NCBI RefSeq assembly: GCF_040822085.1
Contig: NZ_CP162006.1
Coordinates: 1,984,001 to 2,048,000 of the forward strand
Reading direction: 5' to 3'
DNA: 64,000 nt
From: Rhodoferax sp. WC2427
GTDB lineage: Bacteria > Pseudomonadota > Gammaproteobacteria > Burkholderiales > Burkholderiaceae_C
Part shown: piece by piece, positions 1 to 64,000 of the stretch
Layout of the letters: each line of letters starts with the position of its first letter
How positions within the stretch are numbered: position 1 is the first letter of the stretch
The notes under the pieces: model-generated
Told to the model about the DNA's origin: nothing
Databases searched by the model: none
The model's input: only the letters and a program-made list of their open reading frames with translations
Translations under genes and position numbers: made by a program

Positions 1-1
1 A

Positions 2-163
2 AGTGAGGAAATCCGGGCCGGCAAGGAGCAGTTGCGGCACATCAGAGAGCAGTTGGTCCGTGTGGAACAGTACGCTGCCATGCATCCTGAGCCATGGCAA
101 GGTCCGGAGCGGCGGGTTGCGAACAGGCGGCGAGAGGGACCCAGTTCAGAAGCCAGTCTCTGA
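2..163 (+). CDS. C-terminal fragment of an unidentified protein
   Basis: An open frame enters from the left edge and stops at 161-163, giving 53 residues of a C-terminus. It is rich in Arg, Glu and Gln and reads like an alpha-helical segment followed by a charged, disordered tail. No start codon or domain is visible, so no function can be assigned. The frame ends 64 bp before the convergent tRNA gene. Its amino-acid balance looks more like real coding than the competing short frames here, but the evidence is weak. It could be the tail of a regulator or of a coiled-coil protein. Confidence 0.4.
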   Translation, partial: SEEIRAGKEQLRHIREQLVRVEQYAAMHPEPWQGPERRVANRRREGPSSEASL

Positions 164-227
164 ATCGACAGGCTGGTTCTTTGGGCGCCATGGCAAGCCG
201 CTGCATTGCAACGACCTGGTTTCTGTG

Positions 228-301
228 TGGAGCGGGTGAAGGGGATCGAACCCTCGTATCGAGCTTGGGAAGCTAGCGTTCTACCATTGAACTACACCCG
301 C
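228..301 (-). tRNA. tRNA-Gly (anticodon CCC)
   Basis: Read on the minus strand, a full cloverleaf is visible. It has a 7-bp acceptor stem GCGGGTG/CACCCGC, a D-arm GTTC/GAAC with the AATGGTA loop, anticodon loop TTCCCAA with anticodon CCC at 267-269, a short variable loop, a T-arm with TTCGATC, discriminator T and an encoded CCA at 228-230. The anticodon stem CTAGC/GCTCG has one T-C mismatch at the second pair (positions 28-42). The rest is standard for glycine tRNA. Confidence 0.93.
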
Positions 302-341
302 TGAGGTCACCGGATTATAGGGGCCATAAACCCCTGGTGTC

Positions 342-1640
342 CTAGTGTGTGACGTAGCCCATGGTCTGCGGCAGCCAGAGCACGATCTGGGGGAAGAAGG
401 TCATGGCGAGCAGCAGGCACAGCAGCATGAGCAGGAACGGCCATCCCTCTTTCATCATCTCGCCGATTGGAATGCCGGTGAGCGCCTTGGTGACAAACAG
501 CAGCATGCCAAACGGCGGGTGGATCAGGCCAATCATCATGTTGAGCACCACCAGCACCCCAAAGTGCACCAGATCCACGCCCAGCAGCTTGGCGGCGGGC
601 AAGAGCATGGGCACGAAGACCAGCAACAGCACCGACACATCCAGAAAGCAGCCCAGCACCAGGAACATCACGTTCACCAGCAGCAGAAACTGGATGCGCG
701 ACAGGTGCATGCCGTCTACCCACATCGCCATGCTTTGGGGCACTCCCTCGGCGGTGAACGCGTAGTTCAGCATGAAGGAGCCCGCCAGGATCAGGGTGAT
801 GACGGCGCTGCCGCGGGTGGATTCCATCACCACAGCCCAGAAGCTGCGCCAGGTCAGCGCCCGGAACACCACCGCCGCCAGAATGAGGGCATGGAACGCG
901 GCCACAGCGGCGGCCTCGGTGGGGGTGAAGGCCCCCGAGTAAATGCCACCCAGCAGCACGATCGGCATGGACAGGGGCAGGGCACCACGGAAGATCAGGC
1001 CCGCCCATTCGGAGCGCGGCACGGGTTCGTCGCGCGGCATATTGCGTTTGACGGCGATGATGTGCACCACCCCCATCATCAGCCCGGCCATCAGAAAGCC
1101 CGGCACCACGCCGCCCAGAAACAGCGCGCCCACCGACGCGCCCGATACCAGCGCATAAATGACCATCGGAATGCTGGGCGGGATGATGGGCCCAAGCGTG
1201 GCGCTGGCCACCACTACGGCACCGGCAAAGCCGCGGGTGTACTCGGGCTTTTTCAGCATCTGGCGGATGGTGACCAGGCCCGGCCCGGCGGCATCGGCAA
1301 TGGCGCTGCCGCTCATGCCCGAGAAGATCACGCTGACCAGAATGTCCACCTGCGCCAGGCCACCGCGCATGCGGCCCACCAGAATGCGGCAGAAGTCAAA
1401 AATCCGCTCGCTCACTGTGCCCGCATTCATGATGTTGGCGGCAAACACAAACAGCGGCACCGCCAACAGCACATAGCTGTTGTACAGGCCGTTGCCTACC
1501 TGCTCGGCCACCAGGCCCACATCCTGGCCTTTGGCCAGCAGGTAGGCAATGCCGGCGGCCAGCATGGAAAAACCGATGGGCATACGCAGCAGCAAGCCGC
1601 CCACCAGCACGGCAACGAGGATCCAGATTCCAGAGGTCAT
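342..1640 (-). CDS. dctM: TRAP transporter large permease (DctM family)
   Basis: This is the 432-residue large membrane subunit of a tripartite ATP-independent periplasmic transporter. It couples ion flow to uptake of an organic acid delivered by the binding protein DctP. About twelve hydrophobic segments span the protein. The conserved SGSAIADAAGPG stretch lies near residue 120 and PPSIPMVIYA near 160, both typical of DctM. The ATG at 1640 was chosen because it overlaps the dctQ stop in an ATGA junction; a longer upstream frame is only the shadow of dctQ. It is the last gene of the GntR-lyase-dctPQM operon. The substrate is not deducible from this subunit. Confidence 0.93.
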   Translation of the reverse strand: MTSGIWILVAVLVGGLLLRMPIGFSMLAAGIAYLLAKGQDVGLVAEQVGNGLYNSYVLLAVPLFVFAANIMNAGTVSERIFDFCRILVGRMRGGLAQVDILVSVIFSGMSGSAIADAAGPGLVTIRQMLKKPEYTRGFAGAVVVASATLGPIIPPSIPMVIYALVSGASVGALFLGGVVPGFLMAGLMMGVVHIIAVKRNMPRDEPVPRSEWAGLIFRGALPLSMPIVLLGGIYSGAFTPTEAAAVAAFHALILAAVVFRALTWRSFWAVVMESTRGSAVITLILAGSFMLNYAFTAEGVPQSMAMWVDGMHLSRIQFLLLVNVMFLVLGCFLDVSVLLLVFVPMLLPAAKLLGVDLVHFGVLVVLNMMIGLIHPPFGMLLFVTKALTGIPIGEMMKEGWPFLLMLLCLLLAMTFFPQIVLWLPQTMGYVTH

Positions 1641-2116
1641 AGTCGTAACTCCGCTTCCAAGCCAATGCCGCGCACGGCGTTCCAGATGGCCCAGGCGCTG
1701 CGGATGACCAGGGCGATCAACAACAGCACGAACGGCAGAAAAATCCACATGAAGGAGACGCCCAGCACTGGCGAGCCTTCGCGGGACATGAAGTGCACAT
1801 AGTCCCAGCTGGCCGGAATGGCCACCAGCGACAACCCACCCAGCATCAGATTGCCCACGATGCGCATCACCTGGCGGGTGCGGTAGTTCACGCTGTTCCA
1901 CAGCAGGTCGAACACCACGTGCTCGCGCTCGGGTACCACGGTGGCAGCGGCCCAGAGGATGACCCAGACGTACAGAATCACGGCGGCCTCATCGGTCCAG
2001 GGCAGCGGCTTGTTGAAGCCGAAGCGCGCCGTGATCTGGACGATGAAGACGACGAACAGCGTCAGAAAAAGGCCGCCACCCAAAATGTTGGCGGCCTGTT
2101 GCAATCTGCGTAGCAT
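1637..2116 (-). CDS. dctQ: TRAP transporter small permease (DctQ family)
   Basis: This 159-residue integral membrane protein has four hydrophobic segments and the small-subunit signature around FGFNKPLPWTDEAA near residue 35. It is the partner of DctM in the TRAP transporter. It starts 15 bp after the dctP stop and its own stop overlaps the dctM start by 4 bp, which implies translational coupling of the two membrane subunits. Length and topology are normal for the family. Confidence 0.92.
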   Translation of the reverse strand: MLRRLQQAANILGGGLFLTLFVVFIVQITARFGFNKPLPWTDEAAVILYVWVILWAAATVVPEREHVVFDLLWNSVNYRTRQVMRIVGNLMLGGLSLVAIPASWDYVHFMSREGSPVLGVSFMWIFLPFVLLLIALVIRSAWAIWNAVRGIGLEAELRL

Positions 2117-2131
2117 ACGGGTGGCCGTGGC

Positions 2132-3142
2132 TTACTTGGTCGCGTTGATGCGGTCCAGCAAGCCCTTGGGCCAGACCTTGGCGTAGTCCGAGGCCTGGTA
2201 GGTGGCTTGCACCGACTTGCGAAACGCCTCGACATCGGGCGTATTGACCTGCAGGCCCTCTTTCTTGAAGAACTCCACCAACTGGCTCTCTTCCTTGAGC
2301 CGGTTTTCGTTGTTATAGGCCGCTGCAGCCTGGGCGGCGGCGGTGACCTTTTGCTTCTGCGCTGCGGTCAGGGCATTGAAGCTTTTGGTGGAGATCGCAA
2401 TGAAGATGCCGTCCACCAGGTGGCTGGTCATCACGATCTGCTTGGTCACCTCGTAGAACTTGGCGGCGCGTACCGAGGGCAGCGGGTTGTCCTGGCCGTC
2501 AATGGTGCCGGTTTTCAGGCCCATGTAGACCTCGCCAAAAGCCAGCGGTGTGGCGGTGGCGCCCAGTGCCTCGCCCAGGAACAACCACTCCTTGGAGCCG
2601 GGCATGCGCAGCTTCACGCCTTTGAGGTCGGCAGGGACTTTGACTGGCTTGGCTTCGCGCAGGTTGATCTGGCGGGTGCCCAGGTAGACGGTGGCCAGCG
2701 GGGTGATGTCCATCTTTTCAGATACCAGCTTGAACAGCTCGGCACCGATAGGGCCGTTGAAAATTTTCTGCTGCTGCTCAGGGTCGCGCACCACGTAGCC
2801 CGCGGTGAAGATGGAGAACTCGGGCACCAGTTTGGCGATGTCAAAGGCCGAGATGCTGGACAGCTCCAGGTTGCCGCGCGCCATGGCTGTAGGCTCCGTC
2901 CCTTGCTTGAAAAGCGTGGCGTTCAGGTTGATCTGCACGTCAAATTCGCCGGGCGCGGTCTTTTCCAGCTGCTCTTTGAACACGGTCCACATCTTGGCGT
3001 GCCAGTCGTCCGGCACGGCGGGGGTGGAGATGCGCAGCACCGTCTTGGTTTGCGCCAAGGCTGGCAGAGTGGGCAGGGCGCTGGCGCCCAGGGCGGCTGC
3101 AGCGCCCAGCAGGGTGCGGCGGTTCAGGATGGATGGGGTCAT
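2132..3142 (-). CDS. dctP: TRAP transporter periplasmic binding protein (DctP family)
   Basis: This 336-residue protein captures the solute in the periplasm and hands it to DctQM. The N-terminus NRRTLLGAAAALGASALP resembles a twin-arginine type signal ending at ALAQ near residue 31. The mature part shows the DctP pattern, including an Arg-containing LRMPGSKEW near residue 180 and TIDGQDNPL near 220. A strong ribosome site (AAGGAG) precedes the ATG at 3142. It lies 43 bp after the lyase gene in the same operon. The ligand is probably a carboxylic or sugar acid, because DctP sites usually bind a carboxylate through arginine; this is inference. Confidence 0.92.
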   Translation of the reverse strand: MTPSILNRRTLLGAAAALGASALPTLPALAQTKTVLRISTPAVPDDWHAKMWTVFKEQLEKTAPGEFDVQINLNATLFKQGTEPTAMARGNLELSSISAFDIAKLVPEFSIFTAGYVVRDPEQQQKIFNGPIGAELFKLVSEKMDITPLATVYLGTRQINLREAKPVKVPADLKGVKLRMPGSKEWLFLGEALGATATPLAFGEVYMGLKTGTIDGQDNPLPSVRAAKFYEVTKQIVMTSHLVDGIFIAISTKSFNALTAAQKQKVTAAAQAAAAYNNENRLKEESQLVEFFKKEGLQVNTPDVEAFRKSVQATYQASDYAKVWPKGLLDRINATK

Positions 3143-3185
3143 GGTTGTCTCCTTGGGATTATTTGAAATGTCGGCCAGCGGGCGG

Positions 3186-4100
3186 TTACACGTGGTCCAG
3201 CGCCGCGCCCAGTGCCCGGTAACCGTCGCGCACGGTTTGCAGCTCGTCGCTGTCCAGCGGGCTCAGGGGCGCACGCATGTGCAGCCAGGCTGCATCGCCG
3301 GTTTGCTCGGCCAGCATGGCCTTGTAGACGCCCACGAAAGGCATCCCCGGTTTGGCCGACAGCAGGGCTAGGAGGTCAGTGATCAGCTTTTCGTCGGCAG
3401 CGGCCACTGCAGCGGGCGCGTCCATCACCCGGCGCATCAGGCGCGGAGCGATATTGGCCAGTCCATTGATGGAGCCAGAACCGCCCTGGCACAGGGTGGG
3501 GGCCACGTGCAGCTCGGCACCTACCAGAATGGCCAGCGCCGGGAAGGCCTGGGCCAGCGCCAGCGAATGCGCCAGGTCGCCGCTACTGTCCTTCACGCCC
3601 ACCACCTGCCCGGGGTGGCGCTGCACCAACTCGGCAATGGCGGCGTGCGAGAAGCCGAAGGTGCTCATGAAGGGGAAGTGGTAGAGCAACAGCTTCAGGC
3701 CGTCGTCGCCGATGCCGCGCACCACCTGCGACACGGATTCCACAATGCCTGCATCGCGCGGCTGGTTGAAGAAGAACGGCGGCATCAGCATCTGGCGGTG
3801 CACACCCAGGCGGCTGGCGTGCTGGCCCAGCGTGATCGCGTCGCCCAGGGCCAGCGCAGTGATGGTAACGATGACCTGGTCGGGCCGGATGCCGCTGCCC
3901 AGCATGGATTCGAGCAGGCCGGTGCGCTCGGCAATGGTGAAGGCCGGGCCTTCGCCGGTGGTACCAAACAGGGTGATGCCGTCGCACCCGGCTTGCAGCA
4001 TGCGCTGGGCGTGGGCGACGGCGCGGGGCGTGTCGAGTGCGCCGGTGGGGCTGACGGGTAGCAGCAACGCAGGCCAGAGGCCATGGATATCAGGGTTCAA
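3186..4100 (-). CDS. dihydrodipicolinate synthase / N-acetylneuraminate lyase family protein
   Basis: This is a 304-residue class I aldolase-type lyase. It shows the pyruvate-binding GTTGEG (46-51), the catalytic tyrosine in LLLYHFP (Tyr140) and the Schiff-base lysine in GVKDSSGD (Lys170). The start is taken as TTG at 4100, preceded by AAGGAG at good spacing; it overlaps the end of the GntR gene by 11 bp. Members cleave or form 2-oxo acids (keto-deoxy sugar acids, sialic acid, hydroxyproline products). Being co-transcribed with a TRAP carboxylate transporter and a GntR regulator, it probably degrades the imported acid rather than making lysine. The exact substrate is unknown. Confidence 0.88.
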   Translation of the reverse strand: MNPDIHGLWPALLLPVSPTGALDTPRAVAHAQRMLQAGCDGITLFGTTGEGPAFTIAERTGLLESMLGSGIRPDQVIVTITALALGDAITLGQHASRLGVHRQMLMPPFFFNQPRDAGIVESVSQVVRGIGDDGLKLLLYHFPFMSTFGFSHAAIAELVQRHPGQVVGVKDSSGDLAHSLALAQAFPALAILVGAELHVAPTLCQGGSGSINGLANIAPRLMRRVMDAPAAVAAADEKLITDLLALLSAKPGMPFVGVYKAMLAEQTGDAAWLHMRAPLSPLDSDELQTVRDGYRALGAALDHV

Positions 4101-4875
4101 GAGGTGCTCCTTGGGGTTGGGTAGGGGTACGGGGGAGGGTGTTGGCTGCCGAAGGCCGGTCGCTGCGCATCGGCTCCAGGGGGGTGTCAACCACGCGGCT
4201 GCGGGCGCTGTGGATGTGGGCCTCCAGCAGTTCGACCGCCAGCGGGGCATTGCGGCTGCGCAGGGCATCGATGAAACGCAGGTGCTCCTGCATGGCGGGA
4301 ATCAGGCGGCTAGGGGTGATTACGCTGTGCTCCAGCTTGATCAGGCGCACGCGCAGGCTGTTGACGCGGTACATCTCGGAAATGATGTCGTTGCCCAGCG
4401 CGTCCACCATGCGGTCGTGCAGGCCCCAGTCCACGGCCTGGGCATCGTCGAGCAGGCGGTGGTCGTCCAGTGCATTGGAAGCATGGGCTCGCTCCAGGAT
4501 CTGCCGGTGGCTGGCCTCAATGGCGGCCAGCTCCTCGTCGCTGGCGCTGTGCGCAAAGTGCCGCACCGCTTCGCACTCGACCATGGAGCGCACCTGGAAG
4601 GCATTGCGGATCAGTTTCAGGTCTACCGGCGTGACCTGCAGGCCGCGCTGGGGCACGGTCTTCAGCAGGCCGCCCGCTTCCAGTCGGGGAATCATCTCGC
4701 GCACTGCACCCAGTGGCATGTCCAGCAGCAGCATCAATTCGCGCTGCGAAATGAACTGCCCCGCGCGGATGCCACCCGTGAAAATCTGTTGCGTGAAGCC
4801 CTGGTAGGCGCGGGCACGCTGGCTCGTCATGTTGGCATACATCGGGGGGGTGGCGGGCTGCGTCATGGGTGACAT
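4090..4875 (-). CDS. GntR-family transcriptional regulator with FCD domain
   Basis: This 261-residue regulator has an N-terminal winged helix (about residues 22-85, with SQRELMLLLDMPLGAVREMI as recognition region). A C-terminal FCD ligand-binding domain carries the expected metal/ligand residues in DWGLHDRM, EHLRFIDAL and EAHIHSAR. FadR-type FCD regulators usually sense an organic acid that is the substrate or an intermediate of the neighbouring pathway. It is the first gene of the operon with the lyase and TRAP genes and presumably controls it, probably including itself. An alternative ATG lies 15 codons further in. The last 30 residues are Pro- and Ser-rich and look disordered. Confidence 0.9.
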   Translation of the reverse strand: MSPMTQPATPPMYANMTSQRARAYQGFTQQIFTGGIRAGQFISQRELMLLLDMPLGAVREMIPRLEAGGLLKTVPQRGLQVTPVDLKLIRNAFQVRSMVECEAVRHFAHSASDEELAAIEASHRQILERAHASNALDDHRLLDDAQAVDWGLHDRMVDALGNDIISEMYRVNSLRVRLIKLEHSVITPSRLIPAMQEHLRFIDALRSRNAPLAVELLEAHIHSARSRVVDTPLEPMRSDRPSAANTLPRTPTQPQGAPLEP

Positions 4876-4898
4876 GTTAGCTCGTTCGCAGCACCCGG

Positions 4899-4936
4899 CA
4901 CCCCAGACAAACCCTGTGTTGGGCGGGTCTGGGGTG
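4899..4936. terminator. strong hairpin between two minus-strand operons
   Basis: A perfect 10-bp inverted repeat (CACCCCAGAC ... GTCTGGGGTG, 18-nt loop) lies just downstream of the patD stop and upstream of the GntR gene start. No clear T-run follows on the minus strand, so it may be a Rho-assisted or RNA-stabilising stem. It could equally act as a leader hairpin for the GntR operon. Confidence 0.5.
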
Positions 4937-4959
4937 ATCTACGGAAACAGAATCCGGAC

Positions 4960-6405
4960 CTAGCCCGCGTGCTTCACCATGACATGCCGCACGCAGCTGT
5001 AGTCTTCCAGCGCGTAGAGCGACATGTCTTTGCCGTAGCCCGAATGTTTCATGCCGCCATGCGGCATTTCCGACACCAGCATGAAGTGGGTGTTGACCCA
5101 GGTGCAGCCGTATTGCAGGCGCGAAGCCACCTGCATGGCCAGGCCAACATCGCGCGTCCAGACCGAGCTGGACAGGCCGTATTCAGAGTCGTTGGCCCAG
5201 GCGACGGCCTGGTCCACATCTTTGATGCGGGTGACGGACACCACCGGGCCAAAGACTTCGCTGCGCACGATTTCATCGTCCTGCCGCGCACCGGCCACCA
5301 CGGTGGGCTTGTAGAAAAAGCCCTTGCTGCCCCAGGCGGCGCCACCGGTGGTCACTTCCACATGGGGCAACTGCGCGGCGCGGTCGACAAAGCTGGCGAC
5401 GCGGTCGCGCTGGCGTGCTGAGATCAGCGGGCCCATTTCCACGCCCGGCTCCTGCTGCGTGCCCACCTTGATGCCGGAGACGGCGCTGCTCAGGTCGGCC
5501 ACCAGCCGCTCGTAAATCTTTTCGCCCGCGTAGATGCGGCAGGCGGCGGTGCAGTCCTGCCCGGCGTTGTAGTAGCCAAAGGTGCGCAGGCCTTCGACCA
5601 CGCTGGGCAGGTCGGCATCGTCGAGCACGATCACCGGGGCTTTGCCGCCCAGTTCCAGGTGGGTGCGTTTGATGCCACGGGCGGCGGTTTCCATGATCTT
5701 GCTACCGGTGGAGACATCGCCCGTCAGCGACGCCATGCGGATGCGCGGGTCGCGGATCAACGGGGCACCCACCGTGTCGCCCCGGCCACAGACGATGTTG
5801 ACCACACCCGGCGGCAAAATGTCGGCCAGCACCTCGCCCAGGCGCAGGGTGGTCAGCGGCGTGTTTTCCGAGGGCTTGAGCACCACGGTGTTGCCCATGG
5901 CGATGGCCGGGCCCAGCTTCCAGGCGGCCATCATCAAGGGGTAGTTCCAGGGGGCGATGGAGGCGACCACGCCCAGCGGATCGCGCCGCACCATGCTGGT
6001 GTGCCCGGCCAGGTACTCGCCCGCCAGCGGCCCCGACAGGTTGCGCAGTGCCCCGGCAAAGAAGCGGAACACGTCGGCAATCGCCGGTATCTCGTCGTTG
6101 CGCGCAGCGCTCAGCGGTTTGCCGCAGTTCAGCGACTCCAGCGCGGCAAATTCATCGCCGTGGGACTCAATCGCGTCGGCGATCTGCAGCAGGTAGGCGC
6201 TGCGCTCACGCGGGGTGAGTGCGGCCCAGGCCGGAAATGCCTGGCTGGCGGCATCCACAGCCAGGCGCAACTGGTCGGCGCTGGCTTCGCGCACTTCGCA
6301 CAGCACTTCGCCGGTGGAGGGGTTGAGCACGTTTTCCGCGCGGCCTTCGCCGGTGACGGTGCTGCCGTTGATCAGCAACTGGGTGGGAAATCGTTGTACG
6401 GCCAT
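4960..6405 (-). CDS. patD: gamma-aminobutyraldehyde dehydrogenase (YdcW/PatD type)
   Basis: This 481-residue NAD-dependent aldehyde dehydrogenase oxidises 4-aminobutanal, made from putrescine, to GABA in the cytoplasm. The catalytic glutamate in LELGGKAP (near 253) and the catalytic cysteine in [16 protein letters not shown] (near 287) are both present; the latter context is characteristic of YdcW-type enzymes. It is the last gene of a run whose order SBP-ATPase-permease-permease-dehydrogenase matches E. coli ydcSTUV-ydcW. That context supports the aminobutyraldehyde assignment over betaine aldehyde or a general aldehyde role. Length matches the family (474 in E. coli). Confidence 0.88.
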
Positions 6406-6439
6406 GGTGGAGCTTCCAGGAGGTGGGTGGAGGGGTAAA

Positions 6440-7240
6440 TCATTGCGCGCCGGGGCTGGTGTCGGTGTCGCGGGTCAGCCGCCAGGCCAGCAGGATCAAG
6501 GGCATGGTGAGCAGCATCACGGCCATGGCGACCACATTGGTTACCGCCACTTCGCGGGGGCGGCTCAACTGGTTCAGCAGCCACAGCGGCAGGGTCTTCT
6601 CGCTGCCAGAGGTAAAGGTGGTGACGATCAGCTCGTCCACCGACAAGGCAAAGGCCAGAATGCCGCCCGCCAGCAGCGCCGTGCCCAGCTGGGGCAGGAT
6701 GATGTAGCGCAGGGTGGTCAGGGTGTCGGCACCCAGGTCCATCGAGGCCTCGACCAGCCGCGCAGGCAGGCGGCGCAACCGGGCGACCACGTTGTTGTGC
6801 ACCACCACCACGCAAAATGTGGCGTGGCCCACGGCAATGGTCCAGAAACCGGGGTTCACGTCCATCAGCTTGAAGGCCGCCAGCAGGGCCAGGCCGGTGA
6901 CGATGCCGGGCAGCGCAATCGGCAGGATCAGCAGGGTGGTGAAGCCGTCCTTGCCAAAAAAGCGGTCGCGGTTCAAAGCTGCCGCCGTCATCGTGCCCAG
7001 CACCATGGCGACCAGGGTGGCCATGGCCGCCACGCCCATCGACAGGCTGATGGCCTGCAGGATGTCTTCGCGCTCCCAGGCGCGGGCGAACCAACGCAGC
7101 GTGAGCCCGCGCAGCGGGAAGCTGTAGCCGCCGTCATCGCTGTTGAAGGCATACACCACGATGAACAGCAGGGGCAGGTGCAAGAACGCCAGCCCCGCAT
7201 AGGCCGCCGCGCGCAGCAGGTGTGCGGATTTAAAGCGCAT
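6440..7240 (-). CDS. ydcV: polyamine-type ABC transporter permease YdcV
   Basis: This 266-residue inner-membrane permease has six predicted hydrophobic helices and the EAA loop near residue 150 ([20 protein letters not shown]). It forms the channel with YdcU. It overlaps the end of ydcU by 11 bp and is followed by patD after 34 bp. Length matches E. coli YdcV (264). It belongs to the spermidine/putrescine PotC-like branch. Substrate specificity (putrescine or another polyamine-like amine) is inferred from operon context. Confidence 0.9.
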
Positions 7241-8183
7241 TGAAGGCCCCGAGTCGGCGTGCCACGCCGAGGTAGAGGGTGATCAGCACAATCGGCACGC
7301 AGGTAAAAGCCGCCGCCATCGGCAGGTTGCCAATCGTGCCCTGCAAGGTGTAGACCATGCTGCCGATATACAGGCCGGACGGGCCCACCAACTGCGGGAT
7401 GATGTAGTCGCCCAGGGTCAGCGAGAAGGTGAAGATCGAGCCCGCCACCACACCCGGAAATGCCAGCGGCCAGAGCACGGTGCGAAAGGTTTGCCATGGT
7501 TTGGCCCCCAGATCGGCCGAGGCCAGCAGCAAGTTGCCCGGCACGCGCTCAATGGCGGCCTGGATGGGCAGCACCATGAACGGCAGCCAGATGTAGGTAA
7601 ACACCAGAAACCGCCCCAGGTTCGAGGTGGCCAGTGTCTCACCGCCGATGGCCGGGATGTTCAGCACCGCCTGCAGCACGCCGCGCAGGCCCAGGTGGTC
7701 CAGTACCCAATAGACCACGCCCCCCTGCGCCAGCAGCACCGTCCAGGCATAGGCCTTGACGATGTAGCTGGCCCACATGGGCAGCATCACGCCCACGTAG
7801 AAAAAGCCTTTTTCCCAGCCCCTGGCGTAGTGGGCCATGTAGTAGGCCATCGGGAAACCCAGCACCACTGTGCCCAGGGTCACGGCCATGGCCATGGACA
7901 GGGTGCGCAGCACGATGTCCAGGTTGGCGGCGACCAGCAGGTCCTGGAAGTTTTGGCTGGTCAACTCGGGCGTGACCGACATGGCCAGGTCGTCGAAGGT
8001 GAATACGCTTTGTACCAGTAGCGTGAGCAGCGAGCCCACGTAAACCACGCCAAACCACAACAGCGGCGGAGTCAGCAACAGCAGCAGCGTGAGGTTGCGG
8101 CGCTGGTACAACAGGTTAGACAGGCGGCGGCGCAGCCCGCCCTGGGTGGCCGCCAGCGGGGGCATGGCGAGGGTCTCAGGCAT
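7230..8183 (-). CDS. ydcU: polyamine-type ABC transporter permease YdcU
   Basis: This 317-residue PotB-like permease has an N-terminal cytoplasmic stretch, a first helix near residues 30-55, a large periplasmic loop and an EAA motif near residue 240 ([19 protein letters not shown]). It starts 8 bp before the end of the ATPase gene and overlaps ydcV by 11 bp, so these genes are tightly coupled. Length agrees with E. coli YdcU (313). Confidence 0.9.
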
Positions 8184-9204
8184 CCAGCGCCACCATGTGC
8201 TCTGGGGCCCAATGCAGGGCCAGTGCGCCTCCTGGCGCGGTGTGGGCCGCCAGAGCGCTGGCGGCCTCGTGGTCCTGCTGCAGGGCGGTGATCATCTGGT
8301 CGCCGACCTGGATTTCCAGGCGCTGCGCGGCCCCCAGAAACTGCACCGCCACCAGCGTGCCTTCCACCTGCAGGCGGCCCGCTGGCGCGGCGGCTCCTGC
8401 GGCGGCGACGGTGATGTGCTCCTGGCGCACGGCAAACGCCTGGCTGGTACCGGTAATGCGCTGCGCCAGGGCGGCATCCACCACATTCGCGCTGCCCACA
8501 AAGTTGGCCACAAAACGGGTGCGCGGCTGGCGGTAGAGCTCGCGCGGCGTGGCGATCTGCTCGATCTGCCCGCGGTTGAAGACGGCGATGCGGTCGGACA
8601 TCGACAGGGCTTCGCTCTGGTCGTGTGTTACGTACACAAAGGTGATCCCCAGCTTGCGGTGCAGCACTTTCAGCTCCACCTGCATTTGCTCGCGCAGCTT
8701 CAGGTCCAGCGCGCCCAGGGGTTCGTCCAGCAGCAGGATGCGGGGCCGGTTGACCAGTGCGCGGGCCAGCGCCACCCGCTGGCGCTGGCCGCCGGAGAGC
8801 TGGGCCGGGGTGCGCAGCGCGTGGTCGGGCAGGGCCACCATGTCGAGTGCTTCGCGGGCCTTGGTGTGGCGCTGCGCCAGGGGCATCTTGCGCACCATCA
8901 GTCCGTAGGCCACGTTGTCCAGCACGTTCATGTGCGGAAACAGGGCGTAGTCCTGGAACACGGTGTTCACGTCACGCGCATAGGGCGGCGTGCCCGCGGC
9001 TTCCTGGCCAAACAGTGTCAGGCTGCCGCTGCTGGGCTGCTCGAAGCCCGCCATCAGGCGCAGCGAGGTGGTTTTGCCGGAGCCCGAAGGCCCCAGCATC
9101 GAGAAGAACTCGCCCTCCTGCACCGTGAAGCTCACCCTGTCCAGCGCCTTGACGCTGCCGTAGTGGCGCGACACGCCGCTAAAGGCTATGGCCTCCTGCC
9201 CCAC
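8176..9204 (-). CDS. ydcT: polyamine-type ABC transporter ATP-binding protein YdcT
   Basis: This 342-residue ATPase drives the YdcUV channel. Walker A (GPSGSGKT) is near residue 41, the signature [15 protein letters not shown] near 138, Walker B ([12 protein letters not shown]) near 160 and the switch histidine in YVTHDQSEA near 193. The C-terminal 100 residues form an OB-fold regulatory domain as in PotA. The start is placed at GTG 9204, two bases after the ydcS stop, giving a length close to E. coli YdcT (337). A longer frame upstream is only a shadow of ydcS. The GTG start lacks an obvious separate ribosome site, which fits coupled translation. Confidence 0.88.
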
Positions 9205-9206
9205 CT

Positions 9207-10358
9207 TCAGCGTCCGCCCATGATGGCGATGTAGTCCATGGTCCATTTGCCGTATGGCACGCAGCTGCCCTGGGTGCTGCATTTGGCCTGCGGTGTTTTC
9301 CAGAACTTGACCTCGGTGAACCGGTCGTAGCCGTTGTCTTTGCAGAAGTCGCTGCCGCCCGGCGCCTTGGCCTTGCAGGCCGCGCCCACCACCGGGTTGG
9401 CGCCGAACCACTCGGCCAGCGGGGCCTGTACCTTGTCGCTCAGCGAGTACTCCATCCATTTGTAGGCGCAGTTGGGGTGCTTGGCGTTGGCGTGCAGCAT
9501 GGTGGTGTCAGCCCAGCCGGTGACCCCTTCCTTGGGGACAGTGGAGGCGATGGGCTTCTTTTCGGCCTGCAGCGCGTTCACCATGTAGCCCCATGAGCCG
9601 GAGGCCACCACGCCTTCGTTCTTGAAGTCGTTCATCTGCACCGTGGAGTCGTGCCAGTAGCGGTGCGTCAGGGCTTTCTGGCCGCGCAGCAGCGCCAGTA
9701 CGGCGGCGTACTGTTTGTCGTTGAGCTCGTACGGGTCCTTGATACCCAGCTCGGGCTGTTTGCCCATCAGGTACAGCGCGGCATCTGCGATGTAGATGGC
9801 GCCGTCATAGGCCTGTACCCGGCCCTTGTTGGGTTTGCCATCGGGCAAGACCGTGGGCTCAAACACCACCGACCAGGACTTGGGGGCTTCCTTGAACACG
9901 CTGGTGTTGTACATCAGCACATTGGGGCCCCACTGGTAGGGCACGCCGTAGTGCTTGCCGCCCACTGTATGCCAGTCGGCGTTTTGCAGGCGCGCGTCCA
10001 CGTTTTTCCACGAGGGCACCAGGGCCGGGTTGATTTCCTGCACCAGCTTGGACGCTACCAGCCGCAGGCTGGCATCGCCCGAGGCCGTCACCAGGTCGTA
10101 GCCGCCCAGTTTCATCAGCGACACCATCTCGTCCGAGGTGGCGGCCGACTTGGCGTTGACCTTGCAGCCGGTGTCCTTTTCGAACGCGGTCACCCAGTCG
10201 TAGTTCTTGTCGGTTTCGCCGCGTTCGATGTAGCCCGCCCAGGCAATGATGTCGAGGCGACCTTCGCCCTTGCCGATGGCCGTGGGTGGGGCGGCCAGCA
10301 CGGAGGCGGCAGCGGCGACGGCCAACAGGCCGGTAGAGATCACGCGGGTGGTGGACAT
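9207..10358 (-). CDS. ydcS: polyamine-type ABC transporter substrate-binding protein YdcS
   Basis: This 383-residue periplasmic binding protein belongs to the YdcS/PotD group. A hydrophobic signal peptide covers roughly residues 1-24 ([20 protein letters not shown]). The mature part starts with [22 protein letters not shown], a typical PotD-like opening, and has several cysteines near the C-terminus. ATG 10358 was chosen because GAGGAAA sits at proper distance; an upstream in-frame GTG has no such site. It is the first gene of ydcSTUV-patD and faces a divergent LysR gene. It should capture putrescine or a related amine; this is inferred from family and operon. Confidence 0.88.
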
Positions 10359-10499
10359 GGGGAATTTCCTCACTTTGGGGTTCGGGCTATGGAGCTAAGC
10401 CATCTTAGGAGCCGGTACCAGCCCGAGCCATACCCCCGCGCCAATACAATCCATCGGTAAAACAGAAACCTCGTACCCCTTTGCGCCAAAATAGTGATT

Positions 10500-10521
10500 T
10501 ACCCTAGGTTCCACGCGGGTA
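10500..10521. promoter_or_regulatory. inverted repeat in the ydcS / LysR divergent spacer
   Basis: TACCC-N12-GGGTA lies in the 225-bp spacer between the divergent ydcS and LysR genes. The dyad has the spacing of a LysR-type recognition site (TN11A-like). The spacer is otherwise without a gene. Assignment as the operator is inference. Confidence 0.35.
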
Positions 10522-10583
10522 GGTAGCCCGGTTTTCCATCGGAATCGCCCAAAACGGTGTCTATCTTGTGAGTATCCCGCCCC

Positions 10584-11513
10584 ATGAGCACCTCCTTCAA
10601 GAGCATTCGGTATTTCATAGCGGTGGCCGAATCGGGTTCGATAACGGCTGCGATCCACGACCTGGGCGTGTCGCAGTCGGTGGTGTCGCAGGCCATCGCC
10701 CAGATCGAGGCAGACCTGGGCACGCTGCTGTTTGACCGGCGTGCGCGCGGCATGTCTTTGACGCACGCGGGCCACCAGTTTTTGCGCCACGCCCACCAGA
10801 TCGAGGTGGCCATGCGCAACGCCCGCGATGCCCTGTCGTCGCGGCCGCACACCGTCACCGGCAGCCTGAACATCGGCGTGACCAGCCTGATGGTGGGCTA
10901 CTACCTGCCGTTTTTGCTGGACCGGTTTCGCCGGGTGTTTCCGCGCATCCAGGTGCAGATCACCGAGGACCGGCGCGATTACCTGGAGCACCTGCTGGTC
11001 AGCGGCGAGCTGGATGTGGCCCTGATCGTGGTGTCGCAGTTGCAGAATCCCCGCGCCCTGGCCACCGAGACCATTCTGCGGTCGGGCTGGCGCGTGTGGT
11101 GCCCGGTGAACCACCGCCTGGCCAGCGAGGCCAAGGTCGAGGCCGCCGACCTGGCCCAGCAGCCCCTGGTGCTGCTGCAGGTGGACGAGCTGGGCGATGC
11201 CACCACCGCGCTGTGGAACACCGGGGGGGCCGAACCCAATGTGCTGATCCGTACCTCGTCGGTCGAGGCGGTGCGCAGCCTGGTGGCCACCGGCGCGGGC
11301 TGCTCGGTACTGCCCGACATGCTGTACCGCCCCTGGTCGCTGGAGGGCGACCGCATCGAAGCCCGGCCCCTGGCGCACAGCCTGCCGCTACTGGAAGTGG
11401 GGCTGGCCTGGCGCAAAGGGGCGGTTCTGGGCGAGCCGCTGCGCAACTTTCTGACGGCGGTGCGCCCCACGCTGGACGGGCACCACACCGGGGCCCATGG
11501 CTTGCCGCGCTGA
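10584..11513 (+). CDS. LysR-family transcriptional regulator, divergent from ydcSTUV-patD
   Basis: This 309-residue protein has an N-terminal winged helix-turn-helix (residues 1-62; ITAAIHDLGVSQSVVSQAIA is the recognition region) and a periplasmic-binding-like effector domain (about 93-300) beginning GSLNIGVTSLMVGYYLP. It is transcribed away from ydcS, the classic arrangement for a LysR activator of the divergent operon with auto-repression. It probably senses an amine or amino-acid intermediate; the ligand cannot be read from sequence. Confidence 0.9.
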   Translation: MSTSFKSIRYFIAVAESGSITAAIHDLGVSQSVVSQAIAQIEADLGTLLFDRRARGMSLTHAGHQFLRHAHQIEVAMRNARDALSSRPHTVTGSLNIGVTSLMVGYYLPFLLDRFRRVFPRIQVQITEDRRDYLEHLLVSGELDVALIVVSQLQNPRALATETILRSGWRVWCPVNHRLASEAKVEAADLAQQPLVLLQVDELGDATTALWNTGGAEPNVLIRTSSVEAVRSLVATGAGCSVLPDMLYRPWSLEGDRIEARPLAHSLPLLEVGLAWRKGAVLGEPLRNFLTAVRPTLDGHHTGAHGLPR

Positions 11514-11576
11514 TAGCCGGGACGCGCCAGGTACACGGCGATAATAGAAGGCTCCATCGACCCACTTGCCCGAAGA

Positions 11577-14210
11577 ATGAACGACATGACCCAGCCCGTT
11601 TTCACCGTTGCCGACATCCGCAAGACCTTCCTCGACTTCTTTGCCTCCAAGGGCCACACCGTGGTCGCCAGCAGCTCGCTGGTGCCGGGCAACGACCCCA
11701 CGCTGATGTTCACCAACTCCGGCATGGTGCAGTTCAAGGACGTGTTCCTGGGCACCGACAAGCGCCCCTACGTGCGCGCCGCCTCGGTACAGGCCTGCCT
11801 GCGCGCCGGTGGCAAGCACAACGACCTGGAAAACGTGGGCTACACCGCCCGCCACCACACCTTCTTCGAGATGATGGGCAACTGGAGCTTTGGCGACTAC
11901 TTCAAGCGCGAATCGCTGAAATGGGCCTGGGAACTGCTCACCCAGGTCTACAAACTCCCGCCTGAGCGCCTGCTGGCCACGGTGTACGAAGAAGACGACG
12001 AAGCCTTCGACATCTGGACCAAAGAGATCGGCCTGCCGCCCGAGCGTGTGATCCGCATCGGCGACAACAAGGGCGGCCGCTACAAGAGCGACAACTTCTG
12101 GATGATGGCCGACACCGGCCCCTGCGGACCCTGCAGCGAGATCTTCTACGACCACGGCGACCACATCGAAGGTGGCCCCCCAGGCAGCCCCGGTGAAGAC
12201 GGCGACCGCTTCATCGAGATCTGGAACAACGTGTTCATGCAGTTCAACATGGCCGAGGACGGCTCGGTCACGCCGCTGCCCGCGCCCTGCGTGGACACCG
12301 GCATGGGCCTGGAGCGCCTGGCCGCCATCCTGCAGCACGTGCATAGCAACTACGAAATCGACATCTTCGACGCGCTGATCAAGGCTGCATCGCGTGAAAC
12401 GGGTGAGGCAGACCTGGGCCACAAGAGCCTGCGCGTCATCGCCGACCACATCCGCGCCACCTCCTTTTTGGTCAGCGACGGCGTGATCCCCGGCAATGAA
12501 GGCCGCGGCTACGTGCAGCGCCGCATCATCCGCCGCGCCATCCGCCATGGCTACCTGCTGGGCCAGACCAAGCCCTTCTTCCACAAGCTGGTGCCCGACC
12601 TGGTGGCCCTGATGGGTGCGGCCTACCCGGCGCTGGCGGCGCAGCAAGAGCGCATTGCCGAAGTGCTGAAGGCCGAAGAAGAACGTTTCTTCGAAACCCT
12701 GGCCATGGGTATGGAAATTCTGAACGCCGCGCTCACCGACGGCGTGCAAGTGCTGCCCGGCGACGTGGCCTTCAAGCTGCACGACACCTACGGCTTCCCG
12801 TTGGACCTGTCGGCCGACGTGTGCCGCGAGCGCGGCCTGTCGGTGGACGAGGCCGGTTTCACGGCCGCCATGGAAGCCCAAAAAGCCAAAGGCCGCGCGG
12901 CAGGCAAGTTCAAGATGGACCGCGCGCTGGAATACACCGGGGCCGACAACGCCTTCGTGGGCTATGAGAAACTCGAAGCTACTGCAAAAATCGTAGCGCT
13001 CTACGCTGATGGAACCAGCGTAGCCGCCCTGAAAGTAGGCCAAACCGGCACCGTGGTACTGGACACCACGCCGTTCTATTCCGAATCCGGCGGCCAGGTG
13101 GGCGACGAGGGCGTGATCACCAGCGGCTCGGCCCGCTTTGCGGTGGGCGACACCCAAAAGATCAAGTCCGATGTGTTCGGCCACCAGGGCACGCTGGAGG
13201 CGGGCACGCTGAACGTGGGCGACACCGTCACCGCCAGCGTCAACACTGCTTTGCGCGCCGCCACCCAGCGCAACCACTCGGTCACCCACCTGATGCACAA
13301 GGCCCTGCGCGAAGTGCTGGGCACCCATGTGCACCAAAAGGGCAGCCTGGTGAACGCCGAACGCACCCGCTTCGACTTCACCCACAACGCCCCGGTCACC
13401 GACGCGCAAATTTTGCAGATCGAGCAAATAGTCAACGCCGAAATCCTGGCCAACGCCGCCACCCACGCCGAGCTGATGGACATCGAATCCGCCCAGAAGA
13501 CCGGCGCGATGATGCTGTTTGGCGAGAAGTACGGCGAAATCGTGCGCGTGCTCAGCATCGGCAGCACGCAAGAACTCTGCGGCGGCACCCACGTGCAGCG
13601 CACCGGCGATATCGGCCTGTTCAAGGTGGTTGCTGAGGGCGGTGTGGCCGCCGGCATCCGCCGTATCGAAGCCATCACCGGTGAAGGCGCGCTGGCCTAC
13701 CTGCAAGACCTGGAGTGCACCGTCACCCAGGCCGCAGGCAGCTTCAAGGTCCAGCCCGCCGAGTTGCAAGCCCGCGTCACGCTGGCGCTGGACAACATTA
13801 AGGCGCTGGAAAAAGAAGTCGCCCAGCTCAAGGGGAAGCTGGCTTCCAGCCAGGGTGACGAGTTGGTCAATACCGCCATCGACATCAACGGCACCAAGCT
13901 GCTGGCCGCCAAGCTCGAGGGTGCCGACACCAAGACCCTGCGCGACACCATGGACAAGCTCAAAGACAAGCTGAAAACCGCCGTCATCGTGCTGGCCGCG
14001 GTAGACGGCGACAAGGTGCAAATTGCGGTGGGCGTGACCAAGGACAGCGTCGGCAAGGTGCAGGCCGGAGCCCTGGCCAACTTCGTCGCCAGCCAGCTCG
14101 GCGGCAAAGGCGGCGGCAAACCCGATATGGCCATGGCCGGTGGCACCGAGCCCGCAAAATTGCCTGCGGCGCTGGCGTCCGTTCAAGCCTGGGTGGCTGA
14201 GCGACTGTAA
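11577..14210 (+). CDS. alaS: alanyl-tRNA synthetase
   Basis: This 877-residue class II synthetase charges tRNA-Ala and hydrolyses mischarged Ser/Gly. The class II aminoacylation core occupies about residues 8-250, followed by the tRNA-recognition region. The editing domain has HSVTHLMH (zinc-type HxxxH, near 567) and CGGTH (near 665). A C-terminal DHHA1-like domain with the final glycine-rich stretch closes the protein. Length is normal. A strong hairpin terminator follows 20 bp after the stop. A segment around residues 468-485 resembles the window's dispersed repeat at DNA level (see findings) but aligns with normal AlaRS sequence. Confidence 0.98.
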
Positions 14211-14230
14211 ATCAGCTTGCTCTTAAAAAG

Positions 14231-14273
14231 AGAGCTGCCCGTGCTTATCTAATAAGCGCAGGCAGCTCTTTTT
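14231..14273 (+). terminator. alaS intrinsic terminator, member of the dispersed hairpin family (copy 1)
   Basis: AGAGCTGCC at 14231-14239 pairs with GGCAGCTCT at 14261-14269, and GCTTAT with ATAAGC inside, giving a stem of about 17 bp followed by TTTTT. It sits 20 bp after the alaS stop, a textbook intrinsic terminator. Its core GCTGCC..GCTTAT..ATAAGCGCAGG matches the repeat family found elsewhere in the window. Confidence 0.85.
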
Positions 14274-14447
14274 GCTTTAAAGATGGTGGACTGACATTAC
14301 CCTCCAGACCCCAAAGACCCAGTAGCGTAGCGGGCCTCCCCCACATGGGTCCGAAGCCGGTGTAAATTGAGCCTGTCGCGCGCTGTCGTGAGCCTGACTT
14401 GCCGGGGGGCAGTCGGGGGCGCGCGATGCCAATGTGGGGAGACGGAT

Positions 14448-15551
14448 GTGCGTTGCTATTCCTATGTGCGGTGTCTGGTGCTGGCCTGGGCGGTGTTGTT
14501 GGCGGGGTCGGCCCAGGCGGTGTCGGTGGCTTTCATCAACCCGGGCAATTCCGACGAGATCTACTGGGTGGGGGCTGCGCGGGCCATGGCGGCGGCGGCC
14601 AGCAGCCTGGGTTGGGAGTTGGAGGTGCAGTATGCCCAGCGCGACCCGTTGCGCGTGCTGGCGCTGGCCCGCGCTTTGGTGGCCCGGCCCAAGGCGCAGC
14701 GGCCCGACTACGTGGTGTTCTCCAACGACAGCGCCACGGGTGTCGAGTTGCTGCGCCTGTTTGACGGCTCCGGCATCCGGTGTTTCATGGCCTTTAGCGG
14801 CTTTACGGCTGCCGAGGAGCAGCAGTGGGGCAAGCCGCGGCAGCATTTCAAGCAATGGATTGGCTCGCTGGAGCCCTTGGCCGAGGAGGCTGGCTACCTC
14901 ACGGGCAAGGCCCTGATCCAGGCGGGGCGTGCCGCCCGCGCCCAGGCCGCAGACGGAAAACTGCACCTGCTGGCCATCGCTGGCGACCGCTCCACCATCA
15001 GCTCGGTTCGGCGCAACCAGGGCCTGCGGCGCGCCCTGGCCGAGGCCGACGATGTGGTGCTGGACCAGATGGTCTATGCCGGCTGGAGCCGCGAAAAAGC
15101 TGCCGAAAAAAGTGCCTGGCTGTATGACCGCTACCCGTCTGCGCGCTTGCTGTGGGCGGGCAATGACCTGATCGCCTTTGGCGCCATGCAGACGCTGGAG
15201 CAGCGCGGTGGCCAGCCGGGCAAGAGCATGCGGTTCAGCGGCATCAACACCTCTACCGAGGCCATGGAGGCGCTCAAGTCCGGCCGCCTGACGGCGCTGG
15301 CCGGAGGGCATTTCATGGCCGGTGCCTGGTCCCTGGTGATGCTGTTTGATTACCACCATGGGCGCGATTTTGCCGACGAAGGTCTGCAATTGGAGCGCCC
15401 GATGTTTGTGCTGTTCACCCCGGCCATGGCCGAGAAGTTCGAGGCCCGGTTTGGCCAGCGCTATGACAGTGTGGACTTCCGGCGCTACAGCAAAGTGTTA
15501 AATCATGTAACAACTCGTTACAGCTTTGAATTTGCTCCGCTTTTGTACTGA
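14448..15551 (+). CDS. periplasmic sugar-binding-like protein paired with a diguanylate cyclase
   Basis: This 367-residue type-I periplasmic binding-fold protein has a signal peptide (hydrophobic VRCLVLAWAVLLAGSAQA, cleaved around residue 22). The mature part shows ribose/LuxP-family features: VSVAFINPGNSDEIYW at the start, PDYVVFSNDSATG near 80, a central TGKALIQAGRAARAQ and LLWAGNDLIAFGAMQ near 230. The start is set at GTG 14448, which has GGGGAGA upstream and leaves a normal signal peptide; longer starts are possible. No ABC permease or ATPase is nearby. Instead the next gene, 15 bp downstream, is a membrane diguanylate cyclase, so this protein probably works as its periplasmic ligand sensor. 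Confidence 0.8.
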   Translation: MRCYSYVRCLVLAWAVLLAGSAQAVSVAFINPGNSDEIYWVGAARAMAAAASSLGWELEVQYAQRDPLRVLALARALVARPKAQRPDYVVFSNDSATGVELLRLFDGSGIRCFMAFSGFTAAEEQQWGKPRQHFKQWIGSLEPLAEEAGYLTGKALIQAGRAARAQAADGKLHLLAIAGDRSTISSVRRNQGLRRALAEADDVVLDQMVYAGWSREKAAEKSAWLYDRYPSARLLWAGNDLIAFGAMQTLEQRGGQPGKSMRFSGINTSTEAMEALKSGRLTALAGGHFMAGAWSLVMLFDYHHGRDFADEGLQLERPMFVLFTPAMAEKFEARFGQRYDSVDFRRYSKVLNHVTTRYSFEFAPLLY

Positions 15552-15566
15552 TTGCACAATGCCCGC

Positions 15567-16820
15567 ATGCCCAATCTCCCATTCCGGTCCCTGGCCGGGC
15601 ATCTGATCCGCAATACGCTGGGCTTGGCGCTGTGCTGCATGGTGGGGGTCTTTGGGGTGCAGGCCGCGTTGATGGTGCAGCAGCACCGGAAGGAATTCCA
15701 GCGCTTGGTCGACGACATTGCCAAGACCAGCGTGCCTTTGCTGGCCGTGAGTCTGTGGGACATCGAACCGCGCACCGTGCAGCAGCAGGTCAACCTGGTG
15801 GCCGAACGTCCACAGGTGGGTTATGTGCTGCTGCAGACCGGCGCCGGGCGGCAGTTTGAAGCGGGCGACGCCCGTCTGGGGCTGCGGACCGACAGCCGCC
15901 ACATCTCCATTCCGAACCCGCAGGGCACCGGTGAGTTGGGGGAACTGCAGCTCTGGGGCAACCCGGATTTTGAAGTCCAGGAGATCGTGCACGCCGCCTG
16001 GACGGTGCTGGCCGGGTACGGGTTTTTCACCGTGCTGGTGTGCAGCCTGATGGCCAGCATGTTGCGGCGTGAGTTGCAAATGCCGCTGCAGCGCCTGGCC
16101 CGATTTGCCAGCGATTTGACCCCCCAGACCCTGGTGCAGCCCCTGGTGCTGGACCGCCCAACGCGTGCGCGCACCGATGAAATCGACCAGGTGGCCGAGG
16201 GTTTTTCCATACTCCAGAATGGGTTGCGCGCGCACATCGCCGACCTGGACCGGATGGTGGCCCAGCGCACCCAGCAGCTGGAAGCGCTGGCCGAAGCCAA
16301 CCACCTGCTGTCCATCACCGACCCCCTGACCGGCTGCCTCAACCGCCGTACCCTGGAGTCGCGCCTGCTGGAGGATATCGAGCGGGCCCAGCGCTACCAG
16401 CGGCCGTTTTCGGTGATCAGCCTGGACCTGGACCACTTCAAGCGCATCAATGACCGCTACGGCCATGCGGGCGGCGATGCCGTGCTGTGCGCCACCGTGG
16501 AGCATTTGCGCCGGGCGACCCGCTCCCGGCTGGATTGGATGGTGCGCCTGGGCGGCGAAGAGTTTCTGCTGGTACAGCCCGAAACGGTGTTGGCCACCGC
16601 GCTGCGCAATGCCGAGCGCCTGCGTGAGTTGCTGGAGACCACCCCGGTCCTGTTCGACGGCCACGAGATCGCCATCACCGCCAGCTTTGGCGTGGCCCAA
16701 TGGCAACCCGACCAGGGCACGTCGGATTTGCTGCACCAGGTGGATGCCTTGCTGTACCAGGCCAAGACAGCGGGCCGCAACCGGGTGTACCCAACGGACA
16801 GGCGCCTGGTTGCTATCTAA
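15567..16820 (+). CDS. membrane-bound diguanylate cyclase (GGDEF domain)
   Basis: This protein of about 417 residues has a transmembrane helix near residues 14-36, a periplasmic region to about 145, a second helix near 150-172, a HAMP-like segment (LQRLARFASDLTPQ), a short coiled coil and a C-terminal GGDEF domain. The active-site motif is GGEEF (near 328), with DPLTGCLNRR near 256 and DLDHFKRINDRYGHAGGD near 290. It should make cyclic di-GMP. No RxxD inhibitory site is evident before GGEEF. ATG 15567 is used; an in-frame TTG at 15552 is an alternative. Its stop lies in a dispersed repeat. The partner binding protein upstream likely regulates it. Confidence 0.88.
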   Translation: MPNLPFRSLAGHLIRNTLGLALCCMVGVFGVQAALMVQQHRKEFQRLVDDIAKTSVPLLAVSLWDIEPRTVQQQVNLVAERPQVGYVLLQTGAGRQFEAGDARLGLRTDSRHISIPNPQGTGELGELQLWGNPDFEVQEIVHAAWTVLAGYGFFTVLVCSLMASMLRRELQMPLQRLARFASDLTPQTLVQPLVLDRPTRARTDEIDQVAEGFSILQNGLRAHIADLDRMVAQRTQQLEALAEANHLLSITDPLTGCLNRRTLESRLLEDIERAQRYQRPFSVISLDLDHFKRINDRYGHAGGDAVLCATVEHLRRATRSRLDWMVRLGGEEFLLVQPETVLATALRNAERLRELLETTPVLFDGHEIAITASFGVAQWQPDQGTSDLLHQVDALLYQAKTAGRNRVYPTDRRLVAI

Positions 16821-16870
16821 TTAATAGCTGCTTGCGCTTGTCGGATCAGCACGAGAGGCTGATTTTCTTC
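16811..16870 (+). repeat. dispersed hairpin repeat, copy 2 (between convergent genes)
   Basis: The copy reads GCTATCTAATTAATAGCTGC, then a TTGCGCTTG arm, a diverged right arm and the GGCTGATTTTCTTCA end. It fills the whole gap between the diguanylate cyclase and the convergent chemoreceptor gene. It contributes the TAA stop of the first and abuts the TGA stop of the second. Confidence 0.75.
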
Positions 16871-18386
16871 AAGACGCCACCAGGTTCTTGTACACGCCGC
16901 AGCCCACCGCCAGGTCATCGACCAGCTGCACAAACGACATCTTGGTCTGCACCCGGCCGGTGGTCGGGTTGGTGATGTCGTACTCCACCCAGCCGGGCTC
17001 CTGCTCGGCCTGGGCGAAGATGGCGTGCAGCAGGCCTGCACCGTCGATACCGGCGATGTCCTGCACGCGGGTTCCGACCTTGGCCGCGTTGCCGCCAAAG
17101 GCCACATAGCTGCCGTTGCGGTCCAGCACAAACACGTACATGTCGCGGTCAAAGAAGCCCTGCGTGGTGCTGGTCAGGTCGCGCAGAAAACTGTCGCGCG
17201 AGGTACCCCGGCGGCGGTGGGCCAGGGCGCGCTCCACCAGGGCCATGGCCTCCTCGGCCGAGCCTTGCTGCAGCTTGAACAGGGATACCGCTTCCACCAG
17301 GGTCGAGGCCCGGCTTTCCAGGGTCGAGGCCTGGGTCACGGCGTTTTCGACCATCTGGGCGTTTTGCTGGGTGATTTCGTCGAGCTGGCGTACCGCGGCC
17401 GTGATCTCGCTCAGGCCGGAACTCTGCTCGGCGCTGGAGTTGGAGATCTGCGCCATATTGGTCGCCACGTCGCGGATGCCGCTGACGATAGCCGTCATGC
17501 TGGTGCCTGCCGTGCGGATCTTCTGCACGCTGCTGCCCACCTGGGTGCTGGAGGCCCCGATCAGCAGGCGGATTTCTTTCGATGCCTCGGCCGAGCGCTG
17601 CGCCAGCGAACGCACCTCGCTGGCCACCACCGCAAAACCGCGGCCCGATTCGCCTGCGCGGGCGGCTTCCACCGCGGCGTTCAGCGCCAGAATGTTGGTC
17701 TGGAAGGCCAGCCCGTCGATCACTCCCACGATCTCGTCCATGCGCTTGGCGCTGCCCTGGATGGCCTCCACCGAGGCAATGGCTTCGGCCATGGTGGTGG
17801 CCCCCAGGTTGGCGGCATCGCGTACCCGGGCGGCCTGGGTGTTGGCCTGGCTGGCGGTTTGCGCCGTGTCCTGGACGGTGCTGGAGAGTTGCTCGACGCT
17901 GGCGGCGGTTTGCTCCAGGTTGGCGGCCTGCTGCTCGGTGCGGTCCGACAGGGCGCGGTTGCCGCTGGCCAGGCTCTTGCCCGAATGCGCCACAAAGGCC
18001 GCGTTGCTGCGTACATTGGCCACCATGGCCGATACCTTGGTGCCGATCTGCTGGGTCGCAGCGGCCAGCAACGCCAGCTCGTCGGTGCCGCGCTGCACCA
18101 GGCCCAGCCGCAGATCGCCCTGGACCAGCTGGTCCATGGCCCGGCGCACCTGGGCCAGGTCCTGGGTGAAGCTGCTGTAGAAAGCCAGCAGCAGGTAGGC
18201 CGACACCAGTACGCTGCCGCCGCTGAGCCAGACCGTGCCTGCACCGCGGGTGCCTGACAGGGCGTACTCCAGCAAGACCACGAGCGGGGGTGCCAGCAGC
18301 ACGGCCGCCAGCAGCAGAATCTTGCCACCCAGGCGCAGGCGCCGCATCAGCCACAGGCCGGGTGAAAACACGGTTTGGAAAATCAT
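16869..18386 (-). CDS. methyl-accepting chemotaxis protein with C-terminal Cache-like domain
   Basis: This 505-residue chemoreceptor has two adjacent transmembrane segments near residues 18-42 and 50-72 with almost no periplasmic sensor between them. A HAMP-like linker and a long signalling coiled coil follow; the highly conserved tip [19 protein letters not shown] is near residue 228. After the signalling domain (about 395-505) is an extra domain with [20 protein letters not shown] and [20 protein letters not shown]. This resembles a single Cache sensor but would lie in the cytoplasm. It likely signals to CheA/CheW. GGGAGAC precedes the ATG at 18386. The C-terminal sensor placement is unusual. 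Confidence 0.88.
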
Positions 18387-18460
18387 GCGCTTGTCTCCCT
18401 AGTTATGACGGGTGCTTCTAACTGCGTCTGCTGACGGCAAACTGTCAATAAATGTAACCG

Positions 18461-18521
18461 CTATGAAAAAAGTAGCTGCTTACGCCCATGGAATAAGCGC
18501 CAGGGCCTGATTTTTTATAAA
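18461..18521 (+). repeat. dispersed hairpin repeat, copy 3
   Basis: GCTATGAAAAAAGTAGCTGC, then a hairpin-like TTACGCCCATGGAATAAGCG core and the CTGATTTTTTATAAATG end. It lies between the start of the chemoreceptor gene and the stop of the winged-helix ATPase gene, about 15 bp beyond the latter's stop codon. Confidence 0.75.
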
Positions 18522-18535
18522 TGCAGTGAACGGCC

Positions 18536-21085
18536 CTAGAGGAACGCCAACGTGGCGATGTCGTCGTGGCGCAGGCCGGTGCCCAGGGTTTTCAGGCGGT
18601 CGAAGCTGCCGTCTTGCAGTGCGGCGCGGGCCAGGTGCTCGGCGCACTCGGCGCAGCGGGCTTCGTTGACCTCGCGGGCTTTGCCGTGGGCGGCGTGCAC
18701 GGTGTCGGCGTAGCCCAGCAGGCGGGCGGCGGTGTGGGGCCGGTTTTCCAGCGCCGCCAGCAAGGCCAGGTTGTCGACGGCATAGACCTGGGCATCGAAG
18801 TGCAGCACCTGCGGCCAGCAGGCTTGCACCAGGGCGCGGGCCTGCACCGTGTCGCCCTTGGCCAGCCAGGCGCCGGTCAGGTGCAGCTGCACCAGCAGCA
18901 GGGTGGCCATGTGGCGGGTGTTGGCCAGCCGGGCCTGCAGCGCCAGGTAGCGGGCGATGGACGCATCCACCCGGCCCGCGGCCAGCTCCATGTAGGCAAT
19001 GATGTCCTCGCCGCGCAGCAGGGCTTCGGAGTGGCCGGCCAGCGCGTCCAGGGCGGCCTTTTGCAGCAGTTGCTCGATGGCAGCATCGAAATTGCCCTCC
19101 ACGAAGTTGCAGGTCAGCGAGGCAAACAGGCCGTAGCTGCGCACGATGGGCGGCCAGGCCGGGTCTTCCATGGCCCACATTTCGGCCAGCACTTCGCGCT
19201 GCTCCTGGCGTTGCTCCAGGTTTGGGGTGGGCCCGTAGGTAAGGGCGTAGACCAGGGCGGCCAGGGCGTGGTACAGATTGCGCTTTTCACCGGGCTGGGC
19301 GCGGTACAGGCTGGCGGCACGGCGGGCCAGGCGGCAGGCCAGGGCCGGTTGGCGGTAGGCCCAGAAGTAGGCGGCGCGGCTGGACCAGCGGGCCTGCAGG
19401 CCGGCGGGGAGTTGGTCGGTGGCCAGCAGGGCGGTGGCCTGCCAGACGTAGCGGCGTTCGCGGCGGCGGTCGCTGGTCAGGGCCTCGGCCAGGCCGGGGG
19501 CGATGGCCACGGCGGTCTGCGGGTCGTACTGGATGGCCCAGGCCAGGGCTTCGCGGCCATTGGCCAGGTCGGGGGCCAGGGCCTTGTACCAGTCGTCGAT
19601 GCGCTGTTGGCCGCTGAAGAAGTCGCTGTCGGCCTGCTCGAACAGCTGGCGCATGGCCAGGGCGTGGCGTTGGTGCAGGGCCGGGTCTTCCTGGGCGGCA
19701 CTGAGCTGCTCCAGCGCATAGCTGCGGGGCGTGTCGAGCAGGCGGTAGCGCGGTGTGTCACCACCGTCGGCAATCACCAAGGAGCGGTCAACCAGCGCGC
19801 CCAGCACATCCACCACGGCCCAGGCATCCAGCGTACTGTGGCTGGCCGTGTCGGCCACCACCTGCTGGGCCAGTTCGAGCGAAAAGCTGCCCACGAACAC
19901 GCCCAGGCGGCGGAACACGGTTTGCTCGGTGGCATCCAGCAGGCCGTAGCTCCACTCCAGCGCGGCACGCAGGGTTTTTTGCCGCGCAGGCGCGCCCCGG
20001 CCACCCCCGTTGAGCAGGCGCAGACGTTCGTTGAGCGAGCGGGCCAACGGCACCAGGCCCAGCAGCGGCACGCGGGCGGCGGCCAGCTCGATGGCCAGTG
20101 GCAGGCCGTCCAGGCGGCGGCAAATCTCCACCACCGTGGCCAGATTCTGCGGGGTGAGCTCAAAGCGCCGGTCGGCCGCCTGGGCGCGCTCGGCAAACAG
20201 GGCCACTGCGCCATATTGGCGGGCCACGTCCAGCGGCGCGCTCTGCTCTGGCAGGGCCAGCGCATCCAGCCGGTAGACCCATTCGTTGGCCAGCTTGAGC
20301 GGGGCCTGGCTGGTCACCAGCACCTGCAGCTGCGGCGCGGCCTGGTGCAGGGCTTGCAGGATGCGGGCGACTTCGTCCAGCAAATGCTCGGCGTTGTCGA
20401 TGGCGATCAGCATCTGCAGCGGGCGCACGGCCTCCATCAGGCCCTTGAGCGGGTCGCCGTGGCCGGTTTGCAGGCCCAGGGCCCCGGCCACCGTGCTGGC
20501 CACGAATTCGGGGGCGGTCTGCCCGGCCAGATCAACCCAGGCCACGCCGTGCTGGTGGGCGCTGCGCCGGGCATGCAGCAGCCACTGGGCCAGCAGCGAC
20601 TTGCCAATGCCGCCCGCGCCTACGATGGTCAGTAGGCGGTGCTGTCCCATCAGGGTGTCGAGGTTGGACACATCCAGCGTGCGGCCGATCAGCGGGGTCA
20701 GTACCAGCGGCAGGTGGGTCAGGTTGGGATGGGCTCCGGGCGCAGGTGCCGGAGGCGGCGATGCGGCAGCGGCAAGTGGCGTGGTGTCGGTGGGCTCCAG
20801 CGCAAAGCGGTAGCCACGGCCCGGAATGGTCACGATGGCCTGCGGCCCCAGCAGCTTGCGCAGCGCCGATACCTGGGCCTGCAGGTTGTTTTCTTCCACC
20901 ACCAGGCCGGGCCAGGCCAGGTCGAGCAGCTCGTCCTTGGACACCACGCGGTCGCGGTGGTGCAGCAGGGCCATCAGCACGTCAAAGGCCCGCGCGCCGG
21001 GGCTGGTGGCGGCTCCATCCACCAGCACCACGCGCTGGGAGGGACGCACTTCAAAGCGGCCAAATCGGTAACTGTTCAACAACAA
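18536..21085 (-). CDS. winged-helix / NB-ARC ATPase transcriptional regulator (COG3903-like)
   Basis: This 849-residue regulator combines an OmpR/CadC-type winged helix (residues 1-98, ending IVTIPGRGYRF), a Pro/Ala linker, a STAND-type ATPase with Walker A GAGGIGKS (156-163) and Walker B LIAIDNAEH (near 222), and a C-terminal TPR-like helical region to the end. Such proteins are ATP-dependent switch regulators whose helical repeats sense a signal. The start is one of three consecutive TTG codons (21079-21085) next to an AGGGGA site; no ATG fits. It is convergent with nothing and divergent from the small-protein/response-regulator trio at 21275-22842, which it may control. The target is unknown. 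Confidence 0.82.
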   Translation of the reverse strand: MLLNSYRFGRFEVRPSQRVVLVDGAATSPGARAFDVLMALLHHRDRVVSKDELLDLAWPGLVVEENNLQAQVSALRKLLGPQAIVTIPGRGYRFALEPTDTTPLAAAASPPPAPAPGAHPNLTHLPLVLTPLIGRTLDVSNLDTLMGQHRLLTIVGAGGIGKSLLAQWLLHARRSAHQHGVAWVDLAGQTAPEFVASTVAGALGLQTGHGDPLKGLMEAVRPLQMLIAIDNAEHLLDEVARILQALHQAAPQLQVLVTSQAPLKLANEWVYRLDALALPEQSAPLDVARQYGAVALFAERAQAADRRFELTPQNLATVVEICRRLDGLPLAIELAAARVPLLGLVPLARSLNERLRLLNGGGRGAPARQKTLRAALEWSYGLLDATEQTVFRRLGVFVGSFSLELAQQVVADTASHSTLDAWAVVDVLGALVDRSLVIADGGDTPRYRLLDTPRSYALEQLSAAQEDPALHQRHALAMRQLFEQADSDFFSGQQRIDDWYKALAPDLANGREALAWAIQYDPQTAVAIAPGLAEALTSDRRRERRYVWQATALLATDQLPAGLQARWSSRAAYFWAYRQPALACRLARRAASLYRAQPGEKRNLYHALAALVYALTYGPTPNLEQRQEQREVLAEMWAMEDPAWPPIVRSYGLFASLTCNFVEGNFDAAIEQLLQKAALDALAGHSEALLRGEDIIAYMELAAGRVDASIARYLALQARLANTRHMATLLLVQLHLTGAWLAKGDTVQARALVQACWPQVLHFDAQVYAVDNLALLAALENRPHTAARLLGYADTVHAAHGKAREVNEARCAECAEHLARAALQDGSFDRLKTLGTGLRHDDIATLAFL

Positions 21086-21274
21086 AGGTCCCCTGGATGT
21101 CAGTTTTTAAATGTAACGCACAGCCTGGATTTTGGCGATTCTGCGCATTTATGCACGGTTTCAGAAGTTTTCAGGCCCGCTTCAGCCGGCTTAAGGACGC
21201 CATCCCGCAAGCAGAGGAAAGTCCATCCCTGTGGTGAAGACCCCCCTGCTTAGCCGATTGTCAAGGACATATTT

Positions 21275-21628
21275 ATGAACTTTGAACCTTTTGATCCCTT
21301 TGAGCGCTCCGAGCCGTTGCCGCCACCGCCGCTTGCCGACAAGCCATCGGCCCACTACTTCGACCGCGCGGGATGCGTGTGGATCGTTGCCTGTGTGCTG
21401 CTGGCCGGATCGGCCGGGCGGCTGCTGCCAGCGTTGGCGGAGCCCGGCGGCCTGCACCATGCGCTGGTGGTCCTGGGGCTCGCACAGGAGCCCGCGGACG
21501 GCGGCAAAGCCCCTACCACGGTGGCCAGCCTGCCAGCGCAGGATGCGAAGCCGTCCCAGCCTATACGGGATGTGCTGTTCAAGCAAGAAATCGGGCCGCT
21601 GGTGCCCGCCATTCTTCGTCAATTTTGA
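21275..21628 (+). CDS. small single-pass membrane protein, function unknown
   Basis: This 117-residue protein starts at ATG 21275 with AAGGA nine bases upstream. A Pro-rich acidic N-terminus (about 30 residues) is followed by one hydrophobic helix near residues 33-52 (CVWIVACVLLAGSAGRLLP) and a probably periplasmic tail of about 65 residues. I recognise no domain. Its layout (short cytoplasmic head, one helix, tail) is like that of the 91-residue protein two genes downstream, with a response regulator between them. It may be a membrane anchor or sensor accessory; that is inference. Confidence 0.6.
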   Translation: MNFEPFDPFERSEPLPPPPLADKPSAHYFDRAGCVWIVACVLLAGSAGRLLPALAEPGGLHHALVVLGLAQEPADGGKAPTTVASLPAQDAKPSQPIRDVLFKQEIGPLVPAILRQF

Positions 21629-21792
21629 GGACGCGGACCATGGCCCGCGTGACCGACTTTGCCCGAGGCCGTGGGTGCCGGGTGGTGCATCCACCCGGTC
21701 CATCCGGCGGTTTCGGATTCCCCGTGCTGCGGCCTTTGCCGCGCTTGTTTGGCCCATTCAGCGCTTCCGTGAGGGAGTGGAGGAGAAAAATC

Positions 21793-22557
21793 ATGCTGAT
21801 CCCATCGTTGATGACCCACACCGCGCCCCGTGTGTTGATTGCCGAAAGCCATGCCGAGACCCTGCTGCAGTGCGCCGAGGCGGTGCAGGGCGACGCGCAG
21901 CTCAGTCTGGCCGCCGCCGTGTCCACCGGCGCTGCCGCCATTGCCATGATGGACCAGTGCACGCCCGACGTGGTGGTGGTCGATCTGCTGCTGCAGGACA
22001 TGCCCGCCGTCCAGGTGATCCGCCACGTGGCCTGGCATTTTCCGCAGGCCGACATCGTGGTGCTGGCCCAGTTTGGCGACGACGAGCAGGTGCTGCAGTG
22101 CATTGAGGCCGGGGCCACCGCCTATTTGTTCAAGGACAGTGCCGCCGAATGCCTGGCGCAGAGCATCCACCTGTGGCGCGAGGGCAGCGCCCCCATCAGC
22201 CCCGGCATGGCGCGCCGGGTGTTGGGGCGCTTTCACCTGCGGCTGGGCACGGGCACCGGCTCGGCCTGGGCGTTTCCGCTGCGCGAATCGACCCACCCGC
22301 TGAGCGCCTGCGAGGCCGGCATCTTGCGTTGGATTGCCCGCGGCATGAGCCTGGAGCAGGTTGGTGCGCTGGCCGCCCACCCGCAGCAGGGCGTGCTGGC
22401 GCATGTGAAAAAAATCTACCGCAAGCTGGCCGCCCACGCGCGCGGCGAGAGCCTGGCGGACACCGACGCATCCGACATCCAGATCGTGGCCCTGGGTTCT
22501 GCCAGCAACCGGCGCGCCCAGGCCCTGCCATCCCCCCGATTTTCATTTTTCAAATAA
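21793..22557 (+). CDS. NarL/LuxR-type response regulator with atypical receiver
   Basis: This 254-residue protein has a receiver domain (about 12-130) and a LuxR-type helix-turn-helix (about 170-225; LSACEAGILRWIARGMSLEQ ... VKKIYRKL). The phospho-acceptor is Asp64 in VVVVD and the conserved lysine is Lys114 in LFKDS. The usual acidic pair is replaced by Glu18-Ser19, and the switch Thr/Ser position reads Ala92, so phosphorylation-dependent switching may be altered. GAGGAG precedes ATG 21793; longer upstream frames are not supported. No histidine kinase is adjacent. It sits between two small membrane proteins, possibly forming one transcription unit. Confidence 0.85.
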   Translation: MLIPSLMTHTAPRVLIAESHAETLLQCAEAVQGDAQLSLAAAVSTGAAAIAMMDQCTPDVVVVDLLLQDMPAVQVIRHVAWHFPQADIVVLAQFGDDEQVLQCIEAGATAYLFKDSAAECLAQSIHLWREGSAPISPGMARRVLGRFHLRLGTGTGSAWAFPLRESTHPLSACEAGILRWIARGMSLEQVGALAAHPQQGVLAHVKKIYRKLAAHARGESLADTDASDIQIVALGSASNRRAQALPSPRFSFFK

Positions 22558-22566
22558 GGAGTTTTT

Positions 22567-22842
22567 ATGCGAGTGACCTCGGCACGCCCCAAACCCATGC
22601 CCCCGCGCCGGGCCATCCGCGGGCCCTGGGTGTCCGCCCTGTTGTGGCTGTTGTTTTGCGCTGCCATGGTGGCAGTGGCCCTGTTTTTAACCCCGCGGAT
22701 CGGCGCGATCTACGCGTCGCAGGACCAGGGCCTGCCGCCCGAAGTCCAGGCACCTGCGCTGGCTGGCGCCGACGGCGAGCATGCCGTCGCCATGGCCGCC
22801 ATCGTGCTGTACCCGAACGAAACGATGGCGGTCATACGCTGA
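22567..22842 (+). CDS. small single-pass membrane protein, function unknown
   Basis: This 91-residue protein starts at ATG 22567, five bases after a strong AAGGAG. A basic Pro-rich head is followed by one helix near residues 22-46 (VSALLWLLFCAAMVAVALFL) and a periplasmic-type tail. No family is recognised. It follows the response regulator by 9 bp, so it is very likely co-transcribed. Its end overlaps the end of the convergent pseudouridine synthase gene by 11 bp. Confidence 0.65.
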   Translation: MRVTSARPKPMPPRRAIRGPWVSALLWLLFCAAMVAVALFLTPRIGAIYASQDQGLPPEVQAPALAGADGEHAVAMAAIVLYPNETMAVIR

Positions 22843-23710
22843 GGCTTCTGGCGCTGTCAAAGCGCCGCGCCTGCCCGGTTACCGGGTCGGTAAAGGCGAT
22901 GGAGCGGGCCAGCAATTGCAAGGGGGCCGTGTAATCGTCATCGGCAATGTTGACCACCTCGGGGTAGAAGCGGTCGTTGCGGATGGCCACGCCCAGCGCC
23001 GCCATGTGCACCCGCAGCTGGTGGGTACGGCCCGTGATGGGCGACAGCCGGTAGCGCGCCCACTCGCCCAGGCGCTCCACCAGGGCCATATGGGTTTCGG
23101 AATTGGGCTCGCCCGGCATCTCTTTGTAGCGAAAAAACGGCTCGCCGGGCACGATCTGGCTGCGGTACACGCCGGCCAAATTGGCGCGCCAGGGCGCAAT
23201 CGCCTCGTAGTGTTTGTGCACTTCGCGCTGTTTGAACAGCGCGTGGTAGGCCGCCCGCTCGTCTGGCTGGATGGCAAACAGCGCCACCCCGGCGGTTTCG
23301 CGGTCCAGCCGGTGCAGCGGGGCCAAGGTGTCGATGCCCAGCGATTGCTTGAGCCGCACCAGCAGCGTCTCCTGCACAAACCGCCCCGCGGGCAGGGTGG
23401 GCAGGAAATGCGGCTTGTCCACCACCACCAGGTGCGCGTCCTGGAACAAGACCGTCGCCTCGAACGGAATGCGCGGCTCTATGGGCAGGTGCCGGTAGTA
23501 GTACAGCCGGGTGTGCGGGCGGTAGGCGGCAGTGGGCGGCACCGGCAAGGCCTGTTCGTCCAGCACCAGCCCGTCGTGCATGCGCTGCAGCCAGACGGTG
23601 CGCTCCACAGTGGGAAAACGCTCTGCGAAGAAATCGATGACGGTGGGCCAATTACCGCCGGGCAGGCCGACGGTGCTGGGGCCCACGCCATCACGGGTGG
23701 GAAGGTTCAC
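22832..23710 (-). CDS. RluA-family pseudouridine synthase
   Basis: This 292-residue enzyme isomerises uridine to pseudouridine in rRNA or tRNA. The catalytic aspartate lies in [15 protein letters not shown] (near residue 131). KHYEAI and [16 protein letters not shown] follow as expected. There is no S4 domain; an N-terminal extension of about 75 residues precedes the [11 protein letters not shown] start of the core. The start is GTG 23710, which overlaps the trmB stop as GTGA, implying translational coupling. A longer upstream frame is the shadow of trmB. Which RNA site it modifies is not deducible. Confidence 0.88.
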
Positions 23711-24429
23711 ACCCGTTGGAACACCACATCCCACACGCCGTGGCCCAGCTTGATGCCGCGGTTTTCGAACTTGGTGAGCGGGCGGTATTCGGGCTTGGGC
23801 GCGTAGTCGGCGGCGGTGTTTTTCAGCAGCGGCTCGGCGCTGAGCACTTCCAGGATCTGCTCGGCGTAGTTTTGCCAGTCGGTGGCGCAGTGCAGGTAGC
23901 CGCCGATTTTCAAGCGCGCGGCCAGTTTGGCCACCAGCGGGGCTTGCAGCAGGCGGCGCTTGTTGTGCTTCTTTTTGTGCCAGGGGTCGGGGAAGAAGAC
24001 GTGCACACCGTCCAGGCAGCCGGGCGGCAGCATGTGGTCCAGCACCTCCACGGCATCGTGCTGGCAGATGCGGATATTGGTTTGCCCCTCTTCGCCGATG
24101 CGTTTGAGCAGCGCGCCCACGCCCGGCGTGTGCACTTCGCAGCACAGAAAGTTCTTCTCGGGCAACAGCGCGGCAATGCTGGCCGTGGCCTCGCCCATGC
24201 CAAAGCCGATTTCCAGGATGGTTGGGGCGCTGCGGCCAAACGTGGCCTCCAGGTCCAGCGGCGCGTTGCGGTAGGGCAGCAGGAACTGCGGCCCCAGGGT
24301 TTCAAACGCCTTGGCCTGGCCGACCGTGGTGCGGCCGGTGCGCAGCACGAAGCTCTTGATGGTTTTGTGGTGGGCGGGGGCGGCTGGGCTAGGGGCAGGG
24401 GCGATTTCGGGAGGGAGTTCGGTGTGCAT
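23707..24429 (-). CDS. trmB: tRNA (guanine-N7-)-methyltransferase
   Basis: This 240-residue SAM-dependent methyltransferase forms m7G46 in the tRNA variable loop. The SAM-binding EIGFGMGEA is near residue 73, the conserved [15 protein letters not shown] near 145 and the C-terminal [11 protein letters not shown] near 215, all hallmarks of TrmB. The N-terminal 25 residues are Pro/Ala-rich and probably disordered. It is coupled to the downstream pseudouridine synthase, giving a small RNA-modification unit. Confidence 0.95.
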
Positions 24430-24500
24430 GGCATCAATTCATTAATCTGGACACGGTGGCGGGGCGGCGTAAAACCGCACGGCCCACCGGCCCAACAGGG

Positions 24501-25073
24501 CTACACCATACCAAACCGCGGGCCACCCTTGCGCGGCGAGCATGCCCGCTCCGCCACCCACTGGCCTTGCGCGTCCCAGGTGCGCCATGTGCCGGGCTTG
24601 AGCAGATGGGGAATTGGCAACCTGCCGAGCACGCCGGGCAGCTTGGCAAACGCCCCTTGCCCCACCGCCCGCCCACCCAGCGGGAAGTTCCAGGTGGGCG
24701 TGGTTGCCGCCGTCACCGGGGTGGCCAGGGCCCGGGCCAACTGGCTGGCGATGCCTTGGAGGATGGCCCCGGCATGGCAGGCGTCCAGCAGGATCGGCTC
24801 GCCATGCCACACCCCGCTGTCACGCACCAACTGCGCCAGCGCCGCGCCGTCGGCAATGCCTTGCACGCTGTGCGGCGTGGCATGGGCAAAGATGCACAGG
24901 TAACCCGGCAGCCGCTTCTCGCGCAGGCCCGAGGCATACAGCCAGCGGTCGCGGGGTTGGATCAGGATGATCTTCTGCCGCTGGGGGTCGATAGTGGCGA
25001 TCTTGCTCACCATGCGCTGGTGGCGGTCGAGGGCGGTGAAGGGGAGTTGGTGCAGTTCGCGTTTCACTTGCAT
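24501..25073 (-). CDS. caspase-like fold protein resembling polymorphic-toxin protease domains
   Basis: This 190-residue protein is not part of a recognised housekeeping family. It contains a His-containing strand end [14 protein letters not shown] (near 68) and, about 35 residues later, [12 protein letters not shown] (near 102). These are placed like the His-Cys dyad of clan CD (caspase-like) proteases, in the same order as in effector domains at the ends of Rhs-like toxins (HG...P..I.G, then ..LLSCxTG). Here the Ser/Thr after Cys is His-Ala. ATG 25073 overlaps the gluQ stop by 10 bp; an in-frame ATG at 25091 is possible. There is no signal peptide. Function is unknown and the protease reading is inference from motif order. 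Confidence 0.6.
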
Positions 25074-25999
25074 TTCCACTGCCCCACCCATTGCGCCAGG
25101 GCGCTGGCTACATCCCCACCACAGGCCGCCAAACCCAGCACCTGTGCCGCCGCATTCAGCGCCGCCAGCGGCTGCGCCACGTCCAGCGCCTGGGCACCGT
25201 TTTGTTTGGAGAGTTTTTCGCCGTTGGGCCCCAGCACCAGGGGTGTGTGCAGGTACTGCGGGGTGGGCAGGCCCAGGGCCTGTTGCAGCCAGATCTGGCG
25301 CGGGGTGTTGTCTGCCAGGTCCTGGCCGCGCACCACGTGGGTGATGCCCTGGGCGGCATCGTCCACCACCACGGCGAGCTGGTAGGCCCACAGGCCGTCG
25401 GCGCGGCGCAGTACAAAGTCGCCGACCTCTTTGGGCAGGTTTTGCTGCTGCAGGCCGAGCTGGCGGTCGTGCCAGGTCAAAACTCCATCTACTATGGATT
25501 TGATAGCTGCTTGCGCTGATGGAATAAGCGCTGGAGGCCAATTTTCTTTAAATGCATCGGTACGCAGCCGCCAGGCCCGCGCAGGCCGACCCAACAGGCC
25601 GCTGCGGCAGGTGCCGGGGTAGACCAGTTCGGCATTGCGGCCGCGCACCTGGCCCAGGGCGGCGCAGGCGATCTCGATCTCTTTGCGCGAGCAGGCACAG
25701 GGGTAGGCCCAGCCGCTGGCGACCAGCTGGTCCAGCGCCTGCTGGTACCGGGGACCGCGCTGCGACTGGTAGGTGGGCGGCGCGTCCGGGTGCAGGCCGC
25801 AGGCGGCGAGCTGCTGCAGGATCAGCGCGTCCATGCCGGGCAGGCAGCGCGGGGTGTCCACGTCTTCGATACGCACCAGCCAGGTGCCGCCATGGGCGCG
25901 GGCATCGAGCCAGCTGGCCAGGGCCGCAACCAAAGAGCCCGCATGCAGCGGGCCCGTGGGGGACGGCGCGAACCGTCCGATGTAAGCGCTTTTAGGCAA
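25064..25999 (-). CDS. gluQ: glutamyl-Q tRNA(Asp) synthetase, with in-frame repeat insertion
   Basis: This 311-residue truncated GluRS-like enzyme attaches glutamate to queuosine of tRNA-Asp. The class I signatures are [13 protein letters not shown] (near 10) and KLSKQNGA (near 253). Zinc ligands are seen in [12 protein letters not shown] and YPGTC. The start is TTG 25999, which overlaps the FAD-protein stop region and places the protein start as usual before [11 protein letters not shown]. Between RLRTD and LTWHDRQL there are about 22 extra residues encoded by a dispersed hairpin repeat in frame (25487-25552). This extra stretch is not expected in the family and may affect folding or activity. 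Confidence 0.92.
25487..25552 (+). repeat. dispersed hairpin repeat, copy 4, inside gluQ
   Basis: ACTATGGATTTGATAGCTGC, the hairpin-like TTGCGCTGATGGAATAAGCG core, then CTGGAGGCCAATTTTC and TTTAAATG. It is a near-complete copy of the family. On the gluQ strand it is open in the gluQ frame and encodes about 22 residues ([20 protein letters not shown]). Confidence 0.88.
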
Positions 26000-27062
26000 T
26001 CGCCAGCGCCATCTCCAGGCCGGAGATGAAAGCGTCTTCGACCCGGTGGCCGATGCACCAGTCGCCACAGGCACCGATGCTGGATTTTTCGTCCCACAGG
26101 TGGCTGCGGCCCAGCGGCTGCAGGGTTTGGGCATAGCGCCAGCGGTGCACCGCGGCGTGGGCGGGTTCGGCGCGGATGCCGGTGACCTCGGTAAAGGCTT
26201 TCAGCAGCTTGGCCTGCACGCGGGGGGCATCGTCTTCCAGGTGTTCCAGCGACCAGGCGGCGCTGGCCTGCACCGTCCAGCGCTCGATGCTGCCACGCCC
26301 GGGCTTGCTGGATTCGCGCGACAGCCAGGCGATGCGGTGGTGGTTGCTGCGGGCTGCGTTCCACTGCGGGCCCAGGTGCGCCATGGTGGGCTGCATGGCC
26401 TGGGGAAAGGCCAGCATCAGCGTCCAGCAGGGGGCCACTTGCACCGGGTGGATGTCGCGCACCAGGCGGGCGGCCTGGGCCGAGTTTTGCAGCAGGTCCA
26501 CGGTTTGCGGATTCGGCATGGCCAGCACTACGGCATCGAATCCCGAAAACACGTGCTGTGCGTCCGCCGCGCCGGGCATGCCGGTGGTGCGCAGCTGCCA
26601 TTGCTTTTTGTTCATCGGGTCGCGTTCGATGCGGGTCACGTGGGTTTCCAGTTCCAGGCGACCGTCTTCGGCCAGCGGCTTGGCCCAGTGCTTGACCAAA
26701 CCACTCATGCCCGGCACCGGCACCCAGTGCGGGTCGCGCGAGGGCAGGGCGGCCGAGGCCACGCGGCCAAAGGTGTCGAGCACGCGCACCGAGTTGGCGC
26801 TCCAGGGTTTGCACACGCCTTTGGCGGTTTCCAGGGCCAGCGCAAAGCGGGGGTCGCGCACGGTGAAGTACTGCGCGCCGTGGTCAAACGTGCCAAACGA
26901 GGTGCTGCGCGTCGACATGCGCCCGCCCGCGCTGCGGCTTTTGTCGAACACCGAAACGTTGTGGCCTGCCTGCACCAGTGTGCGTGCGCAGGCAATACCG
27001 GCCATGCCTGCACCGATGACGGCGATCTGGCGGGGGGCTGTAGCACTGGGTTTGTTTGTCAT
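25992..27062 (-). CDS. renalase-like FAD-dependent oxidoreductase
   Basis: This 356-residue flavoprotein has an N-terminal dinucleotide-binding fold ([17 protein letters not shown], residues 14-30). It has the renalase-type SAGGRMSTR near 44, a substrate-domain region with [13 protein letters not shown] near 58, and a C-terminal FAD-contacting [16 protein letters not shown]. Bacterial members oxidise misreduced nicotinamide isomers or related amines. Cofactor and family are clear; the physiological substrate is not. Its stop overlaps the likely TTG start region of gluQ by 8 bp. The upstream neighbour is a LysR gene on the same strand. Confidence 0.85.
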
Positions 27063-27156
27063 GTGTATTGGTATTCTTTGGAGTGGCTACGGAGTGACGA
27101 CCAAGCACACTCTACACGCACTGGGCGGGCACCCAGCCAGGGCGTTGCACGCAGGG

Positions 27157-28098
27157 TCAATTGCTCTGTTGCCGCTCCAGTAATGCGGCCCGCGTGGCTG
27201 GGCTTTTGAGCTGCTGCAACCACCATTGCAGGGCCCGCCCGTGGGTGCCGCTGGCCTCGGCGCGCCAGGCGTAGCTGATGCGGAGGATGCGGTTGGGGCG
27301 TTCGACCGCGCGGCGCACCAAACGGCCGGTTTCCAGATACGGGCGGGCCAGGCCTTCGGGCAAAAAGCCGCACCCCAGGCCGCGCAACTGGGCCTCCAGC
27401 TTGGCGCGCATGCTGGGTACGGTGAGCACGTCCTGACCGCCCAGCAGGCCGTAGGTCAGCGCGTTGCCACGCTGCGTGGAATCGGCCACGGCCACGGCGC
27501 GGTGCTGTTGGATCAGGCTGTCGGCCAGCGGCTCGGGCTGGCTGGCCAGGGGGTGGTGCGGTGCCACGGCAAAGATGAAGTGCATGTCGCCCAGCCGGTC
27601 GCCAAGGATGTTGCTGTTGGTGGAGTTTTCCATGGCCACGCCAATCGCCAGATCGGCCAGGCCGGTGACCAGCGCGTCCAGGGTGCCATGCAGCACCTCT
27701 TCGCGGATCTTCAGGCGGGTCGGTGGGTTCAGCGCAAAAAAGGCTTCGCACAGTTCCATCACGGTGGCGCGCGAAATCACGCTGTCCACAGCAATCGTGA
27801 GCTGCGGCTCCCAGCCGGTGGCCACGCGCTTGACGCGGTTGGCCACGGCGTCGATGTCTTCCAGCAGACGCTGCCCTTCGCGCAGCAGCTCGGCCCCGGC
27901 CACCGTCAGCTTGGCCTGGCGCGAACTGCGGTCGAACAGCAGCACGTCCAGCGCGTCCTCGATATTGCGCACCCGGTAGGTCAGGGCGCTGGGCACCATG
28001 CCCAGGCTGCGGGCGGCGGCGGCAAAGCTGCCCTGGGCGTGGATGGTGACCAGCATGGACAAGGCGTCGGGGGTGAGCACATCGCGGGCAGTTTGCAT
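27157..28098 (-). CDS. LysR-family transcriptional regulator, divergent from the pirin operon
   Basis: This 313-residue protein has a winged helix (residues about 10-70; GSFAAAARSLGMVPSALTYR) and an effector domain from about 95. ATG 28098 is used; an in-frame TTG seven codons upstream is less likely. It is divergent from pirin-DoxX-flavodoxin-pirin with a 130-bp A/T-rich spacer. LysR regulators next to such operons in related bacteria usually control them in response to redox or quinone stress; here that is inferred from position only. Confidence 0.9.
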   Translation of the reverse strand: MQTARDVLTPDALSMLVTIHAQGSFAAAARSLGMVPSALTYRVRNIEDALDVLLFDRSSRQAKLTVAGAELLREGQRLLEDIDAVANRVKRVATGWEPQLTIAVDSVISRATVMELCEAFFALNPPTRLKIREEVLHGTLDALVTGLADLAIGVAMENSTNSNILGDRLGDMHFIFAVAPHHPLASQPEPLADSLIQQHRAVAVADSTQRGNALTYGLLGGQDVLTVPSMRAKLEAQLRGLGCGFLPEGLARPYLETGRLVRRAVERPNRILRISYAWRAEASGTHGRALQWWLQQLKSPATRAALLERQQSN

Positions 28099-28228
28099 GG
28101 TCGATTCAATTCCGTTCAAATTAATAGAATGATGCCATCAAACGCGGTGGACTTCCACACACCCTTGCAGGTCCAAAATTCAGGCCATGGATTCGATACG
28201 CGGATCTTCACTCACCAGGAGTTCACAC

Positions 28229-28930
28229 ATGCTCACACTTCGCAAATCCCAAGACCGTGGCCACGCCGACCATGGCTGGCTCAAGTCGCACCACAGCTTT
28301 TCGTTTGCCGGTTACTTCGACGAAAAGCACATGGGCTGGGGCAACCTGCGCGTGATCAACGACGACACCATCACCCCCGGTGCCGGCTTTGGCACCCACG
28401 GCCACCGCGACATGGAAATCATCAGCTACGTGCTGCAAGGCGAGTTGGCGCACCGCGACACCATGGGCAACGTCAAGGGCATTCCGCCCGGCGACGTGCA
28501 GCGCATGAGCGCAGGCCGCGGCGTGCAGCACAGCGAGTTCAACCATGCCGCCGACCAGACCACGCACTTTCTGCAAATCTGGATCGAGCCCAACGTCAAA
28601 GGCATCGCCCCCAGCTACGAGCAAAAGACCTTTGCCGAGAGCGAAAAGCGGGGCCTGCTGCGCCTGGTAGCCTCGCCCGACGGCGCCCAGGGTTCGGTGA
28701 CTTTGCACGCCGATGCACGCCTGTACGCCGGGCTGCTCGACGGCACGGAAACCGCTACCCTGGCGCTGGACCCGGCGCGCAAGAGCTATGTGCACCTGGT
28801 GCGTGGTGCGCTGGAAGTCAACGGCATCTTGCTTTCCACCGGCGATGCGCTGCTGATCGACCACGAAACCCAGCTCAGCCTGGACCATGCCAAACAGGCC
28901 GAAGTCCTGGTCTTTGACCTGGCTGCTTGA
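28229..28930 (+). CDS. pirin family protein (YhhW-like bicupin)
   Basis: This 233-residue bicupin has the metal-binding motif in GTHGHRDMEIISYVLQGELAHRD (three His in total with VQHSE further on, near 55-105), as in quercetinase-like pirins. Members bind Fe, Ni or Mn and some oxidise flavonols. ATG 28229 follows CAGGAG at seven bases. The ORF extends upstream without a ribosome site, so the shorter start was chosen. It is the first gene of a four-gene operon with DoxX, flavodoxin and a second pirin. Confidence 0.9.
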   Translation: MLTLRKSQDRGHADHGWLKSHHSFSFAGYFDEKHMGWGNLRVINDDTITPGAGFGTHGHRDMEIISYVLQGELAHRDTMGNVKGIPPGDVQRMSAGRGVQHSEFNHAADQTTHFLQIWIEPNVKGIAPSYEQKTFAESEKRGLLRLVASPDGAQGSVTLHADARLYAGLLDGTETATLALDPARKSYVHLVRGALEVNGILLSTGDALLIDHETQLSLDHAKQAEVLVFDLAA

Positions 28931-28959
28931 ATTTTTTAACCTCACTCTGAAAGAAAACC

Positions 28960-29370
28960 ATGTTTAAAACTCTCCAAAACCCCCTGAGCTTTGTTGGCCG
29001 CCTGCTGCTGGCCACCCTGTTTTTGCCCGCGGGCATCAGCAAAATCACCGGCTTTGCTGGCACCGTGGGCTACATCACCTCGGTCGGCCTGCCGTTCCCC
29101 ACGCTGGCCGCGCTGGCGGCCATTGCGGTGGAAGTGCTGGGTGGTCTGGCGCTGATTCTTGGCCTGGGCACCCGCTTGGCAGCGCTGGTGCTGGCCGGGT
29201 TCACCCTGGTGGCCAGCTTCTTCTTCCACGCCTACTGGGCCGTGCCCGCTGAAGCCGTGATGGTGACGCAGCTGCTGTTCATCAAAAATATCGCCGTCGT
29301 CGGTGGCCTGCTGACCGTGGCCGCCTGGGGTGCCGGTGCCTGGAGCCTGGATGCCAAACGCGGTGGCTGA
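28960..29370 (+). CDS. DoxX family membrane protein
   Basis: This 136-residue inner-membrane protein has four hydrophobic helices. The family pattern is in GRLLLATLFLPAGISKITGF near residue 12, plus the conserved glycine-rich second helix EVLGGLALILGLGTRLAA. DoxX proteins occur with oxidoreductases and are tied to thiol or quinone stress in some species; a biochemical role is not settled. It lies 29 bp after the pirin gene in the same operon. Confidence 0.9.
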   Translation: MFKTLQNPLSFVGRLLLATLFLPAGISKITGFAGTVGYITSVGLPFPTLAALAAIAVEVLGGLALILGLGTRLAALVLAGFTLVASFFFHAYWAVPAEAVMVTQLLFIKNIAVVGGLLTVAAWGAGAWSLDAKRGG

Positions 29371-29422
29371 TCTCCAGTAAAGTGTTTCCCGTTCGCTGTT
29401 TTTATCACCCTTGAAAGTCTGT

Positions 29423-29977
29423 ATGACCCAAACTGTTGTTGTGTACCACTCCGGCTACGGCCACACCCAGCGCGTAGCCCAGGCCGTGGCCGAAGGTGCC
29501 AGCGCCGAGCTGATCGCCATCGATGCCGAAGGCAATGTGTCTGAAGCCGGTTGGGCCTCGATCAACGCGGCCGATGCCGTCATCTTCGGCACGCCCACCT
29601 ATATGGGTGGCCCGAGCTGGCAGTTCAAGAAATTTGCCGATGCCACCAGCAAGGCCTGGTTCACCAGCGCCTGGAAAGACAAAGTGTTTGGCGGCTTCAC
29701 CAACAGCGCCAGCTTCAGCGGCGACAAGCAGGTCACCTTGATCTATCTGCAGACGCTGGCGTCGCAGCAAGGCGGCATCTGGGTCAGCCTGGGCCAAATG
29801 CCCAGCAACACCAAGGCCGCAACCCGTACCGACCTGAACAACCTGGGTGGCTCGGTCGGCGTGCTGGTGCAGTCGCCCTCGGACTCCAGCCCCGCTGAAA
29901 TGTCGCAAGGCGACCTGGACACCGCCAAGCACTACGGCAAACGTGTTGCAGACATCACCGCCAAATTTCTGGCCTAA
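29423..29977 (+). CDS. flavodoxin family protein (WrbA/NQO-like)
   Basis: This 184-residue FMN-binding protein has the phosphate-binding loop HSGYGHTQRVAQA (near 9-20) and the FMN ring contacts FGTPTYMGGPSWQFKKF (near 62). The C-terminal part has the usual Rossmann-like pattern. It is likely an NAD(P)H-dependent quinone or related reductase. ATG 29423 is used; the reading frame opens at a TTG four codons earlier. It stands between DoxX and the second pirin, a typical redox-stress operon. Confidence 0.88.
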   Translation: MTQTVVVYHSGYGHTQRVAQAVAEGASAELIAIDAEGNVSEAGWASINAADAVIFGTPTYMGGPSWQFKKFADATSKAWFTSAWKDKVFGGFTNSASFSGDKQVTLIYLQTLASQQGGIWVSLGQMPSNTKAATRTDLNNLGGSVGVLVQSPSDSSPAEMSQGDLDTAKHYGKRVADITAKFLA

Positions 29978-30002
29978 CTGTTGACCCCCTAGGAGCCCGA
30001 CC

Positions 30003-30875
30003 ATGCCCATCGCCCTGCAACTCACCGGCCATGCCAAAGATTTGGGGGGCGGCTTCGTGGTGCGCCGGGTGCTGCCCGCCGCCGCGCGGCAGTCGGTCGG
30101 GCCCTTTTTGTTTTTTGACCACTTCGGTCCCGTGACCGTGCCGCCTGGCGGGGGCCACGCGGTGCGTCCCCACCCGCACATCGGGCTGGCCACGGTCACT
30201 TATTTATTTGAAGGCGCGATGCTGCACAGCGACAGCCTGGGCTACGTGCAACAGATCGCGCCGGGCGCCATCAACTGGATGACCGCCGGGCGCGGCATCG
30301 TCCATTCCGAGCGGCCACCACCGGCCATGGCCACCACCGCCTACACCAACCACGGCATCCAGCTCTGGGCCGCGCTGCCGCAGGCCTTTGAAGAGGTGGA
30401 GCCCAGCTTCACCCACACCCCCGCCGAGGCCATTCCCGAACTGACTGTGGGCGATGCCCAGGTGCGCGTGCTGATCGGCCAGGCCTGGGGCCAGACTTCG
30501 CCAGTGGCCACCTTTGCACCCACCCTGTACCTGGACATTGCGCTGCCCGCCGGTGGCCAGCTGGACCTGCCGCCACTGGCGCAGGAGCTGGCGGTGTACC
30601 CGGTGGAGGACGGTGTGGAGGTGGACGGCACCCCGCTGGCCGCCCGCACCCTGGCGTTGCTGCAGCCCGGTGTGACCACGCAGATCCGCGCCACCGCTGC
30701 CGTTCGCCTGCTGGTGATCGGCGGCGACCCGCTGGACGGCCACCGCTTCATCAGCTGGAACTTCGTCTCCAGCCGCAAAGAGCGCATCCTGCAAGCCGAA
30801 GGGGACTGGCAAGCCCAGCGCATGGGGCAGGTGCCGGGGGATGCGGAGTTTATTCCGCTGCCGGAGAAGCATTAG
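30003..30875 (+). CDS. pirin family protein (second copy, full-length type)
   Basis: This 290-residue pirin has the metal site in RPHPHIGLATVTYLFEG and the RGIVHSERP segment near residue 98. It is longer than the first pirin and has the C-terminal pirin domain ending KERILQAEGDWQAQRMG near the end. It follows the flavodoxin gene by 25 bp with AGGAG upstream. Its TAG stop lies at the edge of dispersed repeat copy 5. It is probably an iron-binding cupin; the substrate is unknown. Confidence 0.9.
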   Translation: MPIALQLTGHAKDLGGGFVVRRVLPAAARQSVGPFLFFDHFGPVTVPPGGGHAVRPHPHIGLATVTYLFEGAMLHSDSLGYVQQIAPGAINWMTAGRGIVHSERPPPAMATTAYTNHGIQLWAALPQAFEEVEPSFTHTPAEAIPELTVGDAQVRVLIGQAWGQTSPVATFAPTLYLDIALPAGGQLDLPPLAQELAVYPVEDGVEVDGTPLAARTLALLQPGVTTQIRATAAVRLLVIGGDPLDGHRFISWNFVSSRKERILQAEGDWQAQRMGQVPGDAEFIPLPEKH

Positions 30876-30930
30876 CTATTGAATTTGTAGCTGCTTGTGC
30901 TGGTTCTATCAGCGCTGGTAGCCGTTTTGG
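30872..30930 (+). repeat. dispersed hairpin repeat, copy 5
   Basis: TTAGCTATTGAATTTGTAGC, then TGCTTGTGCTGGTTCTATCA and GCGCTGGTAGCCG, a diverged copy. The TAG stop of the second pirin gene is the start of the element. It is followed by about 200 bp without a gene up to the attC-like site. Confidence 0.65.
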
Positions 30931-31126
30931 TGTCTCTCTTCCGTTTCGGGTGGTGCACCACTGGGTGCCGGCTGGAGAGCTGGCGGGTTTGACGGGTTGG
31001 CTGTCGGTTGATTGGGTGGCAGGGCTGGCTACCGACAGCAACAGGCTGTTGTGGTCTAGCGGGCCATGGTCGCGATCTTCATGACCTGGTGGACCGCAAA
31101 CGTCGTGCTAGAGATCTGTTTTTACA

Positions 31127-31197
31127 GCTTCAACGTTTGAATTTACCGGACTGGCGCGGCTTGTCGCGACAGGTCCGGTGGAATGAATTGTTAGCCG
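31127..31197 (-). repeat. attC-like recombination site of an integron gene cassette
   Basis: Read on the minus strand right after the stop of the 245-residue gene: R-double-prime-like CGGCTAAC, then AATTCATTCCA, a core hairpin ACCGGAC...GTCCGGT with inner TGTCGCG/CGCGCCA, then TAAATTCAAAC and GTTGAAGC. The opening CTAACAATTCATTC is very like the left end of many attC sites. The GTT triplet follows at the other end, about 70 bp in all. The outer stem is imperfect, as is usual for attC. Confidence 0.6.
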
Positions 31198-31950
31198 TCA
31201 CTGCGGCCGCTCCTTCATAAGAGCTGCTTTCGAGGCTGGAATAAGAACGTCTCGACCAGCACCTATGATTGGAAGCAAAAAATCGTTTGCGTTCCTGATG
31301 ACGTGAGGCCCAAGTCGGTACCCGCGCCCTTCCCAAGCAGCCTCGCCCGGCTCTCCTACAAGCACAATCTGTTGACAACCGTTCCTACACGTGTAGACGG
31401 TTTCTTTTCCTTGGCGGGAGATTGTCGCTTGACTGAGTGTTTGTTTCGCCCCGCAAGTTGGGCACGACGTATTGATTTCTTGATCAGTGGGTAACCGCGC
31501 TCCCTGTGGAGCAGTGAGTTGACCGACCAAAACATCTTCCACACGCACGAGTTCGGGAACCAGGCTGAGCCCCAAGAACGCTACCCCAAGGCCCGAGAGA
31601 AAACGGCCGAGCGATTCGTCAGCATTAGAGACTCCGGCATGCGCGCCGGCCCCACCGGCTGCGGCCATGAACTCTTGGACAAGGCGCGCCTCTCTACCCC
31701 GGAGGAGACCAGCAGATTCGAGCGCGCTACGCGCTTCGCCGCCTTTCTTCTTCGTGCTGAGGCGAAGCGCTGCGACTTCATTGAATAGCGCCTCAAGGGC
31801 CGCACGCACTTGCGCGTTCGTAGACTCCCATTCCGATCGGTCTAAGGCTGACTTGGAAAGTTCGAAGTGACGGGCCGCCTCGGCGAACCCTTGACGTTGA
31901 AGGCGTTCCATCAGCGACTGAAAGTGTTCAGACATGGTGGTGACGGTTAA
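31134..31950 (-). mobile_element. putative solitary integron gene cassette
   Basis: The 245-residue gene is followed by an attC-like site. Before its start codon lies GTTAACCGTC (minus strand, 31951-31942). That sequence is the reverse complement, with one mismatch, of GACGGCTAAC at the left end of the attC-like site. In a real cassette the first bases (TTRRRY) and the first arm of its own attC are complementary in just this way, because they are joined in the circular form. Predicted ends: after G at 31951 and at G of GTT at 31134 (minus strand). No integrase or further cassette is visible in the window. Confidence 0.55.
31198..31935 (-). CDS. cassette-borne unknown protein with zinc ribbon
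   Basis: This 245-residue protein starts at ATG 31935; the frame runs further upstream without support. The N-terminal 120 residues are helical with regularly spaced Ala/Leu and a GGAGAHAGVS segment near 103, a pattern seen in HEPN-like and DUF4145-like helical domains. A treble cysteine set CPTCG ... TCRNGC (near 160-192) forms a zinc ribbon, followed by GEPGEAAWEGRGYRLGPH. There is no signal peptide or membrane helix. Lower coding regularity than its neighbours and flanking cassette-like ends suggest horizontal transfer. HEPN relation and any defence role are speculation; no function is assigned. Confidence 0.72.
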   Translation of the reverse strand: MSEHFQSLMERLQRQGFAEAARHFELSKSALDRSEWESTNAQVRAALEALFNEVAALRLSTKKKGGEARSALESAGLLRGREARLVQEFMAAAGGAGAHAGVSNADESLGRFLSGLGVAFLGLSLVPELVRVEDVLVGQLTAPQGARLPTDQEINTSCPTCGAKQTLSQATISRQGKETVYTCRNGCQQIVLVGEPGEAAWEGRGYRLGPHVIRNANDFLLPIIGAGRDVLIPASKAALMKERPQ

Positions 31951-31971
31951 CGTGATGTACACCGCAAACCC

Positions 31972-32004
31972 TGAGGTTTAAATCGGCTGTTGAGGTTTAA
32001 ATCG
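31972..32004. repeat. two direct repeats of 14 bp upstream of the cassette gene
   Basis: TGAGGTTTAAATCG occurs at 31972-31985 and 31991-32004, a 19-bp period, 37-70 bp upstream of the cassette gene start. This could be a tandem operator or a relic of insertion. No other gene is near. Confidence 0.55.
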
Positions 32005-32203
32005 TCCATCAAAATCTTCTGGAAACGGTTTGAAGACTGGTTTTTGATGCGGGTAATGGATTTTTTATACAGGTATAAAAATTCAGACAAACCCCGCATT
32101 CCAAGTGGGGCCACCACTATAGTTTGCCAAAGCCTTGCAGTAACGATAGCGCAGCCCGGGGCGTGTCTTAGCCAGGGGTGCGGGCACGTGCCCAAGGGCC
32201 GCC

Positions 32204-32354
32204 AATCCGCCAAAGGGGTCGGAGCACGAATGCGGGTTGGCAGGAGACACAACAACAGGGTTTTTAGCGCGCAATCGTGGTCCGACCCCATTGGCTATCG
32301 CCCGTGCAGTCGAGACAGGTAGCTTCTCTTTCGATAGTAAAAAACAGGAGCTGC
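32204..32354 (+). repeat. composite palindromic element, copy A
   Basis: This block of about 150 bp starts AATCCGCCAAAGGGGTCGGA. It contains 15-bp inverted arms (GCCAAAGGGGTCGGA at 32209-32223 and TCCGACCCCATTGGC at 32281-32295, one mismatch). It ends CTTTCGATAGTAAAAAACAG, where it runs into a dispersed hairpin repeat. A second copy lies at 32777. The layout is REP/MITE-like, and I see no gene in it. Confidence 0.75.
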
Positions 32355-32400
32355 TTGCGTCCATTCCATAAGCGCTGGCATCCTTTTCGGCACCTGAAAA
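32335..32400 (+). repeat. dispersed hairpin repeat, copy 6
   Basis: TAGTAAAAAACAGGAGCTGC, then TTGCGTCCATTCCATAAGCG, CTGGCATCCTTTTCGG. It is a diverged member of the hairpin family, fused to the right end of composite element A. Confidence 0.65.
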
Positions 32401-32420
32401 TAGGCCTAAAAATCTGAAAT

Positions 32421-32776
32421 GGACGAACGCAGCGGCTTTGCCGATGTGAACCAAGCCAAGCGCCGCGCCGAGCTCGCGCCCTAGGCGCGATGCCCGGCGT
32501 AGCCGGGCCGATCCCGCTCCCCGGGGTCCCCATCTGTGTGCGCCGAGGAGCACAGCTTTGGGCGGATCAGGGCTGGCGTTGTTTGAGCGCCAGCGAGTTT
32601 AGCCAGACCCCGCCCAAAGCGCGCACCGCAGGTTCCCGCAGCGAAAGCGGAGGGCGCAGACAGTTGGGGCGCCTTTCTTTTGGTGTCTTTTCTTTTGCGT
32701 AAAAGAAAAGATACTGCGCCGCCGGGCGCACCACCCGGCCGACGATGCTCGCAGGCACCCAGAAAACGTCAACGCA
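32421..32776. other. gene-free GC-rich intergenic element between the two composite repeats
   Basis: No frame here has credible coding character. The stretch holds a 7-bp stem with 3-nt loop (GCCCGGC/GCCGGGC, 32492-32508), a CCGCCCAAAGC-type motif and, at 32686-32711, a perfect 11-bp T/A-rich hairpin. The run from about 32480 to 32720 is of a type I associate with dispersed intergenic elements often mis-called as short hypothetical genes in Burkholderiales. That association is recollection, not a search result. Confidence 0.5.
32686..32711. terminator. perfect T/A-rich hairpin
   Basis: TCTTTTCTTTT and AAAAGAAAAGA flank a 4-nt GCGT loop, with the stem extended by weaker pairs. There is no neighbouring gene that it obviously terminates, so it is probably part of the intergenic element rather than a gene terminator. 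Confidence 0.5.
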
Positions 32777-32926
32777 AATCCGCCAATAGGGGTCGGAGCC
32801 CAAATGCGGGATGCAGCCCTCTTGTACCGCCAGCAAGCTGCGCGCAATTGGGATCCGACCCCCATTGGCTACCGCCCGTACACCCCACAGATTGCTTCTC
32901 TTTTGATAGTAAAAAACAGGAGCTGC
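32777..32926 (+). repeat. composite palindromic element, copy B
   Basis: This is the second copy of the element at 32204. It shares AATCCGCCAA, GGGGTCGGAGC, AATGCGGG, GCGCGCAAT, TCCGACCCC, ATTGGCTA and GATAGTAAAAAACAGGAGCT in the same order. Inverted arms GCCAATAGGGGTCGGA / TCCGACCCCCATTGGC have one mismatch. It runs straight into dispersed repeat copy 7. Confidence 0.75.
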
Positions 32927-32975
32927 CCACGCTTACGCAATAAGCGCAGGCAGTGTTTTTTTAACCTCAAAATAG
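32907..32975 (+). repeat. dispersed hairpin repeat, copy 7
   Basis: TAGTAAAAAACAGGAGCTGC, then CCACGCTTACGCAATAAGCG, CAGGCAGTGTTTTTTTAACC. The arms GCTGCC..GCTTA and TAAGC..GGCAG pair well and a T-run follows, so this copy could terminate transcription. Confidence 0.75.
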
Positions 32976-33065
32976 GCCAAAAAACCCAGAACTGGCACGA
33001 TGGGCCGGTCATGGCCATCCGCTGGTGAAATCAGCCCCAGCAGCCCATTGCCCATAAACCCCGTT

Positions 33066-35997
<2,932 letters not shown>

Positions 35998-36028
35998 GGT
36001 AAATAGGGGATAGGGGGTTGGCAACTCT

Positions 36029-36078
36029 ACCCTCACCCCAACCCTCTCCCGCGCGCGGGAGAGGGTTGGGGTGAGGGT
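36029..36078. repeat. perfect 25-bp palindrome
   Basis: Two perfect 25-bp arms meet without a loop at 36053/36054; the arms begin ACCCTCACCCCAACCCTCTC and end CGCG. It lies between the binding-protein gene and the dehydratase gene, 32 bp upstream of the dehydratase start. Palindromes of this CCCTCACCCCAACCC type are, to my knowledge, common between genes in Burkholderiales and Xanthomonas. Here it may end most transcripts of the transporter genes or lower dehydratase expression. Confidence 0.9.
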
Positions 36079-36120
36079 GGAAACTTGGCGTGGTTTTGGG
36101 CACGCCAAGAGATTCAGGTT

Positions 36121-37068
36121 TTAGTCGTACAGCACCGCAGCGATCTTGGGCTCGTCGATGTTGGACTTGTCGTAGAAGTAGAAGCCGGTGTCGATGATCT
36201 TGGGCAGCTTTTCGCCCTTGAGTGCCTTGACGGCGGCTTCGACGGTCTTGTAGCCAATGCCCACCGGGTTCTGGGTGATGGCCCCGGCCATGGCACCGCT
36301 GCGCACGGCTTCTTTTTGCTGCTTGCCCGAGTCGTAGCCGATGATGACGATGCTGCGCTTCATCTCCTTGGCACCGTTGAGCACGCCGATGGCCGAGCCC
36401 TCATTGGCACCAAAAATGCCTTTGATGTTGGGGTTGGCTTGCAGGATGGACTTGGTGATTTCGGTGGACTTCAACTGGTCGCCGCCGCCGTATTGCACGC
36501 TGACAATCTTGATGTTGGGGTAGGTCGATTTGATACGTTCCACAAAGCCGTCGCGGCGGTCCACACCGGTGCGGCTGGTCTGGTCGTGCACCACCAGCGC
36601 CACTTCACCGGCCTTGCCGATCAGGCCGGCCATCTTGTCGGCGGCCAGGGCAGCAGCGGCCTTGTTGTCGGTGGTGGCGGTAGTGACGGGGATGTCGCTG
36701 TCCACACCCGAGTCAAACGCGACCACCGGGATCTTGGCGGCCTGGGCCTTTTTCAGCAGCGGAATGGCGGCCTGGCTGTCGAGTGCGGCAAAACCAATGG
36801 CCGAAGGCTTCTTGGCCAGGGCCGAGGACAGCATGTCGATTTGCTTGTCCACCATGGCTTCGGTCTCGGGGCCTTCGAAGGTGACCTTGACCTTCAGGTC
36901 TTTGCCCGCCTGGTCGGCACCTTGCTTCACGGCCTGCCAGAACTGGTGCTGGAAGCCCTTGGACACCAGCGGAATGTAAATTTCATCGGCTGCAAAGCTT
37001 TTGCCGGTAATCAGGCTGGTCAGGCTGAAACCAACAGCCAGGCAAATCAGTTTTCTTTTAAAAATCAT
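36121..37068 (-). CDS. sugar ABC transporter periplasmic binding protein (ribose type)
   Basis: This 315-residue type-I sugar-binding protein has a signal peptide (hydrophobic residues 7-24, ending SFAA). Family features are IYIPLVSKGFQHQFWQAVKQ at the start, PVVAFDSGVDSD near 115, VVHDQTSRTGVDRRDGF near 160 and GIFGANEGSAIGVL near 215. TGGAGAT precedes the ATG at 37068. It is the binding component for the permease and ATPase upstream. Because it is encoded with fucose-pathway enzymes, the ligand is probably L-fucose; this is inferred. Confidence 0.9.
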   Translation of the reverse strand: MIFKRKLICLAVGFSLTSLITGKSFAADEIYIPLVSKGFQHQFWQAVKQGADQAGKDLKVKVTFEGPETEAMVDKQIDMLSSALAKKPSAIGFAALDSQAAIPLLKKAQAAKIPVVAFDSGVDSDIPVTTATTDNKAAAALAADKMAGLIGKAGEVALVVHDQTSRTGVDRRDGFVERIKSTYPNIKIVSVQYGGGDQLKSTEITKSILQANPNIKGIFGANEGSAIGVLNGAKEMKRSIVIIGYDSGKQQKEAVRSGAMAGAITQNPVGIGYKTVEAAVKALKGEKLPKIIDTGFYFYDKSNIDEPKIAAVLYD

Positions 37069-37129
37069 GTCATATCTCCAAATATTATAGGTATCGAAAT
37101 TGCGGATGGGTGCATGAAATACTCGTGGG

Positions 37130-38125
37130 TTATTTGCGCCTCCTTAAAATATCAGCGTACACCGCCAAAATAATGATGATTCCGGTAATCACGGTCTGCC
37201 ACTCCTGGGCCACCGACATAATGCGCAGCCCGTTGGTCAAAACGCTCATGATGAAAGCGCCAATAATCGTGCCCAATATCGTGCCCGCCCCGCCGCTGAG
37301 CGAGGTGCCGCCAATCACCACCGCCGCAATCGCATCCAACTCATAACCTTGCCCCAGCGCAGGCTGGGCGGAATTGAGGCGCGAGGCGATCAGCAAGCCG
37401 GCAATGCCGCAAATGGCGCCGTTGAGCGAATAGATAATGATTTTCCAACGGTCGACATTCACACCGGATAAACGCACGGCTTCTTCGTTGCTGCCCAGGG
37501 CGAAGGTGTAGCTGCCCAAAATGGTCTTGTTCAAAATAAGGCTGGATACCACTGCCACCACAAACAAAATCAGCACCGCATTGGGAATCGGCAGGCTGGG
37601 GAAGAAATAGCCGATGAGCGATTCTTGCGAGATATACGAGAAATTCGGGGTGTCGTTGAAGTAAATGGGCTTGGTGCCCGAAATCACCAATGACAGGCCT
37701 TTGAGCAGCATCATCATGCCCAGCGTGGCAATGAAGGGCGGGATCTTCAGCTTGGCAATCAAGAAGCCCGACACCCAGCCCGCCAGCGCGCCAAACACAA
37801 TCGCCGCCGCCACGCCCAGGTACATGGGCAGGCCCCAGTAGGTCATGAACACGCCGGCCATCACGGCGCAAAACGTCATCAGCGTGCCCACCGACAAATC
37901 AATGCCGGAGGTGATGATCACGAAGGTGCAGGCAATCGCCAGCACGCCGTTCACCGCCGTGGCCTGCAATATGCCGACCAGGTTGTCGGTTTGCAAGAAG
38001 TTGGGCGAGGCGGCACTGAAAAACACCATCAGCCCCACCAGGCTGGTAAAGGCCAGCAGTTTTTGCCGGGTGCTTTGGCTGAACAGGGCGGCCTTGAGGC
38101 GTTGCGCGGGGGATAGGTTGGACAT
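37130..38125 (-). CDS. sugar ABC transporter permease (RbsC type)
   Basis: This permease of about 331 residues has eight to ten hydrophobic helices. Signatures are ITSGIDLSVGTLM near residue 58, IATLGMMMLLKGLSLVISGT near 130 and DAIAAVVIGGTSLSGGAGTI near 265, all typical of RbsC/AraH. ATG 38125 was chosen (MSNLSPAQ); a GTG at 38161 in the same frame overlaps the ATPase gene end by 20 bp and is also possible. It works with the ATPase at 38142 and the binding protein at 36121. Confidence 0.9.
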   Translation of the reverse strand: MSNLSPAQRLKAALFSQSTRQKLLAFTSLVGLMVFFSAASPNFLQTDNLVGILQATAVNGVLAIACTFVIITSGIDLSVGTLMTFCAVMAGVFMTYWGLPMYLGVAAAIVFGALAGWVSGFLIAKLKIPPFIATLGMMMLLKGLSLVISGTKPIYFNDTPNFSYISQESLIGYFFPSLPIPNAVLILFVVAVVSSLILNKTILGSYTFALGSNEEAVRLSGVNVDRWKIIIYSLNGAICGIAGLLIASRLNSAQPALGQGYELDAIAAVVIGGTSLSGGAGTILGTIIGAFIMSVLTNGLRIMSVAQEWQTVITGIIIILAVYADILRRRK

Positions 38126-38141
38126 GGGTGAGGTGGGTTTT

Positions 38142-39656
38142 TTAGAGAGCGGGGACTTCACGCTGGGTCGCGAGTTGCATGATTTTTTCTTGGGTGGCCT
38201 CGGCGGCCGACAGCTCGCCGGTGATGCGGCCCTCGCACATCACCACGATGCGGTGGCTCATGCGCAGCACCTCGGGCAGCTCGCTGGAGATCATCACAAT
38301 GGCGCGGCCCTGCTCGGCCAGGGCGTGCAGCAGCTTGTAGATTTCGGCCTTGGCGCCCACATCGATGCCGCGCGTGGGCTCGTCAAAAAACAGCACCTCG
38401 CAGTCGCGCAGCAGCCATTTGGCAATCACAATCTTTTGTTGGTTGCCGCCTGACAACAGCCCGGCGCGTTGGAAGATCGATGGGGTTTTGATGCCCAACT
38501 GGCCCACGTACTTTTGCGCCACGGCTTCAATGGCATCCTGCTGGAGCCAGAAGCCCAGGGAGACAAAATTCTTCAGGTTCGCCAGCAGGATGTTGGACTG
38601 CACGTCCATGCCGGTGGCCAGGCCGTAGCGTTTGCGGTCTTCGGACAGATAGCCAATGCCGTACCGCACCGCGTCGCTGGGGGCCTGGATGTCCACCACC
38701 TGGCCCTTGATGCGGATCTCTCCCGCGTCGCGCGCGTCGGCCCCAAAGATGGCCCGCGCCACTTCGGTACGGCCCGCGCCCATCAGCCCGGCAAAGCCCA
38801 GGATCTCGCCCTTGCGCACGCTGAAAGATACGTTCTTGATGCTACGGCCCCGGTTCAAGCCCTTCACTTCCAGCATCACCGCGTCGCTGTCGCCGGTGTG
38901 GGCGTACTGGACGGGCGTGTGCACCTCCAGGGCGCGGCCCACCATCATGCCGATGATGGTGTCCATGCTGGTGGTGGCGGTGGGCACGGTGCCGATGGTC
39001 TCGCCGTCGCGCATCACGGTGACGCGGTCTGAAATGACCTTGAGTTCGTCCATCTTGTGCGAGATGTAGACGATGCCCACGCCCTGGCTTTTGAGCTGGC
39101 GGATGATGCGAAACAGGTCCTCAATCTCGGCGTTGTTCAGCGCGGCGGTGGGCTCGTCCATGATCAGCACGCGCGAGTCGAACGACAGCGCCTTGGCAAT
39201 CTCCACCATTTGCTGCTTGGCCACGGTGAGCTCGCCCACCTCGACGCGCGGATCCAGCTGCAGGTGCAAGCGGTCAAAGACGGCCTGGGTGTCATCCACC
39301 ATCTTTTGCTGGTCCACAAACAGGCCGAAGCGCCCCATGGGCTCGCGCCCGATGAAGATGTTTTGCGCGGCGCTGAGGTGGTTCATCAGGTTCAGCTCCT
39401 GGTGGATGATGCCGATGCCCAGGGCCTGCGCGGCCCGGGGCGTGGGGATGTCCACTGGCTTGCCATCCATCTGGATCTCGCCCGCGTCCTTGGTGTACAC
39501 CCCGGCCAGCACCTTCATCAGCGTGGACTTGCCTGCGCCGTTTTCGCCCATCAGCGCGTGCACCTCGCCAGGGGCCAGTTCAAACCGGCAGTCGTTCAGC
39601 GCTTTGACGCCGGGGAACGACTTGGTCAGGTGGGTGATGCTTATGAGTGCTGCCAT
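38142..39656 (-). CDS. sugar ABC transporter ATP-binding protein (RbsA type, two ATPase domains)
   Basis: This 504-residue protein has two nucleotide-binding domains. The N-terminal Walker A is GENGAGKS (near 37), with [15 protein letters not shown] as signature and [10 protein letters not shown] as Walker B. The C-terminal half has a modified Walker [10 protein letters not shown] (near 290) and the signature [16 protein letters not shown] (near 400). This asymmetry is normal for sugar-type ATPases. ATG 39656 is used; an in-frame TTG eight codons upstream is not supported. First gene of the transporter-fucose operon, divergent from IclR. Confidence 0.92.
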
Positions 39657-39686
39657 GTAGGGGTTTGTATTTATATGCAAACAAAG

Positions 39687-39702
39687 TGTTCATGGATGAA
39701 CA
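39687..39702. promoter_or_regulatory. perfect dyad, probable IclR operator
   Basis: TGTTCAT-GG-ATGAACA is a perfect 7-bp dyad in the 116-bp divergent spacer between the ATPase and IclR genes, 31 bp upstream of the ATPase start. A nearby TTTGTATTTATATGCAAA forms a weaker dyad. IclR regulators bind such palindromes. Binding itself is inference. Confidence 0.55.
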
Positions 39703-39772
39703 TTGCAGATAATGTTACGGCTGGAGACACATCCGTGCGTTGGTACTTTCCCTTGAAAAATAAGATGCTTGT

Positions 39773-40564
39773 ATGAAAAAAGCCGAATCCACCTTGGCAG
39801 CGCCCGACGACCGCTACCGCGCCCCCGCCCTGGACAAGGGCCTGGACATCCTGGAGCTGCTGGCCAGCCAGCCCCAGGGCCTGACCCGGGCCGAAATCGT
39901 CAAGGCCATGGACCGCGGGGCCAGCGAGATCTACCGCATGCTGGAGCGGCTGGTGGTGCGCCAGTATGTGATGCGTTCGGTCTCGGGCGACCGCTACGCG
40001 CTCAGCCTGAAACTATTTGCCCTGGCCCACATGCACCCGCCTCTGAGTCGCCTGGTGGCACAGGCCCTGCCGCTGATGGACGTGTTTGCCCAGCGGGCCG
40101 AGCAGTCCTGCCACATGGGCGTGTACGACCGCGGCAGCGTGCTGATCACCGCCCAGGTCAACGGCCCCAGCGCCTGGGGCATGTCCACCCGGCTGGGCGC
40201 GCGCGTGGGCCTGCTGGATTCGGCCTCGGGCCACGTGCTGCTGGCCTTCAGCGATGCCGAACGCGCCCGGCGCATGCTGGCCGAGCACACCACCCTGGAT
40301 GGCGAGGTACCCATGGACAGCGCCGCCCTGGCCACCGTGTCCGACACCGTGCGCCAGCAGGGCTACTGGCAGGGCGACAGCCTGCAGTCGTTTGGCGTGG
40401 TCGATATTTCGTACCCGATCCTGGGCGTGGACGGCAGCGCCCTGGCGGCACTGACCTGCCCCTACATCCGCCGCATCGACCGCCATGCCGGTCCCAGCGA
40501 AGCCGATGCGCGGGCCCACCTGCTGGAGGCGGCGCAGGCGCTGTCGCTGGCGGCGGGGCGCTGA
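39773..40564 (+). CDS. IclR-family transcriptional regulator of the fucose cluster
   Basis: This 263-residue protein has an IclR winged helix (about residues 18-78; ALDKGLDILELLASQPQGLT) and an effector domain from about 90 with QSCHMGVYDRGSVLI and LLDSASGHVLLAFSDAERA. It is divergent from the transporter and pathway genes, so it most likely represses them and is relieved by L-fucose or a pathway acid. The ligand is not readable from sequence. Confidence 0.9.
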   Translation: MKKAESTLAAPDDRYRAPALDKGLDILELLASQPQGLTRAEIVKAMDRGASEIYRMLERLVVRQYVMRSVSGDRYALSLKLFALAHMHPPLSRLVAQALPLMDVFAQRAEQSCHMGVYDRGSVLITAQVNGPSAWGMSTRLGARVGLLDSASGHVLLAFSDAERARRMLAEHTTLDGEVPMDSAALATVSDTVRQQGYWQGDSLQSFGVVDISYPILGVDGSALAALTCPYIRRIDRHAGPSEADARAHLLEAAQALSLAAGR

Positions 40565-40570
40565 ATTCAA

Positions 40571-40635
40571 ATGCTATCTATTCAGTAGCTGCTCATGCTT
40601 ATTCCATAAGCACAAGCAGCCGATTTCTTATAAAT
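40571..40635 (+). repeat. dispersed hairpin repeat, copy 8 (between convergent genes)
   Basis: GCTATCTATTCAGTAGCTGC, TCATGCTTATTCCATAAGCA, CAAGCAGCCGATTTCTTATA. The arms GCTGCTCATGCTTAT and ATAAGCACAAGCAGC pair almost fully. It fills the gap between IclR and the convergent P450 gene; the P450 TAA stop (40628-40630) lies within the element's TTATAA end. Confidence 0.88.
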
Positions 40636-42040
40636 TCTGGCGCCTGCGCAGGCGCAAGGGCATGCCCCCGGCGGGGCGCAGGATCACGTTGAGCCGGGGC
40701 TGCACCGGGGCCGAGGCTGCGGGTGCCAGGCTGAAACGCTGCAACACCATGGCGGCCACCAGCACCATCTCGCTCATGGCAAACAGGCTGCCGATGCAGA
40801 CCCGCGGGCCGGTGCCAAACGGCAGGTAGCTGCCGCGCACCTGGGCCGCCTGGCCGGCCTCGGAAAACCGCTCCGGGTCGAAGCGTTCGGGCTCGGGGAA
40901 CCAGCGGCCATCGCGGTGCAGCACCCAGGGCGTGACGCGCACCAGCGCCCCTTGAGGCAGTTGCCAGGGGCCGATCTGCACCGGCTCCACCGAGCGGCGG
41001 CTGATCAGCGACGCGGCGGGCGGGTACAGGCGCATGGTTTCCTTGAGCGTTTGCGCCAGGTAGGGCAGGGCGGGGATGTCGGCGTACTGCGGCGGGCGCG
41101 GGCCCAGCGCTTGGTCAACCTCGGCCTGGGCGCGCCGGGCGCAGTCGGGGTTTTGGGCCATGGTGTGGCCCCACCAGGTGAGTGCGGCGGCGGTGGTTTC
41201 GTGCCCGGCCAGGAAGATGGTCATGCACTGGTCGCGCACCTCCTGGTCGCTTAATGTGTTCTGGGCCCCCTGGTCGCCTTGCTCGTCGCGGGCGGCCAGC
41301 AGCATGCCCAGTACATCGTCCTGCGCGGGGCGGCCTGCCTGGGCCTCCTGGCGGCGCTGGGCGATGTGCCTGCGCACCAGCGCGTCAAGCCGGTGCTTGG
41401 CCTGGCGCACCGGCCATTTGTGCGGCAGCCAGTCGGGCAGGCTGGCGGGCCAGAACAGGGCCTGCATGCCGTCCAGGCTGATGGTTTGTACCGCGCGGGC
41501 GGCGGCCAGGGCTTCGGCCCGGCCGTCCGGCCCTACCGCGTGGCCGTACAGCGTGCGCAGCACCACGTCCATGGTCAGCTGGGTCATCAGCGGCTCGAAG
41601 TCCAGGGTGTGCTCTGGCAGCCTGGGCAGGGCATCCAGCGCCTCGCCTGCGGCGGCCACCATCCAGTCGGCGTAGGCTGCCATGCGCTTGGGGCCAAAGC
41701 CGGGCTGCAGCATGCGGCGCTGGCGCTGCCAGACTTCGCCCTCGGTGACCAGCACGCTCTGGCCGTGCACCTCGGCAAACACCGCGGTGCCCCGCTCCCA
41801 GCGGATGAAGCTGCGGGCCTTGTCCACCAGCACCTCGCGCACCCATTCGGGGTGGAAGAAGTCGAAGGTGCGCTCGGGCCCGATGCGCGCATAGACCGCG
41901 TCGCCATGGGCCGCATGCAGGTGTTCTACGGTGCCCAGGTAGTCGCGCCCCATCTGGCGCAGCAGGGGCAGGCCCCCGAATCGGTTGGCGGGTCCGGGGG
42001 GAAACGGGGGTGGTCGAGGGGTCGTCAGAGTGGTGTGCAT
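40628..42040 (-). CDS. cytochrome P450
   Basis: This 470-residue soluble P450 has the oxygen-binding I-helix FLAGHETTAAAL (near 287), the K-helix ETMR (near 340) and the heme-binding loop FGTGPRVCIG with Cys415 as thiolate ligand. There is no N-terminal membrane anchor, so it is cytosolic and needs separate ferredoxin or reductase partners, none of which are adjacent. It looks closest to the CYP102/CYP4-like lipid or alkane hydroxylase branch by its K-helix-to-heme spacing, which is a tentative reading. ATG 42040 is used. The divergent AraC gene likely controls it. Confidence 0.92.
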   Translation of the reverse strand: MHTTLTTPRPPPFPPGPANRFGGLPLLRQMGRDYLGTVEHLHAAHGDAVYARIGPERTFDFFHPEWVREVLVDKARSFIRWERGTAVFAEVHGQSVLVTEGEVWQRQRRMLQPGFGPKRMAAYADWMVAAAGEALDALPRLPEHTLDFEPLMTQLTMDVVLRTLYGHAVGPDGRAEALAAARAVQTISLDGMQALFWPASLPDWLPHKWPVRQAKHRLDALVRRHIAQRRQEAQAGRPAQDDVLGMLLAARDEQGDQGAQNTLSDQEVRDQCMTIFLAGHETTAAALTWWGHTMAQNPDCARRAQAEVDQALGPRPPQYADIPALPYLAQTLKETMRLYPPAASLISRRSVEPVQIGPWQLPQGALVRVTPWVLHRDGRWFPEPERFDPERFSEAGQAAQVRGSYLPFGTGPRVCIGSLFAMSEMVLVAAMVLQRFSLAPAASAPVQPRLNVILRPAGGMPLRLRRRQNL

Positions 42041-42114
42041 GCCGCCAGTGTGGAGCCACCGGCCACCGGCTGTATTGAACGATTGCGACACCCTGGGCTG
42101 GCTACACTGCGGCC

Positions 42115-42981
42115 ATGCCGTCCCTGCCCGCCCTGCGCTCTACCGCCAGCCTGGTGGCCCCCAGCTGGGGGCTGTCGGCTTGCGTTCGGGCCACGCTGTT
42201 TCGCAGCACCCTGGGTGTGGAGCTGTCGCCGACCGAGCGCCTGAACCACTTTCCGTCTTCGCCCCTGTGCTGTCTGTCGTGGATGGTGCAGGGCGAAACC
42301 GAACTGCTGGCGCGCGGCGACGAGGTGTTGGCCGCACCGCAGCGCGTGCACCGCATGGCGTTTTTCGGCCCGCACACCGTTCCCACCGTGACCCGCCAGT
42401 CGGGGCCGGCAAGCGGCCTGATGCTGATGCTGCTGCCCGATGCCCTGCATGCCCTGACCGGCATCGACATTGCGGCGCACGTCAACCGCCACAGCCCGAT
42501 GCACCGGGTGCTGGATGCCGACTGGTGCCGCATGGCCCAGGCGGTGCTGGACGCGCCCAACGACCCGGCCCGGTTGCGGCTGATCGAGGATTTTCTGTTG
42601 CCCCGCTGGCAGGCGGCGCGGCGTGGAGGGGCTGTGCCTGCACGCTGCGCCGACGACTGGGTGCAGGCGCTGGGCGTGCGGGCCCTGGCATCGGGCATGG
42701 GCCAGAGCCTGCGCCAGGCCGAGCGCCGCATCCGCGCCTGGACCGGCCAGTCGCTGCGCGGCCTGCGGGGCCGGGCGCGGGCCGAGTCGGCGTTTTTCCA
42801 GGCGCGCGAGGCGATGGACCTGGGCCTGCCCAACTGGGCCGCTATCGCCGCCGAATCGGGTTATGCCGACCAGTCGCATTTCTGCCGCGAGTCCCGCCGC
42901 GTGACCGGCCTGAGCCCGACCGAACTGCGGCGGCGCATGGACGAGGACGAGAGCTACTGGGTGTACCGGGTCTGGTCCTAG
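42115..42981 (+). CDS. AraC-family transcriptional regulator, divergent from P450
   Basis: This 288-residue protein has a C-terminal AraC DNA-binding domain (about 190-275); the second helix-turn-helix is in LPNWAAIAAESGYADQSHFC followed by the RVTGLSPTELRRR signature. The N-terminal half is a DUF6597-like cupin-type effector region (LCCLSWMVQGETELL). It is transcribed away from the P450 with a 74-bp spacer, so it may activate the P450 gene in response to the P450 substrate. Confidence 0.88.
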   Translation: MPSLPALRSTASLVAPSWGLSACVRATLFRSTLGVELSPTERLNHFPSSPLCCLSWMVQGETELLARGDEVLAAPQRVHRMAFFGPHTVPTVTRQSGPASGLMLMLLPDALHALTGIDIAAHVNRHSPMHRVLDADWCRMAQAVLDAPNDPARLRLIEDFLLPRWQAARRGGAVPARCADDWVQALGVRALASGMGQSLRQAERRIRAWTGQSLRGLRGRARAESAFFQAREAMDLGLPNWAAIAAESGYADQSHFCRESRRVTGLSPTELRRRMDEDESYWVYRVWS

Positions 42982-42990
42982 CCTGTCTGT

Positions 42991-44043
42991 CTATTTGGGC
43001 ACCGTGAACGCCAGCGGCCCGCCTTCACACATGCCGTCGGACAGCACCAGCACCTCGTAGCTGCTGGGCGTTTCTTTCAGCACCGTAATGGCTTCGGGCT
43101 TGATTTCCTTGTCGCAGTCGCCCAGCTTGACGCGGCCCAGGTCGAGTGAGGCCAACCACTGGGGCGTGACCGGGGTGCTGCTGGCTTGGCCGTCCCACCA
43201 GGCCACTGCCCAGCCCACGCCTTGGTAGGCTTGGGCATCGTTGGGCCCGGTCAGCAGCAAAAAGCCCTTGGCCACGGCTTCCATGTCGCGGATACCACGG
43301 CCTGTGCCCAGCACCAGGGGGGTGACTGTGGCGTTGACGGCCCCAGCGGGCGTGAACAAGGCCTCGGCATCCACCGCCAGCACCGCCCCCATGCTGCGCA
43401 GGCCAAAGTACAAGCGCCCGTCGCGCACGGCCACGCCTTCGATGTTGATACCGGCAGCGTCGCCCAGGGCTGCATTTTCCTGGGTAAAGGCTTTCAGTGC
43501 GGGCTGGGCCTGCATCACCGTCCATAAGCGGCCGGTATCGGCGTAGCCCGCCAGGGCCCCGTCGGCGCTGCGCAATGCGCGGCCCGTGGCGGGGTCGCGC
43601 TGGAAGCGGATGACGTGGCGGCTGTGCGGGTTGCTGTCGCCGCTTTTGCGCTTGGCCGAGTGCGAGCCGGTCACAAAAAAGTAGCGGCCATCGGTGGCGG
43701 CCCCTTCGGCGTCGAGCTCGCCGGTGTCATCGCGCAGCACCAGTGGGGCGGGTTCTGCCACCATGGCCGCGTCTTGCAGCGTGGCCCAGCGGGCGTGCAC
43801 GCCTTCGTCAAACGCCAGCAGACACACGCGCTGCTGCTGGGCATTGAGGCTGCAGGCGATGCCGCTGACCGATTGGCGGGTTTTCAGCGCCTTCTTTTTT
43901 CCCTGGTCGAACGCGAACCCGGCCTGCACCGGCCATACGCCCCCGTGCGGTTGGATGCTGGGCGGTGCCGCCTGGGCCTGGGTGCTGGCCATGGCCAGGA
44001 GCAGGCTGGCAGCGGTTTGGAGGAGCGGGGTGGACGGCAGCAT
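42991..44043 (-). CDS. secreted DUF3616-like protein
   Basis: This 350-residue exported protein has a signal peptide (hydrophobic residues 9-25, ending AQA). The mature part has the beta-propeller-like pattern of DUF3616 proteins: DAEGAATDGRYFFVTGSHS near 110, INIEGVAVRDGRLYFGLRS near 200, and GIRDMEAVAKGFLLLTGP near 255. No catalytic site is evident. ATG 44043 was chosen; the upstream extension reads through a dispersed repeat. Function is unknown. Confidence 0.78.
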   Translation of the reverse strand: MLPSTPLLQTAASLLLAMASTQAQAAPPSIQPHGGVWPVQAGFAFDQGKKKALKTRQSVSGIACSLNAQQQRVCLLAFDEGVHARWATLQDAAMVAEPAPLVLRDDTGELDAEGAATDGRYFFVTGSHSAKRKSGDSNPHSRHVIRFQRDPATGRALRSADGALAGYADTGRLWTVMQAQPALKAFTQENAALGDAAGINIEGVAVRDGRLYFGLRSMGAVLAVDAEALFTPAGAVNATVTPLVLGTGRGIRDMEAVAKGFLLLTGPNDAQAYQGVGWAVAWWDGQASSTPVTPQWLASLDLGRVKLGDCDKEIKPEAITVLKETPSSYEVLVLSDGMCEGGPLAFTVPK

Positions 44044-44066
44044 GGTGGGAGTTCCAAAAAAGGGTT

Positions 44067-44130
44067 TGCTACAAAAAAAGAAGCTGCCCATGCCGATCGG
44101 ATCAGCGTAGCAGGCCGATTTTTTATAAAT
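44067..44130 (+). repeat. dispersed hairpin repeat, copy 9
   Basis: GCTACAAAAAAAGAAGCTGC, CCATGCCGATCGGATCAGCG, TAGCAGGCCGATTTTTTATA. It stands between two minus-strand genes. The TAA stop of the upstream 246-residue gene (44123-44125) lies inside the element end. Confidence 0.75.
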
Positions 44131-44863
44131 CCTTGAGGGCGTTGCGGGTGAGTTGTTCCAGCAGGTCTTTGCGGTATTTTCGCCAGGCCTCGATGGACAT
44201 AAAGCGTGGCGGTGCGGTCGTGGATGGCGGCTCGGCCTCGCGCCGCGGGCACAGCCAGCCCATGGCGGGGCGCTCGCCCAGCATTTCTTCCATGGTGATG
44301 GCCTCCAGCACCGCGGCGGATTTGTCGCCCAGCGGCATGCGGGCGGCTTTGTCGACCAGCGGCTGCAGCCCGGGCAGCGCAGCGTACCAGTTTTGCAGGT
44401 GTTCGGCCTTGCTGCGGTCGGTGCAGCGCATGCCGTCCAGGGTCAGTGCCAGCTTGGCGTGGAAGAAGAAGATGACGGCTTCATCGTCGTAGTTGTCGCC
44501 CCCGCTGCGCATGCGGGCCAGGTCCATGGCGTAGGCAAACGAGTAGCGCGCGTCGGCATTTTCCGACAGCACGCGCCAGCGCAGCCAGGTGGCGTTGAGC
44601 AGCAGGTCGGCGCTGGTGAGCGCGCCGCTGGTCTGGTCCAGCGGGGCCTTGCCCACCTGCGGGTCGGTCTGTGCGTCCAGCGACGTCCAGGCGGCGGCCG
44701 CTTCGGCCGTGGGCGGGTCGGCCCGCAGGGCGCGGGCGCGCTGGGCGGCTTCGCGCCAGCGGGGGACGCCTTCGGTGGCCTTGATGCGCTGGATATCGGC
44801 AAAGCTGGCGGCCTGGACGGCGCCCAGGCAGGCCCAGAGCAACGCGGCGGCAAGCCGTTTCAT
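44123..44863 (-). CDS. exported protein of unknown function
   Basis: This 246-residue protein has a signal peptide MKRLAAALLWACLGAVQA. The mature part is helical with several Trp and charged residues; two cysteines (in GMRCTDRS and GWLCPRR) could form a disulfide. I recognise no family. The ATG overlaps the mmuM stop by 4 bp (ATGA), so it is co-translated with mmuM. Its last codon and stop come from dispersed repeat copy 9. Confidence 0.78.
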   Translation of the reverse strand: MKRLAAALLWACLGAVQAASFADIQRIKATEGVPRWREAAQRARALRADPPTAEAAAAWTSLDAQTDPQVGKAPLDQTSGALTSADLLLNATWLRWRVLSENADARYSFAYAMDLARMRSGGDNYDDEAVIFFFHAKLALTLDGMRCTDRSKAEHLQNWYAALPGLQPLVDKAARMPLGDKSAAVLEAITMEEMLGERPAMGWLCPRREAEPPSTTAPPRFMSIEAWRKYRKDLLEQLTRNALKDL

Positions 44864-45828
44864 ATGGCGGCGTGCGGGGGCAGCGAGGCGCTGGCCCACT
44901 GGTGCACCGCCGCGATGTCGTCGGGCGAGGTGCGGCAGCAGCCGCCAATCAGCCGGGCCCCGCGCGCATGCCAGCCGCGGGCCTGGTCGGCGAAGTGCGA
45001 GGCGCTGGGGTTGCCGTGCCACTGCTTGTGGGTGGCGTCATAGTGCTCGCCCGAGTTGGGGTAGACCAGCAGCGGCTTGGTGGTACGGGCGTGCATCTGG
45101 TCGACCAGCGAGGCGATGAATTCGGGTGCGGTGCAGTTCACACCCACGGCCACCACCTGGGCGTAACCGTCCAGCGCAGCCACGCAGTCGCCCAACAGCT
45201 CGCCTTCGCTGGTGTGCAGACCGTCGCGGCAGGAGAAGCTGATCCACGCCGCCGCGCCCGGAAACTCGGGCAGCAGCCGGGCGATGGCGCGGGCCTCGGC
45301 CAGGCAGGGAATGGTTTCGCAGGCCAGCAGGTCGGCCCCCGAGTCCACCAGCACGGCCAGCCGGGGGCGGTGGAAGTCCATCAGGGCTTCTTCGCTCAGG
45401 CCATAGTGGCCGCGGTACTCCGAGCCGTCGGCCAGCATGGCGCCATACGGGCCCACCGACGCGGCCACCAGCGGCTGGATGCGGCCCACTCGGTTTGAAG
45501 GCTCGGCCCAGAAGGTGTCGCGGGCTTCCACCGCCAGCCGCACCGCGTTGCGCATCAGCTGGGCGGCGGTGGCGGCATCGAAACCGCGCTTGGCAAAGCC
45601 CTCGAAGGTGGCCTGGTAGCTGGCGGTGGTGGCCACGTCGGCCCCGGCTTTAAAGTAATCCAGGTGTACCTGGTAGATCAGCGCGGGCTGCTCGATCAGC
45701 AGCTTGGCCGACCACAGCGGGTCGTTCAGGTCGGCACCCCGGCGCTCCAGCTCGGTGGCCAGTGCGCCGTCCAGAATCACCAGCGGGCGCTGGGCGAAGA
45801 AAGCGGTGAGGGGGGAGGAAAGCGGCAT
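44860..45828 (-). CDS. mmuM: homocysteine S-methyltransferase
   Basis: This 322-residue TIM-barrel methyltransferase makes methionine from homocysteine with S-methylmethionine or SAM as methyl donor. N-terminal LVILDGALATELERRG is characteristic. Zinc-binding cysteines are in VGVNCTAPE (near 235) and LIGGCCRTS (near 302). ATG 45828 (MPLSSPLT) is used; the longer frame runs through a hairpin and is not supported. It follows an amino-acid ABC permease and binding protein. This suggests uptake and use of S-methylmethionine, although in E. coli the uptake protein MmuP is a permease of another type. Confidence 0.9.
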   Translation of the reverse strand: MPLSSPLTAFFAQRPLVILDGALATELERRGADLNDPLWSAKLLIEQPALIYQVHLDYFKAGADVATTASYQATFEGFAKRGFDAATAAQLMRNAVRLAVEARDTFWAEPSNRVGRIQPLVAASVGPYGAMLADGSEYRGHYGLSEEALMDFHRPRLAVLVDSGADLLACETIPCLAEARAIARLLPEFPGAAAWISFSCRDGLHTSEGELLGDCVAALDGYAQVVAVGVNCTAPEFIASLVDQMHARTTKPLLVYPNSGEHYDATHKQWHGNPSASHFADQARGWHARGARLIGGCCRTSPDDIAAVHQWASASLPPHAAI

Positions 45829-45842
45829 GTTGGAAAGGTAAT

Positions 45843-45904
45843 AGGACTTACGCAGCGCCCCTGTATCGCCCTTCGGGCTTACAGGGGGAACTTGCGTAAG
45901 TCCT
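45843..45904. repeat. large hairpin / MITE-like palindrome
   Basis: Outer arms AGGACTTACGCA and TGCGTAAGTCCT are perfectly complementary (12 bp). Inner arms CCCCTGTA/TACAGGGG and GCCC/GGGC close on a TTCG loop, so most of the 62 nt is paired. It sits 9 bp downstream of the ABC permease stop and 14 bp upstream of mmuM. There is no T-run; it may be a miniature insertion or an RNA-stabilising stem. Confidence 0.85.
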
Positions 45905-45913
45905 GGGTAAAAG

Positions 45914-46666
45914 TTATCGCCCGCGGGCATGTTCCGGCACTTCGAGCTTTTTGGCCAGTTGCGACAGGGTCCAGGTCAGCACCAGGTACATGGCCGAGAT
46001 GGCCAGGTAGGGCTCCCAGTAGCGCGAATAGGCCCCGGCCACGGTGCGGGCGGCCATGGCCAGCTCCAGCAGGCCGATGGCCGAGACCAGCGAGGTGTCT
46101 TTGACCAGGGCCACCATTTCGTTCACCAGCGCGGGCACCATGCGCCGAAAGGCCTGCGGCAGCACGATGTAGCGCATGCTCAGCCAGGGGCTCATGCCCA
46201 GGCTTTGGGCGGCGGCGTTCTGGCCGGAGTGGATGCTCTGGATGCCCGCGCGGAAGATTTCCGAGATGTAGGCCCCGGCGTTGAGTGTGAGCGCCACCGC
46301 GCCGGAGAAGAAGGCGCCATGCTCCTGGCGGAATTCGCGGGCCATGTCGCCCTGCAGCAGCCAGCCGCCGTCGGGGTGGATCAGCAGCGGCATCAGCGCA
46401 AAGTGGACCAGCAAGATCTGCACAAACAGCGGTGTGCCGCGAAAAAAGGTCACGTAGGCCGTGGCCAGCGCGCGCAGCAGCTTCAGGGCCCAGGCCACCG
46501 GCCAGGGCGGGGAGGGCGGCGCCAGGCTGCTGGTGTTGACCAGCCCCACGGCCGCGCCCAGCAGCATGCCCGCCCCGGTGGCGATCACCGTGAGCTGCAC
46601 CGTCATCCACAGACCCTGTGCAAACAGGGGGCCGTACCCGGCCAGAATGTCCCAACGCCAGACCAT
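45914..46666 (-). CDS. amino-acid ABC transporter permease (HisM/GlnP type)
   Basis: This 250-residue permease has about five hydrophobic helices. The conserved TFFRGTPLFVQ is near residue 73 and the EAA region GMSPWLSMRYIVLPQAFRRMVPALVNE near 155, typical of polar amino-acid permeases. A 25-residue loop between helices (about 95-115) is longer than usual. No ATP-binding gene is next to it; the operon has only binding protein and permease, so an ATPase must be supplied from elsewhere. Confidence 0.9.
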   Translation of the reverse strand: MVWRWDILAGYGPLFAQGLWMTVQLTVIATGAGMLLGAAVGLVNTSSLAPPSPPWPVAWALKLLRALATAYVTFFRGTPLFVQILLVHFALMPLLIHPDGGWLLQGDMAREFRQEHGAFFSGAVALTLNAGAYISEIFRAGIQSIHSGQNAAAQSLGMSPWLSMRYIVLPQAFRRMVPALVNEMVALVKDTSLVSAIGLLELAMAARTVAGAYSRYWEPYLAISAMYLVLTWTLSQLAKKLEVPEHARGR

Positions 46667-46690
46667 TGCGTGCTCCGGTTGCAGGTGGGT

Positions 46691-47512
46691 TTACTTGGCT
46701 TGCTTGAAGTATTTGTCGTTGATGGCCTGGTAGCTGCCATCGGCCTTGATGTCGGCCAGACCCTTGTTGATCTGGGCCAGCAGCTCGGCGTTGCCCTTTT
46801 TCACGGCCACGCCGTAGAACTCGGGGGCAAAGCCTGCGTCGCTGATGGATTTGAAGCCCGCGCTGGGGTTGTTGGCCAGGTAGTGGATGACCACGCCGTT
46901 GTCGGCCACCACCGCGTCCACGCCGCCTGCAGCCAGCTCGGCCAGGGCCAGCGGGGTGGATTCGAAGCGCTTGATGTTGGTGCTGGTTTTGCCTTGCAGC
47001 TTGACCACCACCTCTTCGCCGGTGGTGCCGGTTTGCACGCCGATCTTTTTCTTCTTCAGGTCGTCCAGCTTGGCGACGGTGGATGTGGCAGGCACGGCGA
47101 TCAGCTGGCTGGCCTCAAAGTAGGGGTCCGAGAAGTCCATGGTTTGCTTGCGCTCGTCGGTGATGGTGATGGCCGACACCAGCACATCGCGGTCGCCCTG
47201 GGCCAGCGCGGTGAAGGCGCCTTCCCATGGGGTGCTGACAAACTTCACTTCCAGCCCGGCTTTCTGGGCCGCAGCGCGCAGCACGTCCATGTCGAAGCCG
47301 ACGATTTCGCCTTTTTCGTTCTGGAATTCAAACGGCGCGTAGGTCGGGTCGGTGCCCACGGTGATGACCTTGGCCGCTGGTGCGGGTGCTGCCGGTGTCG
47401 AAGCAGCAGGCTCGGCCGCCACGGGAGCCGGTGGTGTTTTGCCGCAGCCGCTGAGGAACAGGCCCACGGACAGGGCGGCGACGGACTGGAGGAACTGGCG
47501 TTTGAAAGTCAT
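46691..47512 (-). CDS. amino-acid ABC transporter substrate-binding lipoprotein
   Basis: This 273-residue type-II binding protein (bacterial family 3) is a lipoprotein: signal peptide with lipobox LFLSGC at residues 18-23. A Pro/Ala linker (about 25-48) precedes the mature domain, which starts VITVGTDPTYAPFEFQNEKG. The family signature GFDMDVLRAAA and the arginine-binding VSAITITDERKQTMDFSDPY are present. It should bind a polar amino acid or a derivative. With mmuM downstream, S-methylmethionine or methionine is a reasonable guess. Confidence 0.9.
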   Translation of the reverse strand: MTFKRQFLQSVAALSVGLFLSGCGKTPPAPVAAEPAASTPAAPAPAAKVITVGTDPTYAPFEFQNEKGEIVGFDMDVLRAAAQKAGLEVKFVSTPWEGAFTALAQGDRDVLVSAITITDERKQTMDFSDPYFEASQLIAVPATSTVAKLDDLKKKKIGVQTGTTGEEVVVKLQGKTSTNIKRFESTPLALAELAAGGVDAVVADNGVVIHYLANNPSAGFKSISDAGFAPEFYGVAVKKGNAELLAQINKGLADIKADGSYQAINDKYFKQAK

Positions 47513-47630
47513 GGAAAGTGCCGCCCGGGGCGGCTGGTGGGTTTTGGACAGGGGGAGATTATGCGGGCCGGAGGTGGGCCGTTCGGCTCTATGCATATAC
47601 AAAACCCCGGCTAAGTACCGCCGGTATGCA

Positions 47631-48536
47631 TCACCCCGCCCACTGCGCCACCGTGCTGCGGATCAGTTCCAGCGTGGCCTGCTGGGTCAGGGTGCTGGGG
47701 CGCAGCGAGCTGGTGGCCAGCGAAACCTTGGTGCGCAGGGCGGGTTGGTGGATGGCGCGGGTGGTGAAGGCCGAGGGGCGGATCGAGCTGGCCACTGCGT
47801 GGCGCGACAGCAGAGCGCAGCCTGCGCCGTCGGCCACCAGGTCCAGGATGGCGGCCACGCCGTCGATTTCCAGCGCCACCATCGGGCGGCAGCCGATCTT
47901 GGCCATTTCGGCCTCCACGTGCATGCGGATGGCGTTGGGGCGGCTGGGGATGACCAGCGGCAATTGGGCGATGGCTTTGAGCGAAATCGGCGCGGGCGGC
48001 GGGTCTTCGGGCAGGCCGGGCGGTCGGGGTTGCACCAGCAGCAGCTCTTCTTCCATCAGGGGGCTGATGTCGGTTTCGGCCGTGCTTTGGGCGTTGTAAA
48101 GCAGGGCAATATCCAGCCGTCCGCTGACCAGCGACTGCTGCAAATCCACCGACAGGCCTTCGCGGATCGACAGGGCGGCGTCAGGCATCTGCTGGCGAAA
48201 GGCGCGCGTCAGCGGCACGGTGAGCACCCGCGCCAGGCTGCTGGGCAGGCCAATCGCCACCCGGCCCGCCAGCCCGCCGCGCACGCGGCCCAGCTCTTCG
48301 CGGGCGCGCTCGACCTGGTGCAGGATGCCGCGGCCATGCTCCAGCAGCAGCTTGCCCGCCTCGGTGGGCGTGGCCCCGCGGCCATTGCGCACCAGCAGGT
48401 TTTGGCGCAGCTCCACCTCCAGCAGGCGCACCTGGCGGCTCAGGGCGGGCTGGGCCATGTCCAGCGCCACGGCGGCGCGGGTGAAGCTGCCGAGTTCGGC
48501 GACGCGGACGAAATACTCGATTTGTTTCAGATCCAT
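47631..48536 (-). CDS. LysR-family regulator, probable PmdR
   Basis: This 301-residue protein has a helix-turn-helix (residues 1-60; GSFTRAAVALDMAQPALSRQ) and an effector domain with ISIREGLSVDLQQSLVSG-like CbnR/CynR character. It is divergent from the protocatechuate genes with a 121-bp spacer, the position of PmdR in Comamonas, so it likely activates them with an intermediate as inducer. The symbol is not assigned because only position supports it. Confidence 0.87.
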   Translation of the reverse strand: MDLKQIEYFVRVAELGSFTRAAVALDMAQPALSRQVRLLEVELRQNLLVRNGRGATPTEAGKLLLEHGRGILHQVERAREELGRVRGGLAGRVAIGLPSSLARVLTVPLTRAFRQQMPDAALSIREGLSVDLQQSLVSGRLDIALLYNAQSTAETDISPLMEEELLLVQPRPPGLPEDPPPAPISLKAIAQLPLVIPSRPNAIRMHVEAEMAKIGCRPMVALEIDGVAAILDLVADGAGCALLSRHAVASSIRPSAFTTRAIHQPALRTKVSLATSSLRPSTLTQQATLELIRSTVAQWAG

Positions 48537-48562
48537 ATGGGGGCTAGGTGGTTACCCTATAT

Positions 48563-48608
48563 TTGCTATATCGACAGTCTTATTATGCCGAATTGCTATA
48601 GCTGATAG
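48563..48608. promoter_or_regulatory. two direct repeats in the LysR / pmd divergent spacer
   Basis: TTGCTATA occurs at 48563-48570 and 48593-48600, exactly 30 bp apart (about three helix turns). The bases beyond it are similar (TCGACAG and GCTGATAG). The spacer is notably A/T-rich against its surroundings. This fits a LysR binding region with promoter; no -35/-10 pair is proposed with confidence. Confidence 0.45.
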
Positions 48609-48657
48609 AAACCGGGGGGCCTTGGTTTTGGGCTCTTGCATGGCCACAATGGCAGCC

Positions 48658-49347
48658 ATGACAACACCTCTTACCGGTATTTCTTCGATGGCCACCCGCC
48701 TGCTGTTGGCGGAGTTGCTGGCAGGTTTCACCCAGCGCACGGGTGTGCGCGTGGACATGGCATCGGTGGGCGGTGTCGATGCCGCCAAGCGGGTGCAGGC
48801 AGGCGAGGCCTTTGACGTGGTGGTGCTGGCGTCGGACGCGATCGACAAGCTGGCGGCCGCAGGCCATCTGCGTGCGGGCTCCCGGGTGGACCTGGTCCGC
48901 TCTGGGGTGGCGGTGGCGGTGCGTGCGGGTGCGCACCAGCCCGATATTTCTTCCGAAGATGCCGTGCGCGCCGCCGTGCTGGCCGCCCGCAGCATCAGCT
49001 ATTCCACCGGCCCCAGTGGCGTGGCACTGGCCAAGCTGTTCGAGCGCTGGGGCATTGCCGAGCAGATCCAGAGCCGCATTGTCCAGGCCCCGCCCGGCGT
49101 GCCCGTGGGGGCGTTGGTGGCACGCGGCGAGGTGGAGCTGGGTTTCCAGCAACTGAGTGAACTGCTGCCGCTGGAGGGCATCACCATCCTGGGGCCGCTG
49201 CCACCGGCCATCCAGGTCACCACGATTTTCTCCGCCGGTGTGGCCACCACCAGCGTGCAGCCGGATGCCGTGCGGGCCCTGCTGGAGTACCTGGCATCCC
49301 CCGAGGTGGCCGAAGCCAAACGCCATCAGGGTATGGACCCTGTTTAA
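48658..49347 (+). CDS. ModA-like substrate-binding-fold protein without signal peptide
   Basis: This protein of about 229 residues begins almost directly with the mature fold (STMATRLLL-like opening, GFTQRTGVRVDMASVGGVD). It has the molybdate-binding-family run QAGEAFDVVVLASDAIDKL near 46 and SISYSTGPSGVALAKLFERWG near 118. No signal peptide precedes it with any of the three possible ATG starts (48640, 48649, 48658), so it should be cytosolic. It is the first gene of the pmd operon, where Comamonas has pmdU (oxalomesaconate tautomerase) and pmdK (transporter). Its role is unknown; a sensor or enzyme role is speculation. Confidence 0.8.
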   Translation: MTTPLTGISSMATRLLLAELLAGFTQRTGVRVDMASVGGVDAAKRVQAGEAFDVVVLASDAIDKLAAAGHLRAGSRVDLVRSGVAVAVRAGAHQPDISSEDAVRAAVLAARSISYSTGPSGVALAKLFERWGIAEQIQSRIVQAPPGVPVGALVARGEVELGFQQLSELLPLEGITILGPLPPAIQVTTIFSAGVATTSVQPDAVRALLEYLASPEVAEAKRHQGMDPV

Positions 49348-49390
49348 GAGCTTGCCTGCAGACTAAATTTAAACCAAGGAGACGCGCACC

Positions 49391-50431
49391 ATGACCAAAC
49401 CCCTGATCATCGACTGCCACGGCCACTACACCACGGCCCCCAAATCGCTGGAAAACTGGCGCAACCAGCAGATCGCCGGTATCAAAGACCCGGCCATGAT
49501 GCCCAAGGTGTCCGACCTGAAGATCAGCGACGACGAACTCATCGAAACCATCGAATCCAACCAGTTGCGCCTGATGAAAGAGCGCGGCAGCGACCTGACC
49601 ATCTTCAGCCCGCGCGCCAGCTTCATGGCCCACCACATTGGCGACTTCAATGTGTCCAGCACCTGGGCGGCGATTTGCAACGAACTCTGCTACCGCGTGG
49701 CGCAGTTGTTTCCACAGCACTTCATCGGCGCGGCCATGCTGCCGCAAAGCCCCGGTGTGGACCCGGCCACCTGCATCCCCGAGCTGGAAAAGTGCGTCAA
49801 GGAATACGGCAACGTCGGCATTAACCTGAACCCGGACCCGAGCGGCGGCCACTGGAATTCGCCCCCGCTGAGCGACAAGGCCTGGTACCCCATCTACGAG
49901 AAGATGGTGGAGTACGACATCCCCGCCATGATCCATGTGAGCACCAGCTGTAACGCCTGTTTCCACACCACCGGTGCGCACTACCTGAACGCCGACACCA
50001 CCGCTTTCATGCAGTGCCTGACCAGCGACCTGTTCAAGGAATTCCCCACGCTGCGCTTTCTGATTCCGCACGGCGGCGGCGCAGTGCCTTACCACTGGGG
50101 CCGCTTCCGGGGCTTGGCGCAAGAGCTGAAAAAGCCGCTGCTGAGCGAGCACCTGCTGAACAACATCTACTTCGACACCTGCGTGTACCACCAGCCCGGC
50201 ATTGACCTGCTCAACACCGTGATCCCGGTGAAGAACGTGCTGTTTGCCAGCGAGATGATCGGCGCGGTGCGTGGCATCGACCCTGAAACCGGCAACTACT
50301 ACGACGACACCAAGCGCTACATCGAAGCATCCAAAATTTTGAGCGATGCCGACCGCGCGCAGATCTACGAGGGCAACGCCCGCCGCGTCTTCCCGCGTTT
50401 GGATGCCGCATTGAAGGCCCAAGGCCGCTAA
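49391..50431 (+). CDS. pmdE: 4-oxalomesaconate hydratase
   Basis: This 346-residue amidohydrolase-superfamily enzyme (LigJ/PmdE type) adds water to 4-oxalomesaconate to give 4-carboxy-4-hydroxy-2-oxoadipate. DCHGHY at residues 8-13 supplies metal ligands. [17 protein letters not shown] (near 222) and [13 protein letters not shown] (near 287) are characteristic of LigJ. AAGGAGA precedes ATG 49391. It is the first enzyme of the run E-F-D-A-B-C that matches Comamonas pmd order. Confidence 0.93.
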
Positions 50432-50448
50432 CTCTCCAGGAGACACAT

Positions 50449-51138
50449 ATGAGCATGAACAACCTCGGCATCGTCAAACGCAACATCACCCGCGCCGACC
50501 CGGCCGCCGTTGAGCGCCTGTCCAAACTCGGCGTGGCCACCATCCACGAGGCCATGGGCCGCGTCGGCCTGATGAAGCCCTACATGCGCCCCGTCTACCA
50601 GGGCGCCAAGATCTGCGGCACCGCAGTCACCGTGCTGCTGCAGCCTGGCGACAACTGGATGATGCACGTGGCGGCAGAGCAGCTACAGCCCGGCGACGTG
50701 GCCGTGGCCGCCTGCACCACCGAAAACGAGGACGGCTTCTTTGGCGACCTGCTGGCCACCAGCTTCCAGGCCCGCGGTGCCAAGGGCCTGATCATCGACG
50801 GCGGCGTGCGCGACGTGGACGAGCTGCAAAAAATGGGCTTCCCGGTGTTCAGCAAAGCCATCCATGCCAAGGGCACGATCAAGGCCACGCTGGGTTCGGT
50901 CAACGTGCAGATCATCTGCGCCGGTGCCATCGTCAACCCCGGTGACGTGGTGGTTGCCGACGTGGACGGCGTGGTGGTGGTGCCCGCCGCCATCGCCATG
51001 CAAGTGGCCGAAACGGCCGAGCACCGCGAAAGCTTCGAAGGCGAAAAGCGCGCCAAGCTGGCCGCCGGTGTGCTGGGCCTGGACATGTACAAGATGCGCG
51101 AACCGCTGGAAAAGGCCGGCCTCAAATATATAGACTGA
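50449..51138 (+). CDS. pmdF: 4-carboxy-4-hydroxy-2-oxoadipate aldolase
   Basis: This 229-residue class II aldolase of the RraA-like fold (LigK/ProA/PmdF) splits 4-carboxy-4-hydroxy-2-oxoadipate into pyruvate and oxaloacetate. Diagnostic stretches are [14 protein letters not shown] (near 115) and [15 protein letters not shown] (near 165). AGGAGA precedes ATG 50449, 17 bp after pmdE. Its TGA stop is directly followed by a dispersed hairpin repeat before pmdD. Confidence 0.93.
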
Positions 51139-51203
51139 ATTTAAAGAAATTAGGCCGCTCACGCTGATGGAATAAGCGTGAGCAGCTACCAAGTTAATAG
51201 CAT
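51139..51203 (-). repeat. dispersed hairpin repeat, copy 10, inside the pmd operon
   Basis: It is inverted relative to most copies: ATTTAAAGAAATTAGGCC, then a perfect 9-bp stem GCTCACGCT/AGCGTGAGC, and AGCAGCTACCAAGTTAATAG. It starts one base after the pmdF stop and separates pmdF from pmdD. It could attenuate or stabilise the mRNA between the two genes. Confidence 0.85.
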
Positions 51204-51219
51204 GATGGAGGAGACACCC

Positions 51220-52133
51220 ATGGAATTCACCAAGACCCCGGGCTGGATGGACTGGTACACCGGCCCCAGCAAACCCCGTTTTGTGCTGCCCGCAGGCGCA
51301 GTGGACGCGCACTGCCACGTGTTCGGCCCCGGCGCGGAGTTCCCATTCGCCCCCGAGCGCAAGTACACCCCTTGCGATGCCTCCAAGGCCCAGCTGTTTG
51401 CCCTGCGCGACCACCTGGGGTTTGCCAAGAACGTGGTGGTGCAGGCCACCTGCCACGGCTCGGACAACAGCGCCATGGTCGATGCGCTGAAAGCCTCCAA
51501 CGGACGGGCACGCGGCGTGGCCACCGTCAAGCGCAGCATCAGCGACGCGGAAATCCAGGCCATGCACGATGCCGGTGTGCGCGGCGTGCGCTTCAACTTC
51601 GTCAAGCGGCTGGTGGACTTCACCCCCAAGGACGAGCTGCTGGAAATCGCCACCCGCATCCATAAATGGGGCTGGCACGTGGTGATCTACTTTGAAGCGG
51701 TCGATTTGCCCGAGCTGTGGGACTTCTTCACCGCGCTGCCCACCACCGTGGTGGTGGACCACATGGGCCGGCCTGACGTGGCACTGCCGGTGGACGGCCC
51801 GCAGTTCGCGCTGTTCGAAAAATTTATGCGCGAGCACACCAACGTGTGGAGCAAGGTGACCTGCCCCGAGCGCCTGAGCGTAACCGGCCCCAAGGCCTTG
51901 AACGGCGAGCAAAACGCCTACCAGGATGTGGTTCCGTTCGCCAAGCGCATCGTTGAGCAGTTCCCCGACCGCGTGCTCTGGGGCACCGATTGGCCGCACC
52001 CCAACCTGAAGGACCACATGCCCGACGACGGCCTGCTGGTGGACTTCATTCCGCATATCGCGCCCACCGCCGAGCTGCAAAAGAAATTGCTCGTGGACAA
52101 CCCCAACCGCCTGTACTGGCCCGAGGAACAGTA

Positions 52134-52134
<1 letters not shown>
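51220..52134 (+). CDS. pmdD: 2-pyrone-4,6-dicarboxylate lactonase
   Basis: This 304-residue amidohydrolase (LigI/PmdD) opens 2-pyrone-4,6-dicarboxylate to oxalomesaconate. VDAHCHVFGPG (near 31) carries the substrate/metal histidines; VVVDHMGRPD (near 180) and VLWGTDWPHPNL (near 247) are conserved. ATG 51220 follows GGAGGAGA; longer starts run into the repeat. Its TAA overlaps the pmdA start by one base (TAATG). Confidence 0.94.
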
Positions 52135-53432
<1,298 letters not shown>

Positions 53433-53433
<1 letters not shown>

Positions 53434-54395
53434 TGGCTAAAACCATCAAAGTCGCCCTGGCGGGCGCAGGCGCCTTCGGCACCAAACACCTGGACGCAAT
53501 TGCCCTGATCGACGGCGTGGAAGCCGTGTCGGTGATCGGCCGCGATATGGAAAAAACCCGCGAAGTGGCGGCCAAGTACGGCATTAAGCACGTTACCGAC
53601 GACCTGGCCCACAGCCTGGCGCTGCCCGAGGTGGATGCGGTCATCTTGTGCACGCCCACGCAGATGCACGCCTCGCAAACCCTGCAATGCCTGCAGGCCG
53701 GCAAGCACGTGCAGGTCGAGATTCCGCTGGCCGACACCCTGGCCGGTGCCGAGCAGGTCGCCGCCCTGGCCGCCACCTCCGGCCTGGTGGCCATGGTCGG
53801 CCACACCCGCCGCTTCAACCCCAGCCACCAGTACGTGCACCAGAAAATTGAAGCGGGCCAGTTCAACATCCAGCAAATGGATGTGCAAACCTACTTCTTC
53901 CGCCGCACCAACATCAACGCCCTGGGCGAAGCCCGCAGCTGGACCGACCACCTGCTGTGGCACCACGCGGCCCACACCGTCGACCTGTTCGCCTACCAGT
54001 GCGGCAGCCCCGTCGTGCAGGCCCACGCCGTGCAAGGCCCGATCCACCCGACCCTGGGCATTGCCATGGACATGAGCATCCAGCTCAAGGCCGCCAATGG
54101 CGCGATTTGCACCTTGAGCTTGAGCTTCAACAACGACGGCCCGCTGGGCACCTTCTTCCGCTACATCGGCGACAGCGCGACCTACCTGGCCCGCTACGAC
54201 GACCTGTACACGGCCAAGGACGAAAAGATCGACGTGAGCAAGGTGGCGGTCTCGATGAACGGCATCGAACTGCAAGACCGCGAGTTCTTCAGCGCCATCC
54301 GCGAAGGCCGCGAACCCAACAGCAGCGTTGCCAAGGTGCTGCCCTGCTACCGCGTGCTGCACCAGCTGGAGCAGCAGCTGAACGCCGCGGGTTAA
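53433..54395 (+). CDS. pmdC: 4-carboxy-2-hydroxymuconate-6-semialdehyde dehydrogenase
   Basis: This 320-residue NADP-dependent oxidoreductase of the Gfo/Idh/MocA family (LigC/PmdC) turns the ring-cleavage product into 2-pyrone-4,6-dicarboxylate. The nucleotide loop is ALAGAGAFGTKHL (near 9). VGHTRRFNPSHQYVHQKIE near 127 and LLWHHAAHTVDLF near 178 are characteristic. It is the last gene of the operon; a short GCTGCG/CGCAGC hairpin follows at 54397-54414. Confidence 0.94.
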
Positions 54396-54435
54396 GGCTG
54401 CGGAGTAACGCAGCAGGCGGACTAGCTTGCAGTCG

Positions 54436-54867
54436 TCAAGCCGCAACCACCCGCAGCTTACCGAAATAGCTGCGGTAGGGCTTGGCATCGCGGCTGAGCA
54501 CGGTCAGGTTGGTGACGGCGGCGTGGGCACCGATGAAGAAGTCGGGCAGCGGCGCGGTTTTGGTTCCGCCGCGCGCCCGGTACTGCCGAAACGCCTGCGC
54601 TGCCAGTGCTGCGCTCGACCAGGGCAGGGCGCTGCGCAAGGTGGTAAACACCTCCAGCATCGCATCCAGTGCAGCAGGGGCTGTGCCGGGCACCAGCAGT
54701 TCGGCGTAAATCAGGGCGTTGATGTGCAGGGGGCCTTGTTCGCTGCAGGCTTGCAGCTGGTCGATGGCCCAGTTGTGCCAGGGGCTGGCGCTGTCCATGC
54801 AGTCGATCCACACATTGCTGTCCACCAGGTAGCCGCTGCCACCGTCGTAATGGGCCAGTGTGGCCAT
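54436..54867 (-). CDS. PIN-domain toxin (VapC-like)
   Basis: This 143-residue PIN-domain RNase-type protein has the acidic residues in LVDSNVWIDCMD (Asp16 and Asp22 region), the Glu in LIYAELLVP (near 56) and the C-terminal LPDFFIGAHAAVTNLTVLSRD (near 107-125). It begins 3 bp after the antitoxin stop, the usual antitoxin-first order. It should cleave RNA when free of antitoxin. It is convergent with pmdC. Confidence 0.88.
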   Translation of the reverse strand: MATLAHYDGGSGYLVDSNVWIDCMDSASPWHNWAIDQLQACSEQGPLHINALIYAELLVPGTAPAALDAMLEVFTTLRSALPWSSAALAAQAFRQYRARGGTKTAPLPDFFIGAHAAVTNLTVLSRDAKPYRSYFGKLRVVAA

Positions 54868-54870
54868 GGT

Positions 54871-55119
54871 TTAGCCGCGCAAAAAGGCCATGATTTCGTC
54901 CGCGCCCAGCTGCTGGAATTCAGGAGCCATGCTTTTGCGGGCTTGCGCAGCGGCTTTGCGCAGCTGGGCTCGGCGGTCGGTGGGGGTGGTGCTGGCCAGC
55001 TTCTGGATGATGATTTTGCCGCCCTCGTAGGTCACACTGACTTCACTGCCGGGCAGTACGCCCGAGGCGGTGCGCACGTCCTTGGGGATGGTGACCTGGC
55101 CTTTGTCGGTAACTTGCAT
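54871..55119 (-). CDS. AbrB/MazE-like antitoxin
   Basis: This 82-residue protein has an N-terminal SpoVT/AbrB swapped-hairpin DNA-binding domain (MQVTDKGQVTIPKDVRTASG) and a C-terminal acidic/hydrophobic tail that would bind the PIN toxin. It starts at ATG 55119 and forms a two-gene unit with the toxin at 54436. It likely represses its own promoter. Confidence 0.88.
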   Translation of the reverse strand: MQVTDKGQVTIPKDVRTASGVLPGSEVSVTYEGGKIIIQKLASTTPTDRRAQLRKAAAQARKSMAPEFQQLGADEIMAFLRG

Positions 55120-55176
55120 GCTAGATCCTCGTTTAGTTGGAATTGGAAGTTGGAATCTTACGCCAATTGCTTCAAT

Positions 55177-55845
55177 TTACCCCAGCGTAAACGGCCCGCC
55201 CTTGGCCAGCGCCCGCTGGTACGCAGGCCGGGCGTGGATGCGCGCCAGGTAGGCCATCAGGCGGGGGCGTGATGCATTCAGCCCGCCACGGGCGGCGGCG
55301 GCTTCCAGGGGGAAGCTCAGCTGGATGTCGGCGCCGCTGAATTCTTCGCCCGCAAACCATAGGCTTTTGCCCAGCTCGGCTTCCATGAAGTCCAGGTGGG
55401 TGGTGATTTGCGGCAGGATGAAACTGCTCTTGACCTTGCCGCTGATGGCTTTGGCGATGGGCTTCACAAAGAAGGGCATGGGCGTGGCCTCGATCTTGTC
55501 GAACACCAGCTTGAGCAGCAGCGGCGGCATGGCCGAGCCTTCGGCGTAGTGCAGCCAGTAGCGAAAGCGCAGCCGCTCGGGCGTGCCCGGGGCGGGCGCC
55601 AGGCGGCCCTGGCCGTAGCGCTCAATGATGGTTTCGATGATGGCGCCCGATTCGGCCAGCACCAGCTCGCCGTCCGTCACCACCGGCGATTTGCCCAAGG
55701 GGTGCACCTTGCGCAGGCTGGGCGGGGCCAGCATGGTTTTGGCATCGCGCTGGTATTTTTCGAGCTGGTAGGGCAGTTCCAGTTCTTCCAGCAGCCACAG
55801 CACGCGCTGCGAGCGGGAATTGTTCAGATGGTGGACAGTGAGCAT
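55177..55845 (-). CDS. glutathione S-transferase
   Basis: This 222-residue GST has an N-terminal thioredoxin-like domain (LTVHHLNNSRSQRVLWLLEE, residues 2-21, with Ser11 as likely catalytic residue; KSPVVTDGELVLAESGAI near 53-70). A helical C-terminal domain contains FSGADIQLSFPLEAA near 169. It resembles the bacterial beta/omega-like GSTs. A dispersed repeat lies just upstream. The substrate is unknown. Confidence 0.9.
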   Translation of the reverse strand: MLTVHHLNNSRSQRVLWLLEELELPYQLEKYQRDAKTMLAPPSLRKVHPLGKSPVVTDGELVLAESGAIIETIIERYGQGRLAPAPGTPERLRFRYWLHYAEGSAMPPLLLKLVFDKIEATPMPFFVKPIAKAISGKVKSSFILPQITTHLDFMEAELGKSLWFAGEEFSGADIQLSFPLEAAAARGGLNASRPRLMAYLARIHARPAYQRALAKGGPFTLG

Positions 55846-55856
55846 GGTGTTCCGCT

Positions 55857-55925
55857 GGTTGCTATTAAAAAAAGAGCTGCTTGCGCTGATGTGGTAAGCG
55901 CAGGGTGCCTAAAAAGTGCTTAAAA
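55857..55925 (+). repeat. dispersed hairpin repeat, copy 11
   Basis: TTGCTATTAAAAAAAGAGCT, GCTTGCGCTGATGTGGTAAG, CGCAGGGTGCCTAAAAAGTG. It lies 12 bp upstream of the GST start, so unlike most copies it is at the 5-prime side of a gene. Confidence 0.7.
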
Positions 55926-56002
55926 ATACCCCATCTTTACAGGGGCATTGCAATTCGATGGAAAGCCCTTACAGAGGCGACCACGGCAGGTTTTATCATT
56001 TA

Positions 56003-56019
56003 ACTTAGCTGGACTAAGT
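56003..56019. promoter_or_regulatory. MarR-type operator dyad
   Basis: ACTTAG-CTGGA-CTAAGT is a perfect 6-bp dyad with 5-bp centre, 65 bp upstream of the proposed MarR start. The surrounding sequence is A/T-rich (TTATCATTTAACTTAG), fitting a promoter. Autoregulation of the MarR-efflux operon by this site is inference. Confidence 0.6.
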
Positions 56020-56083
56020 ATTTGCCGACATTTGCGTTTATAAACCCGGTGCCCGTTCTTTCTATTTACGTCCTGTTACTTCC

Positions 56084-56545
56084 TTGCATACCTCTTTGAC
56101 CGCCCAAGATTCCGCAGCCATGGTGATGGACGTGGTGCCTGCCGTGATGGATGCCATCCGCACGTCCATGCGCCACGGTGCGGATGGTAGTTTGTCGGTC
56201 CCGCAGTTCCGTTGTCTGAATTTCATCTCTCGCAGGCCCGGCTGTGCGATGGGCGAGATCGCGGCTTTCCTGGGGGTGACCATGCCCACCGCTTCGGCGA
56301 TGGCCGACCGGCTGGTCCAGGCCGGGCTGGTGCAGCCGCAAACCGCCAGCGGTGACCGCCGCCGCTCCCGGCTGGAAATCACCCCCAGCGGCCTGGCGCA
56401 GCTGGCGCTGATACAAGACCGGGCGCAAGGTGAACTTAAAGCGGTTCTGGCGGTCTGCACACCGCTGGAGCAACAAACATTGCAAGCCGGACTGGACGTA
56501 CTCTGGCGTATTTTTCGACCTTCCGAACCCACTCAAGCACCATGA
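56084..56545 (+). CDS. MarR-family transcriptional regulator
   Basis: This regulator of about 153 residues has the MarR winged helix: FRCLNFISRRPGCAMGEIAAF, LGVTMPTASAMADRLVQAG as recognition helix (near 64-82) and the wing DRRRSRLEITPSG (near 95). The start is uncertain: TTG 56084 opens the frame, ATG at 56120 or 56126 would shorten the N-terminus. Its stop overlaps the downstream periplasmic adaptor gene as ATGA, so it belongs to the efflux operon. It probably represses it until an exported compound binds. Confidence 0.85.
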   Translation: MHTSLTAQDSAAMVMDVVPAVMDAIRTSMRHGADGSLSVPQFRCLNFISRRPGCAMGEIAAFLGVTMPTASAMADRLVQAGLVQPQTASGDRRRSRLEITPSGLAQLALIQDRAQGELKAVLAVCTPLEQQTLQAGLDVLWRIFRPSEPTQAP

Positions 56546-57750
56546 AGACTGCCTCCCTCGTTTTGAATACCGCCTGCGGCCTGGTGGCCTTGGGCCTGTG
56601 GGGTTGCTCCGGCAAGTCCGACGCCGTGGTGCCCGCCACCGGTGCTTCTGCGGCGGCCGCGCCTGCGGGTGCGGCGTCCACGGCGGCTGCGCCCGTGACG
56701 GTGACCACCGTCGCGGCCCAGCAGCGTGACCTGCCTGTGCTGCTCAAAGCCACGGGCACCGTCACTGCGCTGACCAGCGTGGACGTGAAGGCCCAGGTGA
56801 CCAGTGTGGTGTCCAAGGTGCACATCGAAGAGGGCCAGTTCGTCAAAGCCGGACAGTTGATGTTCACCCTGGACTCGCGTACCGACGAAGCCAACCTGGC
56901 CAAGGCCCGCGCCCAGCTGGCCAAAGACACGGCGGCGCTGGCCGATGCCAAGCGCCAACTGGCCCGCAGTAAAGACCTGCTGGCGCAAAGCTTTATTTCG
57001 CAAGGTGCGCTGGACACTGCGCAAGCCGGGGTCGATGGCCTGAGCGCCACGTTGGCCGCCGACCAGGCCGCCATCGATGCCGCCAAGGTGGCCCTGTCGT
57101 TTGACCGCATCGCCGCGCCGCATGCCGGGCGCGCAGGGCTGGTGCCGGTGTCGGCGGGCAGTGTGGTGCAGGCCAACGTGACCACGCTGGTCAGCATCAC
57201 CCAGCTCGACCCGATGGGCGTGGCCTTCAGCTTGCCGCAGCGCAACCTGGGCGACGCGCTGGCGGCCCTCAAGGGCGGTGGCGCGCCGGTGACGGCCACG
57301 CTGGCCGACAACGGCGGTGTGTTCAAGGGGCGGTTGCAGTTTGTGGACAACCAGGTGGATGCCAGCTCGGGTTCGCTCAAGGCCAAGGCGGTGTTCGACA
57401 ACCCGGACGGCAAGCTCTGGCCAGGCGCGTTCGTCGAGGTGTCGCAAACCGTCAATGTGCTCAAGGGTGCGGTGGTGGTGCCCCAGGCAGCCCTGATCCA
57501 GGGAGCGCGTGGCATGGTGGTGTACACCCTGGAAGACGGCAAGGCCGTGTCCAAGCCGGTGCAACTGGTCTACGCGCAAGGTTTGGATGCCGCGGTGACC
57601 GGCGTGCAGCCGGGCGACAAGGTGGTGGTGGACGGCAAGCAAAACGTGCGTCCGGGTGTGCGCCTCAACGAGCGCGCCGCTGAACCCCAGAAGGCCGCCA
57701 GCGCCGCCAGCGCGCCTGCCACGGACGCTTCCAAGCCCACCGCACCATGA
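56542..57750 (+). CDS. RND efflux periplasmic adaptor lipoprotein
   Basis: This 402-residue membrane-fusion protein of an RND pump has a lipobox LGLWGC at residues 17-22 and an Ala-rich linker to about residue 48. A lipoyl/beta-barrel adaptor core follows (TVTALTSVDVKAQVTSVVSKVHIEEGQFVKAG near 75), with a coiled-coil hairpin (about 110-175) and a disordered Ala/Pro C-terminus. Overlaps with MarR (ATGA) and the pump gene (ATGA) show one transcription unit. Close in type to MdtA/MuxA adaptors. No outer-membrane channel gene follows in the window. Confidence 0.92.
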   Translation: MKTASLVLNTACGLVALGLWGCSGKSDAVVPATGASAAAAPAGAASTAAAPVTVTTVAAQQRDLPVLLKATGTVTALTSVDVKAQVTSVVSKVHIEEGQFVKAGQLMFTLDSRTDEANLAKARAQLAKDTAALADAKRQLARSKDLLAQSFISQGALDTAQAGVDGLSATLAADQAAIDAAKVALSFDRIAAPHAGRAGLVPVSAGSVVQANVTTLVSITQLDPMGVAFSLPQRNLGDALAALKGGGAPVTATLADNGGVFKGRLQFVDNQVDASSGSLKAKAVFDNPDGKLWPGAFVEVSQTVNVLKGAVVVPQAALIQGARGMVVYTLEDGKAVSKPVQLVYAQGLDAAVTGVQPGDKVVVDGKQNVRPGVRLNERAAEPQKAASAASAPATDASKPTAP

Positions 57751-60700
57751 ACTTTTCTGAACTCTTTATCCGCCGTCCGGTGATGACGGTGCTGCTGAAC
57801 CTGGCCATCGTGCTGGCCGGGGTGATTGGCTACCGCAGCATTCCGGTGGCGGCCCTGCCCAGCTACGACACACCGGTGATCAACGTGTCGGCCAGCCTGC
57901 CCGGCGCCAGCCCCGAGACCATGGCCAGCTCGGTGGCGCTGATCCTGGAGAAGCAGTTCCAGACTGTACCGGGGCTGAAAACCATCAGCTCCACCAGCAC
58001 GCTGGGCAGCACCTCGCTGACGCTCGAATTCGACGAGAGCCGCAATATCGACGTGGCCGCGGTGGACGTGCAGGCCGCGCTGCTGCGGGCCCAGCGCTCG
58101 CTGCCCACCGACATGACCAATCCGCCGTCGTACCGCAAGGTGAACCCGGCGGACGCACCGATTCTGCTGGTGGCCATGACTTCACCGTCGCTCACCCCGT
58201 CGGACTTGCAGGATTTTGCCGAGCACCTGATCTCGCCCACCTTCTCCACCATCGACGGTGTGGCCCAGGTCAATGTGTTTGGTGCCAAGCGCTACGCCGT
58301 GCGGGTGCGGGTGAATCCGCAGGCCCTGGCGGTGCGCAATCTGGGCCTGGATGACCTGAGCAGCGCGCTCAAATCGGCCAACGTCAATACCCCCGTGGGC
58401 ACGCTGGACGGCCCGCAGCAAACCCTGGTGCTGCAGGCCAACCGGCAACTGCGCAACGCCGCCGACTTTGCCAACCTGATCGTCAGCACCAAGGGCGGCA
58501 ACCCGGTGCGCCTGCGTGACGTGGCCAGCGTGGAAGACAGCCTGGAAACCCTGAAAAGCTGGGCCACCATCAATGGCGAGGCCTCCATCACCCTGGCCGT
58601 GCAGCGCCAGCCCGGTGCCAATACCGTCAAGGTGGTGGATGCGCTGCTGGCCGCCTTGCCCAACCTGCAGGCGCAGATGCCCCAGTCGGTCAAGATGACC
58701 CCGGTCAATGACCGCTCCAAGTCGGTGCGCGAGGCCTTGCACGATGTGTCGCTGACGCTGATGGGCACCATTGTGCTGGTGGTGCTGGTGATCTTTTTGT
58801 TCTTGCGCCGTTTTGTGGCCACAGTGATCCCCGCGTTGTCGCTGCCGGTGTCGCTGGTGGGCGCGGTGGCGCTGCTGTGGGGCATGAACTACAGCCTGGA
58901 CAACATTTCCCTGCTGGGCCTGACGCTGGCCGTGGGCCTGGTGGTCGACGATGCCATCGTGGTGCTGGAAGAAATCATCCGGCTGGTGGAGGAGGGCATG
59001 CACCCCTTCCAGGCCGCGCTGAAGGGCTCGCGGGCGGTGGGTTTCACCATCATCTCCATGTCCACCTCGCTGATCGCGGTGTTCATCCCGATTTTCTTCA
59101 TGCCCGGCGTGATCGGCCTGCTGTTCCACGAATTTGCGGTGGTGGTGGGCCTGTCCATCGTGGTGTCGGCCTTTGTGTCGCTGACCCTGGTGCCCATGAT
59201 GGCCAGCCGCTTCCTGAGCGACGAAACCCATAAAAAGCCGCCAGGCCGCATCGTCCATTCCTTCGAGGTCGGGTTCAACAAGTTCCTGGCCGGCTACACC
59301 CGCTGGCTGGATGCCGCGCTGCGCCACCGCAACATCGTGCTGGCGCTGGCGGCGGTGACCCTGGTGGCCACGGTGTGGCTGGTGATGGTGATTCCCAAGG
59401 GCTTTTTCCCCGAAGAAGACATCGGCCAAATCCAGGTGAGCACCGAGTCCTCGGAAGACATCTCCTTCCCCGCCATGGTCAAGTTGCAGGAAGCCGCGGC
59501 GGCCATCGTCCGCGCCGACCCGAATGTGCTCACCGTCAGCTCGTTCAATGGCGGCAACGGTTCGCAAAACACCGGGCGCATGTTCATCAACCTCAAGCCG
59601 CAGGCCGAGCGGCCCAAGATGAAGGTGGTGGTGGAAGGCCTGCGCAAGAAGCTGCGCGCCGTAGCGGGCATCAATGTGTTCATGCGGCCGGTGCAAAACC
59701 TGCAGCTGGGCGGCCGCCAGAGCAAGGCGCAGTACCAGTACATCATGCAAAGCATCAAGGCCGATGAGCTCAACGTGTGGGCCACCAAGCTGCAAGACCA
59801 GTTGCGCGGCGACCCGCTGTTCCGCGACGTCACCAGCGATGCGCAGATGCGCGGCCTGATTGCCCAACTGAAGATCGACCGCGATGCCGCCAACACCCTG
59901 GGCGTGTCCATCGACACCGTCCGCACCGCGCTGTTCAGCGCCTTTGGCGAGCGCCAGGTGTCCACCATCTACCTGCCGACCGACAGCTACCAGGTCATCA
60001 TGGAAGTGGCGCCCGAGGCCAAGCAGGACGAGCGCGCCCTGAACGGCATTTACGTGCGCTCCAACACCGGGGCTTTGGTGCCGATCAGCAGCTTCACCAC
60101 CGTCACCCGCACGGTCGGGGCGACTGCGATCAACCACGTGGGCCAGTTGCAGGCGGTGACGGTGTCGTTCAACCTGGCCCCCGGTGCGGCGCTGGGCGAT
60201 GCCACGGCCAAGATCGACGCGGCCCGGGTGGCGATTGGCCTGCCCAGCAGCATCATCACCAGCTACGGCGGCGATGCGGCGGTGTTCCAAAGCTCGCAGG
60301 GCAGCCAGACCATCCTGGTAATTGCCGCCTTGCTGGTGATCTACGTGCTGCTGGGTGTGCTGTACGAGAGCTACATCCACCCGCTGACCATCCTGGCGGG
60401 CCTGCCGTCGGCAGCGGTGGGGGCGCTGGCCACGCTGATGCTCTTTGGCCAGGACCTGACGCTGATTGCCACCATCGGCATCGTGCTGCTGATCGGTATC
60501 GTCAAGAAAAACGCCATCATGATGATCGACTTTGCGCTGGAGGCCCAGCGCCACCAGGGCATGACCCCGGCCGAGGCCATCCGCACCGCGTGCATCTTGC
60601 GCTTTCGGCCCATCATGATGACCACCATGGCCGCCCTGATGGGGGCCTTGCCCATCGCCCTGGGCATTGGCGCCGGGGCCGAACTGCGCCAGCCGCTGGG

Positions 60701-60830
60701 CCTGGCCGTGGTGGGGGGATTGGTGTTCTCGCAGGCCATCACGCTGTTCATCACCCCGGTGATCTACCTGACGCTGGAGCGCTTCAGCGGCACCGGCCCA
60801 GTGACGACGCCGGAAGAAGTTGTTGCGTGA
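57747..60830 (+). CDS. RND efflux transporter (MdtC/MuxC-like)
   Basis: This 1027-residue inner-membrane proton-driven pump has twelve transmembrane helices: helix 1 near 10-30, a first large periplasmic loop to about 330, helices 2-6, a second loop and the C-terminal helices. The proton-relay motif GLVVDDAIVVLEEI (near 398-412) has both aspartates, and IGIVKKNAIMMIDFAL (near 918) is conserved. It begins at ATG 57747, overlapping the adaptor stop. Substrates are unknown; the MdtC-like type points to antibiotics, bile-like or aromatic compounds. Confidence 0.94.
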   Translation: MNFSELFIRRPVMTVLLNLAIVLAGVIGYRSIPVAALPSYDTPVINVSASLPGASPETMASSVALILEKQFQTVPGLKTISSTSTLGSTSLTLEFDESRNIDVAAVDVQAALLRAQRSLPTDMTNPPSYRKVNPADAPILLVAMTSPSLTPSDLQDFAEHLISPTFSTIDGVAQVNVFGAKRYAVRVRVNPQALAVRNLGLDDLSSALKSANVNTPVGTLDGPQQTLVLQANRQLRNAADFANLIVSTKGGNPVRLRDVASVEDSLETLKSWATINGEASITLAVQRQPGANTVKVVDALLAALPNLQAQMPQSVKMTPVNDRSKSVREALHDVSLTLMGTIVLVVLVIFLFLRRFVATVIPALSLPVSLVGAVALLWGMNYSLDNISLLGLTLAVGLVVDDAIVVLEEIIRLVEEGMHPFQAALKGSRAVGFTIISMSTSLIAVFIPIFFMPGVIGLLFHEFAVVVGLSIVVSAFVSLTLVPMMASRFLSDETHKKPPGRIVHSFEVGFNKFLAGYTRWLDAALRHRNIVLALAAVTLVATVWLVMVIPKGFFPEEDIGQIQVSTESSEDISFPAMVKLQEAAAAIVRADPNVLTVSSFNGGNGSQNTGRMFINLKPQAERPKMKVVVEGLRKKLRAVAGINVFMRPVQNLQLGGRQSKAQYQYIMQSIKADELNVWATKLQDQLRGDPLFRDVTSDAQMRGLIAQLKIDRDAANTLGVSIDTVRTALFSAFGERQVSTIYLPTDSYQVIMEVAPEAKQDERALNGIYVRSNTGALVPISSFTTVTRTVGATAINHVGQLQAVTVSFNLAPGAALGDATAKIDAARVAIGLPSSIITSYGGDAAVFQSSQGSQTILVIAALLVIYVLLGVLYESYIHPLTILAGLPSAAVGALATLMLFGQDLTLIATIGIVLLIGIVKKNAIMMIDFALEAQRHQGMTPAEAIRTACILRFRPIMMTTMAALMGALPIALGIGAGAELRQPLGLAVVGGLVFSQAITLFITPVIYLTLERFSGTGPVTTPEEVVA

Positions 60831-60831
60831 T

Positions 60832-60886
60832 TTACTATTAAATAAGTAGCTGCTTACGCCCTTGGAATAAGCGCAGGAAGGACTTT
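60832..60886 (+). repeat. dispersed hairpin repeat, copy 12
   Basis: TTACTATTAAATAAGTAGCT, GCTTACGCCCTTGGAATAAG, CGCAGGAAGGACTTTT. It is one base after the RND stop. Its AGGAAGGA end forms the ribosome site of the aldo/keto reductase gene. Confidence 0.8.
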
Positions 60887-60891
60887 TGACC

Positions 60892-61881
60892 ATGAAAAAT
60901 AGACCGCTCGGCCCCTTCAATGTCTCTGCCATCGGCCTGGGCTGCATGAACCTCAGCCACGCCTACGGCGCACCGGTCACGGCAGAGCAGGGCGAAGCCG
61001 TGCTGATGCACGCCCTGGACCAAGGGGTGACCCTGTTCGACACGGCAGCCCTGTACGGCTTTGGCGCCAACGAAGACCTGGTGGGCAAAGTGCTGTCCAG
61101 GCACCGCCGCCGCTTCACCCTGGCCAGCAAATGCGGCATGGCGGGGGTCGACGGCAAGCGCGTCATCGACGGCCGCCCGGCCACCATCCAGCGCACCTGC
61201 GAAGATGCGCTGCGCCGCCTGCGCACCGACGTGATCGACCTGTACTACCTGCACCGCTGGGACAAAACTGTGCCCATCGAGGACAGCGTGGGTGCGCTGT
61301 CGGACCTGGTACGCCAGGGCAAGATCCAGACCATCGGCCTGTCCGAGGTGTCGGCCAGCACCCTGCGCAAGGCGCACGCGGTGCACCCCATCACCGCGCT
61401 GCAGACCGAGTATTCGCTGTGGACGCGCAACCCCGAGATCGCGGTGCTGCAGGCCTGCAAGGAGCTGGGCACGGCCTTTGTGGCTTTCAGCCCGGTGGCG
61501 CGCGGGTTCCTGACTGGCACGCTGACCGACGTGGCCACGCTGGACGCCAAAGACATCCGCCGCAGCATGCCCCGCTTTGCCCCCGACCACTATGCCGCCA
61601 ACCTGCGCCTGCTAGACGGTTTGAAGACCATCGCGACGGATGCCGGTTGCACCCTGGCCCAGTTGGCGATTGCCTGGCTGCTGCAGCAGGGCGACCACAT
61701 CATCCCCATCCCCGGCACCACCCGCATAGACCATCTGGATGAAGACCTGGCCGCCGCCGAGGTGCAGCTCTCGCCCCAGGTACTGGCCCGGCTGGACGCA
61801 CTCATGGCCCCCCGCGCCATCACCGCAGGCCGCTACAACGCGCAGTCGCAGTCCGAGGTGGATACCGAGGAGTTCACATAA
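60892..61881 (+). CDS. aldo/keto reductase
   Basis: This 329-residue NADP(H)-dependent TIM-barrel oxidoreductase has the catalytic Asp-Tyr in FDTAALYGFGANEDLVG (near 44-50), the Lys in LASKCGM and the His in YYLHRWD (near 118). The NADP-binding motif PIPGTTRIDHLDEDL (near 275) is present. It begins at ATG 60892, nine to ten bases after AGGAAGGA, which belongs to a dispersed repeat. YajO/YakC-like family; the substrate is unknown. It probably has its own transcript because the hairpin separates it from the RND gene. Confidence 0.9.
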   Translation: MKNRPLGPFNVSAIGLGCMNLSHAYGAPVTAEQGEAVLMHALDQGVTLFDTAALYGFGANEDLVGKVLSRHRRRFTLASKCGMAGVDGKRVIDGRPATIQRTCEDALRRLRTDVIDLYYLHRWDKTVPIEDSVGALSDLVRQGKIQTIGLSEVSASTLRKAHAVHPITALQTEYSLWTRNPEIAVLQACKELGTAFVAFSPVARGFLTGTLTDVATLDAKDIRRSMPRFAPDHYAANLRLLDGLKTIATDAGCTLAQLAIAWLLQQGDHIIPIPGTTRIDHLDEDLAAAEVQLSPQVLARLDALMAPRAITAGRYNAQSQSEVDTEEFT

Positions 61882-61957
61882 CTTCGTGTAACGGTGGCAT
61901 GGGCTTTGCGTGACAGGTGCGACGGGAATCCTCCTGCCGCCCTTTGCGAAAGTCTTT

Positions 61958-62617
61958 ATGCATTCCAAAGCCCGGTCCCTGGCCACCACCATGCCCGACA
62001 ACACGGGTCTGTCCACCGTCAACCTGGCGGCTCGCCAACGCATGCTGTCGCAGCGCATGGTGCTGCAAACCGTGCTGGCCGCGCAGGGCGACAAGGCCCA
62101 GTTGCAGGCGGCAGAACGCACGCTGAGCCTGTTCTGCGAGAGCCAGGCCACGCTTCTGCAGATGCCCAAAAAGCTCGACGAGGCCAGCGCCCGCAAGGTG
62201 GAGGCCGTGTACCACGGCGTGCAGGGCGTGGGCGGCAGCATCCAGACCTTCACCAAACTGGTGCGTACGGCACTGGACCACATCGGCCAGCGCGACCTCG
62301 GTCAAGCCAGATCGGTCGCCCAGGTGGTGGCGCACACCGACGCGGTATTGGAGGCCCTGAACAAGGTTACCACCGTGTTCGATGACATCAGCAAGACCCA
62401 ATCCGACAGCATGAAGCGCGAGCTCAGCGGCATCGTCAGCGATATCCAGAACGTGGCCCGGGAAGCCAAAGTCGTGAGTTTCAACGCCCTGGTCATTGCC
62501 GCCCGCGCCGGTCAATTTGGCCGTGAGTTTGCCGTGGTGGCGAACGTGTTGTCGGGGATCACCGGCAAGATTGACGGCCTGTCGCGCGAAGCAATTATGT
62601 TGGCCGGGCGCCGATAG
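61958..62617 (+). CDS. soluble, truncated chemoreceptor-like protein with PilJ-type N-terminus
   Basis: This protein of about 219 residues has no membrane helix. Near residue 24 is NLAARQRMLSQRMVLQTVLA, the hallmark of PilJ/NarX-like helical sensor domains. The C-terminal 50 residues (AKVVSFNALVIAARAGQFGR then FAVVANVLSGITGKI) match the hairpin tip of chemoreceptor signalling domains (normally [17 protein letters not shown]..). The long coiled-coil arms are missing. It may contact CheW/CheA-like partners. The start is ATG 61958; GTG 61910 opens the frame earlier. No chemotaxis genes are adjacent. Confidence 0.7.
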   Translation: MHSKARSLATTMPDNTGLSTVNLAARQRMLSQRMVLQTVLAAQGDKAQLQAAERTLSLFCESQATLLQMPKKLDEASARKVEAVYHGVQGVGGSIQTFTKLVRTALDHIGQRDLGQARSVAQVVAHTDAVLEALNKVTTVFDDISKTQSDSMKRELSGIVSDIQNVAREAKVVSFNALVIAARAGQFGREFAVVANVLSGITGKIDGLSREAIMLAGRR

Positions 62618-62688
62618 AAGCGGGGTACGGGGCAGGGCAGGGGCGGCAGGATTACACTCGCGGCCCTTTCTTCCTTCCGTGCCATCCG

Positions 62689-63768
62689 ATGCCTTCTTCC
62701 CCGGCCAAGCAGCCCCGCACCCGCAAGTCCCCGGTGGCCGACCCGCAACAGCAACTCAGTCTGTTGTTCAATGAAGCTCCTGAGACGGCGCCAGCTCCCA
62801 CACCAGCCCCTGCCGCTGTGCCCGTTGAGCTTGCAACAGCCCAGCCTGCCATCGCGATCACCTCCGATGGGGAGGCCCTGGCGCTGCAACTCGAACAACA
62901 CCCTGACTACCGCGTCTTGCGCCGCCTGGTGCCGCAGTTGCACTTCGCCGCGGCCTCCGGCCCGGGCGTGAAGCGCCTGCTGGTGCTGGACACCGAGACC
63001 ACCGGCCTGGAGCACAGCCGCGACAAGATCATCGAGCTGGCCCTGCTGCGCGTCGATATCGACACCGCCACCGGTCTGCCCTGTGGCAGCGTGCAGGTGT
63101 ATGACGGCCTGGAAGACCCCGGCCAGCCCATCCCCGACATCGCCCGCAAGATCACCGGCATCGACGACAGCATGGTGGCGGGCCAGGCGCTGGACGAGGC
63201 CCGCATCACCGAACTGCTCGAAGGCGTGGATTTGGTGGTGGCGCACAACGCCGGGTTTGACCGCCCGTTTGTCGAAGCCCGCCTGCCCGCGTTCGCCGCC
63301 AAGGCCTGGGCCTGCTCGTTTGCCGATATCGACTGGAAGCAAGAAGGCCGCGATTCCGCCAAGCTCACCGCCCTGGCGCTGGACCTGGGCCGGTTTTACG
63401 ACGCACACCGCGCCGAAATGGATTGCCACGCCTTGCTGGCGGTGTTGCAGGCCCCCATGCCGATCGCAGGCCACACCGGCCTGGCGCATCTGTTGGCCGC
63501 CGCCGAGGGCACCCGCTACCGCCTGCAGGCCAATGGCGCACCGTTTGATGCCAAAGACGCACTCAAGGAACGCGGCTACCGCTGGGACGCGGCCAACAAG
63601 GTCTGGCACACCCGGTTGATGGATGAAGCTGCCCTGCAAGGGGAATGCGATTGGCTGGCCGCCGCGGTCTATCGGGGCCGGGCGGCCCGGGTGCAGGTCG
63701 AGGCGCTGGATGCCCGCGTACGCTACGCCAGCCGCGCCGGACTGTTGACTTGGCGCAATATTGGATGA
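62689..63768 (+). CDS. DnaQ-like 3'-5' exonuclease (DEDD family)
   Basis: This 359-residue exonuclease has a disordered Pro/Ala N-terminus (about 70 residues). The DEDD catalytic core is LLVLDTETTGLEHSRDKI (ExoI, near 97-101), the VVAHNAGFDRPF region (ExoII, near 183) and the ExoIII histidine/aspartate in DAHRAEMDCHALL (near 245). A C-terminal extension follows (RYRLQANGAPFDAKDALKER). It resembles the proofreading epsilon-like exonucleases without a polymerase-binding tail, so a repair or general nuclease role is likely. Its TGA stop is adjacent to a dispersed repeat. Confidence 0.9.
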   Translation: MPSSPAKQPRTRKSPVADPQQQLSLLFNEAPETAPAPTPAPAAVPVELATAQPAIAITSDGEALALQLEQHPDYRVLRRLVPQLHFAAASGPGVKRLLVLDTETTGLEHSRDKIIELALLRVDIDTATGLPCGSVQVYDGLEDPGQPIPDIARKITGIDDSMVAGQALDEARITELLEGVDLVVAHNAGFDRPFVEARLPAFAAKAWACSFADIDWKQEGRDSAKLTALALDLGRFYDAHRAEMDCHALLAVLQAPMPIAGHTGLAHLLAAAEGTRYRLQANGAPFDAKDALKERGYRWDAANKVWHTRLMDEAALQGECDWLAAAVYRGRAARVQVEALDARVRYASRAGLLTWRNIG

Positions 63769-63825
63769 AATAGGCCTCCTGTGCTTATACACTGGGCGTG
63801 AGTAGCTATAAAAATAGTAGCTTTG
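63766..63825 (-). repeat. dispersed hairpin repeat, copy 13 (inverted orientation)
   Basis: TGAAATAGGCCTCCTGTGC, TTATACACTGGGCGTGAGTA, GCTATAAAAATAGTAGCTTT. It is an inverted, diverged copy that starts at the stop of the exonuclease gene. From 63826 to the window end I see no gene or other clear feature. Confidence 0.65.
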
Positions 63826-64000
63826 AAAAAATGTGTTTCTACGGCTGTCAACGGCAAATATAGAAAAGCATCCTCCAAATTGAGGATAAAAACCCCCCAC
63901 TGATGGCGCGGTATACACCGTGGCGCACGGGTAGCCAGTCAATCAAGAGGATAATGCAGCCTTCGATCCGGCCGTGCGCCGAACTATTTCCTTGCCAAAT

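Follow-up and report, generated by a model that had tools for sequence, protein, structure and literature searches.

A solitary gene cassette in the chromosome of Rhodoferax sp. WC2427 sits directly behind an apparent copy of attI, the insertion site of integrons, with no integrase gene beside it, and related species carry other cassettes behind copies of the same site. The cassette lies within the window, the whole 64,000-nt stretch of DNA that was analysed (contig NZ_CP162006.1). Comparison of sequences demonstrates the cassette, its attC site, the leader with its attI-like core, the dispersal of that leader, and the differences among cassettes at shared sites. We consider it highly probable that the cassette is real, that an integron integrase (IntI) inserted it at an attI copy in the chromosome, one that brings an expression leader and lacks an integrase, and that cassettes were exchanged at such copies as the species diverged. 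Integrons typically have one attI close to the integrase gene, and the cassettes nearest to it are the most likely to be expressed, according to the text available of PMC9024848.

The cassette occupies 31134..31950 on the minus strand (817 bp, a single gene), between G|TT recombination points at 31133/31134 and 31950/31951. Read from 31950 on the minus strand, it starts with TTAACCGTC. Counting the preceding G, this start (GTTAACCGTC) is complementary at nine of ten bases to the R'' end of the attC, GACGGCTAAC (minus strand, 31190-31199). A near-perfect complement between the sequence before the gene and that after its stop had been noted in a preliminary description made from the letters alone, and the relation passes a permutation control. 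In 16 leader-linked cassettes of the genus, the total complementarity of each start to its own end is above that of all 20,000 permutations, and outside the fixed AAC at least six of seven bases pair in 10 of the 16 cassettes, vs. a mean of 0.09 and a maximum of 1 with shuffled ends. These are 16 of the 21 loci described below; L071, L074, L082 and L083, which have no clear G|TT, and L079, which has no visible attC, were left out. The G+C content of the cassette is 57%, vs. 65% for the window.

The attC, as integrated, spans 31128..31196 (minus strand). After the gene come, in order, R'' (GGCTAAC), AATTCATTC, a GC hairpin, AAATTCAAACG and the GTT of R' (GTTGAAG). The final 6 nt of the attC (31128-31133) are part of the host site. 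Folding of stretches of 69 and 67 nt gave -15.1 kcal/mol (z -3.42) for the bottom strand, which is the plus strand of the window, and -11.7 kcal/mol (z -2.41) for the top strand. The bottom strand thus folds better, as it should in an attC. A home-made covariance model (R1), whose 17 training sites include this attC and whose E-values are rough, has one match only within the window, in agreement with the earlier remark that no second cassette was in view. Among the best 150 of 3650 candidates in the whole genome, the same model finds five attC sites at E <= 1.1e-5, all five of which follow a leader on the same strand at a distance of 460-1849 nt. A sixth match is very weak (E 0.87) and not leader-linked, and it counts against the explanation we prefer.

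A scan of genome contigs found one relative, L035 from a Comamonadaceae MAG (CANBRM010000014.1). With 29900-33100 of the window as the blastn query, this contig matches 31132-31953 at 93.8%, and otherwise shows one weak match of 34 nt elsewhere. The cassette in L035 sits behind the attC of another cassette and ends with CGTTAGGC. As the ends are the same in a different cassette context, the unit has moved with its predicted ends. No intI above cut-off was found in the MAG genome. The stretch thus has one ORF followed by an attC, a start complementary to R'', and a same-ended counterpart in another context, and these are the marks of an integron cassette. The preliminary reading of a solitary integron cassette carrying an unknown gene, bounded at 31134/31951, is borne out by the attC, the complementary ends, the G|TT points and the L035 alignment. 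With exactly one attC and no integrase it is a SALIN in the sense of PMC12690207 (definition as given in the accessible text); no intact intI adjoins the attI, as it would in a complete integron. The comparison of relatives for an empty site that had been proposed gave no clean one. Genome G007 shares the left flank up to ~31149 (the host sequence bordering the attC side, 30962..31133, being 81% identical up to the boundary) and the right flank from 32191. The flanks are separated there by ~118 bp of different DNA, in which a weak attC-like candidate has the same GTTGAAG at its end, and no leader is present.

On its upstream side the cassette adjoins the attI-like leader (31951..~32122, minus strand), which consists of an attI core ending CATCACG|TT, direct repeats, a palindrome and CTATAGTGG. 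It has copies elsewhere in the genome and no intI beside it. The 14-bp direct repeats TGAGGTTTAAATCG lie at 31972..31985 and 31991..32004 (plus strand), with the 19-bp period seen in the intI-linked attI of G005 and G006. The near-palindrome TTTTTATACCTGTATAAAAAA (32061..32081, minus strand) is conserved in the leaders and is similar to the sequence immediately preceding intI in those two genomes. The core at the end of most leader copies is GCGGTGTACATCACG|TT(A/G) or nearly so, and the sequences beyond the core differ.

The link to integrons proper comes from sites that border an integrase gene. Broken intI genes in G006 (L107) and G005 (L106) are preceded by the core of the leader and by direct repeats spaced at 19 bp. 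The G006 gene (L107, 2362-3090) is a 243-aa frame that matches the integron integrase with its middle missing (199.5 bits vs. the TIGR02249 cut-off of 265), and the attI region beside it has a CTGT-N8-ACAG box resembling a LexA site. In G010 (L193), an intact intI of 335 aa (453 bits, cut-off 265) adjoins a site matched by our leader model R2 at E 2e-15, and five attC matches lie downstream of that intI-linked attI. The crossover G|TT is present in the window leader, and the same type of site borders intI in G005, G006 and G010; the window copy has no intI. Judged by its core and its 19-bp repeat spacing, both as found beside intI, the leader is most probably an attI copy. The cassette had previously been called an orphan, which holds in that the genome has no integrase, and needs amending in that the site is an attI-like leader and not a random secondary one.

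A leader ORF of 20 codons (MDDLNLNSRFKPQGLRCTSR; 31947..32009, minus strand) takes its stop, TAA, from the cassette, and is preceded by a Shine-Dalgarno region, CCAGAAGATTTTG (32010..32022, minus strand; CAGGAG in most other copies). The cassette gene starts 11 nt past this stop, with no Shine-Dalgarno visible for the gene itself. Tested in 17 of the 21 copies (the four without a clear G|TT were left out), the leader ORF, with ATG and open frame, is present in all except L078 and L081. Its stop falls within the GTTAR of the cassette in 12 of these 15 and a few codons later in the other three (L065, L075, L080). There is no excess of third-codon change (0.257, 0.338 and 0.252 by codon position). 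Since the codon positions vary alike, the ORF probably serves to load ribosomes rather than to make a peptide. A promoter scan of 31000-32400 gave no sigma-70 consensus. The layout is like that of ORF-11 of attI1 in class 1 integrons (PMC8876359, in the text accessible), where the stop is likewise supplied by the cassette. It differs from ORF-11 in its length (20 codons vs. 11), in its peptide, and in occurring in dispersed copies mostly without intI.

The window leader is one of many. A plain DNA search found the leader at 21 places in six of the eight genus genomes, our own included. All of these except L082 are followed by an ORF of at least 60 aa, which starts 1-37 nt past the leader match in 19 cases and 138 nt past it in L068. 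By inspection, 17 of the 21 have an attC where the ORF ends or shortly past it; L069 is cut by a contig end, the sites of L073 and L083 are degenerate, and none is visible in L071, L074, L079 and L082. The model R2, a home-made one built from 16 leaders and with rough E-values, raises the count to at least 37 places in seven of the eight genomes, again including our own (150 candidates scored per genome), with up to nine matches in one genome; at least four of the 37 adjoin intI remnants. Our genome has six matches, two of them partial, and four of the six head a confident attC-bearing cassette. Across 30 leader loci of the genus, an attC was found at E <= 0.05 in 23, including 10 of 17 not used in training, and the attC model found none in the remaining seven. 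At the level of the family, R2 recognizes leaders at E <= 1e-4 in at least 68 of 299 genomes and at least 45 of 141 genera, with nine candidates scored per genome and stricter filters. We examined 21 of these family leaders (20 loci, eight genomes), and 18 have an attC within 4 kb downstream at E <= 0.01, the exceptions being L178, L181 and L188. It should be noted that the genus and family genomes represent one per species and that several are draft.

Integrase genes are scarce in this collection. No intI similarity was seen within the 1.5-kb flanks of 28 of the 30 genus loci, L137 and L145 being the exceptions; pieces of intI are also carried by G005:C34 and G005:C93, outside this set of loci. 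In the stretches examined around the family leaders, 14 of 21 show no intI similarity, and the other seven have an intact gene (L193), one interrupted near its end (L177) or fragments (L182, L183, L184, L187, L190). The impression that no integrase was in view extends to the whole window and to four other leader regions of our genome, none of which has intI similarity below E 1. A search of the entire genome (one contig, 100% complete), advised in the preliminary description, likewise gave no intI above cut-off: the best TIGR02249 piece scores 78.9 bits vs. 265, and the best PRK15417 match 52.9 bits vs. 435. Nor do the eight genus genomes hold an intI above cut-off, which counts against the preferred explanation as far as present mobility is concerned.

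By their flanks, five leader sites are common to several species, and sequence comparison finds that the species carry different first cassettes there. Both flanks are shared at site A, on the radA side (our genome, G002 and G007), at site B (our genome and G007), and at site C (our genome, G002, G005, G006 and G007, except that in G002 the contig ends). One flank only is shared at sites D (G002 and G007) and E (G002 and G003). Our own member of site C has lost its attI core. Fourteen first-cassette proteins were compared, and in none of the five orthology groups was there similarity within the group at E <= 0.1. At site A the sequences of our genome and G002 agree at 90.5% as far as G|TT, are unrelated beyond it, and match again ~45 bp or less past the attC. 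Breakpoints at G|TT and just past attC are what IntI-mediated exchange predicts.

These breakpoints bear directly on whether an integrase was needed at all. Whole loci could have been swapped by homologous recombination, for example after transformation, through the leader and flanks, which do offer the homology, and the lack of an intI above cut-off in the genus would suit such a course. Homologous exchange would not respect the G|TT and attC points, where at site A homology between our genome and G002 stops and resumes, respectively, and we hold this route to be unlikely. Off-target insertion by IntI at a non-classical attG site, leaving an ordinary SALIN, would account for a single attC without an integrase, and attG insertion has been described (it is mentioned in the accessible parts of PMC12690207, PMC12901181 and PMC12444791). 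The attG sites are described as divergent, whereas here a conserved sequence of ~170 bp, common to the attI of integrons, is repeated before other cassettes, and this strongly disfavours attG; we give the idea very little credence.

A more serious contender is that every leader is the remnant head, after decay, of a complete integron of its own, the integrons having been acquired or duplicated whole and their intI lost in place. Remnants of the gene speak for it. Three leader loci of G550 keep N-terminal pieces of intI (40-97 aa), and remnants are also present in G005, G006, G559 (L190) and G721 (L187). The case is slightly strengthened by G006:C193 (L137), where a 39-aa piece of intI accompanies a leader scoring 72 bits, between the two groups of scores that follow. 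On the other hand, remnants are missing from most of the genus loci, from two-thirds of the family leaders, and from the window and the four other leader regions of our genome (counts above), and the top 17 leaders of the genus reach 92-137 bits vs. 29-31 for the intI-linked sites of G005:C34, G005:C93 and G006:C19. This gap suits the copying of a head that was already without intI, with the proviso that R2 was built from 16 of the same 17 high-scoring leaders. We lean away from separate decay while granting it considerable weight.

The explanation we prefer, insertion into a standing attI copy, would run as follows. An IntI that the genome no longer has would have inserted the cassette at an attI copy in the chromosome, one equipped with an expression leader and without an integrase gene. 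In this genus a genome carries several such copies, at constant chromosomal positions, and intI is absent from most of those examined; an IntI since lost or acting in trans would have swapped the cassettes behind them during the divergence of the species. Transcription would begin within the leader, and ribosomes loaded at the 20-codon ORF would reach the cassette gene by translational coupling. A broader version is about as likely as not: a distributed integron, in which the attI-plus-leader head has multiplied throughout the family into satellite sites for docking and expression, and one integrase, which some relatives retain and others have lost or receive in trans, swaps cassettes at all of them, thereby creating many first, expressed positions in place of one. 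How the copies arose may be related to a separate observation. Intergenic repeats lie at 32315-32412 and 32887-32984, and parts of 31951-33060 give 61 matches in our genome (self included) that are up to 96% identical. Several leaders have similar short repeats on their upstream side, which may have assisted in the copying of these leaders.

Known arrangements resemble this one in part. As in SALINs and CALINs (single or clustered attC without integrase), the cassettes have attC sites and no intI nearby. Unlike in those, every cassette here has in front of it a copy of the attI and leader of the integron itself, of which the accessible text of PMC12444791 and PMC12690207 reports no instance. 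The delta-attI cassettes of mobile integrons, as presented in the available text of PMC12901181, also have attI sequence away from its usual place beside intI; there pieces of attI replace attC at the end of the cassette, whereas in the present case entire attI leaders stand before cassettes, at distinct places in the chromosome. The closest reported case appears to be the recurrence of Xanthomonas CALINs at conserved chromosomal places (PMC12444791, in the portion accessible). Our literature search (PMC8618304 and PMC10127599 among its sources, several open in part; subscription papers, including the one on attG, lay outside it) found no report of dispersed attI copies without integrase. As far as that literature goes, dispersed and mostly integrase-less attI platforms are a new variant of the known integron systems. 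Such leaders would have escaped notice, since IntegronFinder recognizes attI in class 1 only (PMC9024848, in the text available). Satellite attI leaders, if real, would place every cassette in a promoter-proximal position of its own and would explain why cassettes without integrase recur at fixed loci. With sites that are fixed and cassettes that interchange among species, the turnover of cassettes can also be studied site by site.

The cassette gene, P0001 (31198..31935, minus strand), encodes 245 aa in two domains. Residues 1-125 (31561..31935) form a helical domain of HEPN fold. Its H99 is invariant in 75 sequences, and the R of the catalytic motif Rx4-6H is absent, residues 92-94 of P0001 being A, A and G. 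Residues 128-245 (31201..31554) form a conserved beta domain with a CPTC...C-x3-C zinc ribbon, so that zinc binding may be expected. In other proteins this C-terminal domain also follows TIR domains and PD-(D/E)xK, NucC-like domains (DUF6602/NucC-like proteins). From this shared domain, P0001 is probably a phage-defence effector. Most likely it would act as a single gene, with the HEPN-fold domain held by a C-terminal domain that binds zinc and senses a trigger. P0001 could instead be a stress regulator, or have some other function, and be in a cassette by chance. The missing R and the lack of a PADLOC match to any known defence family favour this, as does an earlier proposal that HEPN cassettes serve stress dormancy (PMC3710099, accessible text). 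The coupling of one C-terminal domain to three domains of abortive-infection type (HEPN-fold, TIR and NucC-like) speaks for defence, and we find the non-defence reading doubtful, if by no means far-fetched. HEPN proteins in integron cassettes have been reported before, in the same source as far as its text is available. With a HEPN-like fold, a conserved H and no R, P0001 is like the R-less Parep1/8 type (2q00; PMC3710099, same text). In lacking the R it is unlike the integron-cassette HEPN of PDB 3jrt, whose family is listed there as keeping Rx4-6H, and it further differs from that family in carrying the zinc-ribbon domain common to TIR and NucC-like effectors. With P0001 there is one more candidate defence effector, having a C-terminal domain common to three effector types.

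A few further observations concern neighbouring subjects. The HEPN-fold domain of P0001 is also found at the C-terminus of other bacterial proteins (loci L059, L060 and L062), whose N-terminal region is different and matches no Pfam family at E 0.1. Our genome has a second leader locus, L110 (1690980-1693036), which heads two cassettes. The first encodes 275 aa that include a DpnII-MboI nuclease domain (matched in PADLOC by Argonaute-associated Helical-REase at 7e-30); the second has a 314-aa ORF before the second attC, and its product looks like a membrane protein. In G550, no ordinary cassette follows the leaders of L182 (4242-5953) and L184; in its place is a second tyrosine recombinase, which has diverged (33% identity with IntI); in L182 a cysteine-rich, transposase-like ORF comes after the recombinase. 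We presume that this insertion at attI is probably an IS91-like element. Finally, an attC-like site 84% identical to the window attC (L042, 5997-6063) lies behind the mobile mystery protein A/B genes on the conjugative Shewanella plasmid pNi1-3, where the gene annotated next encodes a site-specific integrase that is not labelled as being of the integron type.
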